From Dokdonella sp. (lineage in GTDB: Bacteria > Pseudomonadota > Gammaproteobacteria > Xanthomonadales > Rhodanobacteraceae), in NCBI GenBank assembly GCA_016712865.1, contig JADJQH010000002.1, positions 806,001 through 870,000 on the forward strand: a stretch of DNA of 64,000 nt. The letters are read 5' to 3'. Below are positions 1 through 64,000 of this stretch, one piece after another. The notes below the pieces were generated by a model that saw only the letters and a list, made by a program, of their open reading frames with translations, had not been told where the DNA came from and did no database searches. The position numbers and the translations under genes were made by a program. Each line of letters starts with the position of its first letter. Within the stretch, counting starts at the first letter, position 1.

Positions 1-1752
1 CACCTGGTGCACCAGGCCGGTGCGGCCATGCCAGACCTCGGCAGCATCCGGATCGGACAACACCGGCACGATTCGGAAATTCGGGTGTTCGCGCGCCCAG
101 CCCTCGGCGAGATCGAGCATGTACAGGTCATCGACATTGCTCACGCCCCAGTACAGTTGCATGGGTCGTTGCACACCGCGGTGGAATGCGTCTTCAAGGA
201 TGCTCTTGATCGGCGCAAAGCCGGTGGCACCGGCCACCATCAGCATCGGTCGCGTGCCGGCATGCAGGGTGAAGCGCCCCAGCGGCCCTTCGAAATCGAG
301 CGTGTCGCCCACCTGCATGCGCTCGAACACGTGCGTGGTGAAACGCCCGCCGGGAATCAGGCGCACGTGCAGTTCGATGAACTCGTTCTCATGCGGCGGG
401 TTGGCGAAGGAGAACGCACGCCGCTCGCCATCATCGAGGATGATGTTGATGTACTGGCCGGCGACAAAACTGATGCGTTGGCCACCAGGCAAGGACAGCA
501 TGACCCGCATCACCGTGTCGCTCAGCCGCTCCATGCGCTCGACGCGGCCGCTGTAGCGGATGACCGACGCCGCAGCCGCACGCAGGGACTCGATCGGCAC
601 CTCGAACTCCACGTCCTCCAGTGCCACCGCACAGCACATCAGGGCCTTGCCTTCCGCGCGCATCTGCTCGGTCAGGGTATTGGGCTGGAATGCACCCTGG
701 TCGATGCGCCCGTTGAGGATGGTGCACACGCAGACACCGCAACCGCCGTTGCGGCACTCGAAAGGCAGGGTCAGGCCGGCGCGCAGGCCGGCCTCCAGCA
801 GGGTCTCGCCCTCGCGCGCGTTGACATGCTCGGGACCGGGATGCGCGGTCAACTGGTAGATGCTCTGCGCACCCGGCTTGCGCTTGCCTCGGGCAAGCCA
901 GGGAACCAGCACCAGCAGCGCGGTGCCGATCACGACCAGGGCCCAGACCGCGGCCAGCGACCAGGCCTTGAGCAATGGATAGACCGGCAGGAAGAACCAG
1001 TCCAGTGCCACCGTCACCACCTCGCTGGCGAGATCGGCCGCTCCGCCGTGACTGTGCACCGGCACCAGCAGCGCCATCGCCAGCAGCATGGCCATGAGGC
1101 CGACGCGGATCGCCTTTGGTGGATTGGTGCTGGCCTTGGGCACGCGCTGCACATGCACCCACATCAGCAACAGCAGCAACAAGGGCACGCCGATGTGAAT
1201 GAAGGCGAGCAGCGAAAACAGGCGATCGTTGACGCTGGATGGATCGATGAAATTGCGGATCAGCGCGCCACCGAATCCGGGCAGCCAGTCCATCCATTCA
1301 AAACTCGAAACCACGACGTACTGCGCCAGCTTGTCCCACGGCAGCATGTAGCCGTTGATGCCGGAAATGTAGACCAGCCAGATCAAGCCGACGCCAGTCA
1401 GCCACGAAAAGGTGCGGAAGCCGTGCATGCGATCGAAGGCGAAGTAGCGCAGCATGTGCAGCAGCATCAACACCACCATCGCATCCGAGGCGTAGCGGTG
1501 AACGCTGCGCAGGATGCCGCCGAAGTACCACTGGTTCTCGGTCAGCGCCTGCACCGAGCTGTAGGCGCCGCTGACACTGGTGTCAAAGAACGCATACAGG
1601 TACAGGCCGCTGCCGGCGACGATCCAGAACAGGAAAAAGGTGATCGAACCCAGGTGGTAGAACGGATTCAGGCGATCTCCAAAGGCGCGGTTGAAGAGGG
1701 CTTCGACCAGCATGAACAGTCGGCGCAGCGCGCCCTGCAGTGCAGCGATCAT
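1..1752 (-). CDS. Cytochrome b / 2Fe-2S ferredoxin / FAD-NAD(P) reductase fusion (partial)
   Basis: Partial gene; the reading frame is open for 584 codons and leaves the window at base 1. Residues 30-280 are a diheme cytochrome b N-terminal half: His85/His99 and His186/His200 are 14 apart in two membrane helices, as in bc1/b6 proteins. Residues 300-390 are a plant-type 2Fe-2S ferredoxin (Cys333, Cys338, Cys341 and a Cys at 373-374). Residues 395-584 are a ferredoxin-reductase-like module with RAFS (445-448, flavin) and GATGFAP (508-514, NAD(P)H). I infer electron transfer between NAD(P)H and membrane b hemes or quinone. Its ATG overlaps the preceding stop as ATGA, so it is the next gene of the same operon. 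The fusion looks unusual; the domains are clear but the function is inferred. Confidence 0.85.
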   Translation of the reverse strand, partial: MIAALQGALRRLFMLVEALFNRAFGDRLNPFYHLGSITFFLFWIVAGSGLYLYAFFDTSVSGAYSSVQALTENQWYFGGILRSVHRYASDAMVVLMLLHMLRYFAFDRMHGFRTFSWLTGVGLIWLVYISGINGYMLPWDKLAQYVVVSSFEWMDWLPGFGGALIRNFIDPSSVNDRLFSLLAFIHIGVPLLLLLLMWVHVQRVPKASTNPPKAIRVGLMAMLLAMALLVPVHSHGGAADLASEVVTVALDWFFLPVYPLLKAWSLAAVWALVVIGTALLVLVPWLARGKRKPGAQSIYQLTAHPGPEHVNAREGETLLEAGLRAGLTLPFECRNGGCGVCVCTILNGRIDQGAFQPNTLTEQMRAEGKALMCCAVALEDVEFEVPIESLRAAAASVIRYSGRVERMERLSDTVMRVMLSLPGGQRISFVAGQYINIILDDGERRAFSFANPPHENEFIELHVRLIPGGRFTTHVFERMQVGDTLDFEGPLGRFTLHAGTRPMLMVAGATGFAPIKSILEDAFHRGVQRPMQLYWGVSNVDDLYMLDLAEGWAREHPNFRIVPVLSDPDAAEVWHGRTGLVHQV

Positions 1753-3185
1753 GATTGCCCCTCCTTCGCCACGGATTGCGGCGCACGCAACGCCTTCCAG
1801 ACAACAATCACGAACAGCAAGCCTCCGATGATGGCGATCAATCCGCCCATGCCCATCAACCCCATGCCGGCGATTTCCGCCTTGCTGCGCAAGATCTGTT
1901 CGGCGCCGGCAACCTTGCGCTGCACGCCATAACCACCGGACCACACCAGGCCGATGATGTGCATGAGCTGGCCCGCCCCATACAGGCTGGGTTGCCAGCG
2001 CGCCATGCGCCCCTGCGGCGTGCGGTAACCCAGTTTCGGCAGCAACAGGTAGACCAGTCCCATCAACGCGAGGGTCACGCCAACGATGCACCCGTGGTAA
2101 TGCGCCGGAATGCGCACATTGCTGCCGCTGATGAAGATGCCGATGATTCCGCCGGATGCAAACAGGATCATCGAGGCGATCAAGGCGGCGCGCAGTGCGT
2201 CGTGCCCGGGCTGCGGCGAGCGGCGTGATCCGACCAGGCCAATCACCACGGCCAGGCCAATCGGCACGATGGAAATGCCGCCGCCCAGGCGCATGGCCCA
2301 GGTGTGCAGGTCGCGATGCTCGACCGTGCTGACATCGTGGGCGAGGTAGGCCCAGGGCGTCACGAACACGCTGACCAACGCCAGCATCAGCAGCAGCAGG
2401 GCAATGCGCGGACTCAGGGGTATGCGTGCCCCAATCTCGCTGGCCAGCCACAGCCAGGCGACCAGCATGAGCAGGGTCCAGGTGAATTGCAGCGCATGGC
2501 CACCGCCCCAGAAGGCGATTTCGTAGTAGGTCTGGGAATCCAGTCCGCCCGGAGTCAGCCACAGCGATGCCGCAAAGGCGAGCAAGGCAACCGCAGTGGC
2601 GATCACGCTCGCATTCAGGCCAAAGCGCAGCACGTCACTGCCGTCAAACGCCATTCCGAGTGCCGGTGCTGCAATCAGGCTGCGCAAGACCAGCAGCGCC
2701 GCCGCCACGCCCAGCACAGCCAGCCCGTACAGGAACATGCCGCCATCCAGCACCGGAATGTAGTTGGCCATGATCGGCAATCCGCTGCCAGTGAACGGAG
2801 CGATACCGAGCATGGCGGTACCTGCACAAGCCAGCGCCAGGGCCAGCCAGCCAAGCGCTGGCGCGCGCGGCCGGCTGCTCAGGCTCCACAACATGCCAGC
2901 CAGGGCCAGGAACCAGACCAGCACGGAAAGATCGACATGCACCACCAGGGCGACGCGGAAAAAATCCTCCACCGGCAGCATCGCGTTGATGCCCGGAGTG
3001 CGCGATGCCACCAGCAGGATCGAATAGACACCGGAAACGATCAGCGCGAGCAAACCGAGCCACAACCAGCCACGCACCAGGCTGCGATCCGTGTCGGCGG
3101 CAATCGCCAGCGTGTAGGGCGAACGACTGGATGCCGTCGTGCCCGCGACTGGTCCGCCGTCCTGCGCTGCGGATACGCCGCTCAC
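1749..3185 (-). CDS. Heme-copper oxidase subunit I-like protein lacking the helix VII His-His pair
   Basis: A 478-aa polytopic protein related to COX1/CcoN/NorB. It keeps the helix II heme ligand (His83, HVDLSVLVWF), the helix VI His230 (WGGGH) and the helix X pair His362/His364 (AHYHG). Aligned by eye with cbb3 CcoN, the helix VII GPHH motif is TPWA at 276-279, so two of three CuB/FeB ligands appear absent. Nearby histidines (AHDVSTVEHRDLH, 282-294) are in a different register. Known family members reduce O2 or NO; this one may carry two hemes but no normal binuclear centre and could be purely electron-transferring. It sits between two cytochrome b fusion genes, with 4-bp overlaps at both ends. 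Family assignment is confident; function is unknown. Confidence 0.8.
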   Translation of the reverse strand: MSGVSAAQDGGPVAGTTASSRSPYTLAIAADTDRSLVRGWLWLGLLALIVSGVYSILLVASRTPGINAMLPVEDFFRVALVVHVDLSVLVWFLALAGMLWSLSSRPRAPALGWLALALACAGTAMLGIAPFTGSGLPIMANYIPVLDGGMFLYGLAVLGVAAALLVLRSLIAAPALGMAFDGSDVLRFGLNASVIATAVALLAFAASLWLTPGGLDSQTYYEIAFWGGGHALQFTWTLLMLVAWLWLASEIGARIPLSPRIALLLLMLALVSVFVTPWAYLAHDVSTVEHRDLHTWAMRLGGGISIVPIGLAVVIGLVGSRRSPQPGHDALRAALIASMILFASGGIIGIFISGSNVRIPAHYHGCIVGVTLALMGLVYLLLPKLGYRTPQGRMARWQPSLYGAGQLMHIIGLVWSGGYGVQRKVAGAEQILRSKAEIAGMGLMGMGGLIAIIGGLLFVIVVWKALRAPQSVAKEGQS

Positions 3186-3685
3186 AGCAGGATGATCCGG
3201 CGTTCGGCGGCATCGAAATCCACGACCAGGATCTCGGCCGGCGCCAGCGTCACGGTTTCGCTGCGCGTGTAGTCGAAGCCTTCGCTGCGCGCATCGTCCT
3301 TCATGCGCACCTCGATGGCATGCGCGCCGGCAGGCACTTCGATGCGGTGATAGACCACCGCCGCGCCGTCACTGGAAAGTCCCGACGGCTGGGCAACTTG
3401 TCGATAGGCGAGCACGCCATCGACATCGATCTCGACCGTGAGCGGCGAGCGTTCACGCGGGCAACTGACGGGTGCGCGCATGTTTGGCGGAAGCTTGGCC
3501 AATTCTTCGGGCGTCAGCTCCACGCAGTCGCCGAGCACCTTGCCCTGGTGGCTGATGCTGAGCTTGATCAGTGCACTGTCGGCCGGCAGGTTCTGGTAAC
3601 TCGGCCAGCGCGTGAAGACGAGTATCACCGCGGCGAGCGCGGCATACAGCACGGCCTGTCCCATCCACACGAGGGGCTTGTTCAT
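3182..3685 (-). CDS. Small membrane-anchored protein of the cytochrome b/HCO cluster, function unknown
   Basis: A 167-aa protein that I do not recognise. One hydrophobic segment near residues 8-25 (QAVLYAALAAVILVF) suggests an N-terminal anchor with the remaining ~140 residues in the periplasm. The soluble part has a Cys pair at roughly 54 and 75 (GDCVELT, PVSCPRE) and looks beta-rich. It overlaps both neighbours by ATGA, so it is probably translated with them and may be an accessory subunit or assembly factor of the surrounding complex. No heme, Fe-S or copper motif is visible. Confidence 0.75.
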   Translation of the reverse strand: MNKPLVWMGQAVLYAALAAVILVFTRWPSYQNLPADSALIKLSISHQGKVLGDCVELTPEELAKLPPNMRAPVSCPRERSPLTVEIDVDGVLAYRQVAQPSGLSSDGAAVVYHRIEVPAGAHAIEVRMKDDARSEGFDYTRSETVTLAPAEILVVDFDAAERRIILL

Positions 3686-5193
3686 GGATTTCCTCCTTGG
3701 CTCGTATTCTTGCGCACGCTGTCGATGGCCGCATCAAGCGGGCCTTGCTCATGCCTGCCAAGCATCACGACGCGATGGCGATCCGGCGGTACCGTCCTGC
3801 GCAGGTGCGGCTCGCGCGTACCCAGCATGCGCTCACGCGTCCACTGGTTGCCCAGGCGAAACTCGCAGGAAGCATCAGCGCATCCGCAGACAACCACGCC
3901 CGCGGCGCCGCCACGCAGCGCATACTCGATGAAGGAAGGCGGCAGCAAGCCGATGCAAAGCAGGTTGTAGCCAAGCACGTCCACACTCCTGTTGCGCTCG
4001 ACATCGATGCCGTGGCGACAACCGAACACGACTACGGGCGCCGTTTCCGCGTGCGCCAGGTCATCGACCAGTTTCCTGCGCAGCGAATCCACGGATTGTT
4101 GCGGCATGTCGATGCCATTCACCAGCTCGCTGACACTGCGGAATGGAGTCGCTGAGGGGCAGGCTCCTGCGCAGATCCCGCAACTGGCGCAGCGTTCCAC
4201 GGCCACCACGGCGATCTGCTTGCCCGGTTTTCCGTCCGGATGGGCTTCAAGGGTGATTGCCGAATAGGGGCAATCATCCACGCAGCGACGGCAACCGTTG
4301 CAGTTGTCGGCATCGACCACGGCAACCGGCTCCGTGTGCCGCGCGTAGAACACCGGCATCGCCAGCAGCACGCCAAACAGGACTGCAAGCAGGCTCCAGA
4401 ACACCGCTGCCGACAGCGCCGTTGCCAAGGGCAATGGATGCAGCACGAACCAGTCGAGCGCCAGCGCCACCGGTACGCGGTCCAGGTCCGCCGGCGCCCC
4501 GCTGGTCACCGGCCAGGCCAAGGCCATTGCGGCCAGAAACACCAGTTGTCCGAGCAGCAAGGCACATGGCGGCAGGATGCGTGGCCGCGTCACGCGCTGC
4601 AGGTGGAACCACAGACCAAACAACAGCATCAGGGGGACGCCAAGATGGATGAATACCAGCAAGGAAAAGAAGCGGTCACTGACTGCACCGCTGTCGAGGA
4701 AGTTGCGGGCCAGCGTGCCATCGAGCATCGGCAGGGCATCGATCAGTTCCGCGCTTGCAGTGGCCGCATACTGCCCGAGCACATCCCAATTGAGCCAGAA
4801 GCCGCCGATGCCGCTCACGTACATGAAGGCAAGCAGCGGAACACCGGTGAGCCAGGTCATGGCACGAAAGCGCGAGTAGTGGCCCAGCACCCACTCCCGC
4901 AGCAGATGCAACAGCGTGAACGTGACGAACAGGTCAGCCGCATAGCGATGCATGCTGCGCAGCCAGCCGCCGAGCCAGGGTTGCTCGTCGGACAGTCGTT
5001 TGATCGACTGCCAGGCGCCGTCTGTCGATGTATCGAAATGAATGTAGAGATAGATGCCGCTGACCAGCAGTGCGGCGAACATCAGGCAGGCCAGCGCACC
5101 GAGATTGCGCATGGGATTGGTCCCGCCCGGAAACAGCGGATCGATGATTTCCTCGATCCTCAGCCAGGCCGCTCGAACGGGACCCGAACTCAT
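3682..5193 (-). CDS. Diheme cytochrome b fused to 2x[4Fe-4S] ferredoxin and MvhD-like domain
   Basis: A 503-aa membrane iron-sulfur protein. Residues 30-280 are a cytochrome b N-terminal domain with His82/His96 and His183/His197 as bis-His ligands for two b hemes. Residues 290-350 carry two [4Fe-4S] motifs (Cys298/301/304/308 and Cys335/338/341/345). Residues 385-460 resemble the delta subunit of methyl-viologen-reducing hydrogenase (MvhD), with Cys392, 413, 436, 438 and 443. MvhD domains pass electrons between hydrogenase or formate dehydrogenase and HdrA; here the domain is tethered to membrane hemes. I chose the ATG at 5193 because it overlaps the upstream stop as ATGA; an ATG at 5229 would give a 40-bp overlap. 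Role inferred: low-potential electron exchange with the quinone pool or the adjacent HCO-like subunit. Confidence 0.85.
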   Translation of the reverse strand: MSSGPVRAAWLRIEEIIDPLFPGGTNPMRNLGALACLMFAALLVSGIYLYIHFDTSTDGAWQSIKRLSDEQPWLGGWLRSMHRYAADLFVTFTLLHLLREWVLGHYSRFRAMTWLTGVPLLAFMYVSGIGGFWLNWDVLGQYAATASAELIDALPMLDGTLARNFLDSGAVSDRFFSLLVFIHLGVPLMLLFGLWFHLQRVTRPRILPPCALLLGQLVFLAAMALAWPVTSGAPADLDRVPVALALDWFVLHPLPLATALSAAVFWSLLAVLFGVLLAMPVFYARHTEPVAVVDADNCNGCRRCVDDCPYSAITLEAHPDGKPGKQIAVVAVERCASCGICAGACPSATPFRSVSELVNGIDMPQQSVDSLRRKLVDDLAHAETAPVVVFGCRHGIDVERNRSVDVLGYNLLCIGLLPPSFIEYALRGGAAGVVVCGCADASCEFRLGNQWTRERMLGTREPHLRRTVPPDRHRVVMLGRHEQGPLDAAIDSVRKNTSQGGNP

Positions 5194-6134
5194 GATGGGC
5201 GCAGGCGATTGCCGCGATGGGCGTGCCATTCTTTCACGGCCAGCCAGAGCATCAACAAGATGAACGTCGCGCCACCGGCCAGTTCGATGTACAGCGAATA
5301 ATCGGTGCGATAGCGGCCGGTTTCCGGGTCATACACCGAACAAAGGATGCGCACCTTGTCGAGCAGGTCGCTCCACGAGCGCGTCTCCCTGATCAGCGAA
5401 CCACCGAGCAGGCGCTTGAGCGGCTCACCCAGGGAATCGGGACTGAAGGTATCGCCGAGAACCTGCTGGCGAATGATGCCGTCGGCATCGAGCACGCTCA
5501 CCTGCAGGGTGTGATCGAAGCCCATCGGCGTGGCCATGAAACTGAACCCGAAATTGCGCGCAATCTCGGCAACATCGTCCTTGTCCGGGCTCAGAAAGCG
5601 CCAGTTGGCGTCACGTATGGACTGGCGCGCGGCGTACTCGCGCATCGCCGTGGGCGAATCCGTGGGTTGGTCAAAGCCGATGCTGATGACGTTGAATTGA
5701 TCAGTACCGAAGCGACCGCGCATTGCGTCAACGGCCTTGCGCAAGGCGCGTGTGCTGTTCGGGCAAATGCGGAAACACGCGGTGTAGACGAAATTGACCA
5801 GCAAGGGTTTGCCGCGAAAGTCCGACAGGGAAACCGCCTGGCCATCCTGGTCGAACAGGGTGTGATCCACGGGACGCTGGCCGACAACCGCCATGCTGTC
5901 GCGCAGGGCCTTTTCCTGATCGAGGCCTGTCACCGTCGGCGTTGGCGGCGCCTCCACTTGCGCAGGTGCAATCCGATTGCTGTTGTCCGCCACCGGCGGA
6001 GGCTTGGCCAGGGAACCACTGGAACCAAACGCGAGGCTGGCAGCAACCAGCACCAGCGGTATTCGACCAGCACATCGCTGATCAAGTTGTCTTCCTGGCG
6101 AAAGCCGGGATCCACTTGGATCTCCATGGCACAT
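5190..6134 (-). CDS. SCO1/SenC-family copper chaperone with C-terminal membrane anchor
   Basis: A thioredoxin-fold SCO/SenC protein, a family that inserts copper into or reduces CuA sites. The copper motif is CFRICP (CxxxC) and the third ligand is the His of GFDHTLQV. Unusually there is a second membrane segment near the C terminus (YIELAGGATFILLMLWLAV), so the domain is held at both ends or anchored from the C end. The CuA subunit II is upstream in the same cluster. The start is uncertain: the ATG at 6134 lies inside a REP-like repeat and gives a polar leader before the hydrophobic stretch; a GTG at 6053 is the alternative. The 3' end overlaps the next gene as ATGA. Confidence 0.75.
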   Translation of the reverse strand: MCHGDPSGSRLSPGRQLDQRCAGRIPLVLVAASLAFGSSGSLAKPPPVADNSNRIAPAQVEAPPTPTVTGLDQEKALRDSMAVVGQRPVDHTLFDQDGQAVSLSDFRGKPLLVNFVYTACFRICPNSTRALRKAVDAMRGRFGTDQFNVISIGFDQPTDSPTAMREYAARQSIRDANWRFLSPDKDDVAEIARNFGFSFMATPMGFDHTLQVSVLDADGIIRQQVLGDTFSPDSLGEPLKRLLGGSLIRETRSWSDLLDKVRILCSVYDPETGRYRTDYSLYIELAGGATFILLMLWLAVKEWHAHRGNRLRPS

Positions 6135-6176
6135 TTTCAAAGGCGAAATGGATTCCGCCTTGCGCCGAAATGACGG
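6075..6176. repeat. REP-like dispersed palindromic repeat, copy 1
   Basis: An imperfect inverted repeat with arms GCGAAAGCCGGGATCCA and GGATTCCGCCTTGCGCCG. A second copy with the same left flank (GCTGATCAA) is at 57774-57871. This copy separates ctaB from the SCO gene and overlaps the likely SCO start region. Confidence 0.7.
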
Positions 6177-6211
6177 CAAAAGCAACTTGTTCAGCGTTGC
6201 CCAAACACTCA

Positions 6212-7111
6212 TCACGATCGCAACGCAGCGTCCACACACGCGAAGATGAGAACCGCGTTGAGCTGCACCAGTGAAGCGAGAAAGCAGGCAATGGCTGCCT
6301 TGCGGTTTTGCAGTTTGACCAGCGACCAGGCCTTGTACACGAACCACGCGCTGCCCAGCAATGCGCCAATCAGGTAGGTGATTCCGGCACCCGCAAAAAT
6401 CGGCAGCACCGAGGCCACTGCCAGGGCAATGCTGCTGGTCAACACGATCCGCGATGCGCGTGCCTCGCCAAACACGACCGGCAGCATGGGGATGCCGGCG
6501 GCTGCGTAATCTTCGCGGTTGGCAATGGCCAGGCTCCAGAAATGCGGCGGCGTCCACAGAAAGAGAATGAGCGCGAACGACCACGACAGCGGCCCCAAAG
6601 CGGGATCAGCCGCGGCGGCACCGGCAAGGACGGCAAAGCTGCCGGACAAGCCACCGATGACGATGTTGGTCCAGCTGCGCCGCTTCAACCACACCGTGTA
6701 GACAATCGCGTAGAAGAACGCGCCAAGGAAAATGAACGCGGCCGATTGCGCATTGACGATTTTCCATGCGCTCGCCACCGCAAGCGCCAACATCGCCGCA
6801 AACACCAGCAACCACCACGGCTGGTGCGGCAAGGCACCGGTCACGAACGGTCGCGAACGCGTGCGCGCCATCAATCGGTCGCTCTGGTATTCGTGGTAAT
6901 GGTTGAACGCTCCGGCAGCCGCCGATGCAAGCAGCGTGGCCAGCGCCATCACCAGCACCTGCCAGGCGCTGGCGGAACCGGGGGAGATCACATAGCCAAC
7001 CACGGCCGTGATCATGATGAGCACGCCGATGCGCAGCTTGAACAGGCTGAGTACATCGCGCAGCACGCCGGCAAGCGAACGTTTGGACGAGGGAATGCAG
7101 ATGGAGTTCAT
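6212..7111 (-). CDS. ctaB: Protoheme IX farnesyltransferase (heme O synthase)
   Basis: A 299-aa UbiA-family integral membrane prenyltransferase that adds farnesyl to heme b to make heme O for heme-copper oxidases. The first substrate motif is NHYHEYQSDRLMARTRSRP, the family pattern in slightly divergent form, and the second region is LFLWTPPHFWSLA. About eight or nine hydrophobic helices are visible and the length is normal. It lies between the CuA-oxidase pair and the SCO/cytochrome b cluster on the same strand; ctaA for the next step (heme O to heme A) is on the opposite strand at 9860. Confidence 0.95.
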   Translation of the reverse strand: MNSICIPSSKRSLAGVLRDVLSLFKLRIGVLIMITAVVGYVISPGSASAWQVLVMALATLLASAAAGAFNHYHEYQSDRLMARTRSRPFVTGALPHQPWWLLVFAAMLALAVASAWKIVNAQSAAFIFLGAFFYAIVYTVWLKRRSWTNIVIGGLSGSFAVLAGAAAADPALGPLSWSFALILFLWTPPHFWSLAIANREDYAAAGIPMLPVVFGEARASRIVLTSSIALAVASVLPIFAGAGITYLIGALLGSAWFVYKAWSLVKLQNRKAAIACFLASLVQLNAVLIFACVDAALRS

Positions 7112-7150
7112 GGCAGTGGTCCTCGCTGGTGCTGGTCACAGGTGGCGCCA

Positions 7151-7178
7151 CCGCACCGGTTCGGGGAAACCGGTGCGG
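7151..7178 (-). other. Strong hairpin between oxidase subunit I gene and ctaB
   Basis: A perfect 11-bp stem (CCGCACCGGTT with its complement) and 6-nt loop in the 124-bp gap. No T run follows on either strand, so it is not a classical terminator; it could be an RNA processing or stability element separating the two halves of the cluster. Confidence 0.5.
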
Positions 7179-7235
7179 CGACTGACGATGATCAACCGAA
7201 CCCTGTTGATCAGCGATGCCCTGGGCTGGTCCTGA

Positions 7236-8936
7236 TCAGCTCAGGCCCCACAAGGTCGACAGATACTTCCAGTTGATGAAGTAGTAGAGGACGAAGGCGG
7301 CCAGGAAGATCATGGCGAGCACGAACGTGCCGGGGGCCGCGAAGCCCAGCGATCCATAGCTTTGTGCGGCAGCCGAGGGTGCACCCACCGGGATCGGCGT
7401 GGGCTCGCTGCTGATCCTGGTCTGCGCAACACGCTTGCCCCACAGCAGGGAGCCCACGGTCAGGTAGATGAAGATCGCGCCACCGGCAATGGCGGCAATG
7501 CCGGCGATGCCGACCAGCCCCATCATCAGGTAGGCCGCACCCGGCCATTCATAGGCCAAGGCCGCGCCACTGAAGGCCATGTCCCAATGACGGCGTGAAA
7601 CACCCAGGGTTCCGGCACCCATCATCACCAGGCAGAAGAAGTACATGGACAGGCCGAACAGGTAAGGCTGCCACTTGGCCAGGGTCGGATTGATGATTTC
7701 GCGCTTGAACAACACCGGTATCAGGAAATAGGTCAGCGCCATGAACGAGAGCGTGGTGCCGATCACCACGGTGGCATGGAAGTGCCCGGGCACGTAGATC
7801 GTGTTGTGGATGATCATGTTGAGCTGCTCGGTACCCATCATCACGCCGGAGATTCCACCGAGGAAGCCGAAGCCGATGATCGAGATGAACACGCCGGAGA
7901 ACGAGGGATTGCCCCACGGCGCCTTGCGCAACCACTCGAACAGCCCCTTGTTGTAGCCCTTCGCACGCTGCGCCACTTCCATGGCGCCGGGAATGGTGAG
8001 CCCGTGGATCATCGAGGCCAGCACGGCGAAGTACATGAAGTAGCTGGTGTTGAGCACCTTCCACTCCACGCTCATGCCGGGATCGGACAGGATGTGGTGG
8101 GCGCTGGCCAGTTGCAGGAACACGATGTAGAGGAGGAACGCACCACGGCTGACCCGCTCCGACATCGGCTTGGCGCCGAACACCACGGCGGCGACCAGAT
8201 ACCAGATGGAAATGTGGGCGGCGACGTTGATCTGCTGCGATGAGTGTCCGAACGCCCACCAGATCACGCGGTAGATCAGGGGATCCACGTGCTCGACCCA
8301 GCCCATCGACTGCATCCAGGTGGGAATCAGGATGATCGCGCCGGAGGCGATGGTGAACACAGCAATGATCGCCGCAGTGATCGCACCAAAGGTGACCAGC
8401 GGCACCGAACCCTGGTAGGTCTTCTCGCGCTTGGCTACCACCAGGGTGCCGAAGAACACGAAGCAGGCGATCAGTGCGCCCACCGCAAACAGGATCAGGC
8501 CGAGGTAGAACGAGGGCGCTGCCATCATCGGCACGTACGAGGTCATCATCACGCTCGATGCACCGTCATAGACCGCGTAGTTGTTCATGACCGAGCCGAT
8601 CACCATCAAGGCAAACGCCAACCATGCGACCTTCGGCGTGGCAATCCGGCATCGCAACAGCGTCGATGAACAGAAATACAGCACCGCGATCTCGAAGAAG
8701 ATGATCCAGTAGACCAGCATGTCGAGGCCGTGCGCGGTCAGCACCTGGTAGAAGGTGGCCGCTTCCAGCCAATGCACGCTGGGCCAGCGCGTGAGCACGA
8801 TGCCGATGGCGAGAATGCCACCGATGAGCAGGAAGATGACGCCTGCCACGGCATTGGCGATCACCAGTTTTTCAGCCTGGGATTCGAACTGCAGCCCGGA
8901 ACGCGGGCAGGTCCGATAGGTGGTGTTATTGGACAT
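7236..8936 (-). CDS. B-family-like heme-copper oxidoreductase subunit I without active-site Tyr (sNOR-like)
   Basis: A 566-aa polytopic subunit I aligning well by eye with Thermus ba3 oxidase. Ligands are present: His69 (low-spin heme), His231, His280-His281 (copper/iron B) and His385/His387 (GHFHA). The ba3 motif GHPIVY, whose Tyr is cross-linked to the copper-ligand His, reads GHSSQQ here, putting Gln235 at the Tyr position. True O2 reductases keep a Tyr; loss is a hallmark of NO-reducing HCO families, including the sNOR described in nitrifiers, which also has a CuA subunit and a neighbouring senC gene. I therefore favour NO reduction, but the family could only be fixed by phylogeny. Overlaps the upstream subunit II gene by 11 bp. 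Confidence 0.85.
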   Translation of the reverse strand: MSNNTTYRTCPRSGLQFESQAEKLVIANAVAGVIFLLIGGILAIGIVLTRWPSVHWLEAATFYQVLTAHGLDMLVYWIIFFEIAVLYFCSSTLLRCRIATPKVAWLAFALMVIGSVMNNYAVYDGASSVMMTSYVPMMAAPSFYLGLILFAVGALIACFVFFGTLVVAKREKTYQGSVPLVTFGAITAAIIAVFTIASGAIILIPTWMQSMGWVEHVDPLIYRVIWWAFGHSSQQINVAAHISIWYLVAAVVFGAKPMSERVSRGAFLLYIVFLQLASAHHILSDPGMSVEWKVLNTSYFMYFAVLASMIHGLTIPGAMEVAQRAKGYNKGLFEWLRKAPWGNPSFSGVFISIIGFGFLGGISGVMMGTEQLNMIIHNTIYVPGHFHATVVIGTTLSFMALTYFLIPVLFKREIINPTLAKWQPYLFGLSMYFFCLVMMGAGTLGVSRRHWDMAFSGAALAYEWPGAAYLMMGLVGIAGIAAIAGGAIFIYLTVGSLLWGKRVAQTRISSEPTPIPVGAPSAAAQSYGSLGFAAPGTFVLAMIFLAAFVLYYFINWKYLSTLWGLS

Positions 8937-9486
8937 TTCCGGCCTCCGCCTTGACGTAGATTCGCCCGACCATGGTGTGGTGGCCGATACCGCAGAATTC
9001 GTTGCACACCACCGAATAGGTACCGCTCTGGTTTGGCGTGACCGTCACCACGTGCTCGTATCCGGGCACGACCTGGATGTTGATGTTGGCCGGCTGCAGC
9101 GAGAAGCCGTGGTTGTAGTCCATCGAGGTCAGGTGCAGGCGATAGGTCTGCCCCTGTTGCAGTTCGAGGATCGGCCAGAAATTCCACAAGCGCGCGATCA
9201 TGTACACGTCGCTGCCGGGCGGCGGCGCGACAACCGGAGTCTGGAAATCGGTTTCAACCCGCACCGTGTACTTGTCGACCACGGCCTGGGCCTTGGCGGC
9301 GAATTGTTCGCTGGTGGTCTTGTAGGTTTCGGTGGAAAGATTTTGCTTTCCGTACATGTGCCAATAAATCATCATGAAGAACATGATCATGCACCAGACG
9401 AATGCGATGGCTATCCAGGTGCCTTCCACGCGATCCAGCGGGTGCTTCCACCAGAGTCGTTCGGCGGGCGGTAAAATTGCGCTCAT
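8926..9486 (-). CDS. CuA-containing oxidase subunit II
   Basis: A 186-aa protein with one N-terminal membrane helix (about residues 24-42) and a periplasmic cupredoxin domain. All CuA ligands are present: His126 (DYNHGFS), then Cys161, Glu163, Cys165, His169 and Met172 in CNEFCGIGHHTM. It takes electrons from a soluble donor such as cytochrome c and passes them to subunit I. Its short, single-helix form matches ba3/sNOR-type subunit II rather than two-helix aa3 subunits. A GGGGA ribosome-binding sequence precedes the ATG. Confidence 0.92.
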   Translation of the reverse strand: MSAILPPAERLWWKHPLDRVEGTWIAIAFVWCMIMFFMMIYWHMYGKQNLSTETYKTTSEQFAAKAQAVVDKYTVRVETDFQTPVVAPPPGSDVYMIARLWNFWPILELQQGQTYRLHLTSMDYNHGFSLQPANINIQVVPGYEHVVTVTPNQSGTYSVVCNEFCGIGHHTMVGRIYVKAEAGNVQ

Positions 9487-9519
9487 GAGAATTTCCCCAG
9501 AGTTGTGCGATGCGTTCGC

Positions 9520-9675
9520 CTACTTCGCGACCGGAATGGTCAGGATGTCGATGACGCCCCAAAGGACGTAAACGACCATGGGCACCATCACTCCGATGAA
9601 CAGGAGCAGGAACGGGTTGTCGAGCAGCTTCTGCATCATCGGGATTTTTTCGTCGTGTTCCTGGGTGGTTTCCAT
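9520..9675 (-). CDS. 51-aa single-helix membrane peptide, first gene of the oxidase operon
   Basis: A short frame of 51 codons plus stop. A charged N terminus (METTQEHDEK) is followed by a hydrophobic helix spanning about residues 21-47. GGAGG lies about 6 nt before the ATG. It is 33 bp upstream of subunit II on the same strand. The size and topology recall the small IIa/CbaD subunit of ba3 oxidases or the small orf in sNOR clusters; the sequence itself is not diagnostic. Confidence 0.7.
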   Translation of the reverse strand: METTQEHDEKIPMMQKLLDNPFLLLFIGVMVPMVVYVLWGVIDILTIPVAK

Positions 9676-9755
9676 CGGCGCCTCCGCAATGGTTCATGGC
9701 ACCCTGCCGGGTCGGCAGGCTCGGGATATTTACGTCCGAATCGCAAATTGCGGCC

Positions 9756-9769
9756 TTGACTTGGGTCAA
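9756..9769. promoter_or_regulatory. DNR/NNR/FNR-type operator dyad
   Basis: Perfect palindrome TTGAC-TTGG-GTCAA. CRP/FNR-superfamily regulators bind TTGAT-N4-ATCAA (FNR) or TTGAT-N4-GTCAA (NO-responsive DNR/NNR). It lies 80 bp before the start of the 51-aa gene and about 90 bp before ctaA, so it could serve either side. It would fit NO or low-oxygen control of the oxidase operon. Confidence 0.6.
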
Positions 9770-9859
9770 GCCAGGCGCGAATCGACGCGGCATGGGTGAC
9801 AATTCGGGTCATCTCGGACATCCTGCGTGGGATTGCCGCAGCCCCACGGAAGCCGAGAA

Positions 9860-10933
9860 ATGACCGAGTCCGCACACGATCCGAAGTCGCAACGCAGCCC
9901 GCGCGAGAGACCACGCGCCGTCGGCTGGTGGCTCCTGAGTTGCTGCGCCGTGCTGCTGACCCTGGTGATGGTGGGTGGCGCAACGCGGCTGACCGAATCA
10001 GGGCTTTCCATCGTCGATTGGAAGCCGGTGACCGGTGTACTGCCGCCGATGGGCGATGCGGCGTGGCAAGCGGAATTCTCGCGCTACCAGACCAGCCCGC
10101 AGTTTGCCAAGGTCAACCAGGACATGTCCCTCGGTGACTTCAAGGTGATTTTCTGGTTCGAGTTCTTCCATCGGTTGCTGGCGCGCCTGCTCGGCCTCTG
10201 GTTCGCCTTGCCGCTGCTCTGGTTCTGGTTGCGCGGCGCCATTCCCGCGCGCTTGCGCTGGCCCCTGCTCGGCATCCTCGCCCTGGGCGCGGCGCAGGGT
10301 TACATGGGCTGGTACATGGTCAAGAGTGGTCTGGTCGACATTCCACGGGTCAGCCCCTATCGCCTGGCCGCGCATCTCGGGCTTGCGCTGCTGGTCTACG
10401 CGTTGATGCTGCGCGTGGCCATCGGTCTGCTGCTTGATCGCGTGCCGGCTGCGGATTCGTCAACGGCACAACGCTGGCCGCGCGCACTCCTGCTGGTCAT
10501 GGTCGCCACCACCATCGGGTTTGGTGCCTTCGTCGCCGGATTGCGCGCAGGCCACATGTACAACACCTTTCCGCTGATGGCCGGGTACTGGGTTCCGCCG
10601 GGGATGGCTGCCATGGAACCGTTCTGGCGCAACCTGTTCGAGAATCCGGTGAGCGTGCAGTTCATCCATCGCATCATCGCGCTGAGCACGCTGGCGGTGA
10701 CCTTGTGGGTCTGGTGGCGCATGCGCAATGCGGCGCAGGACAAGGCGCAGGCCAGATCACGCCTTGCGCTCTTGTTGATGGCGCTCATCCAGGTAACGCT
10801 GGGCATCTGCACCCTGCTGTGGGTGGTGCCGGTGTGGCTGGGAACCCTGCATCAGGGCGGTGCCGTGCTTCTGCTCAGCGCGGTCATCGTTGCCGGCTGG
10901 TGCTGGCGCACGCGTGATCACTCGCCAAGATAA
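9860..10933 (+). CDS. ctaA: Heme A synthase
   Basis: A 357-aa CtaA/COX15 membrane protein that oxidises the C8 methyl of heme O to formyl, giving heme A. Four conserved heme/substrate histidines are visible: FFHRLL, AAHLGL, FIHRII and LHQGG. Eight membrane helices in two four-helix halves are evident. I chose the ATG at 9860 (MTESAHDP) over an in-frame start 33 bp upstream, because the longer leader is not typical. Divergent from the oxidase operon; its 3' end overlaps the convergent SCO gene by 16 bp. Confidence 0.95.
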   Translation: MTESAHDPKSQRSPRERPRAVGWWLLSCCAVLLTLVMVGGATRLTESGLSIVDWKPVTGVLPPMGDAAWQAEFSRYQTSPQFAKVNQDMSLGDFKVIFWFEFFHRLLARLLGLWFALPLLWFWLRGAIPARLRWPLLGILALGAAQGYMGWYMVKSGLVDIPRVSPYRLAAHLGLALLVYALMLRVAIGLLLDRVPAADSSTAQRWPRALLLVMVATTIGFGAFVAGLRAGHMYNTFPLMAGYWVPPGMAAMEPFWRNLFENPVSVQFIHRIIALSTLAVTLWVWWRMRNAAQDKAQARSRLALLLMALIQVTLGICTLLWVVPVWLGTLHQGGAVLLLSAVIVAGWCWRTRDHSPR

Positions 10934-11562
10934 GCGCGCAGCGAGTTGAACTGGCGCAGCATCACGCCGGGTTGATGCGGTGATGGCAATGCCGCCACCG
11001 CGCGCCCCTGCGCATCGATGACAATGATCGAGGTCGAGTGATCCATGCTGCGCATGCCGCCGGCATCGCGGTTCTCCGCATAGGCGATGCCCAGTGGTCC
11101 GGCGAGAGCTTCGAGCTGATCGGCGGAGCCGCTCAATCCAATCAGCGAGTCGTCGAAGAACGCAAGGTATCCGGCCATGCGTTCGGGCGTATCGTTGGCT
11201 GGATCGACGCTGACGAACACCATTCGAGGAATGCCGCCTGTCTGCCCCGATTCGCGCATCAGCGCGCGCAGGGTCTTCATCGACTGCAGGGTCATCGGGC
11301 ACACGTCCGGGCACTGCAGGTAGCCGAAGAACAGCAGGCTCCATTGGCCCTTGAAATCCTCCGCGGAGAACGGCTTGCCGCTCTGCTCGCGCATGCTGAA
11401 GTCCGGAAGTGCGCGCGGCTCGGGCCAAAGCAGCGGCTTGAGTTCCGCCGGCGCGGATTCCCAGCGTGACTGCGCGAGATGCCGATTGGCCAGCAGCGCG
11501 ATGACCACGCCAAGGATCAGCATCGAGATGAGCAGGATGATGCGGGATGACTTGCTACGCAT
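10918..11562 (-). CDS. SCO1/SenC/PrrC-family copper chaperone
   Basis: A 214-aa protein with an N-terminal anchor (SSRIILLISMLILGVVIALL), then a thioredoxin-like domain with CPDVCP (CxxxC) and the conserved His in MDHST. Such proteins deliver copper to CuA of cytochrome oxidases. It differs from the other SCO gene at 5190 in having one N-terminal anchor only. The ATG at 11562 (MRSKSSR) places the anchor at the N terminus; an in-frame start 162 bp further upstream would add a non-conserved leader. Convergent with ctaA. Confidence 0.9.
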   Translation of the reverse strand: MRSKSSRIILLISMLILGVVIALLANRHLAQSRWESAPAELKPLLWPEPRALPDFSMREQSGKPFSAEDFKGQWSLLFFGYLQCPDVCPMTLQSMKTLRALMRESGQTGGIPRMVFVSVDPANDTPERMAGYLAFFDDSLIGLSGSADQLEALAGPLGIAYAENRDAGGMRSMDHSTSIIVIDAQGRAVAALPSPHQPGVMLRQFNSLRAYLGE

Positions 11563-11699
11563 GGTCCGATCACGTCCAGCTGCGGTAACGGGTATTGCGT
11601 ACCCTACCCGGCCTCTACTGCCATGACGTTGACTTCGATCAATGCCGACGGCCCGGTGCCGTGCCATGTTGGATCCCCGAACAACCCGGCTCGCGATCC

Positions 11700-12122
11700 A
11701 TGGACTTGCCCAGCCTCCTGCCACACGTCAACGCATCACTCAATGCCACCGCCATGATCCTGCTTGGCTATGCACGGGTGATGATCGCGCAGCGGCAGAT
11801 CGACAGACACCGCCGGGCGATGATTGCCGCACTGGCTGTATCCGGGCTGTTCCTGGTGACCTACATCACCTATCACCACATCGCACCCATCTTCGTTTTC
11901 CGTGGATACGGCTGGATTCGCCCGGTCTACTACGCATTGCTGATCAGTCACGTGGTACTGGCGGCGCTGGCCATACCCATGATCCTGGTGACTGCCGTGC
12001 TGGGCCTGCGTCGGCGCGATTCCCGCCATCGCGCCATCGCACGCTGGACGTGGCCGGTGTGGATGTACGTGTCGGTATCGGGTGTCGTCGTCTACCTGCT
12101 GCTGTACCAGATCTATCGCTGA
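11700..12122 (+). CDS. DUF420 (CtaM-like) membrane protein
   Basis: A 140-aa protein with four hydrophobic helices and the DUF420 pattern: N-terminal LPHVNASLNATA, then ITYHHIAPIFVFRGYG and YYALLISHVVLAALAIP. DUF420 includes CtaM/YozB, needed for heme A-containing oxidase maturation in Gram-positives. Its place beside ctaA and an SCO gene fits oxidase biogenesis. The ATG at 11700 gives the normal family N terminus; the frame is open further upstream. Confidence 0.85.
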   Translation: MDLPSLLPHVNASLNATAMILLGYARVMIAQRQIDRHRRAMIAALAVSGLFLVTYITYHHIAPIFVFRGYGWIRPVYYALLISHVVLAALAIPMILVTAVLGLRRRDSRHRAIARWTWPVWMYVSVSGVVVYLLLYQIYR

Positions 12123-12156
12123 GGCTCGGGCCGCGGATGAGCCGCCTGAATCCAAC

Positions 12157-12184
12157 ATATCGCTTCATCGCGACAAAGCGATAT
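12157..12184. promoter_or_regulatory. Inverted repeat upstream of metF, candidate operator
   Basis: Perfect 9-bp arms ATATCGCTT and AAGCGATAT separated by 10 nt (CATCGCGACA), ending 37 bp before metF. An ArsR-like S-adenosylhomocysteine sensor (SahR) or another methionine regulator is possible; I cannot assign the factor. Confidence 0.5.
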
Positions 12185-12221
12185 ATACTCGCGGCTCCCG
12201 CGTGCCAGCCTTCCGCCTTCC

Positions 12222-13043
12222 ATGCCACCGATCAGCTTCGAGTTTTTTCCGCCAAAGACCGACGAGCAACGCGCGACGCTGGAATCCGCGCTGCCAAGAC
12301 TCAAGGCGTTCAAGCCGGAATACGTCAGCTGCACCTTCGGCGCGGGCGGTTCGACCTTGAGCTACACGCCGGAAACGATCCGCCGCCTGCGCGAGGTGCA
12401 TGGCCTCGATGCCGCACCGCATCTTTCCTGCATGGGCGGGACGCGAGACGAGATCCGCGGCCTGTTGAACGATTATCGATCCATGGGCTGCAAGCGCATC
12501 GTCGCCTTGCGCGGCGATCTTCCATCCGGCATGGCAAGTCATGGCGATTTCCGCTACGCAAGCGACCTGGTCGAATTCATCCGTGCCGAAACCGGCGATC
12601 ACTTCCATATCGAAGTCGCCTGCTACCCGGAGGTGCATCCGCAGTCGAACGACGCCCTTTCGGACCTCGACAACTTCAAGCGCAAGATCGATGCCGGTGC
12701 CAACGGCGCGATCACCCAGTATTTCTACAATGCAGACGGCTATTTCCGCTTTGTCGATGCTGCCAGGGCACTTGGCATCAGCGCGCCAATCACACCCGGC
12801 ATCATGCCGATCAGCAATTTCAGCCAGCTTCGCCGCTTCTCCGACATGTGCGGTGCCGAGATTCCGCGTTGGCTGGGCAAACGGCTCAGCGCCATGGGTG
12901 ACGATGTCGAATCCATTCGCACCTTCAGTGCCGATGTGGTCGCCGATCTATGCCGCAAGCTGATTGCCGGTGGCGCGCCTGGCCTGCATTTCTATACGCT
13001 CAATCGCGCCAAGCCGACCAGTGCCGTGCTTGAGCGAATCTAA
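12222..13043 (+). CDS. metF: 5,10-methylenetetrahydrofolate reductase
   Basis: A 273-aa FAD-dependent TIM-barrel enzyme that makes 5-methyl-THF, the methyl donor for methionine synthase. Recognisable elements are SFEFFPPKT at the N terminus with the catalytic Glu, SCTFGAGGST, RIVALRGDLP, GANGAITQYFYN and PGIMPIS. Length is about normal for bacterial MetF (~275-300). The ATG is 37 bp after a strong inverted repeat that may be its operator. The gene is followed by a palindromic repeat element rather than another methionine gene. Confidence 0.96.
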   Translation: MPPISFEFFPPKTDEQRATLESALPRLKAFKPEYVSCTFGAGGSTLSYTPETIRRLREVHGLDAAPHLSCMGGTRDEIRGLLNDYRSMGCKRIVALRGDLPSGMASHGDFRYASDLVEFIRAETGDHFHIEVACYPEVHPQSNDALSDLDNFKRKIDAGANGAITQYFYNADGYFRFVDAARALGISAPITPGIMPISNFSQLRRFSDMCGAEIPRWLGKRLSAMGDDVESIRTFSADVVADLCRKLIAGGAPGLHFYTLNRAKPTSAVLERI

Positions 13044-13146
13044 GGAAACTCTGAACAAGTACGGAACTCATTCGTCGCGAGCGAGCTCGCTCCCACAAAA
13101 TCAAGCAATGGTGGGAGCGAGCTTGCTCGCGACAATACTTGTTCAG
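13042..13146. repeat. Nested palindromic repeat family A, copy 1
   Basis: Outer ends AAGGAAACTCTGAACAAGT and ACTTGTTCAG are roughly complementary; the core is the palindrome GCGAGCTCGCTCCCAC paired with GTGGGAGCGAGCTTGCTCGC. Copies 2 and 3 are at 52421-52530 (inverted) and 59865-59978. It abuts the metF stop and may act as a transcript end. Confidence 0.8.
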
Positions 13147-13149
13147 ACC

Positions 13150-13345
13150 CTCCCTTGTCGAAGGGAACCATGAACGGATCGCAAGGCCGCCCGCTCACCC
13201 TTCGACAAGCCTGTCCTGAGCACGGTCGAAGGGCTCAGGGCGAACGGGGACAAAGTGAACGTGGGCAGGCAAGTCCGTTCGTGGTGAGCCCATCCAACTC
13301 CCGTTCGTGGTGAGCCTGTCGAACCATGAACGGCAACTCCTGGGG
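13150..13345. repeat. Degenerate CTTCGACAAGCCTGTCCTGAG / CGTTCGTGGTGAGC repeats
   Basis: The rest of the gap between metF and asnB is filled with short repeats in both orientations: CCTTCGACAAGCCTGTCCTG, GTCGAAGGGCTCAGGGCGAA and two copies of CCGTTCGTGGTGAGCC. Related pieces occur at 19248-19280 and 52361-52390. No coding sequence is visible. Confidence 0.65.
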
Positions 13346-13378
13346 CAGTGCTGACCTTCGCAACCTTGATCGCAGCCT

Positions 13379-15052
13379 TCAGGTGTTGGCACTCAAGTGA
13401 ATCCCCGACACGGCACGACCCGAAGGGTCCGCGGCTTTCGCAAAGGCCGGGTCCCAGGCAATTGCCGCAGGCGAGGAACAAGCAATCGACTTTCCGCCGG
13501 GTACCGTCTGCGCACAGGCATCGCCGGGAAAATGCTGCTCGAAGATGGCGCGATAGAAGTAGGCCTCCTTGGTTGCCGGCGGATTGAACGGGAAACGCTT
13601 GTCGGTGGCGGCAAATTCGCGATCACTGACCGCGGCTTCGGCGTGCGCCTTGAGCCCGTCGATCCAGCCATAGCCGACGCCATCGCTGAATTGTTCTTTC
13701 TGTCGCCACAGGATTTCATCGGGCAGTGCACCGACAAAGGCCTCGCGCAGCACCGCCTTTTCGATGCGCCCCTTGCCGGCCATCTTGTGTTTCGCATCCA
13801 TGTGCATGGCGATGTCGAGAAATTCCAGATCAAGGAAGGGCACGCGTGCCTCGACGCCCCAGGCCATCATCGCCTTGTTGGCGCGCGCGCAGTCGAATTG
13901 ATGCAAGGCATCGAGCTTGCGCACGGTTTCCTCATGGAAGGCTTGTGCGTCCGGCGCCTTGTGGAAGTACAGGTAACCGCCAAAGATCTCGTCGGAACCT
14001 TCTCCCGAGAGCACCATCTTCACGCCCATGGCCTTGATGCGCCGCGCCAGCAGGTACATCGGCGTGGATGCGCGAATGGTGGTGACATCGTAAGTCTCCA
14101 CATGCCGGATCACCTCCGGAATCGCATCCAGCCCTTCCTCGAAGCTGTAGCGAAAACCGTGATGCACGGTGCCCAGCGCCTTGGCAGCCATTTCCGCGGC
14201 GGCCAGGTCGGGCGAGCCTTCAAGGCCAATGGCGAACGAGTGCAGCCTCGGCCACCACGCTTCGGAGCGATCATCCTCTTCGATGCGATGGCGGGCAAAG
14301 CGTGCGGCGCAGGCGGCGACCAGGGAGGAGTCGAGGCCTCCCGAAAGCAGCACGCCGTAGGGCACGTCCGTCATCATCTGCCGATGCACCGCGGCTTCGA
14401 AGGCCGCGCGCAGGTCCTGCGCACTCACGTCCACATCGCGCGTCGCTTCGTATGCGCGCCAGGGCTTCTGGTAGTAGCGCTGCAATTCGCCGCGTGAGCT
14501 GTCGTAGACATGGCCGGGCGGGAAAACCGCAAGGTCTGCGCAGACGCCAACCAGGGCCTTCATCTCCGAAGCCACGCACAGGCGCCCCTCGCGATCATGC
14601 CCCCAATACAGGGGACACACACCCAGGGGATCGCGTGCAATCAGATAGCGCTGCTGTCCTCTATCCCACAACGCGAACGCGAAAATGCCGTTGAGCAGGG
14701 CAACACCATCCGCGCCATGCTCGCGGTACAGGGCATTGATCACCTCGCAATCGGATCCGGTCTGGAACGCGTAGTCCGTGCCCAGGCCCTGCTCCAACTG
14801 GCGATGGTTGTAGATCTCGCCATTCACGGCGAGCGCCAGTTCGCCATCCGCCGAACGGATGGGCTGCGAGCCGCCGGCCGGATCAACTATGGCCAGGCGC
14901 TCATGCACGAGCAACGCCGTCTCGTCTTGATACACGCCGCTCCAGTCCGGGCCGCGATGCCGTTGCCGTTGGGAGAGTTCAAGGGCAAGCCGGCGCAGGG
15001 CAACCGGGTCATCCTCCGCCTGCAATCCGAACATTCCGAAAATGGAGCACAT
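13379..15052 (-). CDS. asnB: Asparagine synthetase B (glutamine-hydrolysing)
   Basis: A 557-aa enzyme converting aspartate, ATP and glutamine to asparagine. The ATG at 15052 gives Met-Cys, exposing the catalytic Cys2 of the class II glutaminase; NGEIYNH and the GSDCEV loop follow. The synthetase half has the PP-loop LLSGGLDSSL (about residues 235-244) and VLSGEGSDEIFGGY. Length matches E. coli AsnB (554). GAGGGA lies about 8 nt before the start. A rho-independent terminator hairpin sits only 22 nt upstream of the ATG on the same strand, suggesting leader control. Confidence 0.96.
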   Translation of the reverse strand: MCSIFGMFGLQAEDDPVALRRLALELSQRQRHRGPDWSGVYQDETALLVHERLAIVDPAGGSQPIRSADGELALAVNGEIYNHRQLEQGLGTDYAFQTGSDCEVINALYREHGADGVALLNGIFAFALWDRGQQRYLIARDPLGVCPLYWGHDREGRLCVASEMKALVGVCADLAVFPPGHVYDSSRGELQRYYQKPWRAYEATRDVDVSAQDLRAAFEAAVHRQMMTDVPYGVLLSGGLDSSLVAACAARFARHRIEEDDRSEAWWPRLHSFAIGLEGSPDLAAAEMAAKALGTVHHGFRYSFEEGLDAIPEVIRHVETYDVTTIRASTPMYLLARRIKAMGVKMVLSGEGSDEIFGGYLYFHKAPDAQAFHEETVRKLDALHQFDCARANKAMMAWGVEARVPFLDLEFLDIAMHMDAKHKMAGKGRIEKAVLREAFVGALPDEILWRQKEQFSDGVGYGWIDGLKAHAEAAVSDREFAATDKRFPFNPPATKEAYFYRAIFEQHFPGDACAQTVPGGKSIACSSPAAIAWDPAFAKAADPSGRAVSGIHLSANT

Positions 15053-15074
15053 GGGCCAATCCCTCTGTTGATGT

Positions 15075-15104
15075 AAAAAAAAGGCCCGCGTTTCCGCGGG
15101 CCTT
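15075..15104 (-). terminator. Intrinsic terminator in the asnB leader
   Basis: Read on the minus strand: AAGGCCCGCG, loop GAAA, CGCGGGCCTT, then a run of eight T including the stem end. It ends 22 nt before the asnB ATG. No minus-strand gene is present upstream for more than 2 kb, so it probably acts on asnB itself (attenuation) or ends a short RNA. Confidence 0.8.
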
Positions 15105-15224
15105 GTGCGTGCGTTGGAAAACAAACCTCAATGCACGTCGACCCCCGATGTGGGCGACGTATTATTCTCGGCGCGATTCAGCGCGACCGCCGTGAATGCG
15201 CAGGAATGGGAGGAGTATTGCTTC

Positions 15225-15854
15225 ATGCGCGCTACTACAGCAGAACTGGCGACACATGACAAGCCGCGGATCCGGGCCTGGCGCCTGGCATTGTGGCTGC
15301 TGCCCTTTGCCGTATCGGTCGTGGATTGCGCGCATGCCCAACAACCTGCAATCCATCGCTGCATCGGCGCCGACGGTGAGCCAACCTTCAGTGACAAGGA
15401 ATGCGGCAGGTCCATGCCTGCGCCAGCGGTCGACGCCGCGGCGGGCGTTCACGAACTCCCGCAATACGGGACGTCCGTTCCCTTGACCCAGACCTGCCCC
15501 GTCTCCGCCGAAGACCTACTGCGCCGGGCGCGCGCCACGTTCAACCCCGAGCAAGCCGTCGCGTTCTCGGGACTGATCCTGTGGGATGGAATGGGACAAG
15601 GCTCAAGCATTGCCGCCTTGCGCGAACTTGCGGTGCTGGTTTCCGAACCCCTGTTGTCGATGGAACTGGATTACGACTCTTGGGGCAACCTTCCGCAATC
15701 GCGTCAGCCGAGGTTCGCGCGGGAGTCGCCGCCCGCCCTCAGCCTCGTCGTGCGCACGGTTTCCGAGCACGACAACCAGGTGCCCTATGAATCGGTTGTC
15801 CGTTTTGATGTGACCGATGCCAACGGATGCTGGTGGCTGCTGATACCGTGGTAA
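15225..15854 (+). CDS. Secreted DUF4124-like protein, function unknown
   Basis: A 209-aa protein. A signal peptide (WRLALWLLPFAVSVVDCAHAQ, residues ~19-39) is followed by IHRCIGADGEPTFSDKECG, the pattern of the DUF4124 domain common in periplasmic proteins of this group. The remaining ~150 residues have no motif I recognise. GGGAGGAG lies about 10 nt before the ATG at 15225. It is oriented away from asnB, and the gap to ilvE is 95 bp, so it may be the first gene of a short transcript with ilvE. Confidence 0.75.
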   Translation: MRATTAELATHDKPRIRAWRLALWLLPFAVSVVDCAHAQQPAIHRCIGADGEPTFSDKECGRSMPAPAVDAAAGVHELPQYGTSVPLTQTCPVSAEDLLRRARATFNPEQAVAFSGLILWDGMGQGSSIAALRELAVLVSEPLLSMELDYDSWGNLPQSRQPRFARESPPALSLVVRTVSEHDNQVPYESVVRFDVTDANGCWWLLIPW

Positions 15855-15949
15855 GCCTTGCAATTCAAGCGATTGCGAACGGTGCATCGCCCGCTGCCGG
15901 TGCAGCGGTTATGATTGAGGACTTGCGAACGAACACGAGGAACGTGGCC

Positions 15950-16864
15950 ATGAACTATCCGCAATTCATCTGGCAGAACGGCCAGATCAAGCCCTGGGCC
16001 GAGGCCACCGTGCATGTCATGGCGCACGTCGTCCACTACGGTTCGTCGGTATTTGAAGGCATCCGCAGCTATGAAACGCCAAAGGGACCGGCCATCTTCC
16101 GGCTTGGCGATCACCTCAAGCGCCTTTACATGTCGGCCAGGATCTACGACATGGAAATCCCGTACACCATCGATGAACTGGCGGAAGCCTGTCGCGCCAC
16201 GATTCGCGCCAACAAATTGACCAAGGCCTATCTCAGGCCGGTGGCCTATCGCGGCCTGGGCGGATTCGGGCTTTCAGCGGAAACTCCCATTGACGTTGCC
16301 GTGGCCACCTGGGAAATGGGTCCGTACCTGGGCCCCGGCGTGCTTGAGACGGGAATCGATGCCTGCGTTTCGAGCTGGCAGCGCATGGCGCCGAACACGA
16401 TCCCCGCCGGCTCCAAGGCCGGTGGCAATTACCTGTCTGGCCAACTCATCGCGCGCGAAGCACGCCGCCTCGGCTTTGGCGAAGGCATTGCACTGGCATC
16501 CACCGGATTGCTCAGCGAGGGTGCCGGTGAAAACCTGTTCCTGGTGTTCGATGGCCAGTTGCACACGACGCCTGTGAGCGCAGCCATCCTCAATGGCATC
16601 ACTCGCCACACCCTGATCACGCTGGCACGCGAGAATGGCATCGAGGTGATCGAGCGTGACATGCCACGCGAATACCTCTACCTCGCCGATGAAATCCTGA
16701 TGTGCGGCACGGCCGCCGAAGTCACGCCCATCCGCGCGGTCGACGGCAAGACCATCGGCGAAGGCAAGGCAGGACCGATCACGCGGCGCCTGCAGGATCT
16801 CTACTTCGGCTTGTTCAGCGGCAAGACCCCGGACCGGTGGAACTGGCTGGATCCGGTCGGCTGA
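15950..16864 (+). CDS. ilvE: Branched-chain amino acid aminotransferase
   Basis: A 304-aa class IV PLP aminotransferase performing the last step of Val, Leu and Ile synthesis with glutamate. Closely matches E. coli IlvE along its length: HVVHYGSSVFEGIRSY, AYLRPVAYRG, the PLP lysine in GSKAGGNYL (about residue 159), SEGAGENLF and CGTAAEVTPIR. The ATG at 15950 follows GAGGA by about 9 nt; the frame is open upstream but without family similarity. Confidence 0.96.
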   Translation: MNYPQFIWQNGQIKPWAEATVHVMAHVVHYGSSVFEGIRSYETPKGPAIFRLGDHLKRLYMSARIYDMEIPYTIDELAEACRATIRANKLTKAYLRPVAYRGLGGFGLSAETPIDVAVATWEMGPYLGPGVLETGIDACVSSWQRMAPNTIPAGSKAGGNYLSGQLIAREARRLGFGEGIALASTGLLSEGAGENLFLVFDGQLHTTPVSAAILNGITRHTLITLARENGIEVIERDMPREYLYLADEILMCGTAAEVTPIRAVDGKTIGEGKAGPITRRLQDLYFGLFSGKTPDRWNWLDPVG

Positions 16865-17114
16865 TCAACCCGGATACTTCATGAGGGGGCGCGGATGATC
16901 GCGGAGGATTTTGCGACAAGCGCGAGACGCGCGGAGCCGCAATGGTGGTTCCATTGGGGCGACAAGCAACGTGGCGATTGCCGCAAAAGACCCGCGAGGG
17001 CCGCGCCAGTGCAAAATGGCCGCGGACAGCCTGTCATGGTGTCGATCCCGGCCGAAACCCTGGAGTTGCCAAGGTTGACGATGCCATTCTGCGCGACCTC
17101 GTGAAATATCCGGG

Positions 17115-18402
17115 TTAACTCCGCTTGTCGAATTGCAAGGTGGCCACTGCGCCACCCTGTGGACGTGGTGCGAGGGAAACTTCCCAGCCGTACAGCTCGC
17201 ATAGCCTGCGCACGATGGCCAGACCGAGTCCCGCGCCCTTGACCAGATTCGTGCCCCGTTCGCCGCGCTGGAACAGGCGCTCGGCATCCTCCAGGCGGAT
17301 ACCCGGACCCGTATCCTCGACGGCGACGCGGCCATGGCCGACGATTACCGCCACTTCCCCGCTCTGCGTGTACTTGAACGCATTGCTGATCAGGTTGGTC
17401 AATGCCACCGCAACCACCGAGGAGGGCGCCGTTGCCTGCAAGGGTTGTTCGATTTCGAGTCGGACGCTGACCGGCTTGCTGCCCAGGTGGGGGCCGGCTG
17501 ATATCGATGACCTGCTCGGCCACCCGCGCAACATCCGTGGTTTCCCCGTCCGTAGGTGCCTGCCGCTCGCTGCGCGAAAGCAGCAGCAAGGCATCGGTAA
17601 GCTCGGTCGACTGACGCACCGCGCGTTCAATCCTGCGCAATCGCTCATGGACCTTGGGCGGCAAATCCTGCGCCATCAGCAACTCCGTCGTCGTGGCAAT
17701 CACTGCCAGCGGGGTGCGCAGCTCGTGGCTGACGTCGGCATTGAACTCGCGGTCGCGCTCGACCAGATGGGTCAGACGTTCCGCGTATTCATCGAGCGCG
17801 GCGGCCAGTTGCCCCACCTCGTCGTCGGCAAAGTGGGGCTTCAGGGCCTGCACCTGGCCGCTGCGACTGAGCGCCTGCACGCGCTTGGCCAAGTCGGTTA
17901 CCGGACGCATGACGCGCGCGGAGGACCAGAACCCGATGATCAGCGACAGCAGGCTGAACACCAGCACCGCAAGCACCAGCGCGACTTGCAGCAGACGCTG
18001 GGCGTTCATTTCCTGGGTGGTGTCGTAACGCAGGAAGAACCAGTAGTGCGGATCCTTGCGCACCGCCAGCTTGTAGGTTTGCCGCCCCCCCTTGCCGTTG
18101 CTTTCATCCAGATCGTGGATGCCGTTGGGCAACTCGCGCCAGGCAAATGGCACGTTGGCGAATTTTCGTTCGCTGTAGGTAAAGCCGGCTATCTTCTCGA
18201 ACGGCACGCCGGGCGTTTGCGGATCCTTGTAGAACTGGTCCGCGTAGCCTGACAGGTTGTTCTGCAGGGTTTCGCCAATCAGGTTGCTTTCCAGCCAACC
18301 GCGCAACAGTACCGCGCTGACCGCGAACAAGGCCGTCAGCGTCAGACCGAAAATGGCAAACGAAACAATGATCCGGCTGCGCAGCCTACGCCGGTACTGC
18401 AT
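17115..18402 (-). pseudogene. Sensor histidine kinase with one-base frameshift
   Basis: Two frames together make one kinase. The first frame gives an N-terminal helix (about 10-34), a periplasmic region, a second helix (about 140-160), HAMP, and the H-box ADVSHELRTPLAV. The second frame carries the N-box (LTNLISNAFKY), G1 (VEDTGPGI) and G2 (GAGLGLAIVRRL) of the ATPase domain and stops at 17115. The switch falls at a run of five G (17489-17493); removing one restores VIDISRPHLGSKPVSV. Unshifted, the first frame would run on to 16879 without an ATPase domain. It could be a real mutation or a base-call error. It overlaps the regulator gene by 17 bp. Confidence 0.85.
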
Positions 18403-19072
18403 CCGGATCGACCATGCGATAACCGATTCCGTGGCGGGTCTGGATCAGCGGCTTGGCAAACGGCTTGTCGATTGCCGCTCGCAGACCGTGGATGTGTACG
18501 CGCAAGGAGTCGCTGTCGGGCAACTCCTCGCCCCAAACCCGGGTTTCCAGCTCCTGGCGAGTCACTACCGACGGCGCTGCATCCATCAGGGCCTGCAACA
18601 GCTTGAGCGCAATCGGATTGAGCTGGATCGACTTGCCGTCGCGGATCACGACCAGGGTATCGAGGTTGTAGGTGAGATCGGCCAGTTGCAGCAGGCGCGT
18701 CTTGGCCCCCTTGCCACGCCGCCCCAGCACTTCAAGGCGTGCGGCCAGTTCCTGCAACGCGAACGGCTTGACCATGTAGTCATCCGCGCCGGAATCAAAA
18801 CCGGAAAGCTTCTGCTCCAGCGCATCGCGCGCCGTCAGCATCAATACCGGGGTCTGCTTTCGCGCGTCTTGGCGCAGTTTGCGGCAGACCTCGAGCCCAT
18901 CCATGCCGGGCAGGCTGAGGTCGAGGACGATGACATCGAAGGTGTTGACGACCGCAAGGTGCAGTCCGGTCACCCCGTCCCCGGCAAAATCGACCACATG
19001 GCCGCGATCGGCCAGAAAGTCGCCTACATTGGCGGCGATGTCGCTATTGTCTTCGATGACGAGTATGCGCAT
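18386..19072 (-). CDS. OmpR-family response regulator
   Basis: A 228-aa two-component regulator. The receiver domain (1-115) has the acidic pair EDN, the phospho-acceptor Asp in VIVLDLSLPGMDG, Thr in LMLTARD and Lys in VKPFAL. The C-terminal winged helix (about 130-225) ends in the usual TRHGIGYRMVDP. The ATG at 19072 (MRILVIED) is the standard N terminus; an in-frame Met three codons earlier is possible. It is the partner of the following kinase. The target is unknown. Confidence 0.93.
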   Translation of the reverse strand: MRILVIEDNSDIAANVGDFLADRGHVVDFAGDGVTGLHLAVVNTFDVIVLDLSLPGMDGLEVCRKLRQDARKQTPVLMLTARDALEQKLSGFDSGADDYMVKPFALQELAARLEVLGRRGKGAKTRLLQLADLTYNLDTLVVIRDGKSIQLNPIALKLLQALMDAAPSVVTRQELETRVWGEELPDSDSLRVHIHGLRAAIDKPFAKPLIQTRHGIGYRMVDPDAVPA

Positions 19073-19086
19073 GGCGGGCATAGCTT

Positions 19087-19312
19087 AAGGCAACGTTGAT
19101 CAAGTGGTACAGCCGTCATGGCGTTCAGAAAGTTCGCCAGTCGTGCTGCGAGGCGAGGGGAAGGCTGGCTGCCTTTCCAAGCCGCGCGGTGCGGCTGGAG
19201 GACTTTCAGAGCGCCACCCGTTTTGATAACAATCAATCTGTTGGGCAGAGCCTGTCCTGAGCCTGACGAAGGATCTGTCGTGACGGTTGCACCACTTGAT
19301 CAGCGTTGCCTT
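19087..19312. mobile_element. MITE-like element with 22-bp terminal inverted repeats
   Basis: The ends AAGGCAACGTTGATCAAGTG and CACTTGATCAGCGTTGCCTT are inverted copies (one mismatch) enclosing 226 bp with no gene. The interior contains the GCCTGTCCTGAGCCTGACGA motif. The subterminal TGATCAAGT is shared with the left flank of the REP-like copy at 6075. Confidence 0.65.
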
Positions 19313-19393
19313 TCTGCGGAACTCCCGAAAAGGATGTTCCGGGACGGAAGAGCAATGCCGAGGATGGGGGTTGCCGATCGAGGCGCAATAAAA

Positions 19394-19438
19394 TGGCCCA
19401 AGGAGGTGCCTTTGGGGGAACACACCTCGCTTGGGCCA
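19394..19438 (-). terminator. Long hairpin downstream of rimK, candidate terminator
   Basis: A 15-bp stem (TGGCCCAAGGAGGTG with its complement, one bulged base) and 14-nt loop. On the minus strand it is followed by ATTTTATTG, a weak T tract, so it may end the rimK transcript 170 bp downstream of the stop. The rest of the 19313-19605 gap is GGA-rich and shows no gene; a small RNA cannot be excluded. Confidence 0.45.
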
Positions 19439-19605
19439 AAAGCTACTGCCCCGATTACCGTAATCTGCCTGTCACCGGAACACGTCTTTAGGAGTGTCGA
19501 GCAGAACCTACAGTGGCCCGACTATAGGCATCTGCAACTTAAATCGAGGTTAAGTCGCTCTGAGTCTTGCGTTAATGCCAATGCGGGAGCAAACCCCGCT
19601 CCGGC

Positions 19606-20490
19606 TCAGGCCCGCCGCGCCGCGCCCTCTTCCACGCTGGCGATGATCGCGCCGGCCACATCCACGCCGGTGGCCGATTCGATGCCCTCCAGGCCAGGCG
19701 ATGCGTTGACTTCAAGGACCAAGGGCCCGCGTTGGGAGCGCAGCAGGTCCACGCCGGCAATTCCAAGCCCCATGGTCCTGGCTGCGCGAAGGGCGATGTT
19801 GATTTCCTGGGTCGAAAGCTCCACGGCACTGGCCTTTCCACCCCGATGCAGGTTGGCCCGGAAATCACCTTCCGGAGCCTGGCGATGCATGGCCGCAGCA
19901 ACCTGGTTTCCGATCACGAAGCAGCGCAAGTCACCACCGCCGGCCTCGGCAATGAACTCCTGCACGACGAAATTCGCGTAGAGCCCGCGAAACGCTTCGA
20001 TCATGCCCTGCGACGCCGACCGCTTCTCCGCCAGCAACACGCCCTGGCCCTGGGCCCCTTCGTTGAGCTTGATGACATGCGGCGGCTCACCCAACATGCG
20101 CAGCAGGTCCGCTGTGTCGTCCGGGTAGTCGCCAAAAACGGTACGCGGCAGGTCAATGCCCTCGCGAGCGAGCAATTGCAGCGATCGGAGCTTGTCGCGG
20201 GCACGCAGGACCGCATCCGATGAGTTCGGCGTGTACACCCCCATCATTTCAAACTGCCTCAGTACCGCAGTTCCATAGAAGGTGATCGAAGAACCGATGC
20301 GCGGAATGACGGCATCGAAGCCGCTCAAGGCGCGCCCCTTGTAGTGCATCTCGAATCCCTGGTGCGAGATGCGCATGTAGCAACGCAGGGGATCGAGCAC
20401 GCGAACTCGGTGGCCACGCTTGCGCCCCGCCTCGACCAGTCGCGATGTCGAATACAGGGAGGCGTTGCGGGAAAGAATTGCAATCTTCAT
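19606..20490 (-). CDS. rimK: RimK-type ATP-grasp ligase (ribosomal protein S6 modification)
   Basis: A 294-aa ATP-grasp enzyme that adds glutamate residues to the C terminus of ribosomal protein S6. Very similar in layout to E. coli RimK (300 aa): [34 protein letters not shown] (ATP site), [20 protein letters not shown] and [15 protein letters not shown] (metal-binding Glu/Asn). Only the last ~10 residues differ in length. It is a lone gene between a tRNA-Gly and a repeat-filled gap. Confidence 0.94.
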
Positions 20491-20533
20491 GGCGGGACAC
20501 GCAGGCGTTTGGAGGCGGTACCACCGGAAAGTC

Positions 20534-20607
20534 TGGAGCGGGTGAAGGGAATCGAACCCTCGTCAGTAGCTTGGGAAGCTACAGCTCTACCATTGAGCTA
20601 CACCCGC
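20534..20607 (-). tRNA. tRNA-Gly (CCC)
   Basis: A cloverleaf is readable on the minus strand: acceptor GCGGGTG/CACCCGC, D arm GCTC AATGGTA GAGC, anticodon stem GTAGC/GCTAC with loop TTCCCAA (anticodon CCC), T arm GAGGG TTCGATT CCCTT, discriminator T and an encoded CCA (20534-20536). It is very like E. coli glyU. Confidence 0.97.
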
Positions 20608-20866
20608 ATCAGCAGCCTGTCAGACTGCAGGCGCAGATTATCCGTGAACGGCGTCAAGCGGCAAGCGTGATCCAATTGCCGCCGGGATGCCGCACTGGCG
20701 CACGCTTTGACGGGGCGAAAATGCAAACGATCATGACATGCGGACAAAGGCCAGGATGGATAGTCCGCGTTCAGCTTGCATGCGTTGATATACGCGTGCA
20801 CCGGAAGGTCCACAGCGGAGCATTGGCTCCCTGGCTGAGGAACGTCCGGTCATTCAGGAGAGCAAC

Positions 20867-23245
20867 ATGTTGAAGCGACACTTTTCACCCTTGGGTTTCT
20901 GGCTGGCCAGCCTGGTGCTGGCGCTGTGCACGGTCAGCAGTTCGGCATTCGCCGATCCGCCCGGGCGCGTCGCACGCGTAAGTTACCTCGGCGGTTACGT
21001 CAGCATGCAACCTGCAGGCATGGAGGAATGGAGCGAGGCGCGCATCAATCGCCCCTTGATCACCGGTGACTCCCTGTACTCCGACCGCGCCTCGCGTGTC
21101 GAAATGGAAATTGGCGCAGCGACGCTTCGCCTGGACGAGCGCTCCTCGTTCCGACTGCTCAACCTGGACGATTCCCAGGCCCAGTTTGAGCTGACCTCGG
21201 GCACGGCGAGCCTCAATGTGCGCCGCGTGTTCGACGACCAGTACTACGAGGTGGATACGCCGACCCTGGCCCTGGTCATCGATCGGCCGGGCCTGTACCG
21301 CATCGACATTTCGCCCGACGGCGACTCCACCATGGTTTCGGTGGTGGATGGCGATGCGGAAGTCTACGGCCGTGACAACGCCAGCTACAGCGTGCGCGAA
21401 GGACGCGCCTATCGCTTTTACGATGACAGGCTTCGCGATGTGCGCGTTTTCGACTTGCCGCGGGAAGATGATTTCGATCGCTGGTGCTTCGAGCGCATGG
21501 ACCGCTATCAGAACTCGCCGTCGCGCCGCTACGTGTCCGAGGAAATCATCGGTTACGCCGACCTCGACGACTACGGCTCCTGGAGCACGGCCGCAACCTA
21601 CGGTTCGATCTGGTATCCGCGGGTCAATGCGGGCTGGGCGCCGTATCGCCATGGGCATTGGTCCTGGATCGACCCGTGGGGTTGGACCTGGGTCGACAAT
21701 GAATCCTGGGGCTTTGCTCCGTCCCATTACGGCCGCTGGGCCTATGTGGGAAACCGTTGGGGCTGGGTGCCCGGTCCGCGCCATGTGCGGCCGATCTATG
21801 CCCCTGCACTGGTTGCCTTTGTCGGCGGAGGCGGATTCAACGTCGGAATTTCCGTGGGTGGCCCGGTTGGCTGGTTCCCGCTCGGACCTCGTGATGTCTA
21901 CGTGCCGTGGTATCGCGGCTCCCGCAATTACTTCAACAACATCAACGTGCACAACACGACGATCATCAACAACACCTACATCACCAACGTCTACAACGAT
22001 TATTCGCGTGGCGCGGTGATCCGCAACGCCAACTATGCGTACGGCGGAAACGTTGGTGCATTCACGGCCGTCTCGCGGGACGACTTCGTCAATGCCCGTG
22101 CAGTGGACCGTGCGCGTGTCCAGGTGAACCAGGCCCAGCTCAGCCGCAGCAATGTGGTCAGCCAGGTACAAATCGCGCCCACCGCGCGCAGCTTCGTGGG
22201 TGGCAGCGTGGCACGGGCCGACGGCGGTCGCGTGGCACGCAACGCGAATTTTGATCGGACGGTGATTGCGCGCACCGCGCCCCCCGCTCGGGAAATGAAT
22301 GCGCAAGCCCGAATCCAGGCCATTTCACGCAACAACAACCAGCCGCTTGCCGTCAGCCAGATGCAGGAAATGAGCGAGCGCAAGCCGGTGCGGACCAGCC
22401 AGCGCACACCCCGCGTGCAGGTCGTGGGCAATGATCGAAGCCCGGCAGGCACGCGCGCTGCGGTTTCCCGCGAGCCGGCAGGCGATTCACGCCAACCGAT
22501 CTCGCGCGGCAATGCACAGTCCCCGTCGGTCGAGAGTCGTGGTGCGCCAACGCGCACGCAACGTACGGATGACGCCCAGCGCGGCGCACCTTCCGCGGGC
22601 ACGGAGCGAACCGTGCGTGCGCCACGCAGCGAAGGCCGAGCTGACGAATCCAGCGTACGCAAGCCGGTCAGCACGCGCGAGCAATCCGAAGTGCGCTATG
22701 CCCCGAGTCGCGACAGCCGCCAGGACAGCGGTGCTGTTTCCCGGCAAGGCAGTGAGCGCACGGTGCGCGCTCCACAGCCCAGTGAGCGGCCAACCTACAA
22801 GGACGACGCTGGCGATACCCAGCGCGGCACGCAAAGCTCGCGCACCATGCGCCAGTCGCAAGGTCAGAGCCAGGGCATGTCTGCGCCGCGCGAGGAGCCG
22901 ATTCGGGTGCCAGAACGCCGCTATGAACCACGGTCCCAGCCCGAGCAGCGCAGCTACCAGCCGCAGCAACAGCAACCGACGCGTCGCAGTGAACCGCAGC
23001 AGCAGTCGGAGCGCAGCTATCAGCCCCAACAGCAACAGCAGCGCAGCTATCAGCCACAGCAGCGATCCGAACCGGTCCAGCGAACCCAGCGCGAGGTGCA
23101 ACCTCAGCAGGCCGCACCGCAGCCTCGCGTGGTCGAACAACGCCAGCCGCAGCAACGCCAGGCGGCACCACAGGAATCGCGCGAGAAATCCGACAGCGAC
23201 AACCAGGACAGCAGCCAGCAACAGCGCAAATCGCGCAACTGGTAG
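20867..23245 (+). CDS. Secreted FecR-domain / DUF6600 protein with long disordered Gln/Arg-rich tail
   Basis: A 792-aa exported protein. Signal peptide about residues 1-29 (ending SAFA). Residues ~35-185 form a FecR-like beta domain (GGYVSMQPAG, DRASRVEMEIG, VVDGDAEVYG). Residues ~220-330 are a Trp/Tyr/Gly-rich DUF6600 repeat region (GHWSWIDPWGWTWVDNESWG). An Asn-rich stretch (INVHNTTIINNTYITNVYN) follows, and from ~430 to the end the protein is low complexity with repeated RSYQPQQ units and no predicted fold. Function unknown; envelope association is likely. An intrinsic terminator follows the stop. Confidence 0.85.
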   Translation: MLKRHFSPLGFWLASLVLALCTVSSSAFADPPGRVARVSYLGGYVSMQPAGMEEWSEARINRPLITGDSLYSDRASRVEMEIGAATLRLDERSSFRLLNLDDSQAQFELTSGTASLNVRRVFDDQYYEVDTPTLALVIDRPGLYRIDISPDGDSTMVSVVDGDAEVYGRDNASYSVREGRAYRFYDDRLRDVRVFDLPREDDFDRWCFERMDRYQNSPSRRYVSEEIIGYADLDDYGSWSTAATYGSIWYPRVNAGWAPYRHGHWSWIDPWGWTWVDNESWGFAPSHYGRWAYVGNRWGWVPGPRHVRPIYAPALVAFVGGGGFNVGISVGGPVGWFPLGPRDVYVPWYRGSRNYFNNINVHNTTIINNTYITNVYNDYSRGAVIRNANYAYGGNVGAFTAVSRDDFVNARAVDRARVQVNQAQLSRSNVVSQVQIAPTARSFVGGSVARADGGRVARNANFDRTVIARTAPPAREMNAQARIQAISRNNNQPLAVSQMQEMSERKPVRTSQRTPRVQVVGNDRSPAGTRAAVSREPAGDSRQPISRGNAQSPSVESRGAPTRTQRTDDAQRGAPSAGTERTVRAPRSEGRADESSVRKPVSTREQSEVRYAPSRDSRQDSGAVSRQGSERTVRAPQPSERPTYKDDAGDTQRGTQSSRTMRQSQGQSQGMSAPREEPIRVPERRYEPRSQPEQRSYQPQQQQPTRRSEPQQQSERSYQPQQQQQRSYQPQQRSEPVQRTQREVQPQQAAPQPRVVEQRQPQQRQAAPQESREKSDSDNQDSSQQQRKSRNW

Positions 23246-23267
23246 TCCTTGATCGAAGCCGATGAGC

Positions 23268-23298
23268 GACGCCGCGGATCCCCGCGGCGTCTTTTTTT
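23268..23298 (+). terminator. Intrinsic terminator after the FecR/DUF6600 gene
   Basis: GACGCCGCGG, loop ATCC, CCGCGGCGTC followed by seven T. It starts 22 bp after the stop codon. Confidence 0.9.
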
Positions 23299-23416
23299 GC
23301 GGTATGCCGACCGCGAACCGCAGGAGCCTGCGCGGGTGAACCCGACCTGATCGGCTCCGCTTCGCGGAACCCGCGGGTGCGCGCCCCGCATGGGGCATCC
23401 GGGCTACAATTCACGC

Positions 23417-23617
23417 ATGAACATCGTTCTCAACGGCGAAACCCGAACACTCGACCACGAGCAGTCGCTTCGCGAGCTGCTTGACGCAGCCGGATACCGC
23501 GACAAACGCGTCGCAGTCGAGGTCAACCGGCAGATCATCTCGCGCAGCGCCCATGCCGACTACCGCATTTGCAACGGTGATCGCATCGAAATCGTGCATG
23601 CCATAGGTGGCGGCTGA
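23417..23617 (+). CDS. thiS: Sulfur carrier protein ThiS
   Basis: A 66-aa ubiquitin-like carrier ending in Gly-Gly, which is adenylated and thiocarboxylated to carry sulfur into the thiazole ring of thiamine. MNIVLNGE and the C-terminal [11 protein letters not shown] are typical. The ATG at 23417 gives the normal length; an in-frame start 27 bp upstream is less likely. The stop overlaps the thiG start by one base (TGATG). Confidence 0.95.
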
Positions 23618-24468
23618 TGACGGCCAATGCATCGCTCGCGAATCCTGCCTTGAGGGTGACGCCAGCCGGCGCAGCGGGAACCGCAGGCACCGATGATCAT
23701 TTGGTTATCGCCGGTCGCAGTTATCGTTCACGGCTGCTGACCGGAACGGGCAAGTTCAAGGATCTTGAGGAAACCCGTCTGGCCACCGAGGCCGCTGCTG
23801 CCGAAATCGTCACCGTCGCCATTCGACGTACCAACATCGGCCAGGACCCTTCGCAACCCAATCTGCTCGACGTGTTGCCGCCCGACCGTTTCACCATCCT
23901 GCCAAATACTGCCGGCTGCTATACGGCTGATGATGCCGTGCGGACCCTGCAACTGGCGCGCGAACTGCTCGATGGCCACAGCCTGGTGAAACTTGAAGTG
24001 CTTGGCGACCAGAAGACCCTGTTCCCGGACATGCTGCAAACCCTGATTGCGGCAGAACGGCTGGTGGCCGATGGATTCCAGGTCATGGTGTATTGCACGG
24101 ACGATCCGTTGCTGGCGCGTCGCCTCGAGGAAATCGGCTGTGCCGCGATCATGCCGCTGGCCGCGCCCATTGGATCCGGACTCGGCATCCAGAACCGCTA
24201 CAACCTGCTCGAGATCATCGACAACGCGAAGGTGCCGGTCATCGTCGATGCCGGGGTGGGCACGGCATCGGACGCCTCGATAGCCATGGAACTGGGTTGC
24301 GACGGGGTACTCATGAACACGGCCATCGCCGGCGCGCGTGAACCTGTCCTGATGGCGCACGCCATGCGCCTGGCCGTGGAGGCCGGGCGTGCCGCGTTCC
24401 GTGCCGGACGCATTCCGCGCAAGCGTTATGCATCGGCCTCCAGCCCACTTGAAGGAACCCTCGGCTGA
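23617..24468 (+). CDS. thiG: Thiazole synthase ThiG
   Basis: A 283-aa TIM barrel that condenses deoxyxylulose phosphate, ThiS thiocarboxylate and dehydroglycine to the thiamine thiazole phosphate. Seen: [23 protein letters not shown], the Schiff-base Lys in LVKLEVLGD, and [10 protein letters not shown] and [11 protein letters not shown] phosphate loops. The first ~25 residues ([18 protein letters not shown]) are longer than usual and not conserved; an internal start is possible but the one-base overlap with thiS favours this one. Confidence 0.96.
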
Positions 24469-24472
24469 AGCC

Positions 24473-25186
24473 ATGACTGATCCGCGCCACTCCGACCGCA
24501 CCGCGGACACCAGCCATACACGCCGAATCCGCAGCTTTGTGCTGCGCCAGGGCCGCATAACGCCAGCCCAGGAACAGGCATTCGCCGCACATTGGACGCG
24601 CTTTGGAGTGGAGAGCGGCACGGGATTGCTTGAACTGGATACCTTGTTTGCGCGCGCGGCGCCCGTGGTCCTTGAGATCGGCTTCGGCAACGGCGCACAG
24701 CTCTTGCATGCCGCCAGCCAAGAGACGCAGCGCAATTTCATCGGCATCGAGGTGCATCGCCCGGGCGTCGGGCGACTGATGAACGGGCTGGCGGAGGCCG
24801 GATTGGAGAACGTCCGCCTGTTCCAGCACGACGCCGTGGAAGTCCTCAAGCAGCAGATTCCCGAGGGTTCGCTGGACGAGGTCCGCATCTACTTTCCCGA
24901 TCCCTGGCCAAAGAAGCGGCACCACAAGCGTCGCCTGATCCAGGCCGAATTCATCGAGTTGCTCGCCACGCGGGTGCGCAGCGGCGGGCTTCTGCATCTG
25001 GCCACCGACTGGGCTGACTATGCCGAACACATGCTTGCCACCATGGATGCCAGTCCGCTTTGGCGTAACCGGGCCGGCAACGGGGCATACTCTGCGCCAC
25101 CGGCATGGCGCATCAGCACGCATTTCGAAAAACGTGGCGTACGCCTTGGCCACGGAGTGTGGGACCTGATCCACGAACGCACCTGA
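24473..25186 (+). CDS. trmB: tRNA (guanine-N7-)-methyltransferase
   Basis: A 237-aa SAM-dependent enzyme making m7G46 in tRNA. Motifs: LEIGFGNGAQLL (SAM binding), NFIGIEVHRPGVGRLM, the signature IYFPDPWPKKRHHKRRL and a C-terminal TKFE-like STHFEKRG. The ATG at 24473 follows the thiG stop by 2 bp and gives the family N terminus. Co-transcription with thiSG is a recurrent arrangement in this bacterial group. Confidence 0.96.
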   Translation: MTDPRHSDRTADTSHTRRIRSFVLRQGRITPAQEQAFAAHWTRFGVESGTGLLELDTLFARAAPVVLEIGFGNGAQLLHAASQETQRNFIGIEVHRPGVGRLMNGLAEAGLENVRLFQHDAVEVLKQQIPEGSLDEVRIYFPDPWPKKRHHKRRLIQAEFIELLATRVRSGGLLHLATDWADYAEHMLATMDASPLWRNRAGNGAYSAPPAWRISTHFEKRGVRLGHGVWDLIHERT

Positions 25187-25234
25187 GTCATTCGTTTCAT
25201 TCGATCTGCGCCACCTGGAGCCGTCGCCAGCCCA

Positions 25235-27085
25235 ATGGACATGAGCCTGACCCTGACCACCGACATGGCCCTGGTGCTTGGCCTGCTCGGGTTCACCGTG
25301 CTCATGCTGGTGCTGGAATGGATCCGCGCCGACCTGATTGCCCTGCTCGTCCTGGTGGTCATCGGTGTCACCGGACTGATGCCGGTTGAGCAACTATTCG
25401 ATGGCTTCGCTGGCAATGCGGTGATGTCGCTGATCGCGGTCATGATCATGGGTGCTGGCCTGGATCGCACCGGGGTTCTCGGCAAGGCGGCGTCTTTCAT
25501 CCTGCGCCTGGCTGGCGGTGTGGAGACGCGCGTGTCGCATCTGATCAACGCCATGGTCGGCAGCATGTCTGCGGTCATGCAAAGCCAGGCCCTGGCCACC
25601 TTGTTCGTGCCCGTGGTCAGCCGCGTCAGTGCACGCACCGGCATTCCCCTCAAGCGCCTGCTGTTGCCGATGGCCTGCTGCATCCTGGCCGGCACCAACA
25701 CCACCATGATCTCCAACTCGCCGCTGATCCTGCTCAATGACCTGGTGGCCAGCGCCAATCGCAACCTGCCACCGGGCGCGCAAAGCATCGAGGCATTCCC
25801 GCTGTTCGCCATCGCCCCCGTGGGCATTCCGCTGCTGCTGGTCGGGCTTGGCTATTTCGCCTTCGTCACGCCACGCCTGTGGCCAAGCGAGGAAGAAAAA
25901 CAGAAAGTCACGCCCGGCCGCACGGAAACCTATTTCGCCGAGATGTACGGCATCGATGGCGAAGTCATGGAGCTGACGGTAACCGCCGAGAGCGCCCTGG
26001 TCGGCATGAGCGTGATCGAAGCCGAGCGCCTGCATGGCGCACCACTGATCCTCGCCCTGCGTACCGGCAACGAAGCGCGCCTGGCACCACCCGGTGACCA
26101 GATGATCTGGGTCGGCAGCATCGTCGGCGTGCTCGGCAAGCGAGAAGAGATCACCGAATTTGCCAACAACCAGTTGTGCAAGGTGCAGGCGCGCCTGCGC
26201 AATTTCGGCGACATGTTCAATCCAACGCGGGCCGGCATTTCCGAGATCGTGGTGTCACCGAACTCGCGCTGGATCAAGAAACGGGTCGGCGACTTGCGCC
26301 TGCGCAAACGCTTCGGCATCAGTGTTCTGGCGGTAACCCGGGGCGAGCAGGTATTTCGCGAGGATGTTCGCGAGGTGACCTTGCGTCCCGGTGATTCGCT
26401 GGTCGTGCACAGTCTGTGGCGCGATCTGACCTTGGCCGCGGAGTCGCGCGACTTCGTGGTGGTGACCGACTATCCGCAGGAAGAACAACGGCCAAGCAAG
26501 ATCTGGCATGCGGTGATCTTTTTCGGCATCGCCATGGGTCTTGGCCTGTTCACCGACCTCAAACTGGCGGTGGCCATGCTGACTGGCGCCGTGGGCATGC
26601 TGCTCGCTGGCGTGCTCAGCATGGATGAGGCCTATCACGCGATCAACTGGAAAACGATTTTCATCCTCGCCTGCCTGATTCCGTTGGGCGGAGCCATGGA
26701 CTCCACCGGCACCGCCGCCTGGATCGCGCAGGAAGTGCTGGTCTACCTCGGCAACCTGCCACCGTGGGTGGTGCAGACCTTCATCGCCATCCTCGCCCTG
26801 CTTCTTTCGCAGGTGATTTCCAATGTCGGCGCTGCCGTGATGATGGTGCCGATGGCCATCAATATCGCGCTTGCATCCGGTGGTAATCCCGCTGCGTACG
26901 CATTGATCGTTGCCATATCAACATCGAATACCTACCTGCTGCCGAGTGCGAACCCGGTGCTGCTGGTCATTGCAGGGCCAGGCGGCTACAAGACGCGGGA
27001 TTTCCTGCGCGTGGGCCTGCCGTTGACCGTCCTCATCCTGGTGACCACCCTGGTCAGCATCAATCTGGTGTTCGGCACGAACTGA
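25235..27085 (+). CDS. SLC13/DASS-family permease with TrkA-C domains
   Basis: A 616-aa carrier. Two membrane halves (about residues 1-235 and 425-616), each with hairpin motifs of the ion-transporter superfamily (GTNTTMISNSPLIL, SNTYLLPSANPVLL), flank a soluble insert (about 245-420) that resembles one or two RCK_C/TrkA-C regulatory domains. Relatives transport sulfate, phosphate or dicarboxylates with sodium; the substrate here is not evident. It is 48 bp after trmB. A short CCGGGA/TCCCGG hairpin without a T run lies 16 bp after the stop. Confidence 0.88.
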   Translation: MDMSLTLTTDMALVLGLLGFTVLMLVLEWIRADLIALLVLVVIGVTGLMPVEQLFDGFAGNAVMSLIAVMIMGAGLDRTGVLGKAASFILRLAGGVETRVSHLINAMVGSMSAVMQSQALATLFVPVVSRVSARTGIPLKRLLLPMACCILAGTNTTMISNSPLILLNDLVASANRNLPPGAQSIEAFPLFAIAPVGIPLLLVGLGYFAFVTPRLWPSEEEKQKVTPGRTETYFAEMYGIDGEVMELTVTAESALVGMSVIEAERLHGAPLILALRTGNEARLAPPGDQMIWVGSIVGVLGKREEITEFANNQLCKVQARLRNFGDMFNPTRAGISEIVVSPNSRWIKKRVGDLRLRKRFGISVLAVTRGEQVFREDVREVTLRPGDSLVVHSLWRDLTLAAESRDFVVVTDYPQEEQRPSKIWHAVIFFGIAMGLGLFTDLKLAVAMLTGAVGMLLAGVLSMDEAYHAINWKTIFILACLIPLGGAMDSTGTAAWIAQEVLVYLGNLPPWVVQTFIAILALLLSQVISNVGAAVMMVPMAINIALASGGNPAAYALIVAISTSNTYLLPSANPVLLVIAGPGGYKTRDFLRVGLPLTVLILVTTLVSINLVFGTN

Positions 27086-27399
27086 AGCGTGATCGATCAT
27101 CCGGGAATCTCCCGGGCAGCAATGAAGTGCCTGCAGGCTTGCAGGCGATCCGTGCGCGGACCCACGCGGCATCATCTACGAGGTGTCCTTGCCCTGCATG
27201 CGCTTTTGCGGCGGACTCGGCCCGGACAGGCAAGCCAATTCCAGGACTTCAGCAAGGTTGCGATCCCAGCGGAATGGTTCGCCGACACGAATTCGCGCCT
27301 CGAACCGTTCGCTTGGCAGACTGATGATCCGAAACGAAGGTGCCTGACCCCGTCCCGGATTGCGCGGTGGAACCGGCCACTCGGGACAGGCTGCGCGAA
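27086..27399. other. Gap without a supported gene
   Basis: Between the convergent permease and BlaR1-like genes. It holds a small CCGGGA-ATC-TCCCGG hairpin at 27101-27115. A minus-strand frame at 27176-27442 is open for about 88 codons and protein-like, but has no usable start codon, so I do not call it a gene. Confidence 0.5.
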
Positions 27400-29178
27400 T
27401 CAGCGGTAATTGCCAGCCAATACGATCATCTGGGCCGACGATTCACGTTCGCGATCGAGTCTGGAAACATTGCCCTCGGGTATCGGCCGGCAGATGTGAG
27501 ATCCCGTTTGGGAAGCACATTCTTCTTCATCGATTGCCGCCACGGCATTGCTGGCGCCGCTGTACTCGAAGTCCTGGCGGAAAGTGGCTCCAGCGAAACC
27601 TTCGACGCTTTGCGGATCAAACCGCCATTGCTTCAAGGCGCGACGGGCTGCCGATGCGAAGCTACCTTCGGTATCGCCGGAAACGGCACGGATGTCACGC
27701 ACCTTGCCCTTGCGGTCGATGCTGAAATCGAAAGCCACTTTGGACGCGGCTGCATTTTCGCTGCCGCGCGGATAGTTGGGTGTAACGATTCGCACCGCGC
27801 GTGGAGCGGGCTTGCCGTCATTCTTGACCTGAGCTGCCGCGCCGGGATCTGCAGCGGCCAAATCCTGCGGCGTTGCGGGTGCGGCTGGCACCTCGGCAAG
27901 CGGTGCGTCAAGGGTCGGAAGCGCAGGAACCATCAGCACCGGAGCATCCATCGTCGAGACGAGAGCAGGGACTGAAATGTCGGTCACCTCACGTTGCGAA
28001 ATTACTGGTGCCGCAATTTCTGCCGGTTCACTGGCTTGCGCGACTGAAAGACGAGTGAACTCGGGCCGCAAGGCTGCATCCTGCGTGGCCATTTCAACGC
28101 GCAGTGGCACTTCTGCATGGCGCATCTGGAGTTCTGGTTGAAGCACCTCGATGGCCAGCTCTTCCTCGCTGGAAATTCTCGAACCGGCAGCAATGGCAAG
28201 CACCAATCCGAGACTGGCAATTCCGGCGAGCCAAGGTCCGCGACTGGAACGATGCGCGCTGTTGTGTGCCGGGGAAGCACCGAGGATGCGACGCACCCGA
28301 TCAAGCAACATGCCACCGGAAGCTGCCACGGCCAGTTGTGGCGTCACCTGCCGCACGTTCTCCAGTGCAGCCAGGGTGCGCGCATACTCGCGAGGCTCGC
28401 CACGGGTAAGCCTGAGCACCAGGTTGTCGCAGCAGATTTCACGTTCATGGCGCACTTCGCGCGAAATCCAGTGCACGACCGGGTGATAGAACAAAAGTGT
28501 TTCAACCACGGTCTGCGCAAGATTGACCAGGTGATCGTAGCGTCGCAGGTGACCCAGTTCGTGGGCCAGGATGAGGCCAAGCTGCTGGCGCGGAAAACCC
28601 GTGACCACGGCCAGCGGCATCAGGATCACCGGTTTGAACCAGCCGATCAGGGTAGGCGTATCAATGTGTTCGGAAACCAGAATGCGAACACCGGCCATCG
28701 GTCCGAAGCGCCTTGCGACACTGGCCAGCAGGTCTTCGAGCTCTGCCTGACGCCAGGCCAGCTGCGTGGCGACACGCTCAAGCGCGCGCCACTGGCGTAC
28801 CGCACGCCCGATCATCAGGACCACGCCCGCCATCCAGGCCAAAACCAGCCATGGCAAAAGTTCATTCCAAACCGATACGGTCTGGATTGCCTCGGCATTG
28901 GCCGCCAGCGTCAGCTTGGGCAGTGCGACGGCATCCGTCGCCGCAAGCGCCACAGCGGGGATATCGGCGGACATCACCGTGATCGTCAGCGGCACGCAGG
29001 TAGCCAGTGCGCCCATCGCGACCAGTCCTGCCGCGTAGCGCACGTTGGCCTGCTCGCGCGGCACCAGCATGCGCGTCAATGCGTACAACACGCCGATCAA
29101 TGCACCTTGCCAGAGAAAGTGGAGCAAGCTCCAACCCAGCACCTGGATCCATGACATCAGATCGATACCCGCGCTCAT
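27400..29178 (-). CDS. BlaR1/MecR1-like M56 metallopeptidase with C-terminal TonB domain
   Basis: A 592-aa membrane protein. N-terminal helices (about 8-36, 48-70, 108-126 and one near 310-330) surround the zinc peptidase motif HELGH (206-210), with the further ligand Glu in RHEREICCDN (about 254). A proline-rich linker leads to a TonB-like C-terminal domain (about 475-560: KVAFDFSIDRKGKVRDIRAV, ALKQWRFDP). Beta-lactam sensing domains are absent. With the BlaI-like repressor upstream (ATGA overlap) this is a typical proteobacterial BlaI/M56 pair, probably envelope-stress sensing by repressor cleavage. Confidence 0.88.
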   Translation of the reverse strand: MSAGIDLMSWIQVLGWSLLHFLWQGALIGVLYALTRMLVPREQANVRYAAGLVAMGALATCVPLTITVMSADIPAVALAATDAVALPKLTLAANAEAIQTVSVWNELLPWLVLAWMAGVVLMIGRAVRQWRALERVATQLAWRQAELEDLLASVARRFGPMAGVRILVSEHIDTPTLIGWFKPVILMPLAVVTGFPRQQLGLILAHELGHLRRYDHLVNLAQTVVETLLFYHPVVHWISREVRHEREICCDNLVLRLTRGEPREYARTLAALENVRQVTPQLAVAASGGMLLDRVRRILGASPAHNSAHRSSRGPWLAGIASLGLVLAIAAGSRISSEEELAIEVLQPELQMRHAEVPLRVEMATQDAALRPEFTRLSVAQASEPAEIAAPVISQREVTDISVPALVSTMDAPVLMVPALPTLDAPLAEVPAAPATPQDLAAADPGAAAQVKNDGKPAPRAVRIVTPNYPRGSENAAASKVAFDFSIDRKGKVRDIRAVSGDTEGSFASAARRALKQWRFDPQSVEGFAGATFRQDFEYSGASNAVAAIDEEECASQTGSHICRPIPEGNVSRLDRERESSAQMIVLAGNYR

Positions 29179-29576
29179 GGTGTTTTCCCCGATTCGATGC
29201 TGTCGAGCAGGGCGCGGATTTCATCGAGCTCTTCGCGACTGGCCTGCGGCTGGCCGCCCAGGGCCTGCAGCACGAGTTGCGATGACGAGCCATCGAACAC
29301 GCGCTGGACGATGTCGCTGAGGAAGCGCTTTTGCGTCGACTCCTTGGAAATGGCGGCGCGATAGACATGCGCGCGTTGTGAGTCGTCACGTTCCACCAGT
29401 CCCTTGGCATGCATGATCTGCAACATCTTCAGCGAAGTCGTGTAACCGGCGCCGTCATCCCGATAGTGAACCTCATGCAGCTCGCGCACGGTGCATTCAC
29501 CGCGATCCCAGAGCACATTGAGGATGCCAAGCTCGGCTTCGGTCGGCTTGGGCGTGGACGGAATTCGTGGACTCAT
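29175..29576 (-). CDS. BlaI/MecI/CopY-family transcriptional repressor
   Basis: A 133-aa winged-helix repressor. PTEAELGILNVLWDRGECTVRELHEV and GAGYTTSLKMLQIMHAKGLVERDD match BlaI closely; the C-terminal part (about 75-125) forms the dimer helices and contains the region cleaved by the partner peptidase in known systems. The ATG at 29576 follows GAGGTGA by about 4 nt; a longer in-frame extension has no similarity. First gene of the pair with the M56 peptidase. Confidence 0.92.
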   Translation of the reverse strand: MSPRIPSTPKPTEAELGILNVLWDRGECTVRELHEVHYRDDGAGYTTSLKMLQIMHAKGLVERDDSQRAHVYRAAISKESTQKRFLSDIVQRVFDGSSSQLVLQALGGQPQASREELDEIRALLDSIESGKTP

Positions 29577-29622
29577 GGTCACCTCGGATCGATTGGCCGA
29601 CCGCCGGATGAATGACCGGCGC

Positions 29623-29637
29623 GTACAATTGCTGTGC
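29623..29637. promoter_or_regulatory. Weak TACA...TGT dyad, possible BlaI-type operator
   Basis: GTACAATTGCTGTGC contains ACA-N5-TGT, like the ACA/TGT half sites of BlaI operators, and lies 47 bp before the repressor gene. The match is partial. Confidence 0.3.
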
Positions 29638-29798
29638 AAATCCGCCCCTATCGGAAATTCAAAATCCAGTCGCGCGAACGGGGTTGCCGGATTGCAGCCT
29701 AGTGAGCATCCGGGCGCTTGTCAACGACATTCCTCGTAGTTTCCCTCAGGGTGCGCCCTTGCGAACCCGAATACCGGCCTTCGGATTCTCCAAAAGGC

Positions 29799-30128
29799 TC
29801 AGGCCAGGCGCACCTCGTCACCCTCGAGCTGCACCGGAAAACGCACCAATCCGCTGCTGCACGGCCCGGAAATCCGGCTGCCGGACTCCACGGCAAAGGT
29901 CGCTCCATGGGCAGCGCAGATGATTTGGGCGTTCTTGATCAGGAACTTGCCCGGTACATAGTCCAGGTGCCGGCCCTGGTGCGGGCATTCATTGTGGTAC
30001 GCGAAAACCTGCCTGCCTCGGCGCATCAGGATGATCTGGAAGCCACCGGTTGCCGATTCAACATGGCGCGAAATCGCACCACCATCAGGAATATCCGCCA
30101 GAACACACAGCAACCTGGAATCAGCCAT
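29799..30128 (-). CDS. Rieske-type 2Fe-2S ferredoxin-like protein
   Basis: A 109-aa soluble Rieske protein. The cluster ligands are in CPHQGR (Cys-x-His) and CAAHGATF (Cys-x2-His), 33 residues apart in the linear sequence. It has no membrane anchor and no partner oxygenase nearby, so the electron acceptor is unknown. An AAGGTGG sequence precedes the ATG at 30128; a GTG five codons upstream (30143) is the other candidate start. Oriented with the BlaI gene but separated from it by more than 200 bp. Confidence 0.88.
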   Translation of the reverse strand: MADSRLLCVLADIPDGGAISRHVESATGGFQIILMRRGRQVFAYHNECPHQGRHLDYVPGKFLIKNAQIICAAHGATFAVESGSRISGPCSSGLVRFPVQLEGDEVRLA

Positions 30129-30241
30129 ACCCACCTTTGACACTTGCGAGGCGAACTTCGGAGCCCAAGAATAGCGGTTCCGGATCCGCTCCTGCCCACG
30201 ACTCGCGTGCTGGCGTGACCGTTCCCCGACGAGGATCGCCC

Positions 30242-30547
30242 ATGTTCGTGTTCCGCTCCGCCATTCGACCTCGCAATCCGCTGTTGCGCCTGCTTGGCGG
30301 AATACTCGGTTTTCTCGCCGTGTTGGCCGTATTGGCTCTTGGCCTGTTTGCCTTTGCCGCCCTGGTTGTCGGCGGTGCCATCTGGTTTGTAGTCAACCAG
30401 CTGCGTGGGGGACGCCGTCCTGCTCCACGAACCAACCCGCGCGGTCAGGATGCCGACGTCATCGATGGTGAATTCAGCATCGTCGGCAATCCCGCACCCC
30501 CGGTCCTGATTGCCAGGGACAACGGGCAGGGCTCGAATCGCAGCTGA
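30242..30547 (+). CDS. Small membrane protein, function unknown
   Basis: A 101-aa protein with one long or two short hydrophobic helices (about residues 15-50: LLRLLGGILGFLAVLAVLALG and on) and a charged, proline-rich C-terminal tail (RGGRRPAPRTNPRGQDADVIDGEF). The ATG at 30242 directly precedes the hydrophobic region. The VIDGEF element is shared with other small proteobacterial membrane proteins that I cannot name. Confidence 0.65.
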   Translation: MFVFRSAIRPRNPLLRLLGGILGFLAVLAVLALGLFAFAALVVGGAIWFVVNQLRGGRRPAPRTNPRGQDADVIDGEFSIVGNPAPPVLIARDNGQGSNRS

Positions 30548-30658
30548 CACCCGACGGCTGCGGAAGCCAAGCGGTTCTTCTCAAGCTGCTGAAAAGTGGA
30601 TCTTGCTCCCGCCCTTGGAGCATCCGAGTCTGTGTCGCCCGGCGAGAATCCCCGAACC

Positions 30659-31582
30659 ATGAACCAACCCATTGCAGCGCAACCCCCGGGAATCACCTGG
30701 ACTCGACTGCTGCTGCCTCTGGCTCTGCTGTCGGTGTACCTCATCTGGGGTTCTACCTACATGGCCATCAGCGTTGCATTGCAAAGCTGGCCACCTTTCA
30801 TGATGGCGTCCATTCGCTTCCTGATCGCCGGTGCAGCGTTGTACGCGGGATTGCGTATGCGCGGAATACCATCACCCACGCGCCGCCAATGGTTGAACGC
30901 GGCATTCGCGGGCAGCCTGTTACTGGGAATCGGCAATGGCGCCGTGTGTTACGCGCAACAAACCGTGGCATCCGGTTTGGCCGCCATCGCGATCGCCAGC
31001 ATGCCGTTGTTTGCCGCGATATTTGGCGTGATCTACAAGACCTGGCCCAGCCGGGTTGAATGGCTGGGCCTCGTCATCGGTTTCAGCGGCGTGATCCTGC
31101 TCAATTTCGGCAATGGCCTCGACGGATCACCGCTGGGGGCCGTGGCCCTGATCATGGCCGCCTGTGCGTGGGCATTCGGTTCGGTCTGGAGCCAGCGCCA
31201 GGACATGCCGCCGGCATTGATGAACACCGCAGCGCAGATGCTGTGTGGTGGCGTGATCCTGGGCGTGGTTGCCTTGCTGCACGGCGAACGATTGCACGCC
31301 ATGCCGTCGCTGCCGGCAACCCTGTCGCTTGCCTACCTCATCGTGTTCGGTTCGCTGGTAGCCTTCAGCGCCTATCTTTACTTGCTCAACAACGTGCGAC
31401 CGTTGCTGGCCACCAGCTACGCCTATGTCAATCCACCGGTCGCGGTATTGCTGGGCATGCTGTTCCTCGGCGAGCAAGTGCACGGAATCGACGTGTTCGC
31501 GATGCTGGTCATTCTTGCAGGCGTCGCACTGATTGCCTTCAGCAAGGCAACACGCCGCGCACCAACGACTTCCGGCAGCTGA
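30659..31582 (+). CDS. EamA-family (DMT) exporter, YedA-like
   Basis: A 307-aa inner membrane transporter with ten helices in two EamA repeats of about 140 residues. LIWGSTYMAISVALQSWPPFMMASIRF and the C-terminal SYAYVNPPVAVLLGMLFLGE are characteristic. Close in pattern to E. coli YedA, a probable amino acid or metabolite exporter; the substrate is unproved. The ATG at 30659 (MNQPIAAQ) is chosen over an in-frame upstream start. Confidence 0.9.
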   Translation: MNQPIAAQPPGITWTRLLLPLALLSVYLIWGSTYMAISVALQSWPPFMMASIRFLIAGAALYAGLRMRGIPSPTRRQWLNAAFAGSLLLGIGNGAVCYAQQTVASGLAAIAIASMPLFAAIFGVIYKTWPSRVEWLGLVIGFSGVILLNFGNGLDGSPLGAVALIMAACAWAFGSVWSQRQDMPPALMNTAAQMLCGGVILGVVALLHGERLHAMPSLPATLSLAYLIVFGSLVAFSAYLYLLNNVRPLLATSYAYVNPPVAVLLGMLFLGEQVHGIDVFAMLVILAGVALIAFSKATRRAPTTSGS

Positions 31583-31670
31583 GAAAATCGGGTGGGTTGC
31601 ATGCGCTGACTCCGATCACGCCCAGCATCGCGGAGAGTGGAGCATGCTCGGCTTGTCTTTTTCCGCATGT

Positions 31671-31786
31671 CCACAGCCGAGCAAGCTCGGCTCTACAAAA
31701 GCCCCACATTCACTCACTCGGAATTCGTCAAAATACGAATTCACAACGAGCGACAATCGCTCCGCATCTCCCGGATGCGGAGCGAT
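31671..31786. repeat. REP-like palindrome and hairpin
   Basis: ACAGCCGAGCAAGCTCGGCT (the unit of the 42622 tandem array) is followed at 31756-31786 by a perfect 13-bp stem, ATCGCTCCGCATC, with a 5-nt loop. The latter lies 12 bp beyond the stop of the ABC permease gene and may end that minus-strand transcript, although there is no T run. Confidence 0.6.
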
Positions 31787-31797
31787 CCCTGGTGTGA

Positions 31798-33123
31798 TCA
31801 GGATTCGCGCAAGGCGGTGGTGACCGGCATGCGCGCGGCGCGCAGCGCCGGATACAGACCACCGATGAAGCCGATGGCCAATGCCCATTTGATGCCGGTC
31901 CACAGCACAGCTGGGGCCACGCTCAGCTCGAATGTGAGTTGACCCGTGCTGCCCGCCGCCAGGGTTGAGGCGGTGTAGCCATTGAATATCAGCCAGGCTA
32001 TGAAGCCACCCAGCACGCCACCCAACAAGGCCAGCAGCATGGTTTCCAGCATGATCGCGATGACCACCGGCAAGCCGCGGAAGCCAATGGCCCGCAGGGT
32101 GGCGATTTCGCGCGCGCGTGTGGCGACGGCTGCAAACATGGTGTTGAGCGCGCCAAAAACCGCGCCGATGGCCATGATCGTGCCCACCACCATGCCGATC
32201 ACCGTGATCGCCTTGGAGGTGCCTTCGGATTGCTTGCTGAAGTAGTTGAGGGTGGTATCCACATCCACCTGCAGGCGCGGATCGGATACCAGCGCCGCCT
32301 TGAACGCATCGAAAGCATCCGCACCGGTCAATCGCGCAAACACCGAGGTGCGGCTGTTGCCGCCATTGGGTCGATAGGTCGGACCCACCACGCCGGCATC
32401 ACCCCACAGCTCGGACTCCATGGCGTCGTCCGATTCAAAGATACCGACCACCGTCCACGCCTGGTTGCCGAGCTTGACCTCGTGGCCGACCTCAAGACCC
32501 TGGAACTGGCGTTGGGCACCCTTGCCGGCGACCAGCTCGCGCATGCCGGGCGTGAATTTGCGACCTTCGATGATCGTGGCATTGCGACGCAATTCCCACG
32601 CCATGTCGCCGATGCCGCGCACCTGCACGCTGCCGAAATCCTCCTCCGGATCCCCCCCCATCATGGGCAGGTTGGCGGCCACGACCAGTTCCGGCGAAGC
32701 AATCGGCCGGCCTTGATCATCCTTGGCAATGCCGGGCGCTTGCGCAATGACCACGGTGGCATCGTGGCCGAGCACGGACGACACCTCGGAAGCCGATGCT
32801 CCGCGCATGACGATGACGGTGTCGTTGCTGCCGGTTCGCGCAAGGGTTTCGCGGAAACCATTGGCCATGGCCAGCATCGCCACCAGCACGCCGACCACGC
32901 CGGCAATGCCGACCACGATCACCGCGGAGGAGCCAAGCCGCTGCGGCAAGGTGCTGACGCCAATGCCGGTGACCGATGCCGCCTGGCGTCCGCGCCGGGT
33001 CAACAGCATCCACAGTGCGAGCAAGACCAGCACGCCCAGCAAGGCCAGCCAGGACAGATTGAGGAAGGCGAATACGCCGACGATCACAGCAAGGAACGTA
33101 AGCAGTCCCACAAGAAATTTCAT
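31798..33123 (-). CDS. ABC transporter permease (MacB/FtsX family), second permease
   Basis: A 441-aa permease. Two helices near the N terminus (about 3-45) precede the usual MacB arrangement: a helix about 68-90, a large periplasmic domain (about 95-300) and three C-terminal helices ending in the FtsX-like core (TMFAAVATRAREIATLRAIGF, about 338-358). It is the last gene of an adaptor-ATPase-permease-permease operon; both permeases probably form a heterodimer. Substrate unknown; macrolide, peptide or lipoprotein export are family roles. Confidence 0.9.
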   Translation of the reverse strand: MKFLVGLLTFLAVIVGVFAFLNLSWLALLGVLVLLALWMLLTRRGRQAASVTGIGVSTLPQRLGSSAVIVVGIAGVVGVLVAMLAMANGFRETLARTGSNDTVIVMRGASASEVSSVLGHDATVVIAQAPGIAKDDQGRPIASPELVVAANLPMMGGDPEEDFGSVQVRGIGDMAWELRRNATIIEGRKFTPGMRELVAGKGAQRQFQGLEVGHEVKLGNQAWTVVGIFESDDAMESELWGDAGVVGPTYRPNGGNSRTSVFARLTGADAFDAFKAALVSDPRLQVDVDTTLNYFSKQSEGTSKAITVIGMVVGTIMAIGAVFGALNTMFAAVATRAREIATLRAIGFRGLPVVIAIMLETMLLALLGGVLGGFIAWLIFNGYTASTLAAGSTGQLTFELSVAPAVLWTGIKWALAIGFIGGLYPALRAARMPVTTALRES

Positions 33124-33135
33124 GGCTTGGTCTCC

Positions 33136-34296
33136 TCAGCGTCCGGCCAGTGCATCGACAATGTTGATCCGCATCGCGCGCGTCGCCGGCAAGGCACCGA
33201 TCAGGAGGCCGATGCCGGTAGCGAGGGCTATGCCGACAACCCAGCTGCTGATGCCAACATGGGTGTTGTTGATCATGCCGCCACTCATGGCCGGCAAGGC
33301 AGCGCCAATCACGCTGACCAGGGCCAGACCGATCGCACCGCCGAGCAGGAGCAACAGCACGGACTCGCCAAGCACCAGGCCCAGCACCTTGTGGTTGGAG
33401 AACCCCATGGTCTTGAGTACGGCCAGCTCATTGGTGCGTTCGCGCACCGCTTGCATCATGGTGTTTCCGGTCAACAGCACCAGGGTGAAGAAAACCGCAC
33501 CCATGATGGAGGTGACAATCAAGCCGATGTCGGCCATCTGCTTGATCCAGTTGCGGGTGGCCGCCTGCTCGGTCTGGGTCTTGGTTTCGTGATCGGAGTT
33601 TGCGGACAGTGCATCAATGTCCCTGGCAATGCGATCGGCCTGGTTCACATCCGTGACGCGACTGACGTACCAGCCCACCTCACCCTGGTTGTAGGGCGTG
33701 GTCTCGTCGAACTTCTTCCAGTGCAAGATGATCATGCCACTTTGAAATGCTCTGCCATCTTTGGAACTCATTACCCCGACCAGCTTGAAACTCCAGTTCT
33801 TGCTGCCTTCCTGGTTGGGGAAGATCTGCGACTGCAGGGGAATGGTGTCGCCAATCTTCCAGCCATATTTCTTGATCAGCATCTCGCCGGCGAGAATGCC
33901 ATTGAGATCGTCGGCAAACGCCTTGCGATCCTCCGCCGAAACAATCACCTCTGGATACACATCCAGATAGTTGTCGCTGACCGCGAAAGTGAACACCTGA
34001 TTGTGCGGATCCTGGTAGGCACCGCCGAACCAGTTGGCAAACGCCACATCCTTGACTCCGGGAACTGCCGCAATCTTCTCGGTGAGGCTCTTTGGCAGGG
34101 TCTGGATGAAGGAAAGTCGCGCGCCTGTCTGCAGACGCTCGGCACCGTTGGCCGATTGCCCGGCTTCGGCAAACGAGATGCGCACCGCATCGAGCATGCC
34201 AAACAGCAGGAAGGCCATGATGATCGACAGCAGGGTAAGAATCGTGCGCGTCTTGCGCCGAAACAGCGCGGCCCAGATCAAATGAAGATATTTCAT
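33136..34296 (-). CDS. ABC transporter permease (MacB/FtsX family), first permease
   Basis: A 386-aa MacB-type permease. N-terminal helix at about 17-37 (TRTILTLLSIIMAFLLFGML), a periplasmic domain to about 260, then three helices with the core AVRERTNELAVLKTMGFS (about 287-304). Its gene is 12 bp upstream of the second permease. Unlike that protein it has the plain four-helix layout. Confidence 0.9.
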   Translation of the reverse strand: MKYLHLIWAALFRRKTRTILTLLSIIMAFLLFGMLDAVRISFAEAGQSANGAERLQTGARLSFIQTLPKSLTEKIAAVPGVKDVAFANWFGGAYQDPHNQVFTFAVSDNYLDVYPEVIVSAEDRKAFADDLNGILAGEMLIKKYGWKIGDTIPLQSQIFPNQEGSKNWSFKLVGVMSSKDGRAFQSGMIILHWKKFDETTPYNQGEVGWYVSRVTDVNQADRIARDIDALSANSDHETKTQTEQAATRNWIKQMADIGLIVTSIMGAVFFTLVLLTGNTMMQAVRERTNELAVLKTMGFSNHKVLGLVLGESVLLLLLGGAIGLALVSVIGAALPAMSGGMINNTHVGISSWVVGIALATGIGLLIGALPATRAMRINIVDALAGR

Positions 34297-34313
34297 GGTT
34301 CGGTCCTTTGGCT

Positions 34314-35000
34314 TCAGGCGGCGGCTTGCTCGACCAGGGTGCCCTTGTCCAGATGCAGGGTTTGCTTGGCGTACTCGGCGGCCTTCGGATCGTGGGTCAC
34401 CATGATGATGGTCTTGCCGTGTTCGCGATTGAGCACCTGCAGCAGGCCGAGCACCTCCTCAGCCGACTGGCGGTCGAGGTCGCCGGTGGGTTCATCACAC
34501 ACCAGCAGGCTTGGATCGGAAACAAAGGCGCGCGCGATGGCAACACGCTGCTGCTGGCCGCCGGACAACTCGGTCGGCTTGTGGCTTGCGCGATCGGCGA
34601 GGCCGACCAGTTGCAGGGCGATGGCGGCATTGCGCTTGCGCTCCGCGGCGGAAAGCGCAGTCAGCAACAAGGGCACTTCCACGTTCTTCTGTGCACTCAG
34701 CATGGGCAGCAGGTTGTAAAACTGGAAGATGAAGCCCACGTTTGCCGCGCGCCATTTTGCCAACGCACCGCCGCCGAGTTTGTCGATGCGCTGACCGCCC
34801 ACGCTGATCGAGCCGCCGCTGGGTGAATCCAGGCCGCCGATCAGATTGAGCAGGGTGGTCTTGCCGGAACCGGACGGCCCCATCAAGGCGAGGAAATCGC
34901 CTTTCTGGATATCCAGGTTGACGTGGTGCAGGACTTCAACCTTCTGTTTGCCGCGTTCGTAGGTCTTGCTGACATCACGAATTTCAACAAGTGTAGACAT
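34314..35000 (-). CDS. ABC transporter ATP-binding protein (MacB/LolD type)
   Basis: A 228-aa ATPase. Walker A GPSGSGKTT (about 40-48), signature LSGGQQQR (about 142-149), Walker B LLVCDEPTGDLD and switch His in MVTHD. The family energises type VII ABC systems that couple cytoplasmic ATP use to periplasmic work. It lies between the adaptor and the permeases. Confidence 0.95.
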   Translation of the reverse strand: MSTLVEIRDVSKTYERGKQKVEVLHHVNLDIQKGDFLALMGPSGSGKTTLLNLIGGLDSPSGGSISVGGQRIDKLGGGALAKWRAANVGFIFQFYNLLPMLSAQKNVEVPLLLTALSAAERKRNAAIALQLVGLADRASHKPTELSGGQQQRVAIARAFVSDPSLLVCDEPTGDLDRQSAEEVLGLLQVLNREHGKTIIMVTHDPKAAEYAKQTLHLDKGTLVEQAAA

Positions 35001-35047
35001 GGTATTTCCTCTTTCGAGCCTGGATTCTGGAAACGGGTGGTCGGGAG

Positions 35048-36274
35048 CTATTCGGACAGCTGGATGCGGGATCCATCCGTAAGCTCAGGTGGAGGCTTGC
35101 GCACCACCTGGGTTGATGCAGCAATGCCTTCAGCCAGGCGCAAGTCGCCCATGGCCGCCCCGGGAGAAACCGCAGCCTGCACCACGCGGTCACCCTTGAT
35201 GACGAACACCACCGACTTGCCGTCGCGCTGGACGATGGCGCTGTCCGGAAGCAACACGCCTTTCGGAGGCGCGGCGCTTGCGGATTGGGGCTTCTTTTCC
35301 TCGAGGAAGTTCACCCGCGCGCCCATGTCCGGCAGGATGCGGGCATCCTTCTGGTCCAGCCCGACGCGCACCTTGACGGTGGCCTTGCCACGATCCGCAG
35401 TGGGAATGATGGCAACCACATGGGCAGGAATCTTCCATTCCTTGTAGGCATCGAGAATGGCTTCGGCCTGCATGCCGGGCGTCACCCGGTTGATGTACGC
35501 CTCGTTGACATCCACCTCGATTTCCAGCGATTCCATGTCGACGATGGTGCCGACGCCGGTACGGGTGAAGCCACCGCCGGCGGACAAGGGCGACACGATC
35601 TCGCCCACTTGCGCCGCCTTTGCGATCACCATGCCGGAAAACGGAGCGCGCACCGTGGTGTAGTCAAGCTGTACCTGCGCGCTGCGTTGCTGGGCTTCGG
35701 CAAGGTCCACCATGCGCTGCTGGGCAGCCAGTTGGGCACCCAGGCTGGTCACATCGGTTTGTGCGGTTTCAACCGCCTGGCGCGATACCAGCTTGCGTCC
35801 GACCAGATCCTGCTGCCGCTCCAGGTCACGCCTGGCCTGGGCCAGCTGTGCACTGACCTGGTTCACCTGCGCCTTGGCATGGGCCACTTGTGCGCGGGCC
35901 TGGGCCAGGGTTGCCTGCTGTTCGGTGTCGATCAGACGCGCCAGCACCTGCCCTGCTTCGACATGCTCGCCCTCCTCGATCAACACCTCGGCCAGCGTGC
36001 CGGTGATCTGGGCGGAAACCGTCGCCTGGCGCCGCGCCGTGACATAACCGGTCGCCTGCAGCACGGCGGTGGCAGAATCGGCATTGGCGCCGGGCGCCAT
36101 CGCGGCAACCGGGGAGACGACAAGGACGGGACCCGAGGCCAGCCACCACCAGATTCCGGACCCACCCAATGCGGCGACTACCAGCAACGCCAGGATCCAC
36201 GGCAGGCGCGAGGGCGGCTTGGCCTCATTGCGGTCGATTCGCAACTGGTTGAGCAATTCACGCTGGTTTTCCAT
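35048..36274 (-). CDS. Periplasmic adaptor (MacA/HlyD-like) of the ABC system
   Basis: A 408-aa membrane-fusion protein. Helix at about residues 25-48 (PWILALLVVAALGGSGIWWWL), a lipoyl-like half (LQATGYVTARRQATVSAQITG), a long coiled-coil hairpin (about 100-190, rich in QVAHAKAQVNQVSAQLAQAR) and a beta-barrel. Adaptors of this type bridge the inner membrane permease to an outer membrane channel; no TolC-like gene is present here. The ATG at 36274 is chosen because the upstream extension lacks similarity. Confidence 0.92.
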   Translation of the reverse strand: MENQRELLNQLRIDRNEAKPPSRLPWILALLVVAALGGSGIWWWLASGPVLVVSPVAAMAPGANADSATAVLQATGYVTARRQATVSAQITGTLAEVLIEEGEHVEAGQVLARLIDTEQQATLAQARAQVAHAKAQVNQVSAQLAQARRDLERQQDLVGRKLVSRQAVETAQTDVTSLGAQLAAQQRMVDLAEAQQRSAQVQLDYTTVRAPFSGMVIAKAAQVGEIVSPLSAGGGFTRTGVGTIVDMESLEIEVDVNEAYINRVTPGMQAEAILDAYKEWKIPAHVVAIIPTADRGKATVKVRVGLDQKDARILPDMGARVNFLEEKKPQSASAAPPKGVLLPDSAIVQRDGKSVVFVIKGDRVVQAAVSPGAAMGDLRLAEGIAASTQVVRKPPPELTDGSRIQLSE

Positions 36275-36416
36275 TATTGCCTTTCCGGGGTGGCCTGGAG
36301 CCGAACAGTCTGACATAAAGTGCGGCAAACCCCGGGGTCGGGCAATGCGCAGCCCTCACCCGACGCACATGACGAGTGTCAGCATCCAACCATCAACAAG
36401 ACAGTGAGCAACATCC

Positions 36417-37103
36417 ATGACATTTGCCATCGCCCCCCATGCCTTGCCCTCCATTCCGATCGCAGGATCGGACATGCGATTTCCCGTGCACCGCATCTAC
36501 TGCATCGGGCGCAACTACGCCGATCACGCCAGGGAAATGGGCGCGGCGGTTGATCGCGGCAATCCCATCTTCTTTGCCAAGCCCGCCGATGCCATCGTCA
36601 TCGACGATGGCGACGTGCCCTATCCATCCGCAACCGCCGAGCTGCATCACGAAGTGGAGATGGTCATCGCGCTTGCCAGCGGTGGGCGCGACATCCCCGT
36701 TGAACACGCGCTGGAGAAGGTCTACGCCTATGGCATCGGGCTTGACCTGACCCGGCGCGATCTTCAGGCAACCGCGAAGAAGAACGGCAGCCCCTGGGAT
36801 ACCGCCAAGGGATTCGATTGCTCGGCACCCGTTTCATCCCTGCATCGTGCCAGCGACATCGGGCACCCGGCCAATGCGGAAATCTCGTTGCACGTGAATG
36901 GCACCTTGCGCCAGCAAGCCGATATCGCCGACATGGTGTTCAGCGTGGCCGAGATCATCCACGAGCTTTCGAAGTTCTACGAGTTGACTTCAGGCGACCT
37001 GATTTTCTCCGGCACTCCGGCCGGGGTTGCCAGCCTCTCGCGCGGCGACCGCTTCCGTGCCGAACTGCACGGCATCGCGATCCTGGAGGGGCGCATCATC
37101 TGA
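36417..37103 (+). CDS. Fumarylacetoacetate hydrolase-family protein
   Basis: A 228-aa FAH-fold enzyme. YCIGRNYADHAREMG is the family N-terminal signature; the metal ligands are in ELHHEVEMVIAL (Glu-x-Glu) and GLDLTRRDLQ (Asp), and DLIFSGTPAGV follows. Relatives act as fumarylpyruvate or acylpyruvate hydrolases and oxaloacetate decarboxylases; the substrate cannot be told from this context. Divergent from the ABC operon. Confidence 0.93.
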   Translation: MTFAIAPHALPSIPIAGSDMRFPVHRIYCIGRNYADHAREMGAAVDRGNPIFFAKPADAIVIDDGDVPYPSATAELHHEVEMVIALASGGRDIPVEHALEKVYAYGIGLDLTRRDLQATAKKNGSPWDTAKGFDCSAPVSSLHRASDIGHPANAEISLHVNGTLRQQADIADMVFSVAEIIHELSKFYELTSGDLIFSGTPAGVASLSRGDRFRAELHGIAILEGRII

Positions 37104-37216
37104 AGGCTGGTGACAATTGCTTGCACGAACGTTCTCGCGCAAGCCGCTGGTGCCCGCTAGAGTGATCAGGCGGCTCGCAAGCCCATCTCAATTCATCCAA
37201 CCTGAGGAGAACAAGC

Positions 37217-37615
37217 ATGAGCATGATTTCGGAGTTCAAGGCTTTCGCCATGCGCGGCAATGTCATCGATCTGGCCGTGGGCGTCGTCATTGGTGCGGCC
37301 TTCGGCAAGATCGTCTCTTCGTTGGTGGATGGCGTGATCATGCCGCCCCTCGGAAAACTGATCGGTGGCGTCGATTTCTCCGCCTTCAAATGGGTATTGA
37401 CGCCTGCCGGGGCGGACGGCAAGGGCGAAGTGGCCATCCTGTATGGTGCCTTCATCAACACCATGATCCAGTTCCTGATTGTCGCCCTGGCCATATTCAT
37501 CGTGGTCAAGGCCATCAACAAGATCAGTCGCAAGCAGGAAGATGCGCCCGCCGCGCCGGCTGCCGATGTCGTGCTGCTGACCGAGATTCGCGACTTGCTC
37601 AAGCAGGGCAAGTAA
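37217..37615 (+). CDS. mscL: Large-conductance mechanosensitive channel
   Basis: A 132-aa homopentameric channel that releases solutes on hypo-osmotic shock. [31 protein letters not shown] (N-terminal amphipathic helix plus TM1), a short periplasmic loop, TM2 ([19 protein letters not shown]) and the C-terminal helical bundle [10 protein letters not shown] are all present. Normal length. GAGGAG lies about 9 nt before the ATG. Confidence 0.97.
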
Positions 37616-37739
37616 GCCCCGCAGTCCCCCAGGCATCTGCCCATGCGGGTCGCGATCAGCGGCCCGCGTGACCTTCGCCATGGGCCAATGGCCGAGGTGC
37701 CTTGTCAAAATCCGCGTTTGACCCTTGCGGATACCCAGC

Positions 37740-39182
37740 ATGCGCATTCATACCGCCTTCGCCCTCGCCCTGTTGCTCACCACCGGCGCGCAGGCCGCTG
37801 ATACCGAGTCGTCCGCAACGCGCATTCCGGATTCCGCCATCACGCAGGTGACGGGCTTGCGCGAACGCGCGCTCAAGGACGATGTCGCCTATGCCATCAC
37901 CGAGGGCCTGACCAGCGAGATCGGCGCCCGCCTGGCCGGCAGCGACAACGACCTCAAGGCACGTGATTGGATGATCGCCAGGTTCAAGGCACTCGGATTC
38001 GACAAGGTCTGGAGCGAGGAGGTCAGCTATCCGCGCTGGATTCGCCGATCCGAGAGCGCCGCAGTGATCGAGCCGTTTGCCCAGCCATTGGCCGTTGCCG
38101 CGCTGGGCAATTCCGCGGGCACGCCCAAGGGCGGCCTTGAAACCGAAGTGGTGCGCTTCGAATCGCTGGCAGCCATGCAGGCGGCGCCGGATTACCTCGT
38201 CAACCGCAAGATCGTCTATATCGCCAATCCCGGCATGCAAGCGCTGAAGGACGGCCACGATTACGGCATGGCGGCGCAAGTGCGCGTGTCGGGTCCGGCC
38301 TCGGCTGCAGCCAAGGGCGCGATTGGATTCCTCATGCGCTCCGCCGGCTCGGATCAAAACCGCATTGCCCATACCGGGGTGACCCATTTCGAGGATCAGG
38401 CCAAGGCGATCCCCGCCGCAGCGCTTTCCAGCCCGGATGCCGACCTGCTGGATCACATCTTTGCGCGCGGCAAGCCCGTGAAAATCCACCTCGACCTCGA
38501 CTGCGGCATGGACGGCAGCTACACCGGCGCCAACGTGATTGCCGAGATCACCGGCAGTTCGCGTCCGGCCGAATATTTCCTCACTGGCGGACATCTGGAT
38601 TCCTGGGATGCCGGCACTGGCGCCATCGATGACGCAGCCGGCGTTGCCATCACCACCGCTGCGGCGCATCTCATCGGCCAGCTTCCGCAACGCCCGGCGC
38701 GCAGCATCCGCGTGGTCGCCTTTGCCAACGAGGAATCCGGCCTGTTCGGCGGCAAGGCCTATGCTGCCCAGCACCACACCGAAATCGGCAAGGCCGTGCT
38801 CGGCGCGGAATCGGATCTGGGCGCGGACCGCATCTACAAGCTGACTGCAACCGTCAAACCGGAAGCGCGTGCGGCCATCGCACAGATTGCCGCCGCGGTG
38901 AAGTCACTTGGCGTCGATTACGACGCGGCTGCCCCCGGCGCCGGTGGATCGGATCTGTCCGCCGTACATGCCGTCGGCATGGCGGGGCTGTCCCTGCATC
39001 AGGACGCCACGCGGTATTTCGACTGGCACCACACCGCCAACGACACCCTGGACAAGGTCGACCTTGAGCAAATGCGTCAGAACGTGGCGGTTTACGCCAT
39101 CGCCATGTACCTGGCGGCGAGCGCCGAGGGCGATTTCGGATCGGCTGCGGGTGCTTTTGCCAAGGAAGCCGATAGCGACTGA
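37740..39182 (+). CDS. Secreted M28-family zinc aminopeptidase
   Basis: A 480-aa exported peptidase. Signal peptide about 1-20 (ends GAQAA). A PA-like insert domain (about 100-230) precedes the catalytic domain with the M28 zinc ligands: GGHLDSWDAGTGAIDDAAG (His, Asp), FANEESGLFGG (catalytic Glu and ligand), AESDLGAD (Asp) and DWHHTANDTLDKVD (His). Relatives include plasma glutamate carboxypeptidase-type enzymes. The ATG at 37740 starts the signal peptide directly. Confidence 0.93.
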   Translation: MRIHTAFALALLLTTGAQAADTESSATRIPDSAITQVTGLRERALKDDVAYAITEGLTSEIGARLAGSDNDLKARDWMIARFKALGFDKVWSEEVSYPRWIRRSESAAVIEPFAQPLAVAALGNSAGTPKGGLETEVVRFESLAAMQAAPDYLVNRKIVYIANPGMQALKDGHDYGMAAQVRVSGPASAAAKGAIGFLMRSAGSDQNRIAHTGVTHFEDQAKAIPAAALSSPDADLLDHIFARGKPVKIHLDLDCGMDGSYTGANVIAEITGSSRPAEYFLTGGHLDSWDAGTGAIDDAAGVAITTAAAHLIGQLPQRPARSIRVVAFANEESGLFGGKAYAAQHHTEIGKAVLGAESDLGADRIYKLTATVKPEARAAIAQIAAAVKSLGVDYDAAAPGAGGSDLSAVHAVGMAGLSLHQDATRYFDWHHTANDTLDKVDLEQMRQNVAVYAIAMYLAASAEGDFGSAAGAFAKEADSD

Positions 39183-39440
39183 ACTTTCCGTTTCCGGCTG
39201 CCTGGTGCTGCCTTCCGCGAGCTGGGCAGGCTGCGAGCGCAGTGCACGCCAATCACATCATGCGCTGATCCGCATGGCAGCGCCGTTTTACCCATTCGTT
39301 GCAGGTCCGCACCCGAACACACCTTGCCTTGATCGACCCACGATCCCCGGGAATTGGGCGGCACTCCGCTGTCCGCCTCGCCGGCCTTCGCTGTCCGCGC
39401 CCCGAATCTGGCACATCTGTTGCAGGAATGCTCACTCAGG
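39183..39440. other. Gap without a recognised feature
   Basis: Left part of the 534-bp gap between the peptidase and the GGDEF/EAL gene; no plausible frame, repeat or RNA could be recognised. The right part is the inverted-repeat element described next. Confidence 0.4.
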
Positions 39441-39608
39441 CTAGGAGCCTGCGCGGCAGAATGAATTCGAAGCGAAACGGCACTGACGCGATTCAGTGGA
39501 TCAATCGGAAGGTGCGCATAGCGGGCACTATGCAAGCCTGACGATTAATCCAATCAATCGATGGCAGCGGCGTTGCAGCCGGATGGCTTCTGCCGCGCAG
39601 GCTCCTAG
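39441..39608. mobile_element. MITE-like element with perfect ~21-bp inverted ends
   Basis: The arms TAGGAGCCTGCGCGGCAGAA (39442-39461) and TTCTGCCGCGCAGGCTCCTA (39588-39607) are exact inverses, with one further matched base pair outside. The 168-bp element has no gene; its interior contains AATCCAATCAATCGATGG. No second copy is in the window. Confidence 0.65.
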
Positions 39609-39716
39609 GCGCTGGCTGCTTCGACAGCGCAACGAGCGGGTGATACGGTATCGGGCACAGGGGACGATGTGCAAAGGTTGGCCGGACTACTCCGACCCCA
39701 CACACCGGTTCGGGCA

Positions 39717-42572
39717 ATGACGCCCGACGGGTTGGCTTGTGCCGACACCCTGCTTGTCACCCATGATCTTCAGCAACTGGCGTTGCGTACCGAAGCCCTG
39801 GCGCTGGAGAAACTGCCCTGCATTGGCGCACGCTGCCGGGTGGCTGACCTGGGACCTGTCGGTTCTGCCGTTGCCCAGTCGGCAGAAGCCGAGATCCTCG
39901 AGGTGCCGCTGGCCAATGGCCGTGCGCGGCTCGAACTCGAGTTTCCGCGCGGATGTCTCGATGACCGGGTGATAGCGGAAGCCGACTGTGCCTGGATCGA
40001 TCGCGTCGACCTGCGCATGCGCGAGTTTCTGGACGCACGCGAGCAGCAGGACATCGTGCATACCGCGCTGCGTTCCGAGCAATTGCAGAAGGCGCTCTAT
40101 GCGATTGCAAACCTTGCGCATTCACCGCTCGATTTCTCCGACATGTTTGCGCGCATCCACGAGGTCATCCGCAACCTGACCTATGCGGAGAACTTTTTCG
40201 TCGCGCTGTACGACGATGAGCGCGATGTCATGCGCCTGCCCTACTACGCGGACAGCGAAGATACCGAGGGCCAGGATCCGCTGATGGAGTTGCACGCGGC
40301 CGACTACGTCAACAGCCTCACCTTCAAGGTGCTGCACACCGGCCAGGTGCTGTGGGGGGACAGCAACCAGTTGCGTGAGCAATTGAATCTGAAGCCCGAT
40401 GCACGACTCGGCCCGGAAAGCGTCGACTGGATGGGCATTCCGATGATCAACCAGGAGCAGGTTCGTGGCGCGATCGTCGTGCAAAGTTATGACCACCGGC
40501 ATCGCTACAGCGAGCGCGATCGCGATCTGTTGATCTTCGTTGCCCAGCATGTGATTTCTGCGTTGGTACGCAAACAGGCTCGCGAAGAGCTCGAGCGCGA
40601 AGTGCACAAGCGCACGCGGGAACTTGCCGAGGCCAACAGCTCGCTGCGCGAGGAAATCGACCAGCGCCTGCGTGCGCAACACCTGCAGGCAGCCTGGTAC
40701 CGCATTGCCGAACTGGCCAGCGAGCAGACCGGAATCAACGCGTTCTATGCCGGCGTGCACACGGTGATCGGAGAGCTGCTCAACGCGCACAATTTCTTCA
40801 TATCCGTGCTCACCGAGGATGGTTCGCGGATTTCGTTTCCCTACTTTGTCGATGAACGGGATGCACCCTCCACTGGACCTCGCCCTCCCGCCAACGGCAT
40901 GACCGAGTGGGTACTCAACCAGCAAAGTCCATTGCTGGCCACGCAGGCGCAGATCATCGAGTTGATGCAAGCCGGAAAGATGGTGGTTTTCGGCACCCTG
41001 CCCCGATGCTGGCTCGGGGTTCCCCTGGTAATCGGCGAACGCGCGCTTGGCGTGATGGCCGTGCAGAGTTACGACGACGAAAATGCCTACGGCCCCGAGG
41101 AGCAGGAAATCCTCCTGTTTGCTTCATTCCACGTGGCCACCGCGCTCGAACGCCGGCAGTACCAGGAACGCCTGCGACTTTCCAACATGCGTCTGGAAGT
41201 CCGCGTCCAGCAACGCACCCGCGAACTTGAAACCGCCAATCGCGACCTGCTCGAACAGATCGGCGTACGCAAGCTGGCCGAATCGCGACTCACCCACGAA
41301 GCGCTTCACGACAGCCTCACCGGACTGCCCAATCGCACTGCCCTGCTGCAACGCCTTCACCACGTCCTCAACCGTTTCCGCAAGGACCCGACCCGGCTGT
41401 TTGCCGTGCTGTTCCTCGATCTGGACCGCTTCAAGGTGGTCAACGACTCGGTGGGTCATCTGCTCGGCGACGAGTTGCTGGTCGAAGCCGGCAAGCGCAT
41501 TTCCGGATGCGTCCGTGGCCCCGACTCCGTTGCCCGTCTGGGTGGCGACGAATTCACCCTGCTGCTGGAAGACATCGCTAGCGTGGAAGATGCGAACCGG
41601 GTTGCACGTCGCGCCCTGGCCGCGCTTGCCGACCCGGTGCGCCTCGGCGACAAGGAAATCTATACCTCGGCCAGCATCGGCATCGCCGTTGCCAACATGC
41701 GCTACACGCTTCCCGAGGAATTGTTGCGCGATGCCGATGTGGCCATGTACCGGGCCAAGGCACGCGGCCGCCAGCGTTTCGAGATCTTCGACGAGCAGTT
41801 GCGCCAGGAAGCCCTGCACACCCTGGATCTGGAAAGCGACCTGCGACGGGCCATCACCCGCCAGGAATTCGAGCCGCACCTGCAACCCATCGTCAGCCTG
41901 GTCGATGGCCAGGTGCTGGGCTACGAAGCCTTGCTGCGCTGGCGCCACGCCAAACGCGGCCTGTTGCGGCCAGCGGACTTTCTCACCGTCGCCGAAGAAT
42001 CAGGCAATGTCGAGCAGATCGACTGGCAGCTCTACGAACAGGTGTGTTCTGCAATCTCCAAGCTGCATGACCCCGACGCCTATGTGAGCATCAACGTCTC
42101 CGCGCGCCACTTCCGTTCGCCGAAGCTGGTCCACAACCTGCTCGGCCTGCTCGATGCGCACCATGTTCCCACCCGCCGCGTTCGCATCGAGATCACCGAA
42201 GGCGTGCTGCTGGCCGATCCCGAACAGGCGCGTGCAACCATGCTGGAGCTGCGCGCTTCCGGCGTGCTGACCATACTCGACGATTTTGGAACCGGATATT
42301 CCTCATTGTCGTACCTGCACCGCTTCCCCTTGCACGCCCTGAAGATCGATCGTTCCTTCGTCGCGGAACTGAATGCCGACCTGAGCGGCAGTTGCGCCGC
42401 CGTGATCCGCGCCATTCGTGCGCTGGCCGGCTCGCTGGGCATGGAAGTCATCGCCGAAGGCATCGAGACGCCGGTGCAATGCGAAGCATTGCTGCGCCTC
42501 GAATGCATGATCGGCCAGGGTTTCCTGTTCGACCAACCCAGGCCGGTTCCCGAGCTGATCTACGCCAGCTGA
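39717..42572 (+). CDS. GAF-GAF-GGDEF-EAL cyclic-di-GMP signalling protein
   Basis: A 951-aa soluble protein. Two GAF domains (about residues 110-265 and 310-470) are joined by a coiled coil (ELEREVHKRTRELAEANSSL); a second coiled coil (VRVQQRTRELETANRDLLEQ) leads to GGDEF (about 515-680) with DSLTGLPNRTALL and an intact RLGGDEF. The EAL domain (about 695-945) has YEALLRW, DDFGTGYSS and AEGIET, so both cyclase and phosphodiesterase motifs look intact. It could act as a ligand-controlled c-di-GMP hydrolase. A GTG at 39669 would extend the N terminus by 16 residues. Confidence 0.93.
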   Translation: MTPDGLACADTLLVTHDLQQLALRTEALALEKLPCIGARCRVADLGPVGSAVAQSAEAEILEVPLANGRARLELEFPRGCLDDRVIAEADCAWIDRVDLRMREFLDAREQQDIVHTALRSEQLQKALYAIANLAHSPLDFSDMFARIHEVIRNLTYAENFFVALYDDERDVMRLPYYADSEDTEGQDPLMELHAADYVNSLTFKVLHTGQVLWGDSNQLREQLNLKPDARLGPESVDWMGIPMINQEQVRGAIVVQSYDHRHRYSERDRDLLIFVAQHVISALVRKQAREELEREVHKRTRELAEANSSLREEIDQRLRAQHLQAAWYRIAELASEQTGINAFYAGVHTVIGELLNAHNFFISVLTEDGSRISFPYFVDERDAPSTGPRPPANGMTEWVLNQQSPLLATQAQIIELMQAGKMVVFGTLPRCWLGVPLVIGERALGVMAVQSYDDENAYGPEEQEILLFASFHVATALERRQYQERLRLSNMRLEVRVQQRTRELETANRDLLEQIGVRKLAESRLTHEALHDSLTGLPNRTALLQRLHHVLNRFRKDPTRLFAVLFLDLDRFKVVNDSVGHLLGDELLVEAGKRISGCVRGPDSVARLGGDEFTLLLEDIASVEDANRVARRALAALADPVRLGDKEIYTSASIGIAVANMRYTLPEELLRDADVAMYRAKARGRQRFEIFDEQLRQEALHTLDLESDLRRAITRQEFEPHLQPIVSLVDGQVLGYEALLRWRHAKRGLLRPADFLTVAEESGNVEQIDWQLYEQVCSAISKLHDPDAYVSINVSARHFRSPKLVHNLLGLLDAHHVPTRRVRIEITEGVLLADPEQARATMLELRASGVLTILDDFGTGYSSLSYLHRFPLHALKIDRSFVAELNADLSGSCAAVIRAIRALAGSLGMEVIAEGIETPVQCEALLRLECMIGQGFLFDQPRPVPELIYAS

Positions 42573-42621
42573 GCCGCGAGCACGCCATCATCGGATCGTG
42601 TTGATGCGGTTCGCAAGGACG

Positions 42622-42980
42622 ACAGCCGAGCAAGCTCGGCTCTACAAAAGCGTCGCTCCCTCGTAGAGCGGAGCTTGCTCTGCTTGCCGCTGTTCGCACG
42701 CCTACAGCCGAGCAAGCTCGGCTCTGCAAAAGCGTCGATCCCTCGTAGAGCGGAGCTTGCTCCGCTTGCCGCTGTTCGCACGCCTACAGCCGAGCAAGCT
42801 CGGCTCTACAAAGCGTCGATCCTCCCTCGTAGAGCGGAGCTTGCTCCGCTTGCCGCTGTTCGCACGCCTACAGCCGAGCAAGCTCGGCTCTACAAAAGCA
42901 TCGCTCCCTCGTAGAGCGGAGCTTGCTCCGCTTGCCTCCGTTCGCACGCCCACAGCCGAGCAAGCTCGGCTCTACCAAAG
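42622..42980. repeat. Tandem array of paired REP-like palindromes, 82-84-bp period
   Basis: Five AGCCGAGCAAGCTCGGCT palindromes start near 42624, 42706, 42788, 42872 and 42954, alternating with four AGCGGAGCTTGCTCCGCT palindromes. Linkers are CTACAAAAGCGTCGMTCCCTC and TGCCGCTGTTCGCACGCC-like and are conserved between units, so the whole unit was duplicated. No gene lies in the 431-bp gap. Confidence 0.85.
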
Positions 42981-43003
42981 CCTCACGATTGCGCGCGGGA
43001 TCA

Positions 43004-43918
43004 ACGACGCGTCTGGCGCCAGTACTCGGCCAGCAGCACGGCAGCACTGGCGGCAATGTTGAGGCTCTCGACGCGGCCGCTGCCGGGAATGCTCAGGCGC
43101 TGCGTGGCCGCAGCGATCAGTTCCCGGCTCATGCCTTCGCCTTCCGCGCCGAACACCAGCACGCTGCGCGCGGCGAGGCGCGATGCATACAGGTCGGCTG
43201 CGCCCGCTGGAACGGTTGCAACAACATCGAAACCGGCAGCACGCAACGCCTGCAATGCAGCAGGCACATCGTCAACCCGTGCCATGGGCACGAACTCCGC
43301 GCCGCCTTCCGCGACGCGCGCCGCCGCACCGGAAAGATCCAGCGAGGAGCTCGTTGGCACGATGACTCCGGCCACGTCGAAATGCGCGGCGCTGCGCAGC
43401 AGCGCGCCGAGATTGTGCGGATTGCCGACACCGTCGAGCCAGATCAGCAAGGCCGGCGCAGGGGCGGCTGGCAGGTCGGCCAGCAGATCAGCCAATCCCT
43501 TTGGCGGATGACGCAGCATCTCGAAACACACGCCCTCGTGGTGGCGCGAGCCGGTCAGCTTGTCGAGATCCATGGTTTCCACAACGCGGTATCCAAGTCG
43601 ATGCTTCACGCACCAGGCCAGTACCGGTTTGAGGTCCGCCACGCGCGCTTCACTCAGATACACCTTGCGCAGGTCTTGCGGTCGATTGGCAAACGCGGCA
43701 CGGCAGGCATTGAGACCATACAAGCGCAGCTCGCCGCTGGGTCGCAGCGGCTTGCGCTCGCGCGGCGCGTCCGTAGCCGCTGCGGAATGCTCGCGTAGCG
43801 GCCTGCTCGCGGACTGTTTCCAGGGCGAATCCACCAGCGGCTTGCGGTTCTTGCGTGGAATGTCAGTCACGATCGTTGGCCGTGGCAGGTTGTTGAAGAA
43901 CGTTGGCGAGGCAGCCAA
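43004..43918 (-). CDS. SpoU/TrmH-family RNA 2'-O-methyltransferase (YfiF-like)
   Basis: A 305-aa SPOUT enzyme. The first ~60 residues are basic and low complexity; a substrate-binding domain follows (LRLYGLNACRAAFANRP, about 65-140), then the knotted catalytic domain with LLIWLDGVGNPHNLGALLRSAAHF (motif 1), FGAEGEGMSRELI (motif 2) and IPGSGRVESLNIAASAAVLL (motif 3). It resembles E. coli YfiF/RlmB-type proteins; the target nucleotide is not evident. The start may be the GTG about 17 codons inside (43867). Confidence 0.9.
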
Positions 43919-44044
43919 GGCAAGACAGAAGCAGGCGAAAAAGCGCAGTTTACGGTGGTGTAAATGAGCATTTTGAGCCTGTTTTTAACGCAGCAATGGC
44001 AACGCAGCCAGTTTTTCAACAAGCTGCCGGCATTGCAGATGATG

Positions 44045-47000
44045 TCATGCATGCCCACCTACCGGCGGCGTCTCGGCTTCCAGCGTCTCGATCCGGTGCG
44101 CCAAGGCTTCCGGCGAGCGCGTGAATGGAGCCAGCAAGGCGTAGAACGAGGGCACCACGAACAGCGAAAGAATGGTCGAGAAGGCCACGCCGAATATCAC
44201 CACCACGCCGATTGCCGCGCGGCTGGCGGAACCCGGGCCACCGGCAAGCACCAGTGGCACCGCACCGGCAATGGTTGCCACCGAGGTCATCAGGATCGGG
44301 CGCAGGCGCACCGCCGCAGATTCGGCAATGGCCTCGCGGACACTCCTGCCCTGGTCACGCAACTGGTTGGCGAATTCCACGATGAGGATGCCGTTCTTTG
44401 CCGCAAGACCAATCAACATGACGATGCCAATCTGACTGAACAGGTTCAGCGTGTTGCCGGTCAACCACAGGCCAATCAATGCACCCAGCACCGCCAGCGG
44501 CACGGTAAGCATGATCACGAACGGATGCACGAAGCTTTCAAACTGTGCGGCCAATACGAGGTAGACCACCAGCAAGGCCAAGGCAAAGGTGAATACCACA
44601 GCACCGCCAGCCTTCAGGTATTCGCGCGAGTCATCCTTGTAGTCGAGCTGCGCGTAGGGCGGAAGTTCTTCCTCGGCCACCTGTTGCACCCAGGCCAGTG
44701 CTTCGCCCAAGGTGTATCCAGGCGCCAGGCTGGCAGAAATGGTGATGCCGCGGAGTCGATTGAAGCGGTTGTAACGACCCGGCTCGGCAAGTTCGCTGAG
44801 GCTGACCAGATTGGCCAGCGGAATGAGCTCGCCGCTGCTGCTGGAGCGCACGTACAGATTGTCGAGATCCGCCGGTTCCGCACGATCACCGCGTTGAGCC
44901 TGCATGATGACGTCGTACTCCTCGCCACCATCGACGTAGGTGGTGACGCGGCGCCCGCCCATCATGGTTTCCAGGGTGCGACCGATTTCCTGCGCCGACA
45001 CGCCAAGGTCCGCGGCACGCACATGGTCGATGTTGATGCGCATCTGCGGCTGGGTTTCCTTGTAGTCGGAATCCGCGCCGATCAAGCCGGGATTCTCGTC
45101 CATGCGCTTGATCATGCGATCACGCCACTGCGCAATCTCCTCATAGTCCGGTCCGCCCAGTACCACGCTCAATGGCTGGCCGCCGCCACGGACGAGGCCG
45201 GTCCGGTAGGAGGCAAACGCGCGCACGCCGGTCAGGGTATTGAGTTCCTTGCGCAGGCTTTCGGTCACCTCGGGCGTGGATTGCGTGCGCTCGGTCCAGT
45301 CCTTGAGAAACACGGTGATGCGGCCGGTGTGCATTTCCTGACTGGACCCCCAACTGCCGGGCACCCGCGAATTGATGCGTTCAATCGGACCGCCTTCGCC
45401 GATCAGGCCCATGAACTTCTGCTCGACCTGCTGCATCTGGCCGACCGTGTAGTCGTAACCGGCGCCTTCCGGTCCGGTCACGGATACATGGAACACGCCG
45501 CGATCTTCGGTGGGTGCCAACTCTGCCGGCACCAACTTGAACAGCATCGCACTCAAGCCCAGCGCCGCCAGCATCAGCAAGCCGAACACCACCGGCTTGC
45601 CACTGCTGCGCTCGACGCTGCGCCGATAGCGCGCGGTCAGGCGCTCGAGGCGCTCATGCACAAAACCGTTGAAGCCCTTTTTTTCCACATGCGGGCGCAC
45701 CAGCTTGGAAGCCATCATCGGCGTCAGGGTCAAGGCCACGAATGCCGACAACGCAATGGCACTGGCCAGGGTGACCGACAACTCGCGGAACAAGCGGCCG
45801 GTATTGCCTTCCATGAAACCGATGGGCAGGAACACGGCAACGAGCACCGCCGTGGTTGAAATCACCGCAAAGGCCACCTGGCGCGTGCCCCGTTGCGCCG
45901 CCACCAGCGACGGCTCGCCGAGGTCCGCGCGGCGCTGGATGTTTTCAAGGACCACGATGGCATCATCAACCACCAGGCCAATGCACAACACCAGTGCCAA
46001 CAAGGTGAGCAGGTTGATCGAATAGCCGAAGGCATACAGCCCGATGAATGCTGCGATCAGGCACACCGGCACGGTGACGGCCGGAATCAGGGCCGAGCGC
46101 ACGCTGCCGAGGAACAGGAAGATGACCATGATGACCAGCGCGCAACCCTCGATCAGGGTCGCATACACGCGTTCCACCGCGGATTCGATGAACAAGGTGG
46201 AGTCGTAGGCGACGAAGATCTGTGTACCCGCCGGCAAGGATTGTTGCACGCGCAGCGCTTCGGCGCGCGCTGCACGGGCCACGTCGAGACTGTTTGCCGT
46301 CGAGGTCTTGACGATGCCCAGTCCAACGTTCTGTTGGCCATTGCTGCGCAGGTAGGAGCGACGCTCCTCGGCGGCGCGCTCGACCTTGGCCACGTCGCCC
46401 AGGCGAACCACATAGCCATCCGCGCCCTTGCTCAGCGCCAGCCGGGCAAAATCCTCGGCCTGGCGATAGCTGCGCTGCACGCGCAGGGTGAAGTCACGGT
46501 TGGCGGATTCGATGCGTCCGGCCGGCAGCTCCACGTTTTCCCGGCGCAGGGCGGCTTCGACGTCGGAAACCGCAAGGCCACGCGCCGCCAGTGCTTCGCG
46601 ATCCAGCCAGATGCGCATGGCATAGCGCTGGTCACCACCGACGATGACGCGCGCCACGCCTTCAATCGCGGAGAGGCGGTCGGAGACGTAGCGGTTTGCA
46701 TAGTCGCTGAGCTCCAGCGCATCCATGTTGTCGGAGCGCATGTTGAGCCAGAGGATGGCATCGGAATCGCTCTCGACCTTGGACACTTCCGGTGGGTCGG
46801 CCTCTTCCGGCAAGCGGTCCTGTACCCGACTGACCGCGTCGCGCACGTCGTTCGTTGCCGCTTCGATGTCGCGACTGAGCTTGAACTCCATGGAGACATC
46901 CGCGCTGCCGTTGCGGCTGCTCGACTGCACGATGTCCACGCCTTCGATGCCGGCCAGCGCATCTTCCAGGACCTGGGTGATGCGCGTTTCAACCACGGCC

Positions 47001-47167
47001 GCCGATGCACCCGGATAGTCGACGCTCACCGAGACGATGGGCGGGTCGATGGCCGGCAGTTCGCGCAAGGTCAGGCGGGTGAACGACATCACCCCGAGCA
47101 CGACCAGCAGCAAGCTGATGACGGTGGCGAGAACCGGTCGCCGTACCGAGATGTCGGAAAGATTCAT
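44045..47167 (-). CDS. RND multidrug efflux permease
   Basis: A 1040-aa AcrB/MexB-family (HAE1) pump. Twelve helices and two large periplasmic loops; the proton-relay Asp pair is in GLVVDDAIVVLEN (about 405-417), with QFESFVHPFVIMLTVPLAVLGAL and the FANQLRDQGRSVREA loop later. It starts with MNLSDISVRRPVLATV, the subtype found with lipoprotein adaptors such as this one. Its ATG overlaps the adaptor stop (ATGA). No outer membrane factor gene is adjacent. Confidence 0.95.
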   Translation of the reverse strand: MNLSDISVRRPVLATVISLLLVVLGVMSFTRLTLRELPAIDPPIVSVSVDYPGASAAVVETRITQVLEDALAGIEGVDIVQSSSRNGSADVSMEFKLSRDIEAATNDVRDAVSRVQDRLPEEADPPEVSKVESDSDAILWLNMRSDNMDALELSDYANRYVSDRLSAIEGVARVIVGGDQRYAMRIWLDREALAARGLAVSDVEAALRRENVELPAGRIESANRDFTLRVQRSYRQAEDFARLALSKGADGYVVRLGDVAKVERAAEERRSYLRSNGQQNVGLGIVKTSTANSLDVARAARAEALRVQQSLPAGTQIFVAYDSTLFIESAVERVYATLIEGCALVIMVIFLFLGSVRSALIPAVTVPVCLIAAFIGLYAFGYSINLLTLLALVLCIGLVVDDAIVVLENIQRRADLGEPSLVAAQRGTRQVAFAVISTTAVLVAVFLPIGFMEGNTGRLFRELSVTLASAIALSAFVALTLTPMMASKLVRPHVEKKGFNGFVHERLERLTARYRRSVERSSGKPVVFGLLMLAALGLSAMLFKLVPAELAPTEDRGVFHVSVTGPEGAGYDYTVGQMQQVEQKFMGLIGEGGPIERINSRVPGSWGSSQEMHTGRITVFLKDWTERTQSTPEVTESLRKELNTLTGVRAFASYRTGLVRGGGQPLSVVLGGPDYEEIAQWRDRMIKRMDENPGLIGADSDYKETQPQMRINIDHVRAADLGVSAQEIGRTLETMMGGRRVTTYVDGGEEYDVIMQAQRGDRAEPADLDNLYVRSSSSGELIPLANLVSLSELAEPGRYNRFNRLRGITISASLAPGYTLGEALAWVQQVAEEELPPYAQLDYKDDSREYLKAGGAVVFTFALALLVVYLVLAAQFESFVHPFVIMLTVPLAVLGALIGLWLTGNTLNLFSQIGIVMLIGLAAKNGILIVEFANQLRDQGRSVREAIAESAAVRLRPILMTSVATIAGAVPLVLAGGPGSASRAAIGVVVIFGVAFSTILSLFVVPSFYALLAPFTRSPEALAHRIETLEAETPPVGGHA

Positions 47168-48219
47168 GGCGATGGCGCCGGTTCGGGGGTGGCGTCGCTG
47201 ATGAGTGAACCGTCGCGCAGCTTGACCGTGCCGTCGATGACGATGCGATCACCCGCCGCAAGTCCGGACAGGATTTCGACCTTGCCTTGCTGGCGCGCCC
47301 CGAGTTCGACCTTGATGCGCGAAACCTTGTTGCCTTCCTGCACCCGGTAAACGAACGCGCCGGTTCCAACCTGCTCGACGGCGATCTCGGGCACTCCCAG
47401 TACCTCGCGCGCCGGCTGCAGCAACTTCACCGTCATCAGCATGCCAGCGCGCAGGGCGTGGTCTGCATTGGGCATTTCGGCGCGCACGAGGAAGGATCGC
47501 GTCATGGGATCGACCCGCGAATCGACCGAAATGACCGTACCTTCGAAACGGCGATCGGGATAGGCGGCTGTTGTCACGACGATGGCCAGCCCCGACCTGA
47601 CCGCCGCGAGATAGCGCTCGGCCAGGGAAAAATCGAGCTTGACGGTATCGATGTCGTCCAGGGTGGTGATCACCGTGCCCGGCGTGACCAGCGCACCCAC
47701 GCTGACCTGGCGCAGGCCCAACACACCGGAAAACGGTGCCGTCACCACGCGGTCAGCCAGTTGTGCACGCAGCACCGCAACCCTGGCCTGCGCCGAATCG
47801 TGGGTGGCGCGCGCGGTATCGGCTACCTGCCTGGAAACCGTGCCCTGGCTGACCAGGTCGTTGTTGCGCTTCATCAAACGTTCGGCATCCTTGAATGTGG
47901 CCTGGGCTTCGGCCAGAGCCGCCACCTGCTGACCGGAAGTCAATTCGACCAGCACATCGCCGGCATCCACATGCTGGCCATCCTGGAAATTGATCTTGCG
48001 CACCGTGTCGGAAATCTTTGCGGTCAAGGTGATCGACTCACGCGCCCGGGTGGTGCCCACCGCCTCGATGGTGTCGACCCACTGCATGGGTTCGACCAAT
48101 GCCGTCGTCACCGGGATCGCAGGCACGCCTGCCCCGCCGCGCCCGGCTGGCTCTTTCGAGGTGCAGGCGGCCAGCACGAGGCAGGCGCTTGCGATGAGGA
48201 TGAGTAGGTGTTTTTGCAT
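47164..48219 (-). CDS. RND efflux periplasmic adaptor lipoprotein
   Basis: A 351-aa membrane-fusion protein. Signal peptide MQKHLLILIASACLVLAAC with a lipobox LAAC (lipid-modified Cys about 19). Lipoyl half ITLTAKISDTVRKINFQDGQHVDAG, coiled coil about 95-150, then a barrel and a membrane-proximal domain (EVLGVPEIAVEQVGTGAFVY). It couples the RND pump to an outer membrane channel. The ATG at 48219 starts at the signal peptide; the frame is open far upstream without homology. Confidence 0.94.
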   Translation of the reverse strand: MQKHLLILIASACLVLAACTSKEPAGRGGAGVPAIPVTTALVEPMQWVDTIEAVGTTRARESITLTAKISDTVRKINFQDGQHVDAGDVLVELTSGQQVAALAEAQATFKDAERLMKRNNDLVSQGTVSRQVADTARATHDSAQARVAVLRAQLADRVVTAPFSGVLGLRQVSVGALVTPGTVITTLDDIDTVKLDFSLAERYLAAVRSGLAIVVTTAAYPDRRFEGTVISVDSRVDPMTRSFLVRAEMPNADHALRAGMLMTVKLLQPAREVLGVPEIAVEQVGTGAFVYRVQEGNKVSRIKVELGARQQGKVEILSGLAAGDRIVIDGTVKLRDGSLISDATPEPAPSP

Positions 48220-48344
48220 GTTCTGGACACTACCACGAGTCGAATTTCGGATTTGCCGGCGCGCGGGGACTGCACGAATGGCGATTCGCGTCAGGATCGA
48301 GGCTGCCGAGGACGGCGGGTTCGACCATGCGCGCGTAGGGAGGT

Positions 48345-49877
48345 TCAAGGTTCCGCGACGGGGCTTTCGACGGTGGTGCCACCCGCACGACGAGGCACGC
48401 GAAACAGGAACACGAAGGGTAGCGCAACCAGGGACATCCACATCATCAGCCAGAAGTCATTGATGTAGGCGATGGCAGCCGCCTGGCGGGTCACTTCGGC
48501 ATTGAGCATGGCCAGGCCCTGCACGGAATCACCGTGCAGGATCGACGCCGGCAACTGGCTGGAATACAGGGAAACACGCGAAGCGATTTCCGCATGGTTG
48601 AGCTGGGTATTGCGTGCCACCAGGGTGAACATGATGGAGATGCCCACGCTTGAGCCGATATTGCGCGCCAGGCTGAAGATGCCGGCGGCTTCGCTGCGTG
48701 CGGACGCAGGCAAGGTGGCATACGCCAGGGTCGAAACCGGCACGAAAACCAGGCCAAGCCCCAAGCCCTGCAGCACGCCCACATTGATGATCGGCCACAT
48801 CGGCACATCCGGCCCGAACCCGGCGCTCAAGCCCAGCGAGAGGGCGATCAGCAGGATGCCGACGATCACCGGTTTGCGCACGTCGATGCCGCGCGCCATC
48901 AAGCGGCCGACAATCGTCATCGATACCAGCGTGCCCACGCCGCGCGGCGCCAGCAGCAATCCGGTGGTCACCACCGGATAATCCATCAGGTTCTGCAGGT
49001 AGGGCGGCATCAGCGCCATCGTCGCGAACAACAGGATGCCGACGATGAAAATGAAACCGGTCGCCACGCCGAAATTGCGATCACGCAGCAGACCGAGATT
49101 GACGAAGGTGCGTTCACTGCTGCGCCAGTGCACCCAATACCAATAGAAGCCGAGGAAGGCCAACACCAGATAAAGCTGGATCTCGAATGCATCGAACCAG
49201 TCTTTTTCGTTGCCGCGATCAAGCATCAGTTGCAGCGCGGCAATGCCCATGGCGAGCAGGACGAATCCGCGCCAGTCGAAGCGGCCAAGCCGCACATCGT
49301 CCTTCGGTACGCTGGCCATCACCCCGAGCAAGGCGGCAATTCCGATCGGCACATTGATCAGGAACACCCAGTGCCAGCTGTAGTTGTCGGTGAGCCAGCC
49401 TCCCAGGGGAGGACCGACGATGGGGCCGACCATCACACCCATGCCCCACAAGGCCATGGCGGCTCCGTGGCGCTGCACCGGAAACGCATCCAGCAGGGAG
49501 GACTGCGATATCGGCACCAGAGCGGCGCCAAACAGCCCCTGCAGCACGCGAAAGGCAACCATTGCCGCGATGTCGGTCGCCATCGCACACAGGATCGATG
49601 CCACGGTGAATCCGCCGATGGCGACCACCAACAGATGGCGACGTCCGAAGCGCGCCGCCAGCCAGCCCGTTGCCGGCGTGGCAATGGCCGCCGCAACGAT
49701 ATAGGAGGTGAGAATCCAGGCGGCCTGGTCCTGGGTCGCCGACAGCGAACCCTGCATGTCCGGCAGGGCGACGTTGGCGATGGTCGAATCGATCACCTGC
49801 ATCAAGGTGGCAAGCATGATCGAAACCACCAGCAACGGCAGGTTGCGTTGCGCGTCCTGTTGCGGATGGGCGCTCAT
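48345..49877 (-). CDS. emrB: EmrB/QacA-family (DHA2) drug:H+ antiporter
   Basis: A 510-aa, 14-helix MFS exporter. Motif D1-like QVIDSTIANVALPDMQG, motif A GWLAARFGRRHLL and motif C MGVMVGPIVGPPLGGWL are present. With the EmrA-like adaptor and MarR regulator upstream it forms a typical emr system exporting hydrophobic compounds. It is 67 bp downstream of emrA. Confidence 0.94.
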   Translation of the reverse strand: MSAHPQQDAQRNLPLLVVSIMLATLMQVIDSTIANVALPDMQGSLSATQDQAAWILTSYIVAAAIATPATGWLAARFGRRHLLVVAIGGFTVASILCAMATDIAAMVAFRVLQGLFGAALVPISQSSLLDAFPVQRHGAAMALWGMGVMVGPIVGPPLGGWLTDNYSWHWVFLINVPIGIAALLGVMASVPKDDVRLGRFDWRGFVLLAMGIAALQLMLDRGNEKDWFDAFEIQLYLVLAFLGFYWYWVHWRSSERTFVNLGLLRDRNFGVATGFIFIVGILLFATMALMPPYLQNLMDYPVVTTGLLLAPRGVGTLVSMTIVGRLMARGIDVRKPVIVGILLIALSLGLSAGFGPDVPMWPIINVGVLQGLGLGLVFVPVSTLAYATLPASARSEAAGIFSLARNIGSSVGISIMFTLVARNTQLNHAEIASRVSLYSSQLPASILHGDSVQGLAMLNAEVTRQAAAIAYINDFWLMMWMSLVALPFVFLFRVPRRAGGTTVESPVAEP

Positions 49878-49944
49878 GTCCGCTGGCCACGCGGACGGTT
49901 GGCGGTTGGCGCGAACATGGGCAAAGGACCCGGCGGCGTTCGGA

Positions 49945-51063
49945 TCAGCGGGCCAGCGCCGTCTGGCTCGCGTTTCCGGCAGGAGCCAGCAAGCGCCCCA
50001 TCAGCGAGTTTTCACGCCCGGTATCGATGCGGATGGTGGCGCTCATGCCCGCGCGCAAGATCAACCCGTTGGTGGCATCCGAATTGATCGACAAGCGCAC
50101 CGGGATGCGCTGCACGATCTTCACCCAGTTGCCGGTGGCATTCTGTGCCGGAAGGATCGAGAACTCCGAACCCGCAGCCGGACTGATCGAGCTGACGTGC
50201 GCCTTCCAGACGTGGCCCGGATAGGTATCCACTTCAATATCGGCGGCTTGACCCGGGCGCACATGGCCCAGATCGGTCTCCTTGAAGTTGCCTTCCACCC
50301 AGACCACGTTGGAGACCAGCGGCATGGCGGCTTGGCCCACGTTGAGATAGTCGCCCGCCTGCAAGTGCATCTTGCCGATGACGCCATCGATGGGCGCGCG
50401 CACTTCAGCATGCGCGAGGTCAAGCCTGACCTTGGCCAACTGCGCCTTGGCGATGCGGTACGCGGCCATGCTTTCCAGCGGCGTATCCACCGCACCACCG
50501 AGCATGGTCTGCGCCTTGGCCACGTTTGCCGCATTACTGTCGCGCTCGCCGCGTGCCGTGGCCACGTCGTTGATCGCATCATCCAGCGCCTTCTGTGCGA
50601 TCAGGCCGCGCGCGCGCATTTCGCGCATGCGCTTCAGCTGTGATTCTTGGGTGCGCAGGGTCGCTTCCGTGGAACGCAGGTCTGCGCTGGCCGAGCGGAA
50701 CGTGTCGCGCGATGCATTCAGGTAGTCGGCAGCAGCGGCAATCTGCGCCTCCATCTGCTCGACGGCAATCTGCAGTGGTTCCGGATCGATGCGGAACAGC
50801 AGGTCACCGGTGTGCACGGCCTGGTTTTCACGCACGGCAACCTCGACCACGCGCCCGGCAACCTGCGCCGAGATGGTGACCTGATCCGCCTTCACGTAGG
50901 CGTTGTCGGTGGACGCGTAGCGGCCCGAGTTGAGGTAGAACCAGCCGCCGACCAGCGCAAGCACCAGCGGGCCGGCAATCCACAGCACGCGGTTGCTGCG
51001 TCCGCGCGCGGGCCGGGTCGATGCGGAAACAGCGCTTGTCTCGGGTGTTTGTTGGCTGGTCAT
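49945..51063 (-). CDS. emrA: EmrA-type periplasmic adaptor
   Basis: A 372-aa HlyD/EmrA protein with helix about 25-45, then STDNAYVKADQVTISAQVAGRV (EmrA signature), a long coiled-coil hairpin (about 90-190) and a barrel domain (HAEVRAPIDGVIGKMHLQAGDYLNVGQ). It links the EmrB antiporter to an outer membrane channel. The ATG at 51063 is 12 bp after the marR stop; a TTG four codons upstream is also in frame. Confidence 0.94.
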   Translation of the reverse strand: MTSQQTPETSAVSASTRPARGRSNRVLWIAGPLVLALVGGWFYLNSGRYASTDNAYVKADQVTISAQVAGRVVEVAVRENQAVHTGDLLFRIDPEPLQIAVEQMEAQIAAAADYLNASRDTFRSASADLRSTEATLRTQESQLKRMREMRARGLIAQKALDDAINDVATARGERDSNAANVAKAQTMLGGAVDTPLESMAAYRIAKAQLAKVRLDLAHAEVRAPIDGVIGKMHLQAGDYLNVGQAAMPLVSNVVWVEGNFKETDLGHVRPGQAADIEVDTYPGHVWKAHVSSISPAAGSEFSILPAQNATGNWVKIVQRIPVRLSINSDATNGLILRAGMSATIRIDTGRENSLMGRLLAPAGNASQTALAR

Positions 51064-51075
51064 GGCAGTTCGCAA

Positions 51076-51534
51076 TCAGGATTCATCGGATTCAAGCGGC
51101 GCATCCAGGGCGAGAAGATTGCCGCGGATGCGATCCAGTACGTTTTCAAATGTGCGCAACTCGGCGCGACCCACACCGGCCAGCGCAAGCTGGCGCAGCT
51201 CGTCGGCGAGCACTTCCATGTCGTCGGTGACCGCGCTGGCCTTGGCGGTCAGGTGCAGGCACCAGCGGCGCCGATCATTCGGATCGGCACGCCGCACCAC
51301 GAAATCGGCGGTGACCAGGCGGTCGATCACGCGACCCACGGCAATCGCCTCCATTTCCAGGTGCTCGGCCAACTCGGCCTGGCTCAAACCCTCACGCCTG
51401 CGGATGGACTTCAGGGCCCGCCACTGCGCACGGGTAAGGTCGAAGCGAATCGCCCGCCGGTCGAAATGCTTGCGGAACAGGCGGGTGACGTCATGCAGCA
51501 CGTAGCCAATGGAATGGTCGGGAGTTCGGGTCAT
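51076..51534 (-). CDS. MarR-family transcriptional regulator
   Basis: A 152-aa winged-helix protein. LTRAQWRALKSIRRREGLSQAELAEHLEMEAIAVGRVIDRLVTADFVVRRADPNDRRRWCLHLT covers the wHTH with its recognition helix and wing. First gene of the marR-emrA-emrB operon and presumably its repressor, relieved by pump substrates. A dyad overlaps its promoter region. Confidence 0.93.
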   Translation of the reverse strand: MTRTPDHSIGYVLHDVTRLFRKHFDRRAIRFDLTRAQWRALKSIRRREGLSQAELAEHLEMEAIAVGRVIDRLVTADFVVRRADPNDRRRWCLHLTAKASAVTDDMEVLADELRQLALAGVGRAELRTFENVLDRIRGNLLALDAPLESDES

Positions 51535-51542
51535 GATGGCCG

Positions 51543-51557
51543 AGGATATTATGTCCT
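51543..51557. promoter_or_regulatory. Operator-like dyad upstream of marR-emrAB
   Basis: AGGATATTATGTCCT is a near-perfect palindrome with a -10-like ATAATA core, 8 bp before the marR start. Autoregulation by the MarR protein is likely. Confidence 0.5.
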
Positions 51558-51821
51558 AGGCAGGTATTTTTCAAGCACACCCCACCCGACAGGCCAGCCG
51601 GCGCACCCGCTGCCTGCGGTTTCGACCCGGAAACTCCCAGCCGGGGCATGATTCCGGCGGATCACTCCTCGCACGCGTCGCCTCCCGCGAAGGCAGGCGG
51701 GAAAGTGCTGCTTCGTTTCCTGCATACGGGCCATCCATGACCTTGCGGCCCAGTGCCCTTGCCTCTGGTTGCCGGTCCGATGCCGCTTGGCAGCACCGCA
51801 AACCTGGCGGATAGTGTCCGC

Positions 51822-52349
51822 ATGCTGCGCATCATCGAAGCCGACATCACCACCCAAGCTGCGGATGCCATCGTCAACGCAGCCAATGAAACCTTGCTCG
51901 GCGGCGGCGGAGTCGATGGTGCCATCCATCGCGCCGCGGGCCCGGAGCTGCTGCGCGCATGCAGGTCTCTGGCGGAAGTTCGACCCGGCGTGCGATGCCC
52001 GACCGGCGAGGCACGCATCACGCCGGGTTTTGCGCTTCCCGCAAACCATGTCATCCACACCGTGGGGCCGGTATGGGAAGGCGGCGACCAGGGCGAAGCG
52101 GAATTGCTTGCCGCCTGCTATCGCAAATGCATTGGCCTGGCCCGCGAACATGGTCTGCATTCGCTCGCGTTCCCGGCCATCAGTTGTGGGGTGTTTGGCT
52201 ATCCGCCGGATTCTGCGGCCAGGATTGCCCTGCATGAACTTTCCGATTCATCGGCGCAAGACATGGAAATCACCGTATGCGTCTATGGCGAGCGCATTCT
52301 TGCCAGTTACCGCGAAGCGGCACCCTCGCTGACATCATGGCAACGCTGA
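51822..52349 (+). CDS. Macrodomain protein (O-acetyl-ADP-ribose deacetylase type)
   Basis: A 175-aa single macrodomain of the MacroD/YmdB class. Binding loops: [27 protein letters not shown] (adenine and distal ribose; Asn and Gly-rich loop) and [12 protein letters not shown] (diphosphate). It probably removes ADP-ribose or acetyl from O-acetyl-ADP-ribose. Some related enzymes also control RNase III. The ATG at 51822 ([10 protein letters not shown]) gives the usual start; the frame is open 23 codons upstream. Confidence 0.92.
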
Positions 52350-52541
52350 TCACATGATTTCCGTTCGTGGTGAGCCCGTCGAACCATGAACGAAACGCAC
52401 TTGGCCTGTGTCGCCCCAGGGAAGATCTGAACAAGTATTGTCGCGAGCAAGCTCGCTCCCACCATCGCTTGATTTTGTGGGAGCGAGCTTGCTCGCGACG
52501 AATGAGTTCCGAACTTGTTCAGAGTTCCCCCAGGAATCGTG
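52350..52541. repeat. Short CGTTCGTGGTGAGC repeat plus palindromic family A, copy 2 (52421-52530)
   Basis: 52361-52390 is a CCGTTCGTGGTGAGCCCGTC unit. 52421-52530 is an inverted copy of the element at 13042, with core TGTCGCGAGCAAGCTCGCTC and GAGCGAGCTTGCTCGCGACG and ends CTGAACAAGT/ACTTGTTCAG. It ends 11 bp before the stop of the convergent NYN gene. Confidence 0.8.
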
Positions 52542-53291
52542 TCAGCTGCCCTTGCTGCGCTCGCGCAGGTATACCGACTTGCCGGGGCCGGCACCGGTGA
52601 CCCGTTCTTCCATGTCGAACAGCTTGCTCGCCGCGACCAACTCGCGCAGCTTGCGGAAGCCGTAGTTGCGCGGATCGAAATCCGGCGTCTGTTTCGCAAT
52701 GTAGCTGCCAACCGGGGAAAGGTTGGCCCAGCCGGTGTCATCCGACGAAGCCTCCACAGCCTTGCGCAGCAAGCTTACCAACTTCTGGTTCTTGCCCAGT
52801 TCCTTGACGGCTTGCGTCTGTTTGACCGGCGCATCGACCTCGTCATCGCGATCGACCAGGATTTCCGTGTAGATGAACTTGTCACAGGCGGCAACGAAAG
52901 GTGCGGGCGTCTTGCGTTCGCCGAATCCGTAGACGGTCAAACCGGACTCGCGGATGCGCATGGCAATGCGGGTGAAATCGCTGTCGCTGGAAACAATGCA
53001 GAAACCATCGAAGCGTTCGCTGTAGAGCAAATCCATGGCGTCGATGATCATGGCCGAGTCGGTGGCGTTCTTGCCCGTGGTGTAGCGGAACTGCTGGATC
53101 GGCTGGATCGAGTGCGACAGCAACACCTTCTTCCAACCCTGCAACTGCGGGCCGGTCCAATCCCCGTAGATGCGCTTTACGCTCGCCGTGCCGTATTTGC
53201 CGACCTCGGCCAAGAGACCATCGACGATGGCCGGCTGGGCATTGTCGGCATCGATCAAGACCGCCAGTCGACTCTGCGCGGAACTGTTCAT
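52542..53291 (-). CDS. NYN-domain (PIN-like) protein with C-terminal OST-HTH/LOTUS domain
   Basis: A 249-aa protein. The NYN nuclease-like domain (about 10-145) has the acidic residues of the fold: AVLIDADNAQ, NATDSAMIIDAMDLLY and FCIVSSDSDFTRIA. The C-terminal ~75 residues (LVSLLRKAVEASSDDTGWANLSPVGSYIAKQTPDFDPRNYGFRKLRELV) match an OST-HTH RNA-binding domain. It is the LabA/DUF88 type, probably acting on RNA. The ATG at 53291 has GGGAGG 5 nt upstream. Confidence 0.9.
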   Translation of the reverse strand: MNSSAQSRLAVLIDADNAQPAIVDGLLAEVGKYGTASVKRIYGDWTGPQLQGWKKVLLSHSIQPIQQFRYTTGKNATDSAMIIDAMDLLYSERFDGFCIVSSDSDFTRIAMRIRESGLTVYGFGERKTPAPFVAACDKFIYTEILVDRDDEVDAPVKQTQAVKELGKNQKLVSLLRKAVEASSDDTGWANLSPVGSYIAKQTPDFDPRNYGFRKLRELVAASKLFDMEERVTGAGPGKSVYLRERSKGS

Positions 53292-53459
53292 CTCGCCTCC
53301 CGATCTGGCCATCTGCCCTGGCCAGCATATCGCACTGCGGCCGTATCACATGCGCGGCGCGCATAAGCCCATGCGCAACGCTTCCTTCCTCTATCGAGCG
53401 CTGCCTCCTAGTTTACCTTCATCGCGGCCATTTGGCCGTCCAAATGAATGCACGCCACG

Positions 53460-55277
53460 ATGTCTGCGCAAGTCGCCAGCCAACCCCGAAGCCCGCTTGC
53501 CGAGGACAGGAACGTCCTGCTGGCGCGCCTGGTGGATGGCCTCGACAGCCCGACCCTGTGGTGGATTTCCGGCTACAGCGCCGGCTTGGCGGAGCGCGCA
53601 GCGGACACCCGCAGCAGCGCCGCTCCGGTGGCGGTGCCCGGAATTTCCGCGCAGGCGGTCAGCGTGGTCTATGCCAGCCAGACCGGCAATGCCCGGCGCA
53701 CGGCCGAAAAGCTGAGCGCCGAGCTGGAGGCCGCGGGCATCGCGGTGCGCCTGTTCAATGCCAGCGTCTACCCGCTTCGCCAACTCAAGAGCGAGCGCCT
53801 GCTGTACCTGGTGGTCAGTACGCAAGGCGATGGCGATCCGCCGGATGATGGCCGCGCCTTCGTCGAGCACCTGCTCGGCCCACGCGCTCCCAAGCTGCCG
53901 GATCTGCGCTACGGCGTGCTCGGCCTTGGCGATTCCAGCTATCCGCAATTCAACGCCATCGGCCGCACGCTGGACGCGCGCCTTGAGCAATTGGGTGCCG
54001 AGCGTGCCATCGCCCTTGGCGAGGCCGATCTGGACATCGACAGCGTGGCCACGCCGTGGCGGCAGTTGGCCCTTGAACCGGCGGCCGCTTTCAAGGTCGG
54101 CAACCCACCTGGCACGCTACGCTCCAGCGTGGTGGCCTTGCATCCCGCCAGTAAACCTGCGAATTACAGCCGCGAAAATCCCTTTGCCGCCGAGTTGCTT
54201 TCCAACCAGCGCATCACCTCCCGCGACAGCGACAATGTTGTGCGCCACATTGAATTGTCGCTGGCAGGCTCTGGCCTCGACTACGCACCCGGCGATGCGC
54301 TGGGTATCTGGCCAACCAACGACCCCGCCCTGGTCAACGAGATCCTCGAACACCTGCAGCTCGATGGCGCAACGCAGGTCACCCACGAGGGAGAAAACCT
54401 GAGCCTGCACGAATGGCTGGCTACACGTCGCGAACTGACGCGCGTGAGCCGACCGCTGCTCGCGAGCCTGGCCGCCGCTTCCGGCAACGCGGAGTTGAAC
54501 CGGCTGCTCGCCGGCGAACAACGCGAGGAGCTGGCGAAGCTGCTTGCCAGCCATCAGTTCATCGACCTGCTGCGTCTGTACCCGGCCGCGTGGGATGCGC
54601 ATGAGCTGATCGCCGCCCTGCGCCCGCTGACGCCGCGCCTGTATTCCATCGCCTCCAGCCGCAAACAAGTTGAGGATGAAGTGCATCTGACCGTGGCAAA
54701 CATCGCCTGGCAGGCGTTCGGGCGCAGCCACGGCGGTGCCGCTTCAAGCTATCTGGCGCGCGCACAGCCGAGAGACCGACTCCCCGTCTTCATCGAAGCC
54801 AATGACCGCTTTCGCCTGCCCGTCGATGGCAGCCTCGACATCATCATGATCGGTGCCGGAACCGGTGTGGCGCCGTACCGGGCATTCTTGCAGGAGCGCG
54901 CGGAAACTTCAGCCGCGGGACGCAACTGGCTGGTCTTCGGCAATCCGCATTTGCGCAGCGACTTCCTCTACCAGACCGAATGGCAACAGGCCCTGCGCGA
55001 GGGTCGCCTGAACCGTCTCGACCTCGCCTTCTCCCGTGACCAGGAGCACAAGGTTTATGTGCAGCACCGCCTGCGCGAGCACGGTCGCCGACTTCTCGAT
55101 TGGATCGACGGGGGCGCACACCTGTATGTCTGCGGCGATGCCACGCACATGGCGCGTGATGTCCACGAAGCCCTCATCGACGTGATCGGCGAGCACGCCG
55201 CCGTGGATCGCGAGACAGCCAGCGAACGCCTGGAAGCCCTGCGCCAGTCCGGCCGCTACGCACGCGACGTGTACTGA
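53460..55277 (+). CDS. cysJ: Assimilatory sulfite reductase flavoprotein subunit
   Basis: A 605-aa NADPH-dependent flavoprotein. Flavodoxin domain (about 65-205; [17 protein letters not shown]), an FAD domain with the RLYSIASS motif (about 390) and an NADP domain with [18 protein letters not shown] and [17 protein letters not shown]; ends RYARDVY as in E. coli CysJ. It feeds electrons from NADPH to CysI. The ATG at 53460 is preferred to one four codons earlier. First gene of cysJIH; 31 bp precede cysI. Confidence 0.96.
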
Positions 55278-55308
55278 AACCCGACTGCACGCGATCCGGA
55301 ACCCTGCC

Positions 55309-57000
55309 ATGAGCACCGAACCTTCCCACGTCGAAACCATCAAGCAACGCAGCCGCTTCCTGCGCGGCAGCCTGATCGAGAGCCTTGCGGACAGCCATAC
55401 CGGCGCCATCCGCGAGGACGACACCGCCATCATCAAGTTCCACGGCAGCTACCAGCAGGACAATCGCGACCTGCGCGAAGAGCGTCGCCAGCAGAAACTG
55501 GAGCCTGACTACAGCTTCATGATTCGCACGCGCACTCCGGGTGGCGTGGTCACGCCCGAACAGTGGCTGGCGCTGGATGCCATCGCCATCCGCTTCGCCA
55601 ACCACTCGCTGCGCCTGACCACGCGCCAGGCCTTCCAGTTTCACGGCGTCATCAAGCGCGAACTCAAAGCCACCCTGCAGGCCATCAACGCCTGCCTGAT
55701 CGACACCGTTTCCGCCTGCGGTGACGTCAATCGCAATGTCCTGGTTTCGGCCAATCCGCTGCTTTCCCGGGTGCACGCCGAGGTGCACGACTGGGCGCGC
55801 CGCCTGTCGCTGCACCTGAAGCCGAACTCGCGCGCGTACTCCGAATTGTGGCTGGATGAAGTGCCCCTTGCCGGGGTCGAGCCGGAAAGCGAGCCCTTGT
55901 ATGGCGAGACCTACCTGCCACGCAAGTTCAAGATCGCCTTTGCCGTGCCACCGGACAACGATGTCGACGTGTTCGCCCACGATCTCGGCTTCATCGCCAT
56001 CATCGAGGACGGCAAGCTCGCAGGATTCAACGTCAGCGTCGGCGGTGGCATGGGTGCCAGTCATGGCGATGCCAGCACCTATCCCCTGCTCGGGCATTTG
56101 ATCGGTTTCGTCACCCCGCAGCAATTGTTCGTCGTCGCCGAAGCGGTACTCACCGCGCAGCGCGACCATGGCAACCGTGCCGCGCGCAAGCACGCGCGGC
56201 TCAAGTACACGATCGAAAAACTTGGCCTGGACGCGTTTCGTTCCGAAGTGGAAACGCGTGCCGGTTTTGCCCTGGGCGATTTGCGCGACTTCCGACTTGA
56301 GCACAACGGTGATCGCTTCGGCTGGCGCGAAGGCCATGACGGTCGCTGGCACCTGACCTTGCGCATCGAGGCGGGACGAATTGCCGACCGTCCGGGTGCC
56401 GCGCACCTCACGGGCCTGCGTGAAATTGCCATCGTCCATCACGGCGAGTTCCGCCTGACCCCGAACCAGAACCTGGTCATCGCCAATGTCGAAGCCGGCG
56501 CACGCGAGGAAATCGATGCCCTGGTGCAGTCCCACGGGCTGGACCTGTATCGGCGCGCAACACCGCTGCGCCTGAATGCACTGGCGTGCGTGGCCCTGCC
56601 CACCTGCGGACTGGCAATGGCGGAAGCCGAACGCTACCTGCCGGAGCTTGTGCAAAGAATCGAGAACCTGCTGGCCGCGCACGGTCTCCAGAACGCACCC
56701 ATTCATCTGCGCATTTCCGGATGCCCGAACGGCTGCTCACGTCCGTACCTGGGTGAAATCGCGCTGGTCGGGAAGGCACCGGGTCGCTACAACCTGATGC
56801 TCGGCGCTGATCGCCGTGGCCAGCGTCTCAACGCCTTGTACCGGGAAAACATCGACGAGGCTGCAATCCTGCACGCCCTCGACGCGCTGTTTGCCGACTA
56901 CGCCGCCACGCGCGAGGCCGATGAAGCATTTGGCGACTTCCTCGTACGCAGGAAGATCGTCGCCGCGCCCCGGCAGATTCCCCTTGAGGTGATTGCATGA
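55309..57000 (+). CDS. cysI: Assimilatory sulfite reductase hemoprotein subunit
   Basis: A 563-aa siroheme/[4Fe-4S] enzyme that reduces sulfite to sulfide with six electrons. Siroheme-binding Arg/Lys stretches ([23 protein letters not shown]) and the cluster cysteines in [16 protein letters not shown] (Cys-x5-Cys) and GCPNGCSRP (Cys-x3-Cys) are present. Length near E. coli CysI (570). Its stop overlaps the cysH start (ATGA). Confidence 0.97.
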
Positions 57001-57722
57001 ACGTTCTTCCGGATCTCGTCACTGCCGCCGAAGACAGCCGCGCCCTCGCCACGCTGAATCGCTGGCTGGAAAAGCGCAGCGCCGACCAGCGCGTGCAATG
57101 GGCACTGGAAACCCTGCCGGGCACGCACGTGCTTTCCTCCAGCTTTGGCGCGCAGTCGGCGGTTTCCCTGCACCTGCTCACCCGGCAGCAGCCACGCATC
57201 CCGGTGATCCTTGTCGATACCGGTTACCTGTTCGAGGAGACCTACCGTTTTGCCGATGCGTTGAGCAATCGCCTCAAGCTCGACTTGCGCGTGGTTCGCC
57301 CGCAGCTTGGCCGCGCGTGGATGGAAGCCCGCCACGGCAAACTCTGGGAACAGGGCCTCGAAGGTCTTGGCCAATACGATCGCCTGCACAAGGTGGAACC
57401 ACTCAAGCGCGCCCTGGATGATCTCAACGCACGCACCTGGTTTGCCGGCCTGCGTCGCAGCCAGGCCAGCACGCGCGAAAACGCCCAGGTACTCGAACTG
57501 CGCTCGGGCCGCTGGAAGGTGCATCCGCTGATCGACTGGAGCGACCGCGACGTCTGGATGTACCTGACTCGCCATGACTTGCCGTATCACCCGCTCTGGC
57601 ACGAAGGCTACGTTTCAATCGGCGATGTGCACACCACGCGGCGCTGGCAACCCGGCATGCGCGAGGAAGAGACCCGCTACTTCGGCCTCAAGCGCGAATG
57701 CGGCATCCACATGGAGATCTGA
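56997..57722 (+). CDS. cysH: Phosphoadenylyl-sulfate (PAPS) reductase
   Basis: A 241-aa thioredoxin-dependent enzyme reducing PAPS to sulfite. PP-loop [35 protein letters not shown] and the C-terminal catalytic RECGIHMEI are present. The Cys pairs that bind a [4Fe-4S] cluster in APS reductases are missing, so PAPS is the substrate, matching the APS kinase downstream. Third gene of cysJIH. Confidence 0.96.
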
Positions 57723-57773
57723 AAGACGGGTCGTTTCTACGCTCCTCGCCCAACTCCAGAACAATTGAAGCGG

Positions 57774-57871
57774 CGCTGATCAAATCGTCCTCCCGGCGAA
57801 CGCCGGGATCCATCTTGACTCAAACAGCAGGTTTCCAAAGGTGAAATTGACTCCGGCCTGCGCCGGAACAA
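57774..57871. repeat. REP-like dispersed palindromic repeat, copy 2
   Basis: Same left flank (GCTGATCAA) and arms as the copy at 6075: CCCGGCGAACGCCGGGATCCA and GACTCCGGCCTGCGCCGGAA. It fills part of the 277-bp gap between cysH and the sulfurylase gene; the rest, including 57872-57999, shows no feature I recognise. Confidence 0.75.
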
Positions 57872-57999
57872 CAGCTCTGCCTCAAGAACGTTTCAGCCGC
57901 CGACCGGATTTTGCCCCATCCGCCCCCCAGAGGATCGGGCCGTTCCGGCCGGCGGCCCTTTCCTTCACCCCAGTCTTTTCCATTTCGCGAGCCTGCACC

Positions 58000-59757
58000 A
58001 TGAACCAACCCGCATTGGTACCCACGTTTGCCGAATCCTTGAACCCACCACATGGCGGCACCCTCAAGGAACTTTACCTGCCCTTCGCCGCAGCCCAGGC
58101 ACTCAAGCAGCGCAGCGCCAGCCTGCCCGGATGGACACTCGATGCACGCCAGTTGTGCGACCTGGAGTTGCTTTTGAGCGGGGCCTTTTCTCCGCTTGAG
58201 GGATTCCTGAACCGGCGCGACTATGCCAGCGTTCTCGATGACATGCGCCTGGCTGACGGAACCCTGTGGCCGATTCCGATCACGCTCGATGTCGATGAAG
58301 CGTTTGCCGCGAAACTGGCAACCGGTGGTGAAGTGGCGTTGCGCGACAGTGAAGGCGTACCGCTGGCCGTGCTCAAGGTCGAGGACATCTACTTCATCGA
58401 TCCGCTGCAGGAAGCACACCAGGTGTTCGGCACCACCGACCGCCTGCACCCGGGCGTGGCCGAATTGCTCGACCATCGCCATCGCGTCTACCTCGGTGGT
58501 CGCGTGCAGGGCATCCAGGCCCCGCAGCATCACGATTTCGCCGAGCTGCGCGACACGCCACGATCATTGCGTGCCCGCCTCGCCGCGCGCGGCTGGAATC
58601 GCGTGGTCGCCTTCCAGACCCGCAACCCCATGCACCGCGCCCATCGCGAATTGACCGTGCGCGCCGCCGAACGCACCCATGCCAAGCTGCTGATCCAACC
58701 CGTGGTTGGCCTGACCAAGCCTGGCGACGTCGACCACTACACCCGCGTGCGCTGCTACAAGGCATTGCTCAAGCATTACCCGCAGGATTCCGTTGATCTG
58801 TCCCTGCTGCCGCTGGCCATGCGCATGGGTGGCCCACGCGAAGCGCTTTGGCACGCGATCATCCGCAAGAACTACGGCGCCTCGCATTTCATCGTTGGCC
58901 GCGATCATGCCGGCCCCGGCAAGGATTCCAACGGCAATCCATTTTATGAACCCTACGCGGCACAGGAGTTGCTTGCCGAACACCAGGATGAACTCGGCAT
59001 CCGCGTGGTGCCGTTTCCTGCCATGGTCTATGCCGCCAATCGCGATACCTACATTCCCTCAACCGACGTGCAAGCGCAGGATGACATTCGCGACATATCG
59101 GGTACCGAATTGCGCCGTCGTCTGCATACCGGTTCGGAAATCCCGGAGTGGTTCACCTTCCCGGAAGTGACGGAAATTCTTCGCGATCGCCATCCGGTCG
59201 GCAGTCGCCAGGGCTTTGCGCTGTTCTTCACCGGCCTTTCCGGTGCCGGCAAATCGACCATCGCGCAGGCGGTGATCGCGCGCCTGCTGGAGAATTCGGC
59301 ACGTTCCATCACCCTGCTGGATGGCGATGAGGTGCGCACGCACCTGTCCAGGGGGCTCGGCTTCTCGCGTGAGGATCGCGCGGCCAATGTTTCCCGCATT
59401 GGCTACGTCGCCAGCGAAATCGTGCGCCATGGCGGCATTGCCGTGTGCGCGCCGATTGCACCGTATCGCGATGTCCGCGCGGAGGTGCGCGCTCGCGTGG
59501 AAAACTTCGGCAGCTTCATCGAAATCCACGTGGACACCGAACTGGCCACCTGCGAAGCGCGCGACCGCAAGGGACTGTATGCACAGGCACGTGCCGGCAA
59601 GATCCCCCACTTCACCGGAATCAGCGATCCCTACGAGGCACCGCTCAATCCCGCGTTGCGATTGAATGGCGCAGGTGGCGATCCGGCTAGCCTCGCAACC
59701 CAGGTCGTCGCCCTGTTGCGCAATCGCGGCTTGATTGAGCCCGCGACACCCGCGTGA
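58000..59757 (+). CDS. Bifunctional ATP sulfurylase / APS kinase
   Basis: A 585-aa fusion performing the first two steps of sulfate activation: sulfate to APS (residues ~1-395) and APS to PAPS (~405-580). The monomeric Sat-type sulfurylase has FQTRNPMHRAHREL, GRDHAGPG and MVYAANRD motifs; the kinase has the P-loop GLSGAGKST (about 415-423), DGDEVRTHLSRGLGFSREDR and ISDPYEAPLNP. This replaces the heterodimeric CysD-CysN(C) common in gammaproteobacteria. The ATG at 58000 gives a normal Sat N terminus; the upstream open frame enters a repeat. Confidence 0.96.
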   Translation: MNQPALVPTFAESLNPPHGGTLKELYLPFAAAQALKQRSASLPGWTLDARQLCDLELLLSGAFSPLEGFLNRRDYASVLDDMRLADGTLWPIPITLDVDEAFAAKLATGGEVALRDSEGVPLAVLKVEDIYFIDPLQEAHQVFGTTDRLHPGVAELLDHRHRVYLGGRVQGIQAPQHHDFAELRDTPRSLRARLAARGWNRVVAFQTRNPMHRAHRELTVRAAERTHAKLLIQPVVGLTKPGDVDHYTRVRCYKALLKHYPQDSVDLSLLPLAMRMGGPREALWHAIIRKNYGASHFIVGRDHAGPGKDSNGNPFYEPYAAQELLAEHQDELGIRVVPFPAMVYAANRDTYIPSTDVQAQDDIRDISGTELRRRLHTGSEIPEWFTFPEVTEILRDRHPVGSRQGFALFFTGLSGAGKSTIAQAVIARLLENSARSITLLDGDEVRTHLSRGLGFSREDRAANVSRIGYVASEIVRHGGIAVCAPIAPYRDVRAEVRARVENFGSFIEIHVDTELATCEARDRKGLYAQARAGKIPHFTGISDPYEAPLNPALRLNGAGGDPASLATQVVALLRNRGLIEPATPA

Positions 59758-60100
59758 ATCCCATCCACAAGCCACTCATTGGTAGGAGCCCCTTCAGGGG
59801 CGATGGCGTTTCCAATCGCCTCACAATCGCCCATGCATGGGTTTATCCCCTTTTTGGGGCTCCTAAGGAAACTCTGAACACGTACAGAACTCATTCGTCG
59901 CGAGCAAGCTCGCTCCCACAAAATCAAGCTTGGTGGGAGCGAGCTTGCTCGCGACAATACTTGTTCAGAGTTTCCCTAAAAGACGAGGCGGCACGAAACA
60001 CGCTCCCTGTAGGAGTCCCGAAAAGGGGATAAACCCCTTCAGGGGCGATGGCAATTCGATTCTTTGGCGATCGCCTGCTTGTGGGCGAACGCAAGCGCAG
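59758..60100. repeat. Repeat-filled gap: GTAGGAGCCCC REP units flanking palindromic family A, copy 3 (59865-59978)
   Basis: 59782-59864 and 60000-60060 contain REP-like units built from GTAGGAGCCCCTTCAGGGGC and TTTATCCCC, in partly inverted orientation. Between them copy 3 of family A has nearly perfect ends, TAAGGAAACTCTGAACA and TGTTCAGAGTTTCCCTA, giving a 114-bp element inserted between the REP units. No gene is visible. Confidence 0.8.
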
Positions 60101-61093
60101 CTACGCCGCATTGGCATGTTGCACGGAGAGATCCCGCCAATGCGGCGGGGTCGACCAGGCAGGAGAAGCCGCACCCTGCACCACGCGCACGAGATCGCGT
60201 CGATCCACGCGCGGTGCCAATGCGGCGATCAGGTCAAGTGCATAGTCGCGTTGCACGCGATCGGCCTGCAGCACAACCCAGGTGGTGCAGGTCGGCAGCA
60301 ATCCTTCGGCGGACAACACGCACAGGTCCTTGCTGTCGGATTCCAGCAGGGCCATCTCGGCAAGCACGCCCACACCCAGACCGGCACGCACGTAGACCTT
60401 GATCAAATCGGCATCACGCGCCGTCACGGCCAGGTTCAACTCGCAACCGGCAGCGACAAATGCCTTGCGCAGCGAGGAATCCGCCGCCAGCGATGACTCA
60501 TAGCTCACCAATGGCCAGGCGGCCAGCTCGTCGATGCGCGGCGCGCGTCCCAATTCCGCGAGCGCATGCGCACGCGGCACGAGAATCTTGCGATCCCAGC
60601 TGAACAGGGGAATGGCCAAGTCGGCCGTGGGCGGTTCGCCTGCGGTGCTGACGATGGCCATGTCGGCGCTGCCCCGCCCGAGCAATTCGATCAGTTCGGT
60701 ATCTCCGCGCGGCTCAAGCCGAACCGAGAGTTTCGGGTAGCGCTGCTTCACCGTGCTCACCGCGCCCGGCAACACGAATCGCGCCTGGGTGTGCGTGGTG
60801 GTGATGATCAATTCACCATCGCCGTCCCGGCGCAGGTTGGCTGCCAGGGCGCGAATGTTGGCCGACTCGGCAAGGATGTTGCGTGCACGCGCAATCACCT
60901 GCGACCCCGATGCGGTTATGGAATCCAGACTTTTGCCCCGGCGCAGGAACACCTGGAAACCGAGCTCGTCCTCAAGCTGGCGCAACTGTCGGGAAATACC
61001 CGGCTGGGTGGCGTGCACGCGCTCCGCCGCCATGGTGATGTTCAGGCCGGCATCGGCAATGGCAACGATGTAGCGCAACTGGGTCAGTGTCAT
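60101..61093 (-). CDS. cysB: CysB-type LysR transcriptional regulator
   Basis: A 330-aa LysR protein very like E. coli CysB: MTLTQLRYIVAIADAGLNITMAAERVHATQPGISRQLRQLEDELG (wHTH, 1-60), ATTHTQARF-like TTTHTQARFVLP (sulfate/acetylserine pocket, about 100) and DADLIKVYVRAGLGVGVLAEMAL. CysB activates sulfate assimilation genes with N-acetylserine as coinducer. Transcribed divergently from cysG; surrounded by its likely targets. The ATG at 61093 gives the standard N terminus. Confidence 0.94.
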   Translation of the reverse strand: MTLTQLRYIVAIADAGLNITMAAERVHATQPGISRQLRQLEDELGFQVFLRRGKSLDSITASGSQVIARARNILAESANIRALAANLRRDGDGELIITTTHTQARFVLPGAVSTVKQRYPKLSVRLEPRGDTELIELLGRGSADMAIVSTAGEPPTADLAIPLFSWDRKILVPRAHALAELGRAPRIDELAAWPLVSYESSLAADSSLRKAFVAAGCELNLAVTARDADLIKVYVRAGLGVGVLAEMALLESDSKDLCVLSAEGLLPTCTTWVVLQADRVQRDYALDLIAALAPRVDRRDLVRVVQGAASPAWSTPPHWRDLSVQHANAA

Positions 61094-61368
61094 GTGCTGC
61101 AATCCACGGCTTTGGATATCGGCAAACACCTGCCTGCCCAAGGCAACCGTGCATGCGTACCACGTGGAACCTTGGCAAGGCCCACATCGACACGGTCACG
61201 GGAACAAGACGGATCCGGGCATCGCTGGCTGGTGCGGCAGCATACGGGGTCCACGTCGGCGCGTCCAGTATGGACGTCTAAACGGCTGTTTGGGCAAATC
61301 ACGGAAATGCATAAGCCTCGAATTGCCGGGCATTTCCCCGGCAAGCCATGCGCTTTCATGCTGGCGGC

Positions 61369-62799
61369 ATGAGCCTTTACCCCATTTTTGCCAACCTGAA
61401 CCAGCGCCCGGTGCTTGTCGTCGGCGGCGGCGCGGTGGGCGAGCGCAAGGTTGCCGCCCTGCGCAAGACCGGCGCCGTCATCATGGCTGTGGCCCCGCGA
61501 GTCAGCGCGAATCTGCAAGCCTGGGCCAAGGCGGGCTTCATCCGCCACATCCCGGAGGCGTTCCACGAATCCCAACTGGATCGCATCTGGCTGGTGGTTG
61601 CCGCGACCGATGATCGCGCCTTGAACCAGCGCATTGCCGCCGAAGCATGGCGGCGCTGCATTTTCGTCAATGTGGTGGATGACGTGGCCCTGTCGAGCTT
61701 CCAGGTACCTGCCCTGGTGGATCGCAGCCCGCTCATGATCGCCATTTCCACCGGTGGAGCCGCACCTGCCTTTGCGCGACTGATCCGCGAGCGCATCGAG
61801 TCCCTGCTGGATGCATCGCTGGGTCCGCTCACCGATCTGGTGGCCCGATACCGCATACGCATACGTACGCGTATTCCCGACACCGCGCGACGTCGACGCT
61901 TCTTTGAGCGCCTGTTCCACGGTCCAGTGGCAGGCCTCCTGCGCCAGGGTCAGGCACTGCGTGCTGCACGCGCACTGATTGGGGCATTGCGCGACCTGCA
62001 TGACGAGAAGGCGGCGGGCTCCGTGGCTTTGGTGGGCGCCGGACCTGGCGATCCCGGTTTGCTCACGCTGAACGCATTGCGTTCCATCAATGAAGCCGAT
62101 GTGATCCTGCATGATCGCCTGGTCTCTGCCGACGTCCTTGCATTGGCTCGCCGCGATGCCGAGCTGGTCGATGTCGGCAAGCAATCCGGCGCCGATCTCA
62201 CATCCCAGCAGGCCATTCACGCGCTGCTGCTGGAACACGCATCTCAAGGCAAGCGCGTGGTGCGATTGAAGGGAGGCGATCCGTTCCTGTTTGGTCGCGG
62301 TGGCGAGGAGCTGGAATTTCTGCGTGCACATGGCATCGCCTTTGACGTGGTGCCCGGCATCACCGCGGCAATGGCCTGCGCCGCCTACGCCGGCATACCG
62401 CTGACCCATCGCGATCACGCCCAAAGCGTGCGTTTCCTCACTGCACACAGCCGCGAAGGCGTGCATGCGTTGGCTCAACAGGATCTGGCCGATGCCGCAC
62501 AGACTCTCGCCATCTACATGGGCGTGGGTCTTCTGAGCGAGATTCGCGACCACCTGCTCGCACATGGCCGCTTGGCGACAACGCCATTCGCCCTGGTGGA
62601 GAACGGATCGCGCCCCGAACAACGCATCATCCGCGGCGTGCTGGATCAACTGCCCGAACTGGCGCGCACGCACCAGGTCCAGTCACCCGCCCTGCTCATC
62701 GTCGGCGCGGTGGCTGCATTGGCGGATCGCCTACACTGGTACGGCCAAGCCCCCCTGGGTGGAACCAACGACATCGCGCGCGACCTTCGCGCGGCCTGA
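61369..62799 (+). CDS. cysG: Siroheme synthase (trifunctional CysG)
   Basis: A 476-aa enzyme making siroheme for CysI. N-terminal dehydrogenase/ferrochelatase (PC2DH) with [22 protein letters not shown] (NAD site, about 15-36) and the Asp/Ser region ([19 protein letters not shown]); C-terminal uroporphyrinogen-III methyltransferase (about 220-460) with [32 protein letters not shown] and [20 protein letters not shown]. Normal length for CysG. The ATG at 61369 is used; 275 bp separate it from divergent cysB, space for CysB sites. It is 19 bp before cysK. Confidence 0.96.
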
Positions 62800-62818
62800 A
62801 TCCAACGGAGTTGATCCC

Positions 62819-63775
62819 ATGTCCCACGCTTCGATTCTCGACACCATCGGCAATACACCCATCGTGCAGTTGCAGCGGCTTGCGCCACCGGGGGTGGAAA
62901 TCCACGTCAAGGTGGAATCGTTCAACCCCGGCGGATCGGTCAAGGATCGCCTTGCCCTCGCCGTGGTGCTGGATGCCGAACGCAGCGGCGCGCTCAAGCC
63001 CGGACAAACCATTGTCGAGGCGACATCCGGCAACACCGGCGTTGCCCTGGCCATGGTCGCAGCCGCACGCGGCTATCCCTTTGTTGCGGTAATGGCCGAT
63101 TCGTTTTCCATCGAGCGCCGCAAGCTGATTCGTGCCTATGGCGGCAAGGTCATCCTCACGCCGGCCGCCGAGCGCGGCACCGGCATGATTCGCAGGGCGG
63201 AAGAACTTGCGCAAAAGCATGGTTGGTTCCTGACCCGCCAGTTCGACAACCCGGCCAATCCGGCTTGGCATCGCAACACCACGGCGGCGGAAATCCTGCG
63301 TGACTTCGTCGGCAGGCGTCTCGACTATTTCGTATCCGGTTGGGGCACCGGCGGCACCCTGACCGGCGTCGGCGAAGTGCTGCGCGTGGCGCGCCCCGAG
63401 GTAAAGATCATCGCCACAGAGCCCGCCGCCGCCGCAATGCTGTCCGGGCAGGAATGGAAGCCGCACAAGATCCAGGGCTGGACACCCGACCTGATTCCCG
63501 GCGTGCTCAATCGCGATGTTCCCCATCGCGTGCTGACCGTGGATGACATCATCGCCCGCGACACCGCACGCCTGCTGGCCAGCAAGGAAGGCATCTTCGT
63601 CGGCGTTTCTGCCGGCGCCACGCTGGCGGCAGCGCTCGAGATCGCCCGCGACGCCGCGCAAGGCAGCGTGATCCTGGCCATGCTGCCGGATACCGGCGAA
63701 CGCTACCTTTCCACCTTTTTGTTCGAAGGCGTCAACGAAGGCTCCGACGACGAGTGGCTGGCCTCGCTGGGCTGA
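62819..63775 (+). CDS. cysK: Cysteine synthase (O-acetylserine sulfhydrylase)
   Basis: A 318-aa PLP enzyme joining sulfide to O-acetylserine. Seen: the PLP Lys in NPGGSVKDRLAL, EATSGNTGVALAM (substrate loop), GWGTGGTLTGVGE (phosphate loop) and the C-terminal PDTGERYLST. Length and sequence fit CysK, the last step of the pathway. ACGGAG lies 8 nt before the ATG. Second gene of a cysG-cysK pair. Confidence 0.95.
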   Translation: MSHASILDTIGNTPIVQLQRLAPPGVEIHVKVESFNPGGSVKDRLALAVVLDAERSGALKPGQTIVEATSGNTGVALAMVAAARGYPFVAVMADSFSIERRKLIRAYGGKVILTPAAERGTGMIRRAEELAQKHGWFLTRQFDNPANPAWHRNTTAAEILRDFVGRRLDYFVSGWGTGGTLTGVGEVLRVARPEVKIIATEPAAAAMLSGQEWKPHKIQGWTPDLIPGVLNRDVPHRVLTVDDIIARDTARLLASKEGIFVGVSAGATLAAALEIARDAAQGSVILAMLPDTGERYLSTFLFEGVNEGSDDEWLASLG

Positions 63776-63795
63776 CCCCCGCCCTCACAAAACCA

Positions 63796-64000
63796 AGCTT
63801 GCTCGGCTGCACCTTCCCTCTCTCGTAGAGCCGAGCTTACTCGGCTGCACCTCTCCGCCCTCGTAGAGCCGAGCTTGCTCGGCTGCACCTTCCCTCTCTC
63901 GTAGAGCCGAGCTTGCTCGGCTGCACCTCTCCAACCTCGTAGAGCCGAGCTTGCTCGGCTGCATCTCTCCGCCCTTGTAGAGCCGAGCTTGCTCGGCTGC
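63796..64000. repeat. Tandem 38-bp-period REP array running off the right edge
   Basis: The unit GTAGAGCCGAGCTTGCTCGG starts at 63825, 63863, 63901, 63939 and 63977, exactly 38 bp apart, after a partial unit at 63796. Linkers alternate between CTTCCCTCTCTC and CTCTCCRMCCTC types. The palindrome GCCGAGCTTGCTCGGC is the same as in the 42622 array. The array is not CRISPR-like in spacer length or diversity. Confidence 0.85.

What the first reader, a model, noticed from the sequence alone, without database searches (positions are those of the whole stretch)
1..5193. Candidate undescribed membrane redox complex: two diheme cytochrome b fusions around a degenerate HCO subunit
Four translationally coupled genes encode a cytochrome b with 2x[4Fe-4S] plus MvhD-like domain, a small anchored protein, an HCO-like protein, and a cytochrome b with 2Fe-2S plus FAD/NAD(P) reductase. 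The domains are read directly from the sequence. Known MvhD proteins serve HdrA-type electron bifurcation; known cytochrome b proteins serve quinone chemistry. I infer a complex linking NAD(P)H and low-potential ferredoxin-like centres to b hemes, possibly bifurcating or confurcating, or feeding an NO/O2 reductase. I know of no characterised complex with this composition.
Basis: partly seen in the sequence, partly recalled or inferred. Interest (0 to 1): 0.92.

Follow-up and report, generated by a model that had tools for sequence, protein, structure and literature searches.

The report
Cytochrome b module of NO reductase
The four genes are the tail of a larger operon that most likely encodes an unusual nitric oxide reductase together with membrane cytochromes that may exchange electrons with it; the set recurs in many bacteria that carry nitrite reductase genes and could fill a gap in how some of them remove toxic NO.

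Summary
In detail: four coupled genes encode the domains described. But they are the 3' part of a longer operon: small TM protein, CuA subunit II, subunit I, CtaB, SCO, then the four. Subunit I has Gln where oxygen reductases have the cross-linked Tyr (89 of 89 sequences, own included), the published eNOR signature. P0002 relatives co-occur with cd1-type nitrite reductase genes (30 of 34 genomes against 43 of 335), lie within about 20 kb of them in 13 of 34, and 30 of 88 upstream regions carry an FNR/DNR-type box. P0002 is a b6-plus-subunit-IV-like cytochrome b; its invariant Asp-Trp aligns with the Qo-site PEWY motif. The HCO-like protein has the HCO fold and heme ligands but lacks two CuB histidines. 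The pieces separate in other loci, so an obligate four-subunit complex is not supported. Best reading (0.45): an eNOR-type NO reductase with a dedicated membrane module exchanging electrons between cytosolic NAD(P)H or Fe-S donors, quinone and the reductase. Rivals: copper/heme assembly, an O2 reductase, or quinol-driven reverse transfer. No activity was tested. New variant of a known kind.

The parts
9756..9769 (-). FNR/DNR-type palindrome TTGACCCAAGTCAA upstream of the operon (consensus recalled)
   Evidence: read directly; perfect boxes upstream of 30 of 88 relatives, 0.115 expected from shuffles
9520..9675 (-). small single-TM-like protein, 51 aa, first gene of the operon
   Evidence: read from the sequence; no Pfam family; a small hypothetical gene precedes subunit II in Defluviimonas, Thermus and Thermomicrobium (similarity not tested)
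8926..9486 (-). subunit II with CuA motif CNEFCGIGHH
   Evidence: COX2 Pfam and CoxB NCBIfam matches; motif
7236..8936 (-). HCO subunit I, B-family-like, GHSSQQ in helix VI: eNOR-type catalytic subunit
   Evidence: COX1 210.7 bits; Gln aligned on the Tyr of T. thermophilus ba3; Gln in 89 of 89 sequences, own included
6212..7111 (-). CtaB, heme O synthase
   Evidence: UbiA Pfam match; homologue annotated heme o synthase in Defluviimonas
5190..6131 (-). SCO-family protein (start codon not fixed)
   Evidence: SCO1-SenC Pfam, 65.3 bits; homologue annotated SCO at the same place
3682..5193 (-). P0002: cytochrome b (b6 plus subunit IV-like) + 2x[4Fe-4S] + FlpD/MvhD domain
3182..3685 (-). P0003: N-terminal helix anchor plus beta-sandwich-like domain with conserved C54 and C75
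   Evidence: AlphaFold2 pLDDT 95.8; conservation
1749..3185 (-). P0004: HCO-like protein, heme His kept, two CuB His lost
   Evidence: COX1 62.9 bits; model pLDDT 88.9, best PDB matches HCO subunit I; ligands
1..1752 (-). P0001: cytochrome b + Fer2 + FAD/NAD(P) reductase; runs 183 bases past the window start
9827..10933 (+). CtaA, heme A synthase, divergent to the operon
   Evidence: COX15-CtaA Pfam, 361.2 bits

Best explanation
The window holds an operon for an eNOR-type nitric oxide reductase (CuA subunit II, subunit I with Gln in place of the cross-linked Tyr, CtaB and SCO for its heme and copper) followed by a membrane electron-exchange module. In that module two diheme cytochromes b, each with a PEWY-like Asp-Trp, carry cytosolic redox domains: one a ferredoxin/MvhD chain, the other a 2Fe-2S/FAD/NAD(P) chain. 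I infer that electrons from cytosolic donors and/or quinol pass through the b hemes, perhaps via the CuB-less HCO-like protein and the periplasmic beta-sandwich protein, to the NO reductase under low O2 or NO stress. Shown: gene order, domains, ligands, the Gln signature, association with cd1-type genes. Inferred: NO reduction, membrane sidedness, direction of electron flow, physical contact.
For: Gln in 89 of 89 subunit I sequences (own included; L071 and L112 are one contig), the criterion used for eNOR in PMC8756737 (passages). cd1-type gene (PF02239 E<=1e-60) in 30 of 34 genomes with a P0002 match against 43 of 335 without; against 7 of 19 listed P0002-less members of the same families, p 3e-4; within about 20 kb on the same contig in 13 of 34 (positions; 2.1 of 30 expected within 25 kb). 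G000 has NirK over cut-off and four COX1 genes, a ccoN, an aa3-type CtaD, subunit I and P0004, so no cNOR/qNOR was found. On a Thermus plasmid a Q-type subunit I, 44% identical, lies about 3 kb from nirS and beside an Rrf2 regulator; HB5018 has a DUF542 gene there. FNR/DNR boxes in 30 of 88. Gene 1 and the small protein follow SCO in 66 of 80 named loci. Conserved heme/cluster ligands and the PEWY-like motif.
Against: Thermus and Thermomicrobium plasmid stretches have the Q-type subunits I and II without the cytochrome b module, so the catalytic pair seems not to need it there. Three of 34 genomes lack cd1 and NirK at these cut-offs (G149, G158, G265). No eNOR reference sequence was held, so clade membership was not tested. 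In Accumulibacter UW-LDO-IC the 'ba3' genes changed little and rose with oxygen (PMC6446978, passages), the reverse of UW-1. 58 of 88 upstream regions have no perfect box. Nine of 80 named loci show no subunit I; some are cut by contig ends, but L159 and L173 are full stretches. Assembly genes (CtaB, SCO) sit right beside the module.
Confidence: 0.45

Rival explanations
1. The module is an assembly device for the reductase: the cytochrome b / Fe-S protein reduces Cu(II) (as CcoG does for cbb3 oxidase), and the anchored beta-sandwich and HCO-like proteins help place copper or heme.
For: Gene 1 and the small protein follow SCO directly in 66 of 80 named loci. The HCO-like protein overlaps or abuts CtaA in stretches of other lineages without cytochrome b fusions. 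The small protein is modelled as a beta-sandwich with two invariant Cys, and H46 and M69 nearly invariant. CcoG function is recalled, from no call.
Against: No FixG/CcoG family among the 18 Pfam hits or the 25 listed of 87 NCBIfam hits of P0002. Two b hemes, a PEWY-like site and an MvhD domain are more than a copper reductase needs. A second version carries an NAD(P)H reductase.
Confidence: 0.25
2. Subunit I is an O2 reductase after all (annotated cbb3-/ba3-type), and the module feeds a high-affinity oxidase.
For: Database annotation; an Accumulibacter paper calls it ba3 oxidase (PMC6446978, passages); the B-type sNOR of Nitrosomonas europaea was argued to be a possible oxidase (PMC6967387, passages).
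Against: The Tyr of the known O2 chemistry is Gln in 89 of 89; strong link with cd1-type genes.
Confidence: 0.12
3. Reverse or bifurcated flow: quinol is oxidised at the PEWY-like site; one electron goes to the reductase, the other through the b hemes to NAD(P)+ or the ferredoxin/MvhD chain, giving low-potential reductant.
For: b6-plus-subunit-IV-like build of P0002 with invariant Asp-Trp at the Qo motif, the same Asp-Trp in at least 95% of 72 P0001 relatives; cytosolic-type FAD/NAD(P) and MvhD ends. Accumulibacter loci carry both fusions, and a 'novel cytochrome' was proposed there for anaerobic reducing power (PMC2289847, one passage; that it is this fusion is my recollection of its reference 4).
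Against: No Rieske protein or c1/f-type cytochrome among the cluster proteins scanned; the motif is LDWF/Y, not PEWY. No HdrA-type flavin domain found in P0002.
Confidence: 0.12
4. The four proteins form a free-standing obligate complex independent of the reductase.
For: Translational coupling; 27 of 80 named loci have exactly the full order including all four.
Against: Components separate in other loci; subunit I accompanies the module in 71 of 80 held loci.
Confidence: 0.05

Closest known systems
eNOR nitric oxide reductase
   Same: Subunit I Gln signature, CuA subunit II upstream, B-family-like sequence (PMC8756737)
   Different: Followed here by the cytochrome b/Fe-S/MvhD, beta-sandwich, HCO-like and cytochrome b/FNR genes; no account of these as an eNOR module appeared in the listings or the passages read; the main eNOR paper was not held
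Cytochrome b6f / bc1 complex
   Same: Four heme His, match through helices A-F, Asp-Trp on the PEWY motif
   Different: Fused to Fe-S/MvhD or FNR domains; no Rieske or c1/f among the cluster proteins scanned
HdrA2-MvhD / MvhD (heterodisulfide reductase partners)
   Same: Ferredoxin plus FlpD/MvhD region resembles the HdrA2 C-terminus and MvhD chains
   Different: No HdrA flavin domain; fused to cytochrome b
Cytochrome b6 + 4Fe-4S-type + FlpD protein RME88945.1
   Same: Same domain list in a table of PMC8756737
   Different: Listed there only among neighbours or partners of a cytochrome c domain; no function given
CcoG (FixG) copper reductase of cbb3 oxidase (recalled)
   Same: Membrane Fe-S protein beside HCO genes
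   Different: No CcoG family match in the hits seen; has b hemes and MvhD

Membership tests
eNOR | Gln in place of the conserved helix-VI Tyr of subunit I | tested here: met
   Q235 in the window protein; 89 of 89 sequences, own included; criterion from PMC8756737
eNOR | Cupredoxin (CuA) subunit II next to subunit I | tested here: met
   CNEFCGIGHH motif, COX2 Pfam
eNOR | Groups with reference eNOR sequences in a tree | not tested
   no reference eNOR sequence held; the Q clade (26 rows) is only shown apart from four Y-type rows, 100/100, with long-branch warnings
eNOR | Reduces NO to N2O | not testable with these tools
   needs enzyme assay
Oxygen-reducing B-type (ba3) oxidase | Active-site Tyr in helix VI | tested here: not met
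   Gln instead
Cytochrome bc1/b6f | Four heme-b His in cytochrome b | tested here: met
   H82/H96/H183/H197 invariant in 18
Cytochrome bc1/b6f | PEWY-type Qo motif in the EF loop | tested here: inconclusive
   invariant D-W aligns on E-W of b6f subunit IV, E 8.3e-5; Pro and Tyr not kept
Cytochrome bc1/b6f | Rieske iron-sulfur protein in the gene set | tested here: inconclusive
   none among the cluster proteins scanned with Pfam; no genome-wide search made
HdrA/MvhD flavin bifurcation | MvhD-type domain with conserved Cys | tested here: met
   C392, C413, C438, C443 invariant in 18; an MvhD chain hit at E 2e-12
HdrA/MvhD flavin bifurcation | HdrA FAD domain | tested here: not met
   P0002 matches only the C-terminal part of HdrA2 (571-767 of 777); no flavin Pfam in P0002
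CcoG copper reductase | FixG/CcoG family match | tested here: inconclusive
   not among 18 Pfam hits nor the 25 listed of 87 NCBIfam hits of P0002
Functional heme-copper oxidase (P0004) | Three CuB His | tested here: not met
   H230 kept; at the helix-VII HH columns the window protein has Ala and Tyr; of 36 relatives 1 has His at the first and 8 at the second
Functional heme-copper oxidase (P0004) | Heme His ligands and HCO fold | tested here: met
   H83, H362, H364 in 30 of 30 and 36 of 36; model TM-score about 0.6-0.7 to HCO subunits I

The most novel reading that the evidence does not exclude
The operon encodes a quinol-oxidising electron-bifurcating machine without a Rieske protein: at a Qo-like site of the b6/subunit-IV-type cytochrome, one electron of quinol goes to the CuA/eNOR branch and reduces NO, while the other climbs through two b hemes to NAD(P)+ or to a ferredoxin/MvhD chain, so that NO (or O2) reduction drives formation of low-potential reductant.
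Probability: 0.08. Interest if true: 0.93.

Novelty: new variant of a known kind. Interest (0 to 1): 0.62.

Why it matters
If right, many Beta- and Gammaproteobacteria whose gene is annotated as a 'ba3/cbb3-type oxidase' carry an NO reductase with its own electron-exchange module. That bears on N2O budgets and on a stated puzzle: PMC6446978 (passages) reports 'ba3' genes in all Ca. Accumulibacter genomes, norZ in few and norBC in none. The six Accumulibacter-named loci here that include subunit I, of ten, all carry the Gln. A cytochrome b joined to ferredoxin/MvhD or NAD(P)H domains beside an HCO would be a new wiring for NO respiration and can be tested by one deletion.

Tried and rejected
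Standalone complex: rejected as obligate because the pieces separate. Ordinary ba3 oxidase: the Tyr is absent. sNOR: that family is listed with Asn (PMC8756737). Copper-site reading of the small protein: Foldseek gave no convincing relative (best E 9e-4, TM 0.37), so its role stays open. P0004 against PDB sequences: no hit at E<=1. Own-genome NosZ (one model, TIGR04246): none over cut-off; own-genome cd1: none; NirK present. Paper searches for the module gave nothing beyond a table entry; the main eNOR paper and a quinol-oxidation review are not held.

L112 and L071 are the same contig by length and identical subunit I, so counts hold this duplicate, and one search also counts the window's own protein. 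The association tests are not corrected for phylogeny beyond the family comparison, whose 19 genomes are only those shown in truncated listings. The 13-of-34 linkage is a hand comparison of two listings, one truncated. Shuffles keep single-base content only. The Q tree has long branches.
Full report
What is there. The window lies in one contig of a 3.75 Mb genome. The four genes of the finding are on the minus strand and overlap by start-stop junctions. The last gene runs 183 bases past the window start. A fifth gene beyond it, outside the window, encodes a protein with five CXXCH motifs and a dockerin-like stretch.

The wider operon. Upstream of gene 1, on the same strand, lie SCO (overlapping gene 1), CtaB, an HCO subunit I, a CuA subunit II and a 51-residue protein with one hydrophobic stretch; CtaA is divergent. 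A Defluviimonas plasmid shows the order small gene, subunit II, subunit I, heme o synthase, SCO, gene 1, small protein, then a hemerythrin gene.

What the neighbour is. Subunit I aligns with T. thermophilus ba3 oxidase, with Gln on the ba3 active-site Tyr (which residue is the active-site Tyr is recalled and in PMC8756737). In 89 sequences that cover the site (own included, one duplicate contig), His, Gln at +3 and Gln at +4 are invariant, as are the two helix-VII His; the helix-X His are present in 88 of 89. [quoted passage not shown] I could not place the proteins in a tree with reference eNORs; a 30-row tree sets the Q-type sequences apart from four Y-type ones with long-branch warnings.

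Distribution. P0002 relatives occur in 34 of 369 genomes sampled from the class, own included (26 of 272 genera). Forty-one loci were mapped. A scan of named genomes kept the best 80 of at least 574 relatives, including Ca. Accumulibacter, Ramlibacter, Rubrivivax, Comamonas, Piscinibacter, Curvibacter, Herbaspirillum and Sulfuritalea. Of these 80, subunit I is seen in 71, the small protein in 77, HCO-like in 61, the FNR fusion in 69; 27 show the complete order exactly as in the window and 66 have SCO, gene 1 and the small protein in a row.

Association with nitrite reduction. A strong PF02239 match (E<=1e-60) is found in 30 of the 34 genomes with a P0002 match and in 43 of the other 335. Within the same families, 7 of 19 P0002-less genomes seen in the listings have it. 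NirK over cut-off shows no such association (1 of 34 against 17 of 335). Comparing positions by hand, 13 of 34 have a PF02239 gene within about 20 kb on the same contig (G052, G120, G195, G204, G252, G256, G264, G305, G327, G371, G378, G379, G398); random placement within 25 kb predicts about 2 of 30. PF02239 also covers NirF/NirN-type proteins (recalled), so this counts the cd1 cluster, not NirS alone. The window's genome has no cd1 match but a NirK over cut-off and four COX1 genes: a ccoN over cut-off, one with CtaD as its best family (643 of 670.75 bits on the matched stretch only), subunit I and P0004. On Thermus plasmids a Q-type subunit I, 44-46% identical, sits beside an Rrf2-type regulator, with nirS annotated about 3 kb away on pTF24b and a DUF542 gene on pHB5018d, without the cytochrome b module in the stretches read.

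Regulation. A perfect TTGAY-N4-RTCAA box lies at 9756-9769, and such boxes occur in the 450 bases upstream of subunit II in 30 of 88 loci against 0.115 expected from base shuffles. The match to FNR/DNR sites is by recalled consensus. PMC6446978 (passages) also places the Accumulibacter 'ba3' operon under an FNR motif.

The proteins. P0002 and P0001 each keep four heme-type His. The P0002 profile matches bc1 cytochrome b across 17-278, and a profile of its helices D-F hits cytochrome b6f subunit IV (E 8.3e-5) with its invariant Asp-Trp on the Glu-Trp of PEWY. P0001 has the same Asp-Trp, conserved in at least 95% of 72; it was not searched by profile. That the Fe-S/MvhD and FNR domains face the cytosol is inferred from the topology of cytochrome b (recalled); the hydropathy scan found too few clear helices to settle it. 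The ferredoxin/MvhD part resembles HdrA2 and MvhD. P0003 models as one helix and eight strands (pLDDT 95.8), read as a beta-sandwich, with no close solved relative. P0004 models with high confidence (pLDDT 88.9) and its best PDB matches are HCO subunits I. It keeps H83, H230, H362, H364 and H409 in 30 of 30 (H409 in 30 of 36 of the wider set). At the helix-VII His pair it has Ala and Tyr; of 36 relatives 35 lack the first His and 28 the second.

Mechanism. I read the set as an NO reductase with its own electron-exchange module: cytosolic NAD(P)H or Fe-S donors and/or quinol, b hemes, then the reductase. The two cytochrome b fusions may be alternative inputs, as one relative in the genus keeps only the FNR type (L073). 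Direction, partners and activity are inferred. The main rival is an assembly role, favoured by the position after CtaB and SCO and by the HCO-like protein's place beside CtaA elsewhere (L091, L092, L098, L099).

Literature on a carrier. PMC6446978 (passages) reports 'ba3' genes in all Accumulibacter genomes, norZ in few and norBC in none. Expression evidence is mixed: UW-1 expressed 'ba3' highly in anaerobic phases; in UW-LDO-IC changes were small and in the direction of higher expression with oxygen. Of ten Accumulibacter-named loci here, six include subunit I, all Q-type. No held paper contains the whole words Accumulibacter, eNOR and nitric oxide reductase together. PMC2289847 mentions a 'novel cytochrome' in such sludge (one passage); that it is this fusion is my recollection.

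Verdict. Observation confirmed; interpretation partly supported; a new variant of a known kind (an eNOR-type operon with a module that I did not find described in the searches listed).

Noticed in passing
L004 7696-9723 (just outside the window, downstream of gene 4): A 675-residue protein with five CXXCH heme motifs, a dockerin-like stretch and a C-terminal hydrophobic helix; a relative was seen in 1 of 80 named loci (L112, the same contig as L071) and in L072 of the same genus.
   Followed up: partly
L091, L092, L098, L099: The HCO-like gene overlaps or closely precedes CtaA with no cytochrome b fusion in the held stretch; L091 also holds a large COX1 gene. This suggests a role tied to heme A oxidases more widely.
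   Followed up: partly
L111 12101-12505 and L084 10966-11361: A hemerythrin-family gene (Pfam) follows the small anchored protein where no HCO-like gene was seen.
   Followed up: partly
L198 and L199 (Thermus thermophilus plasmids): Q-type HCO subunits, annotated as cbb3- or b(o/a)3-type oxidase, beside an Rrf2 regulator; a DUF542 gene on pHB5018d and nirS on pTF24b nearby.
   Followed up: partly
L105 4582-7995: Two tandem cytochrome b/Fe-S/MvhD genes in one cluster (G588).
   Followed up: no
window 10918-11724: A second SCO1/SenC-family gene on the minus strand (Pfam 125.2 bits), behind CtaA.
   Followed up: no
L146 and L155: Subunit I is split over two reading frames, perhaps a sequencing error or a broken gene.
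   Followed up: no
window 11629 and 19223: Two further perfect TTGAY-N4-RTCAA boxes in the window.
   Followed up: no
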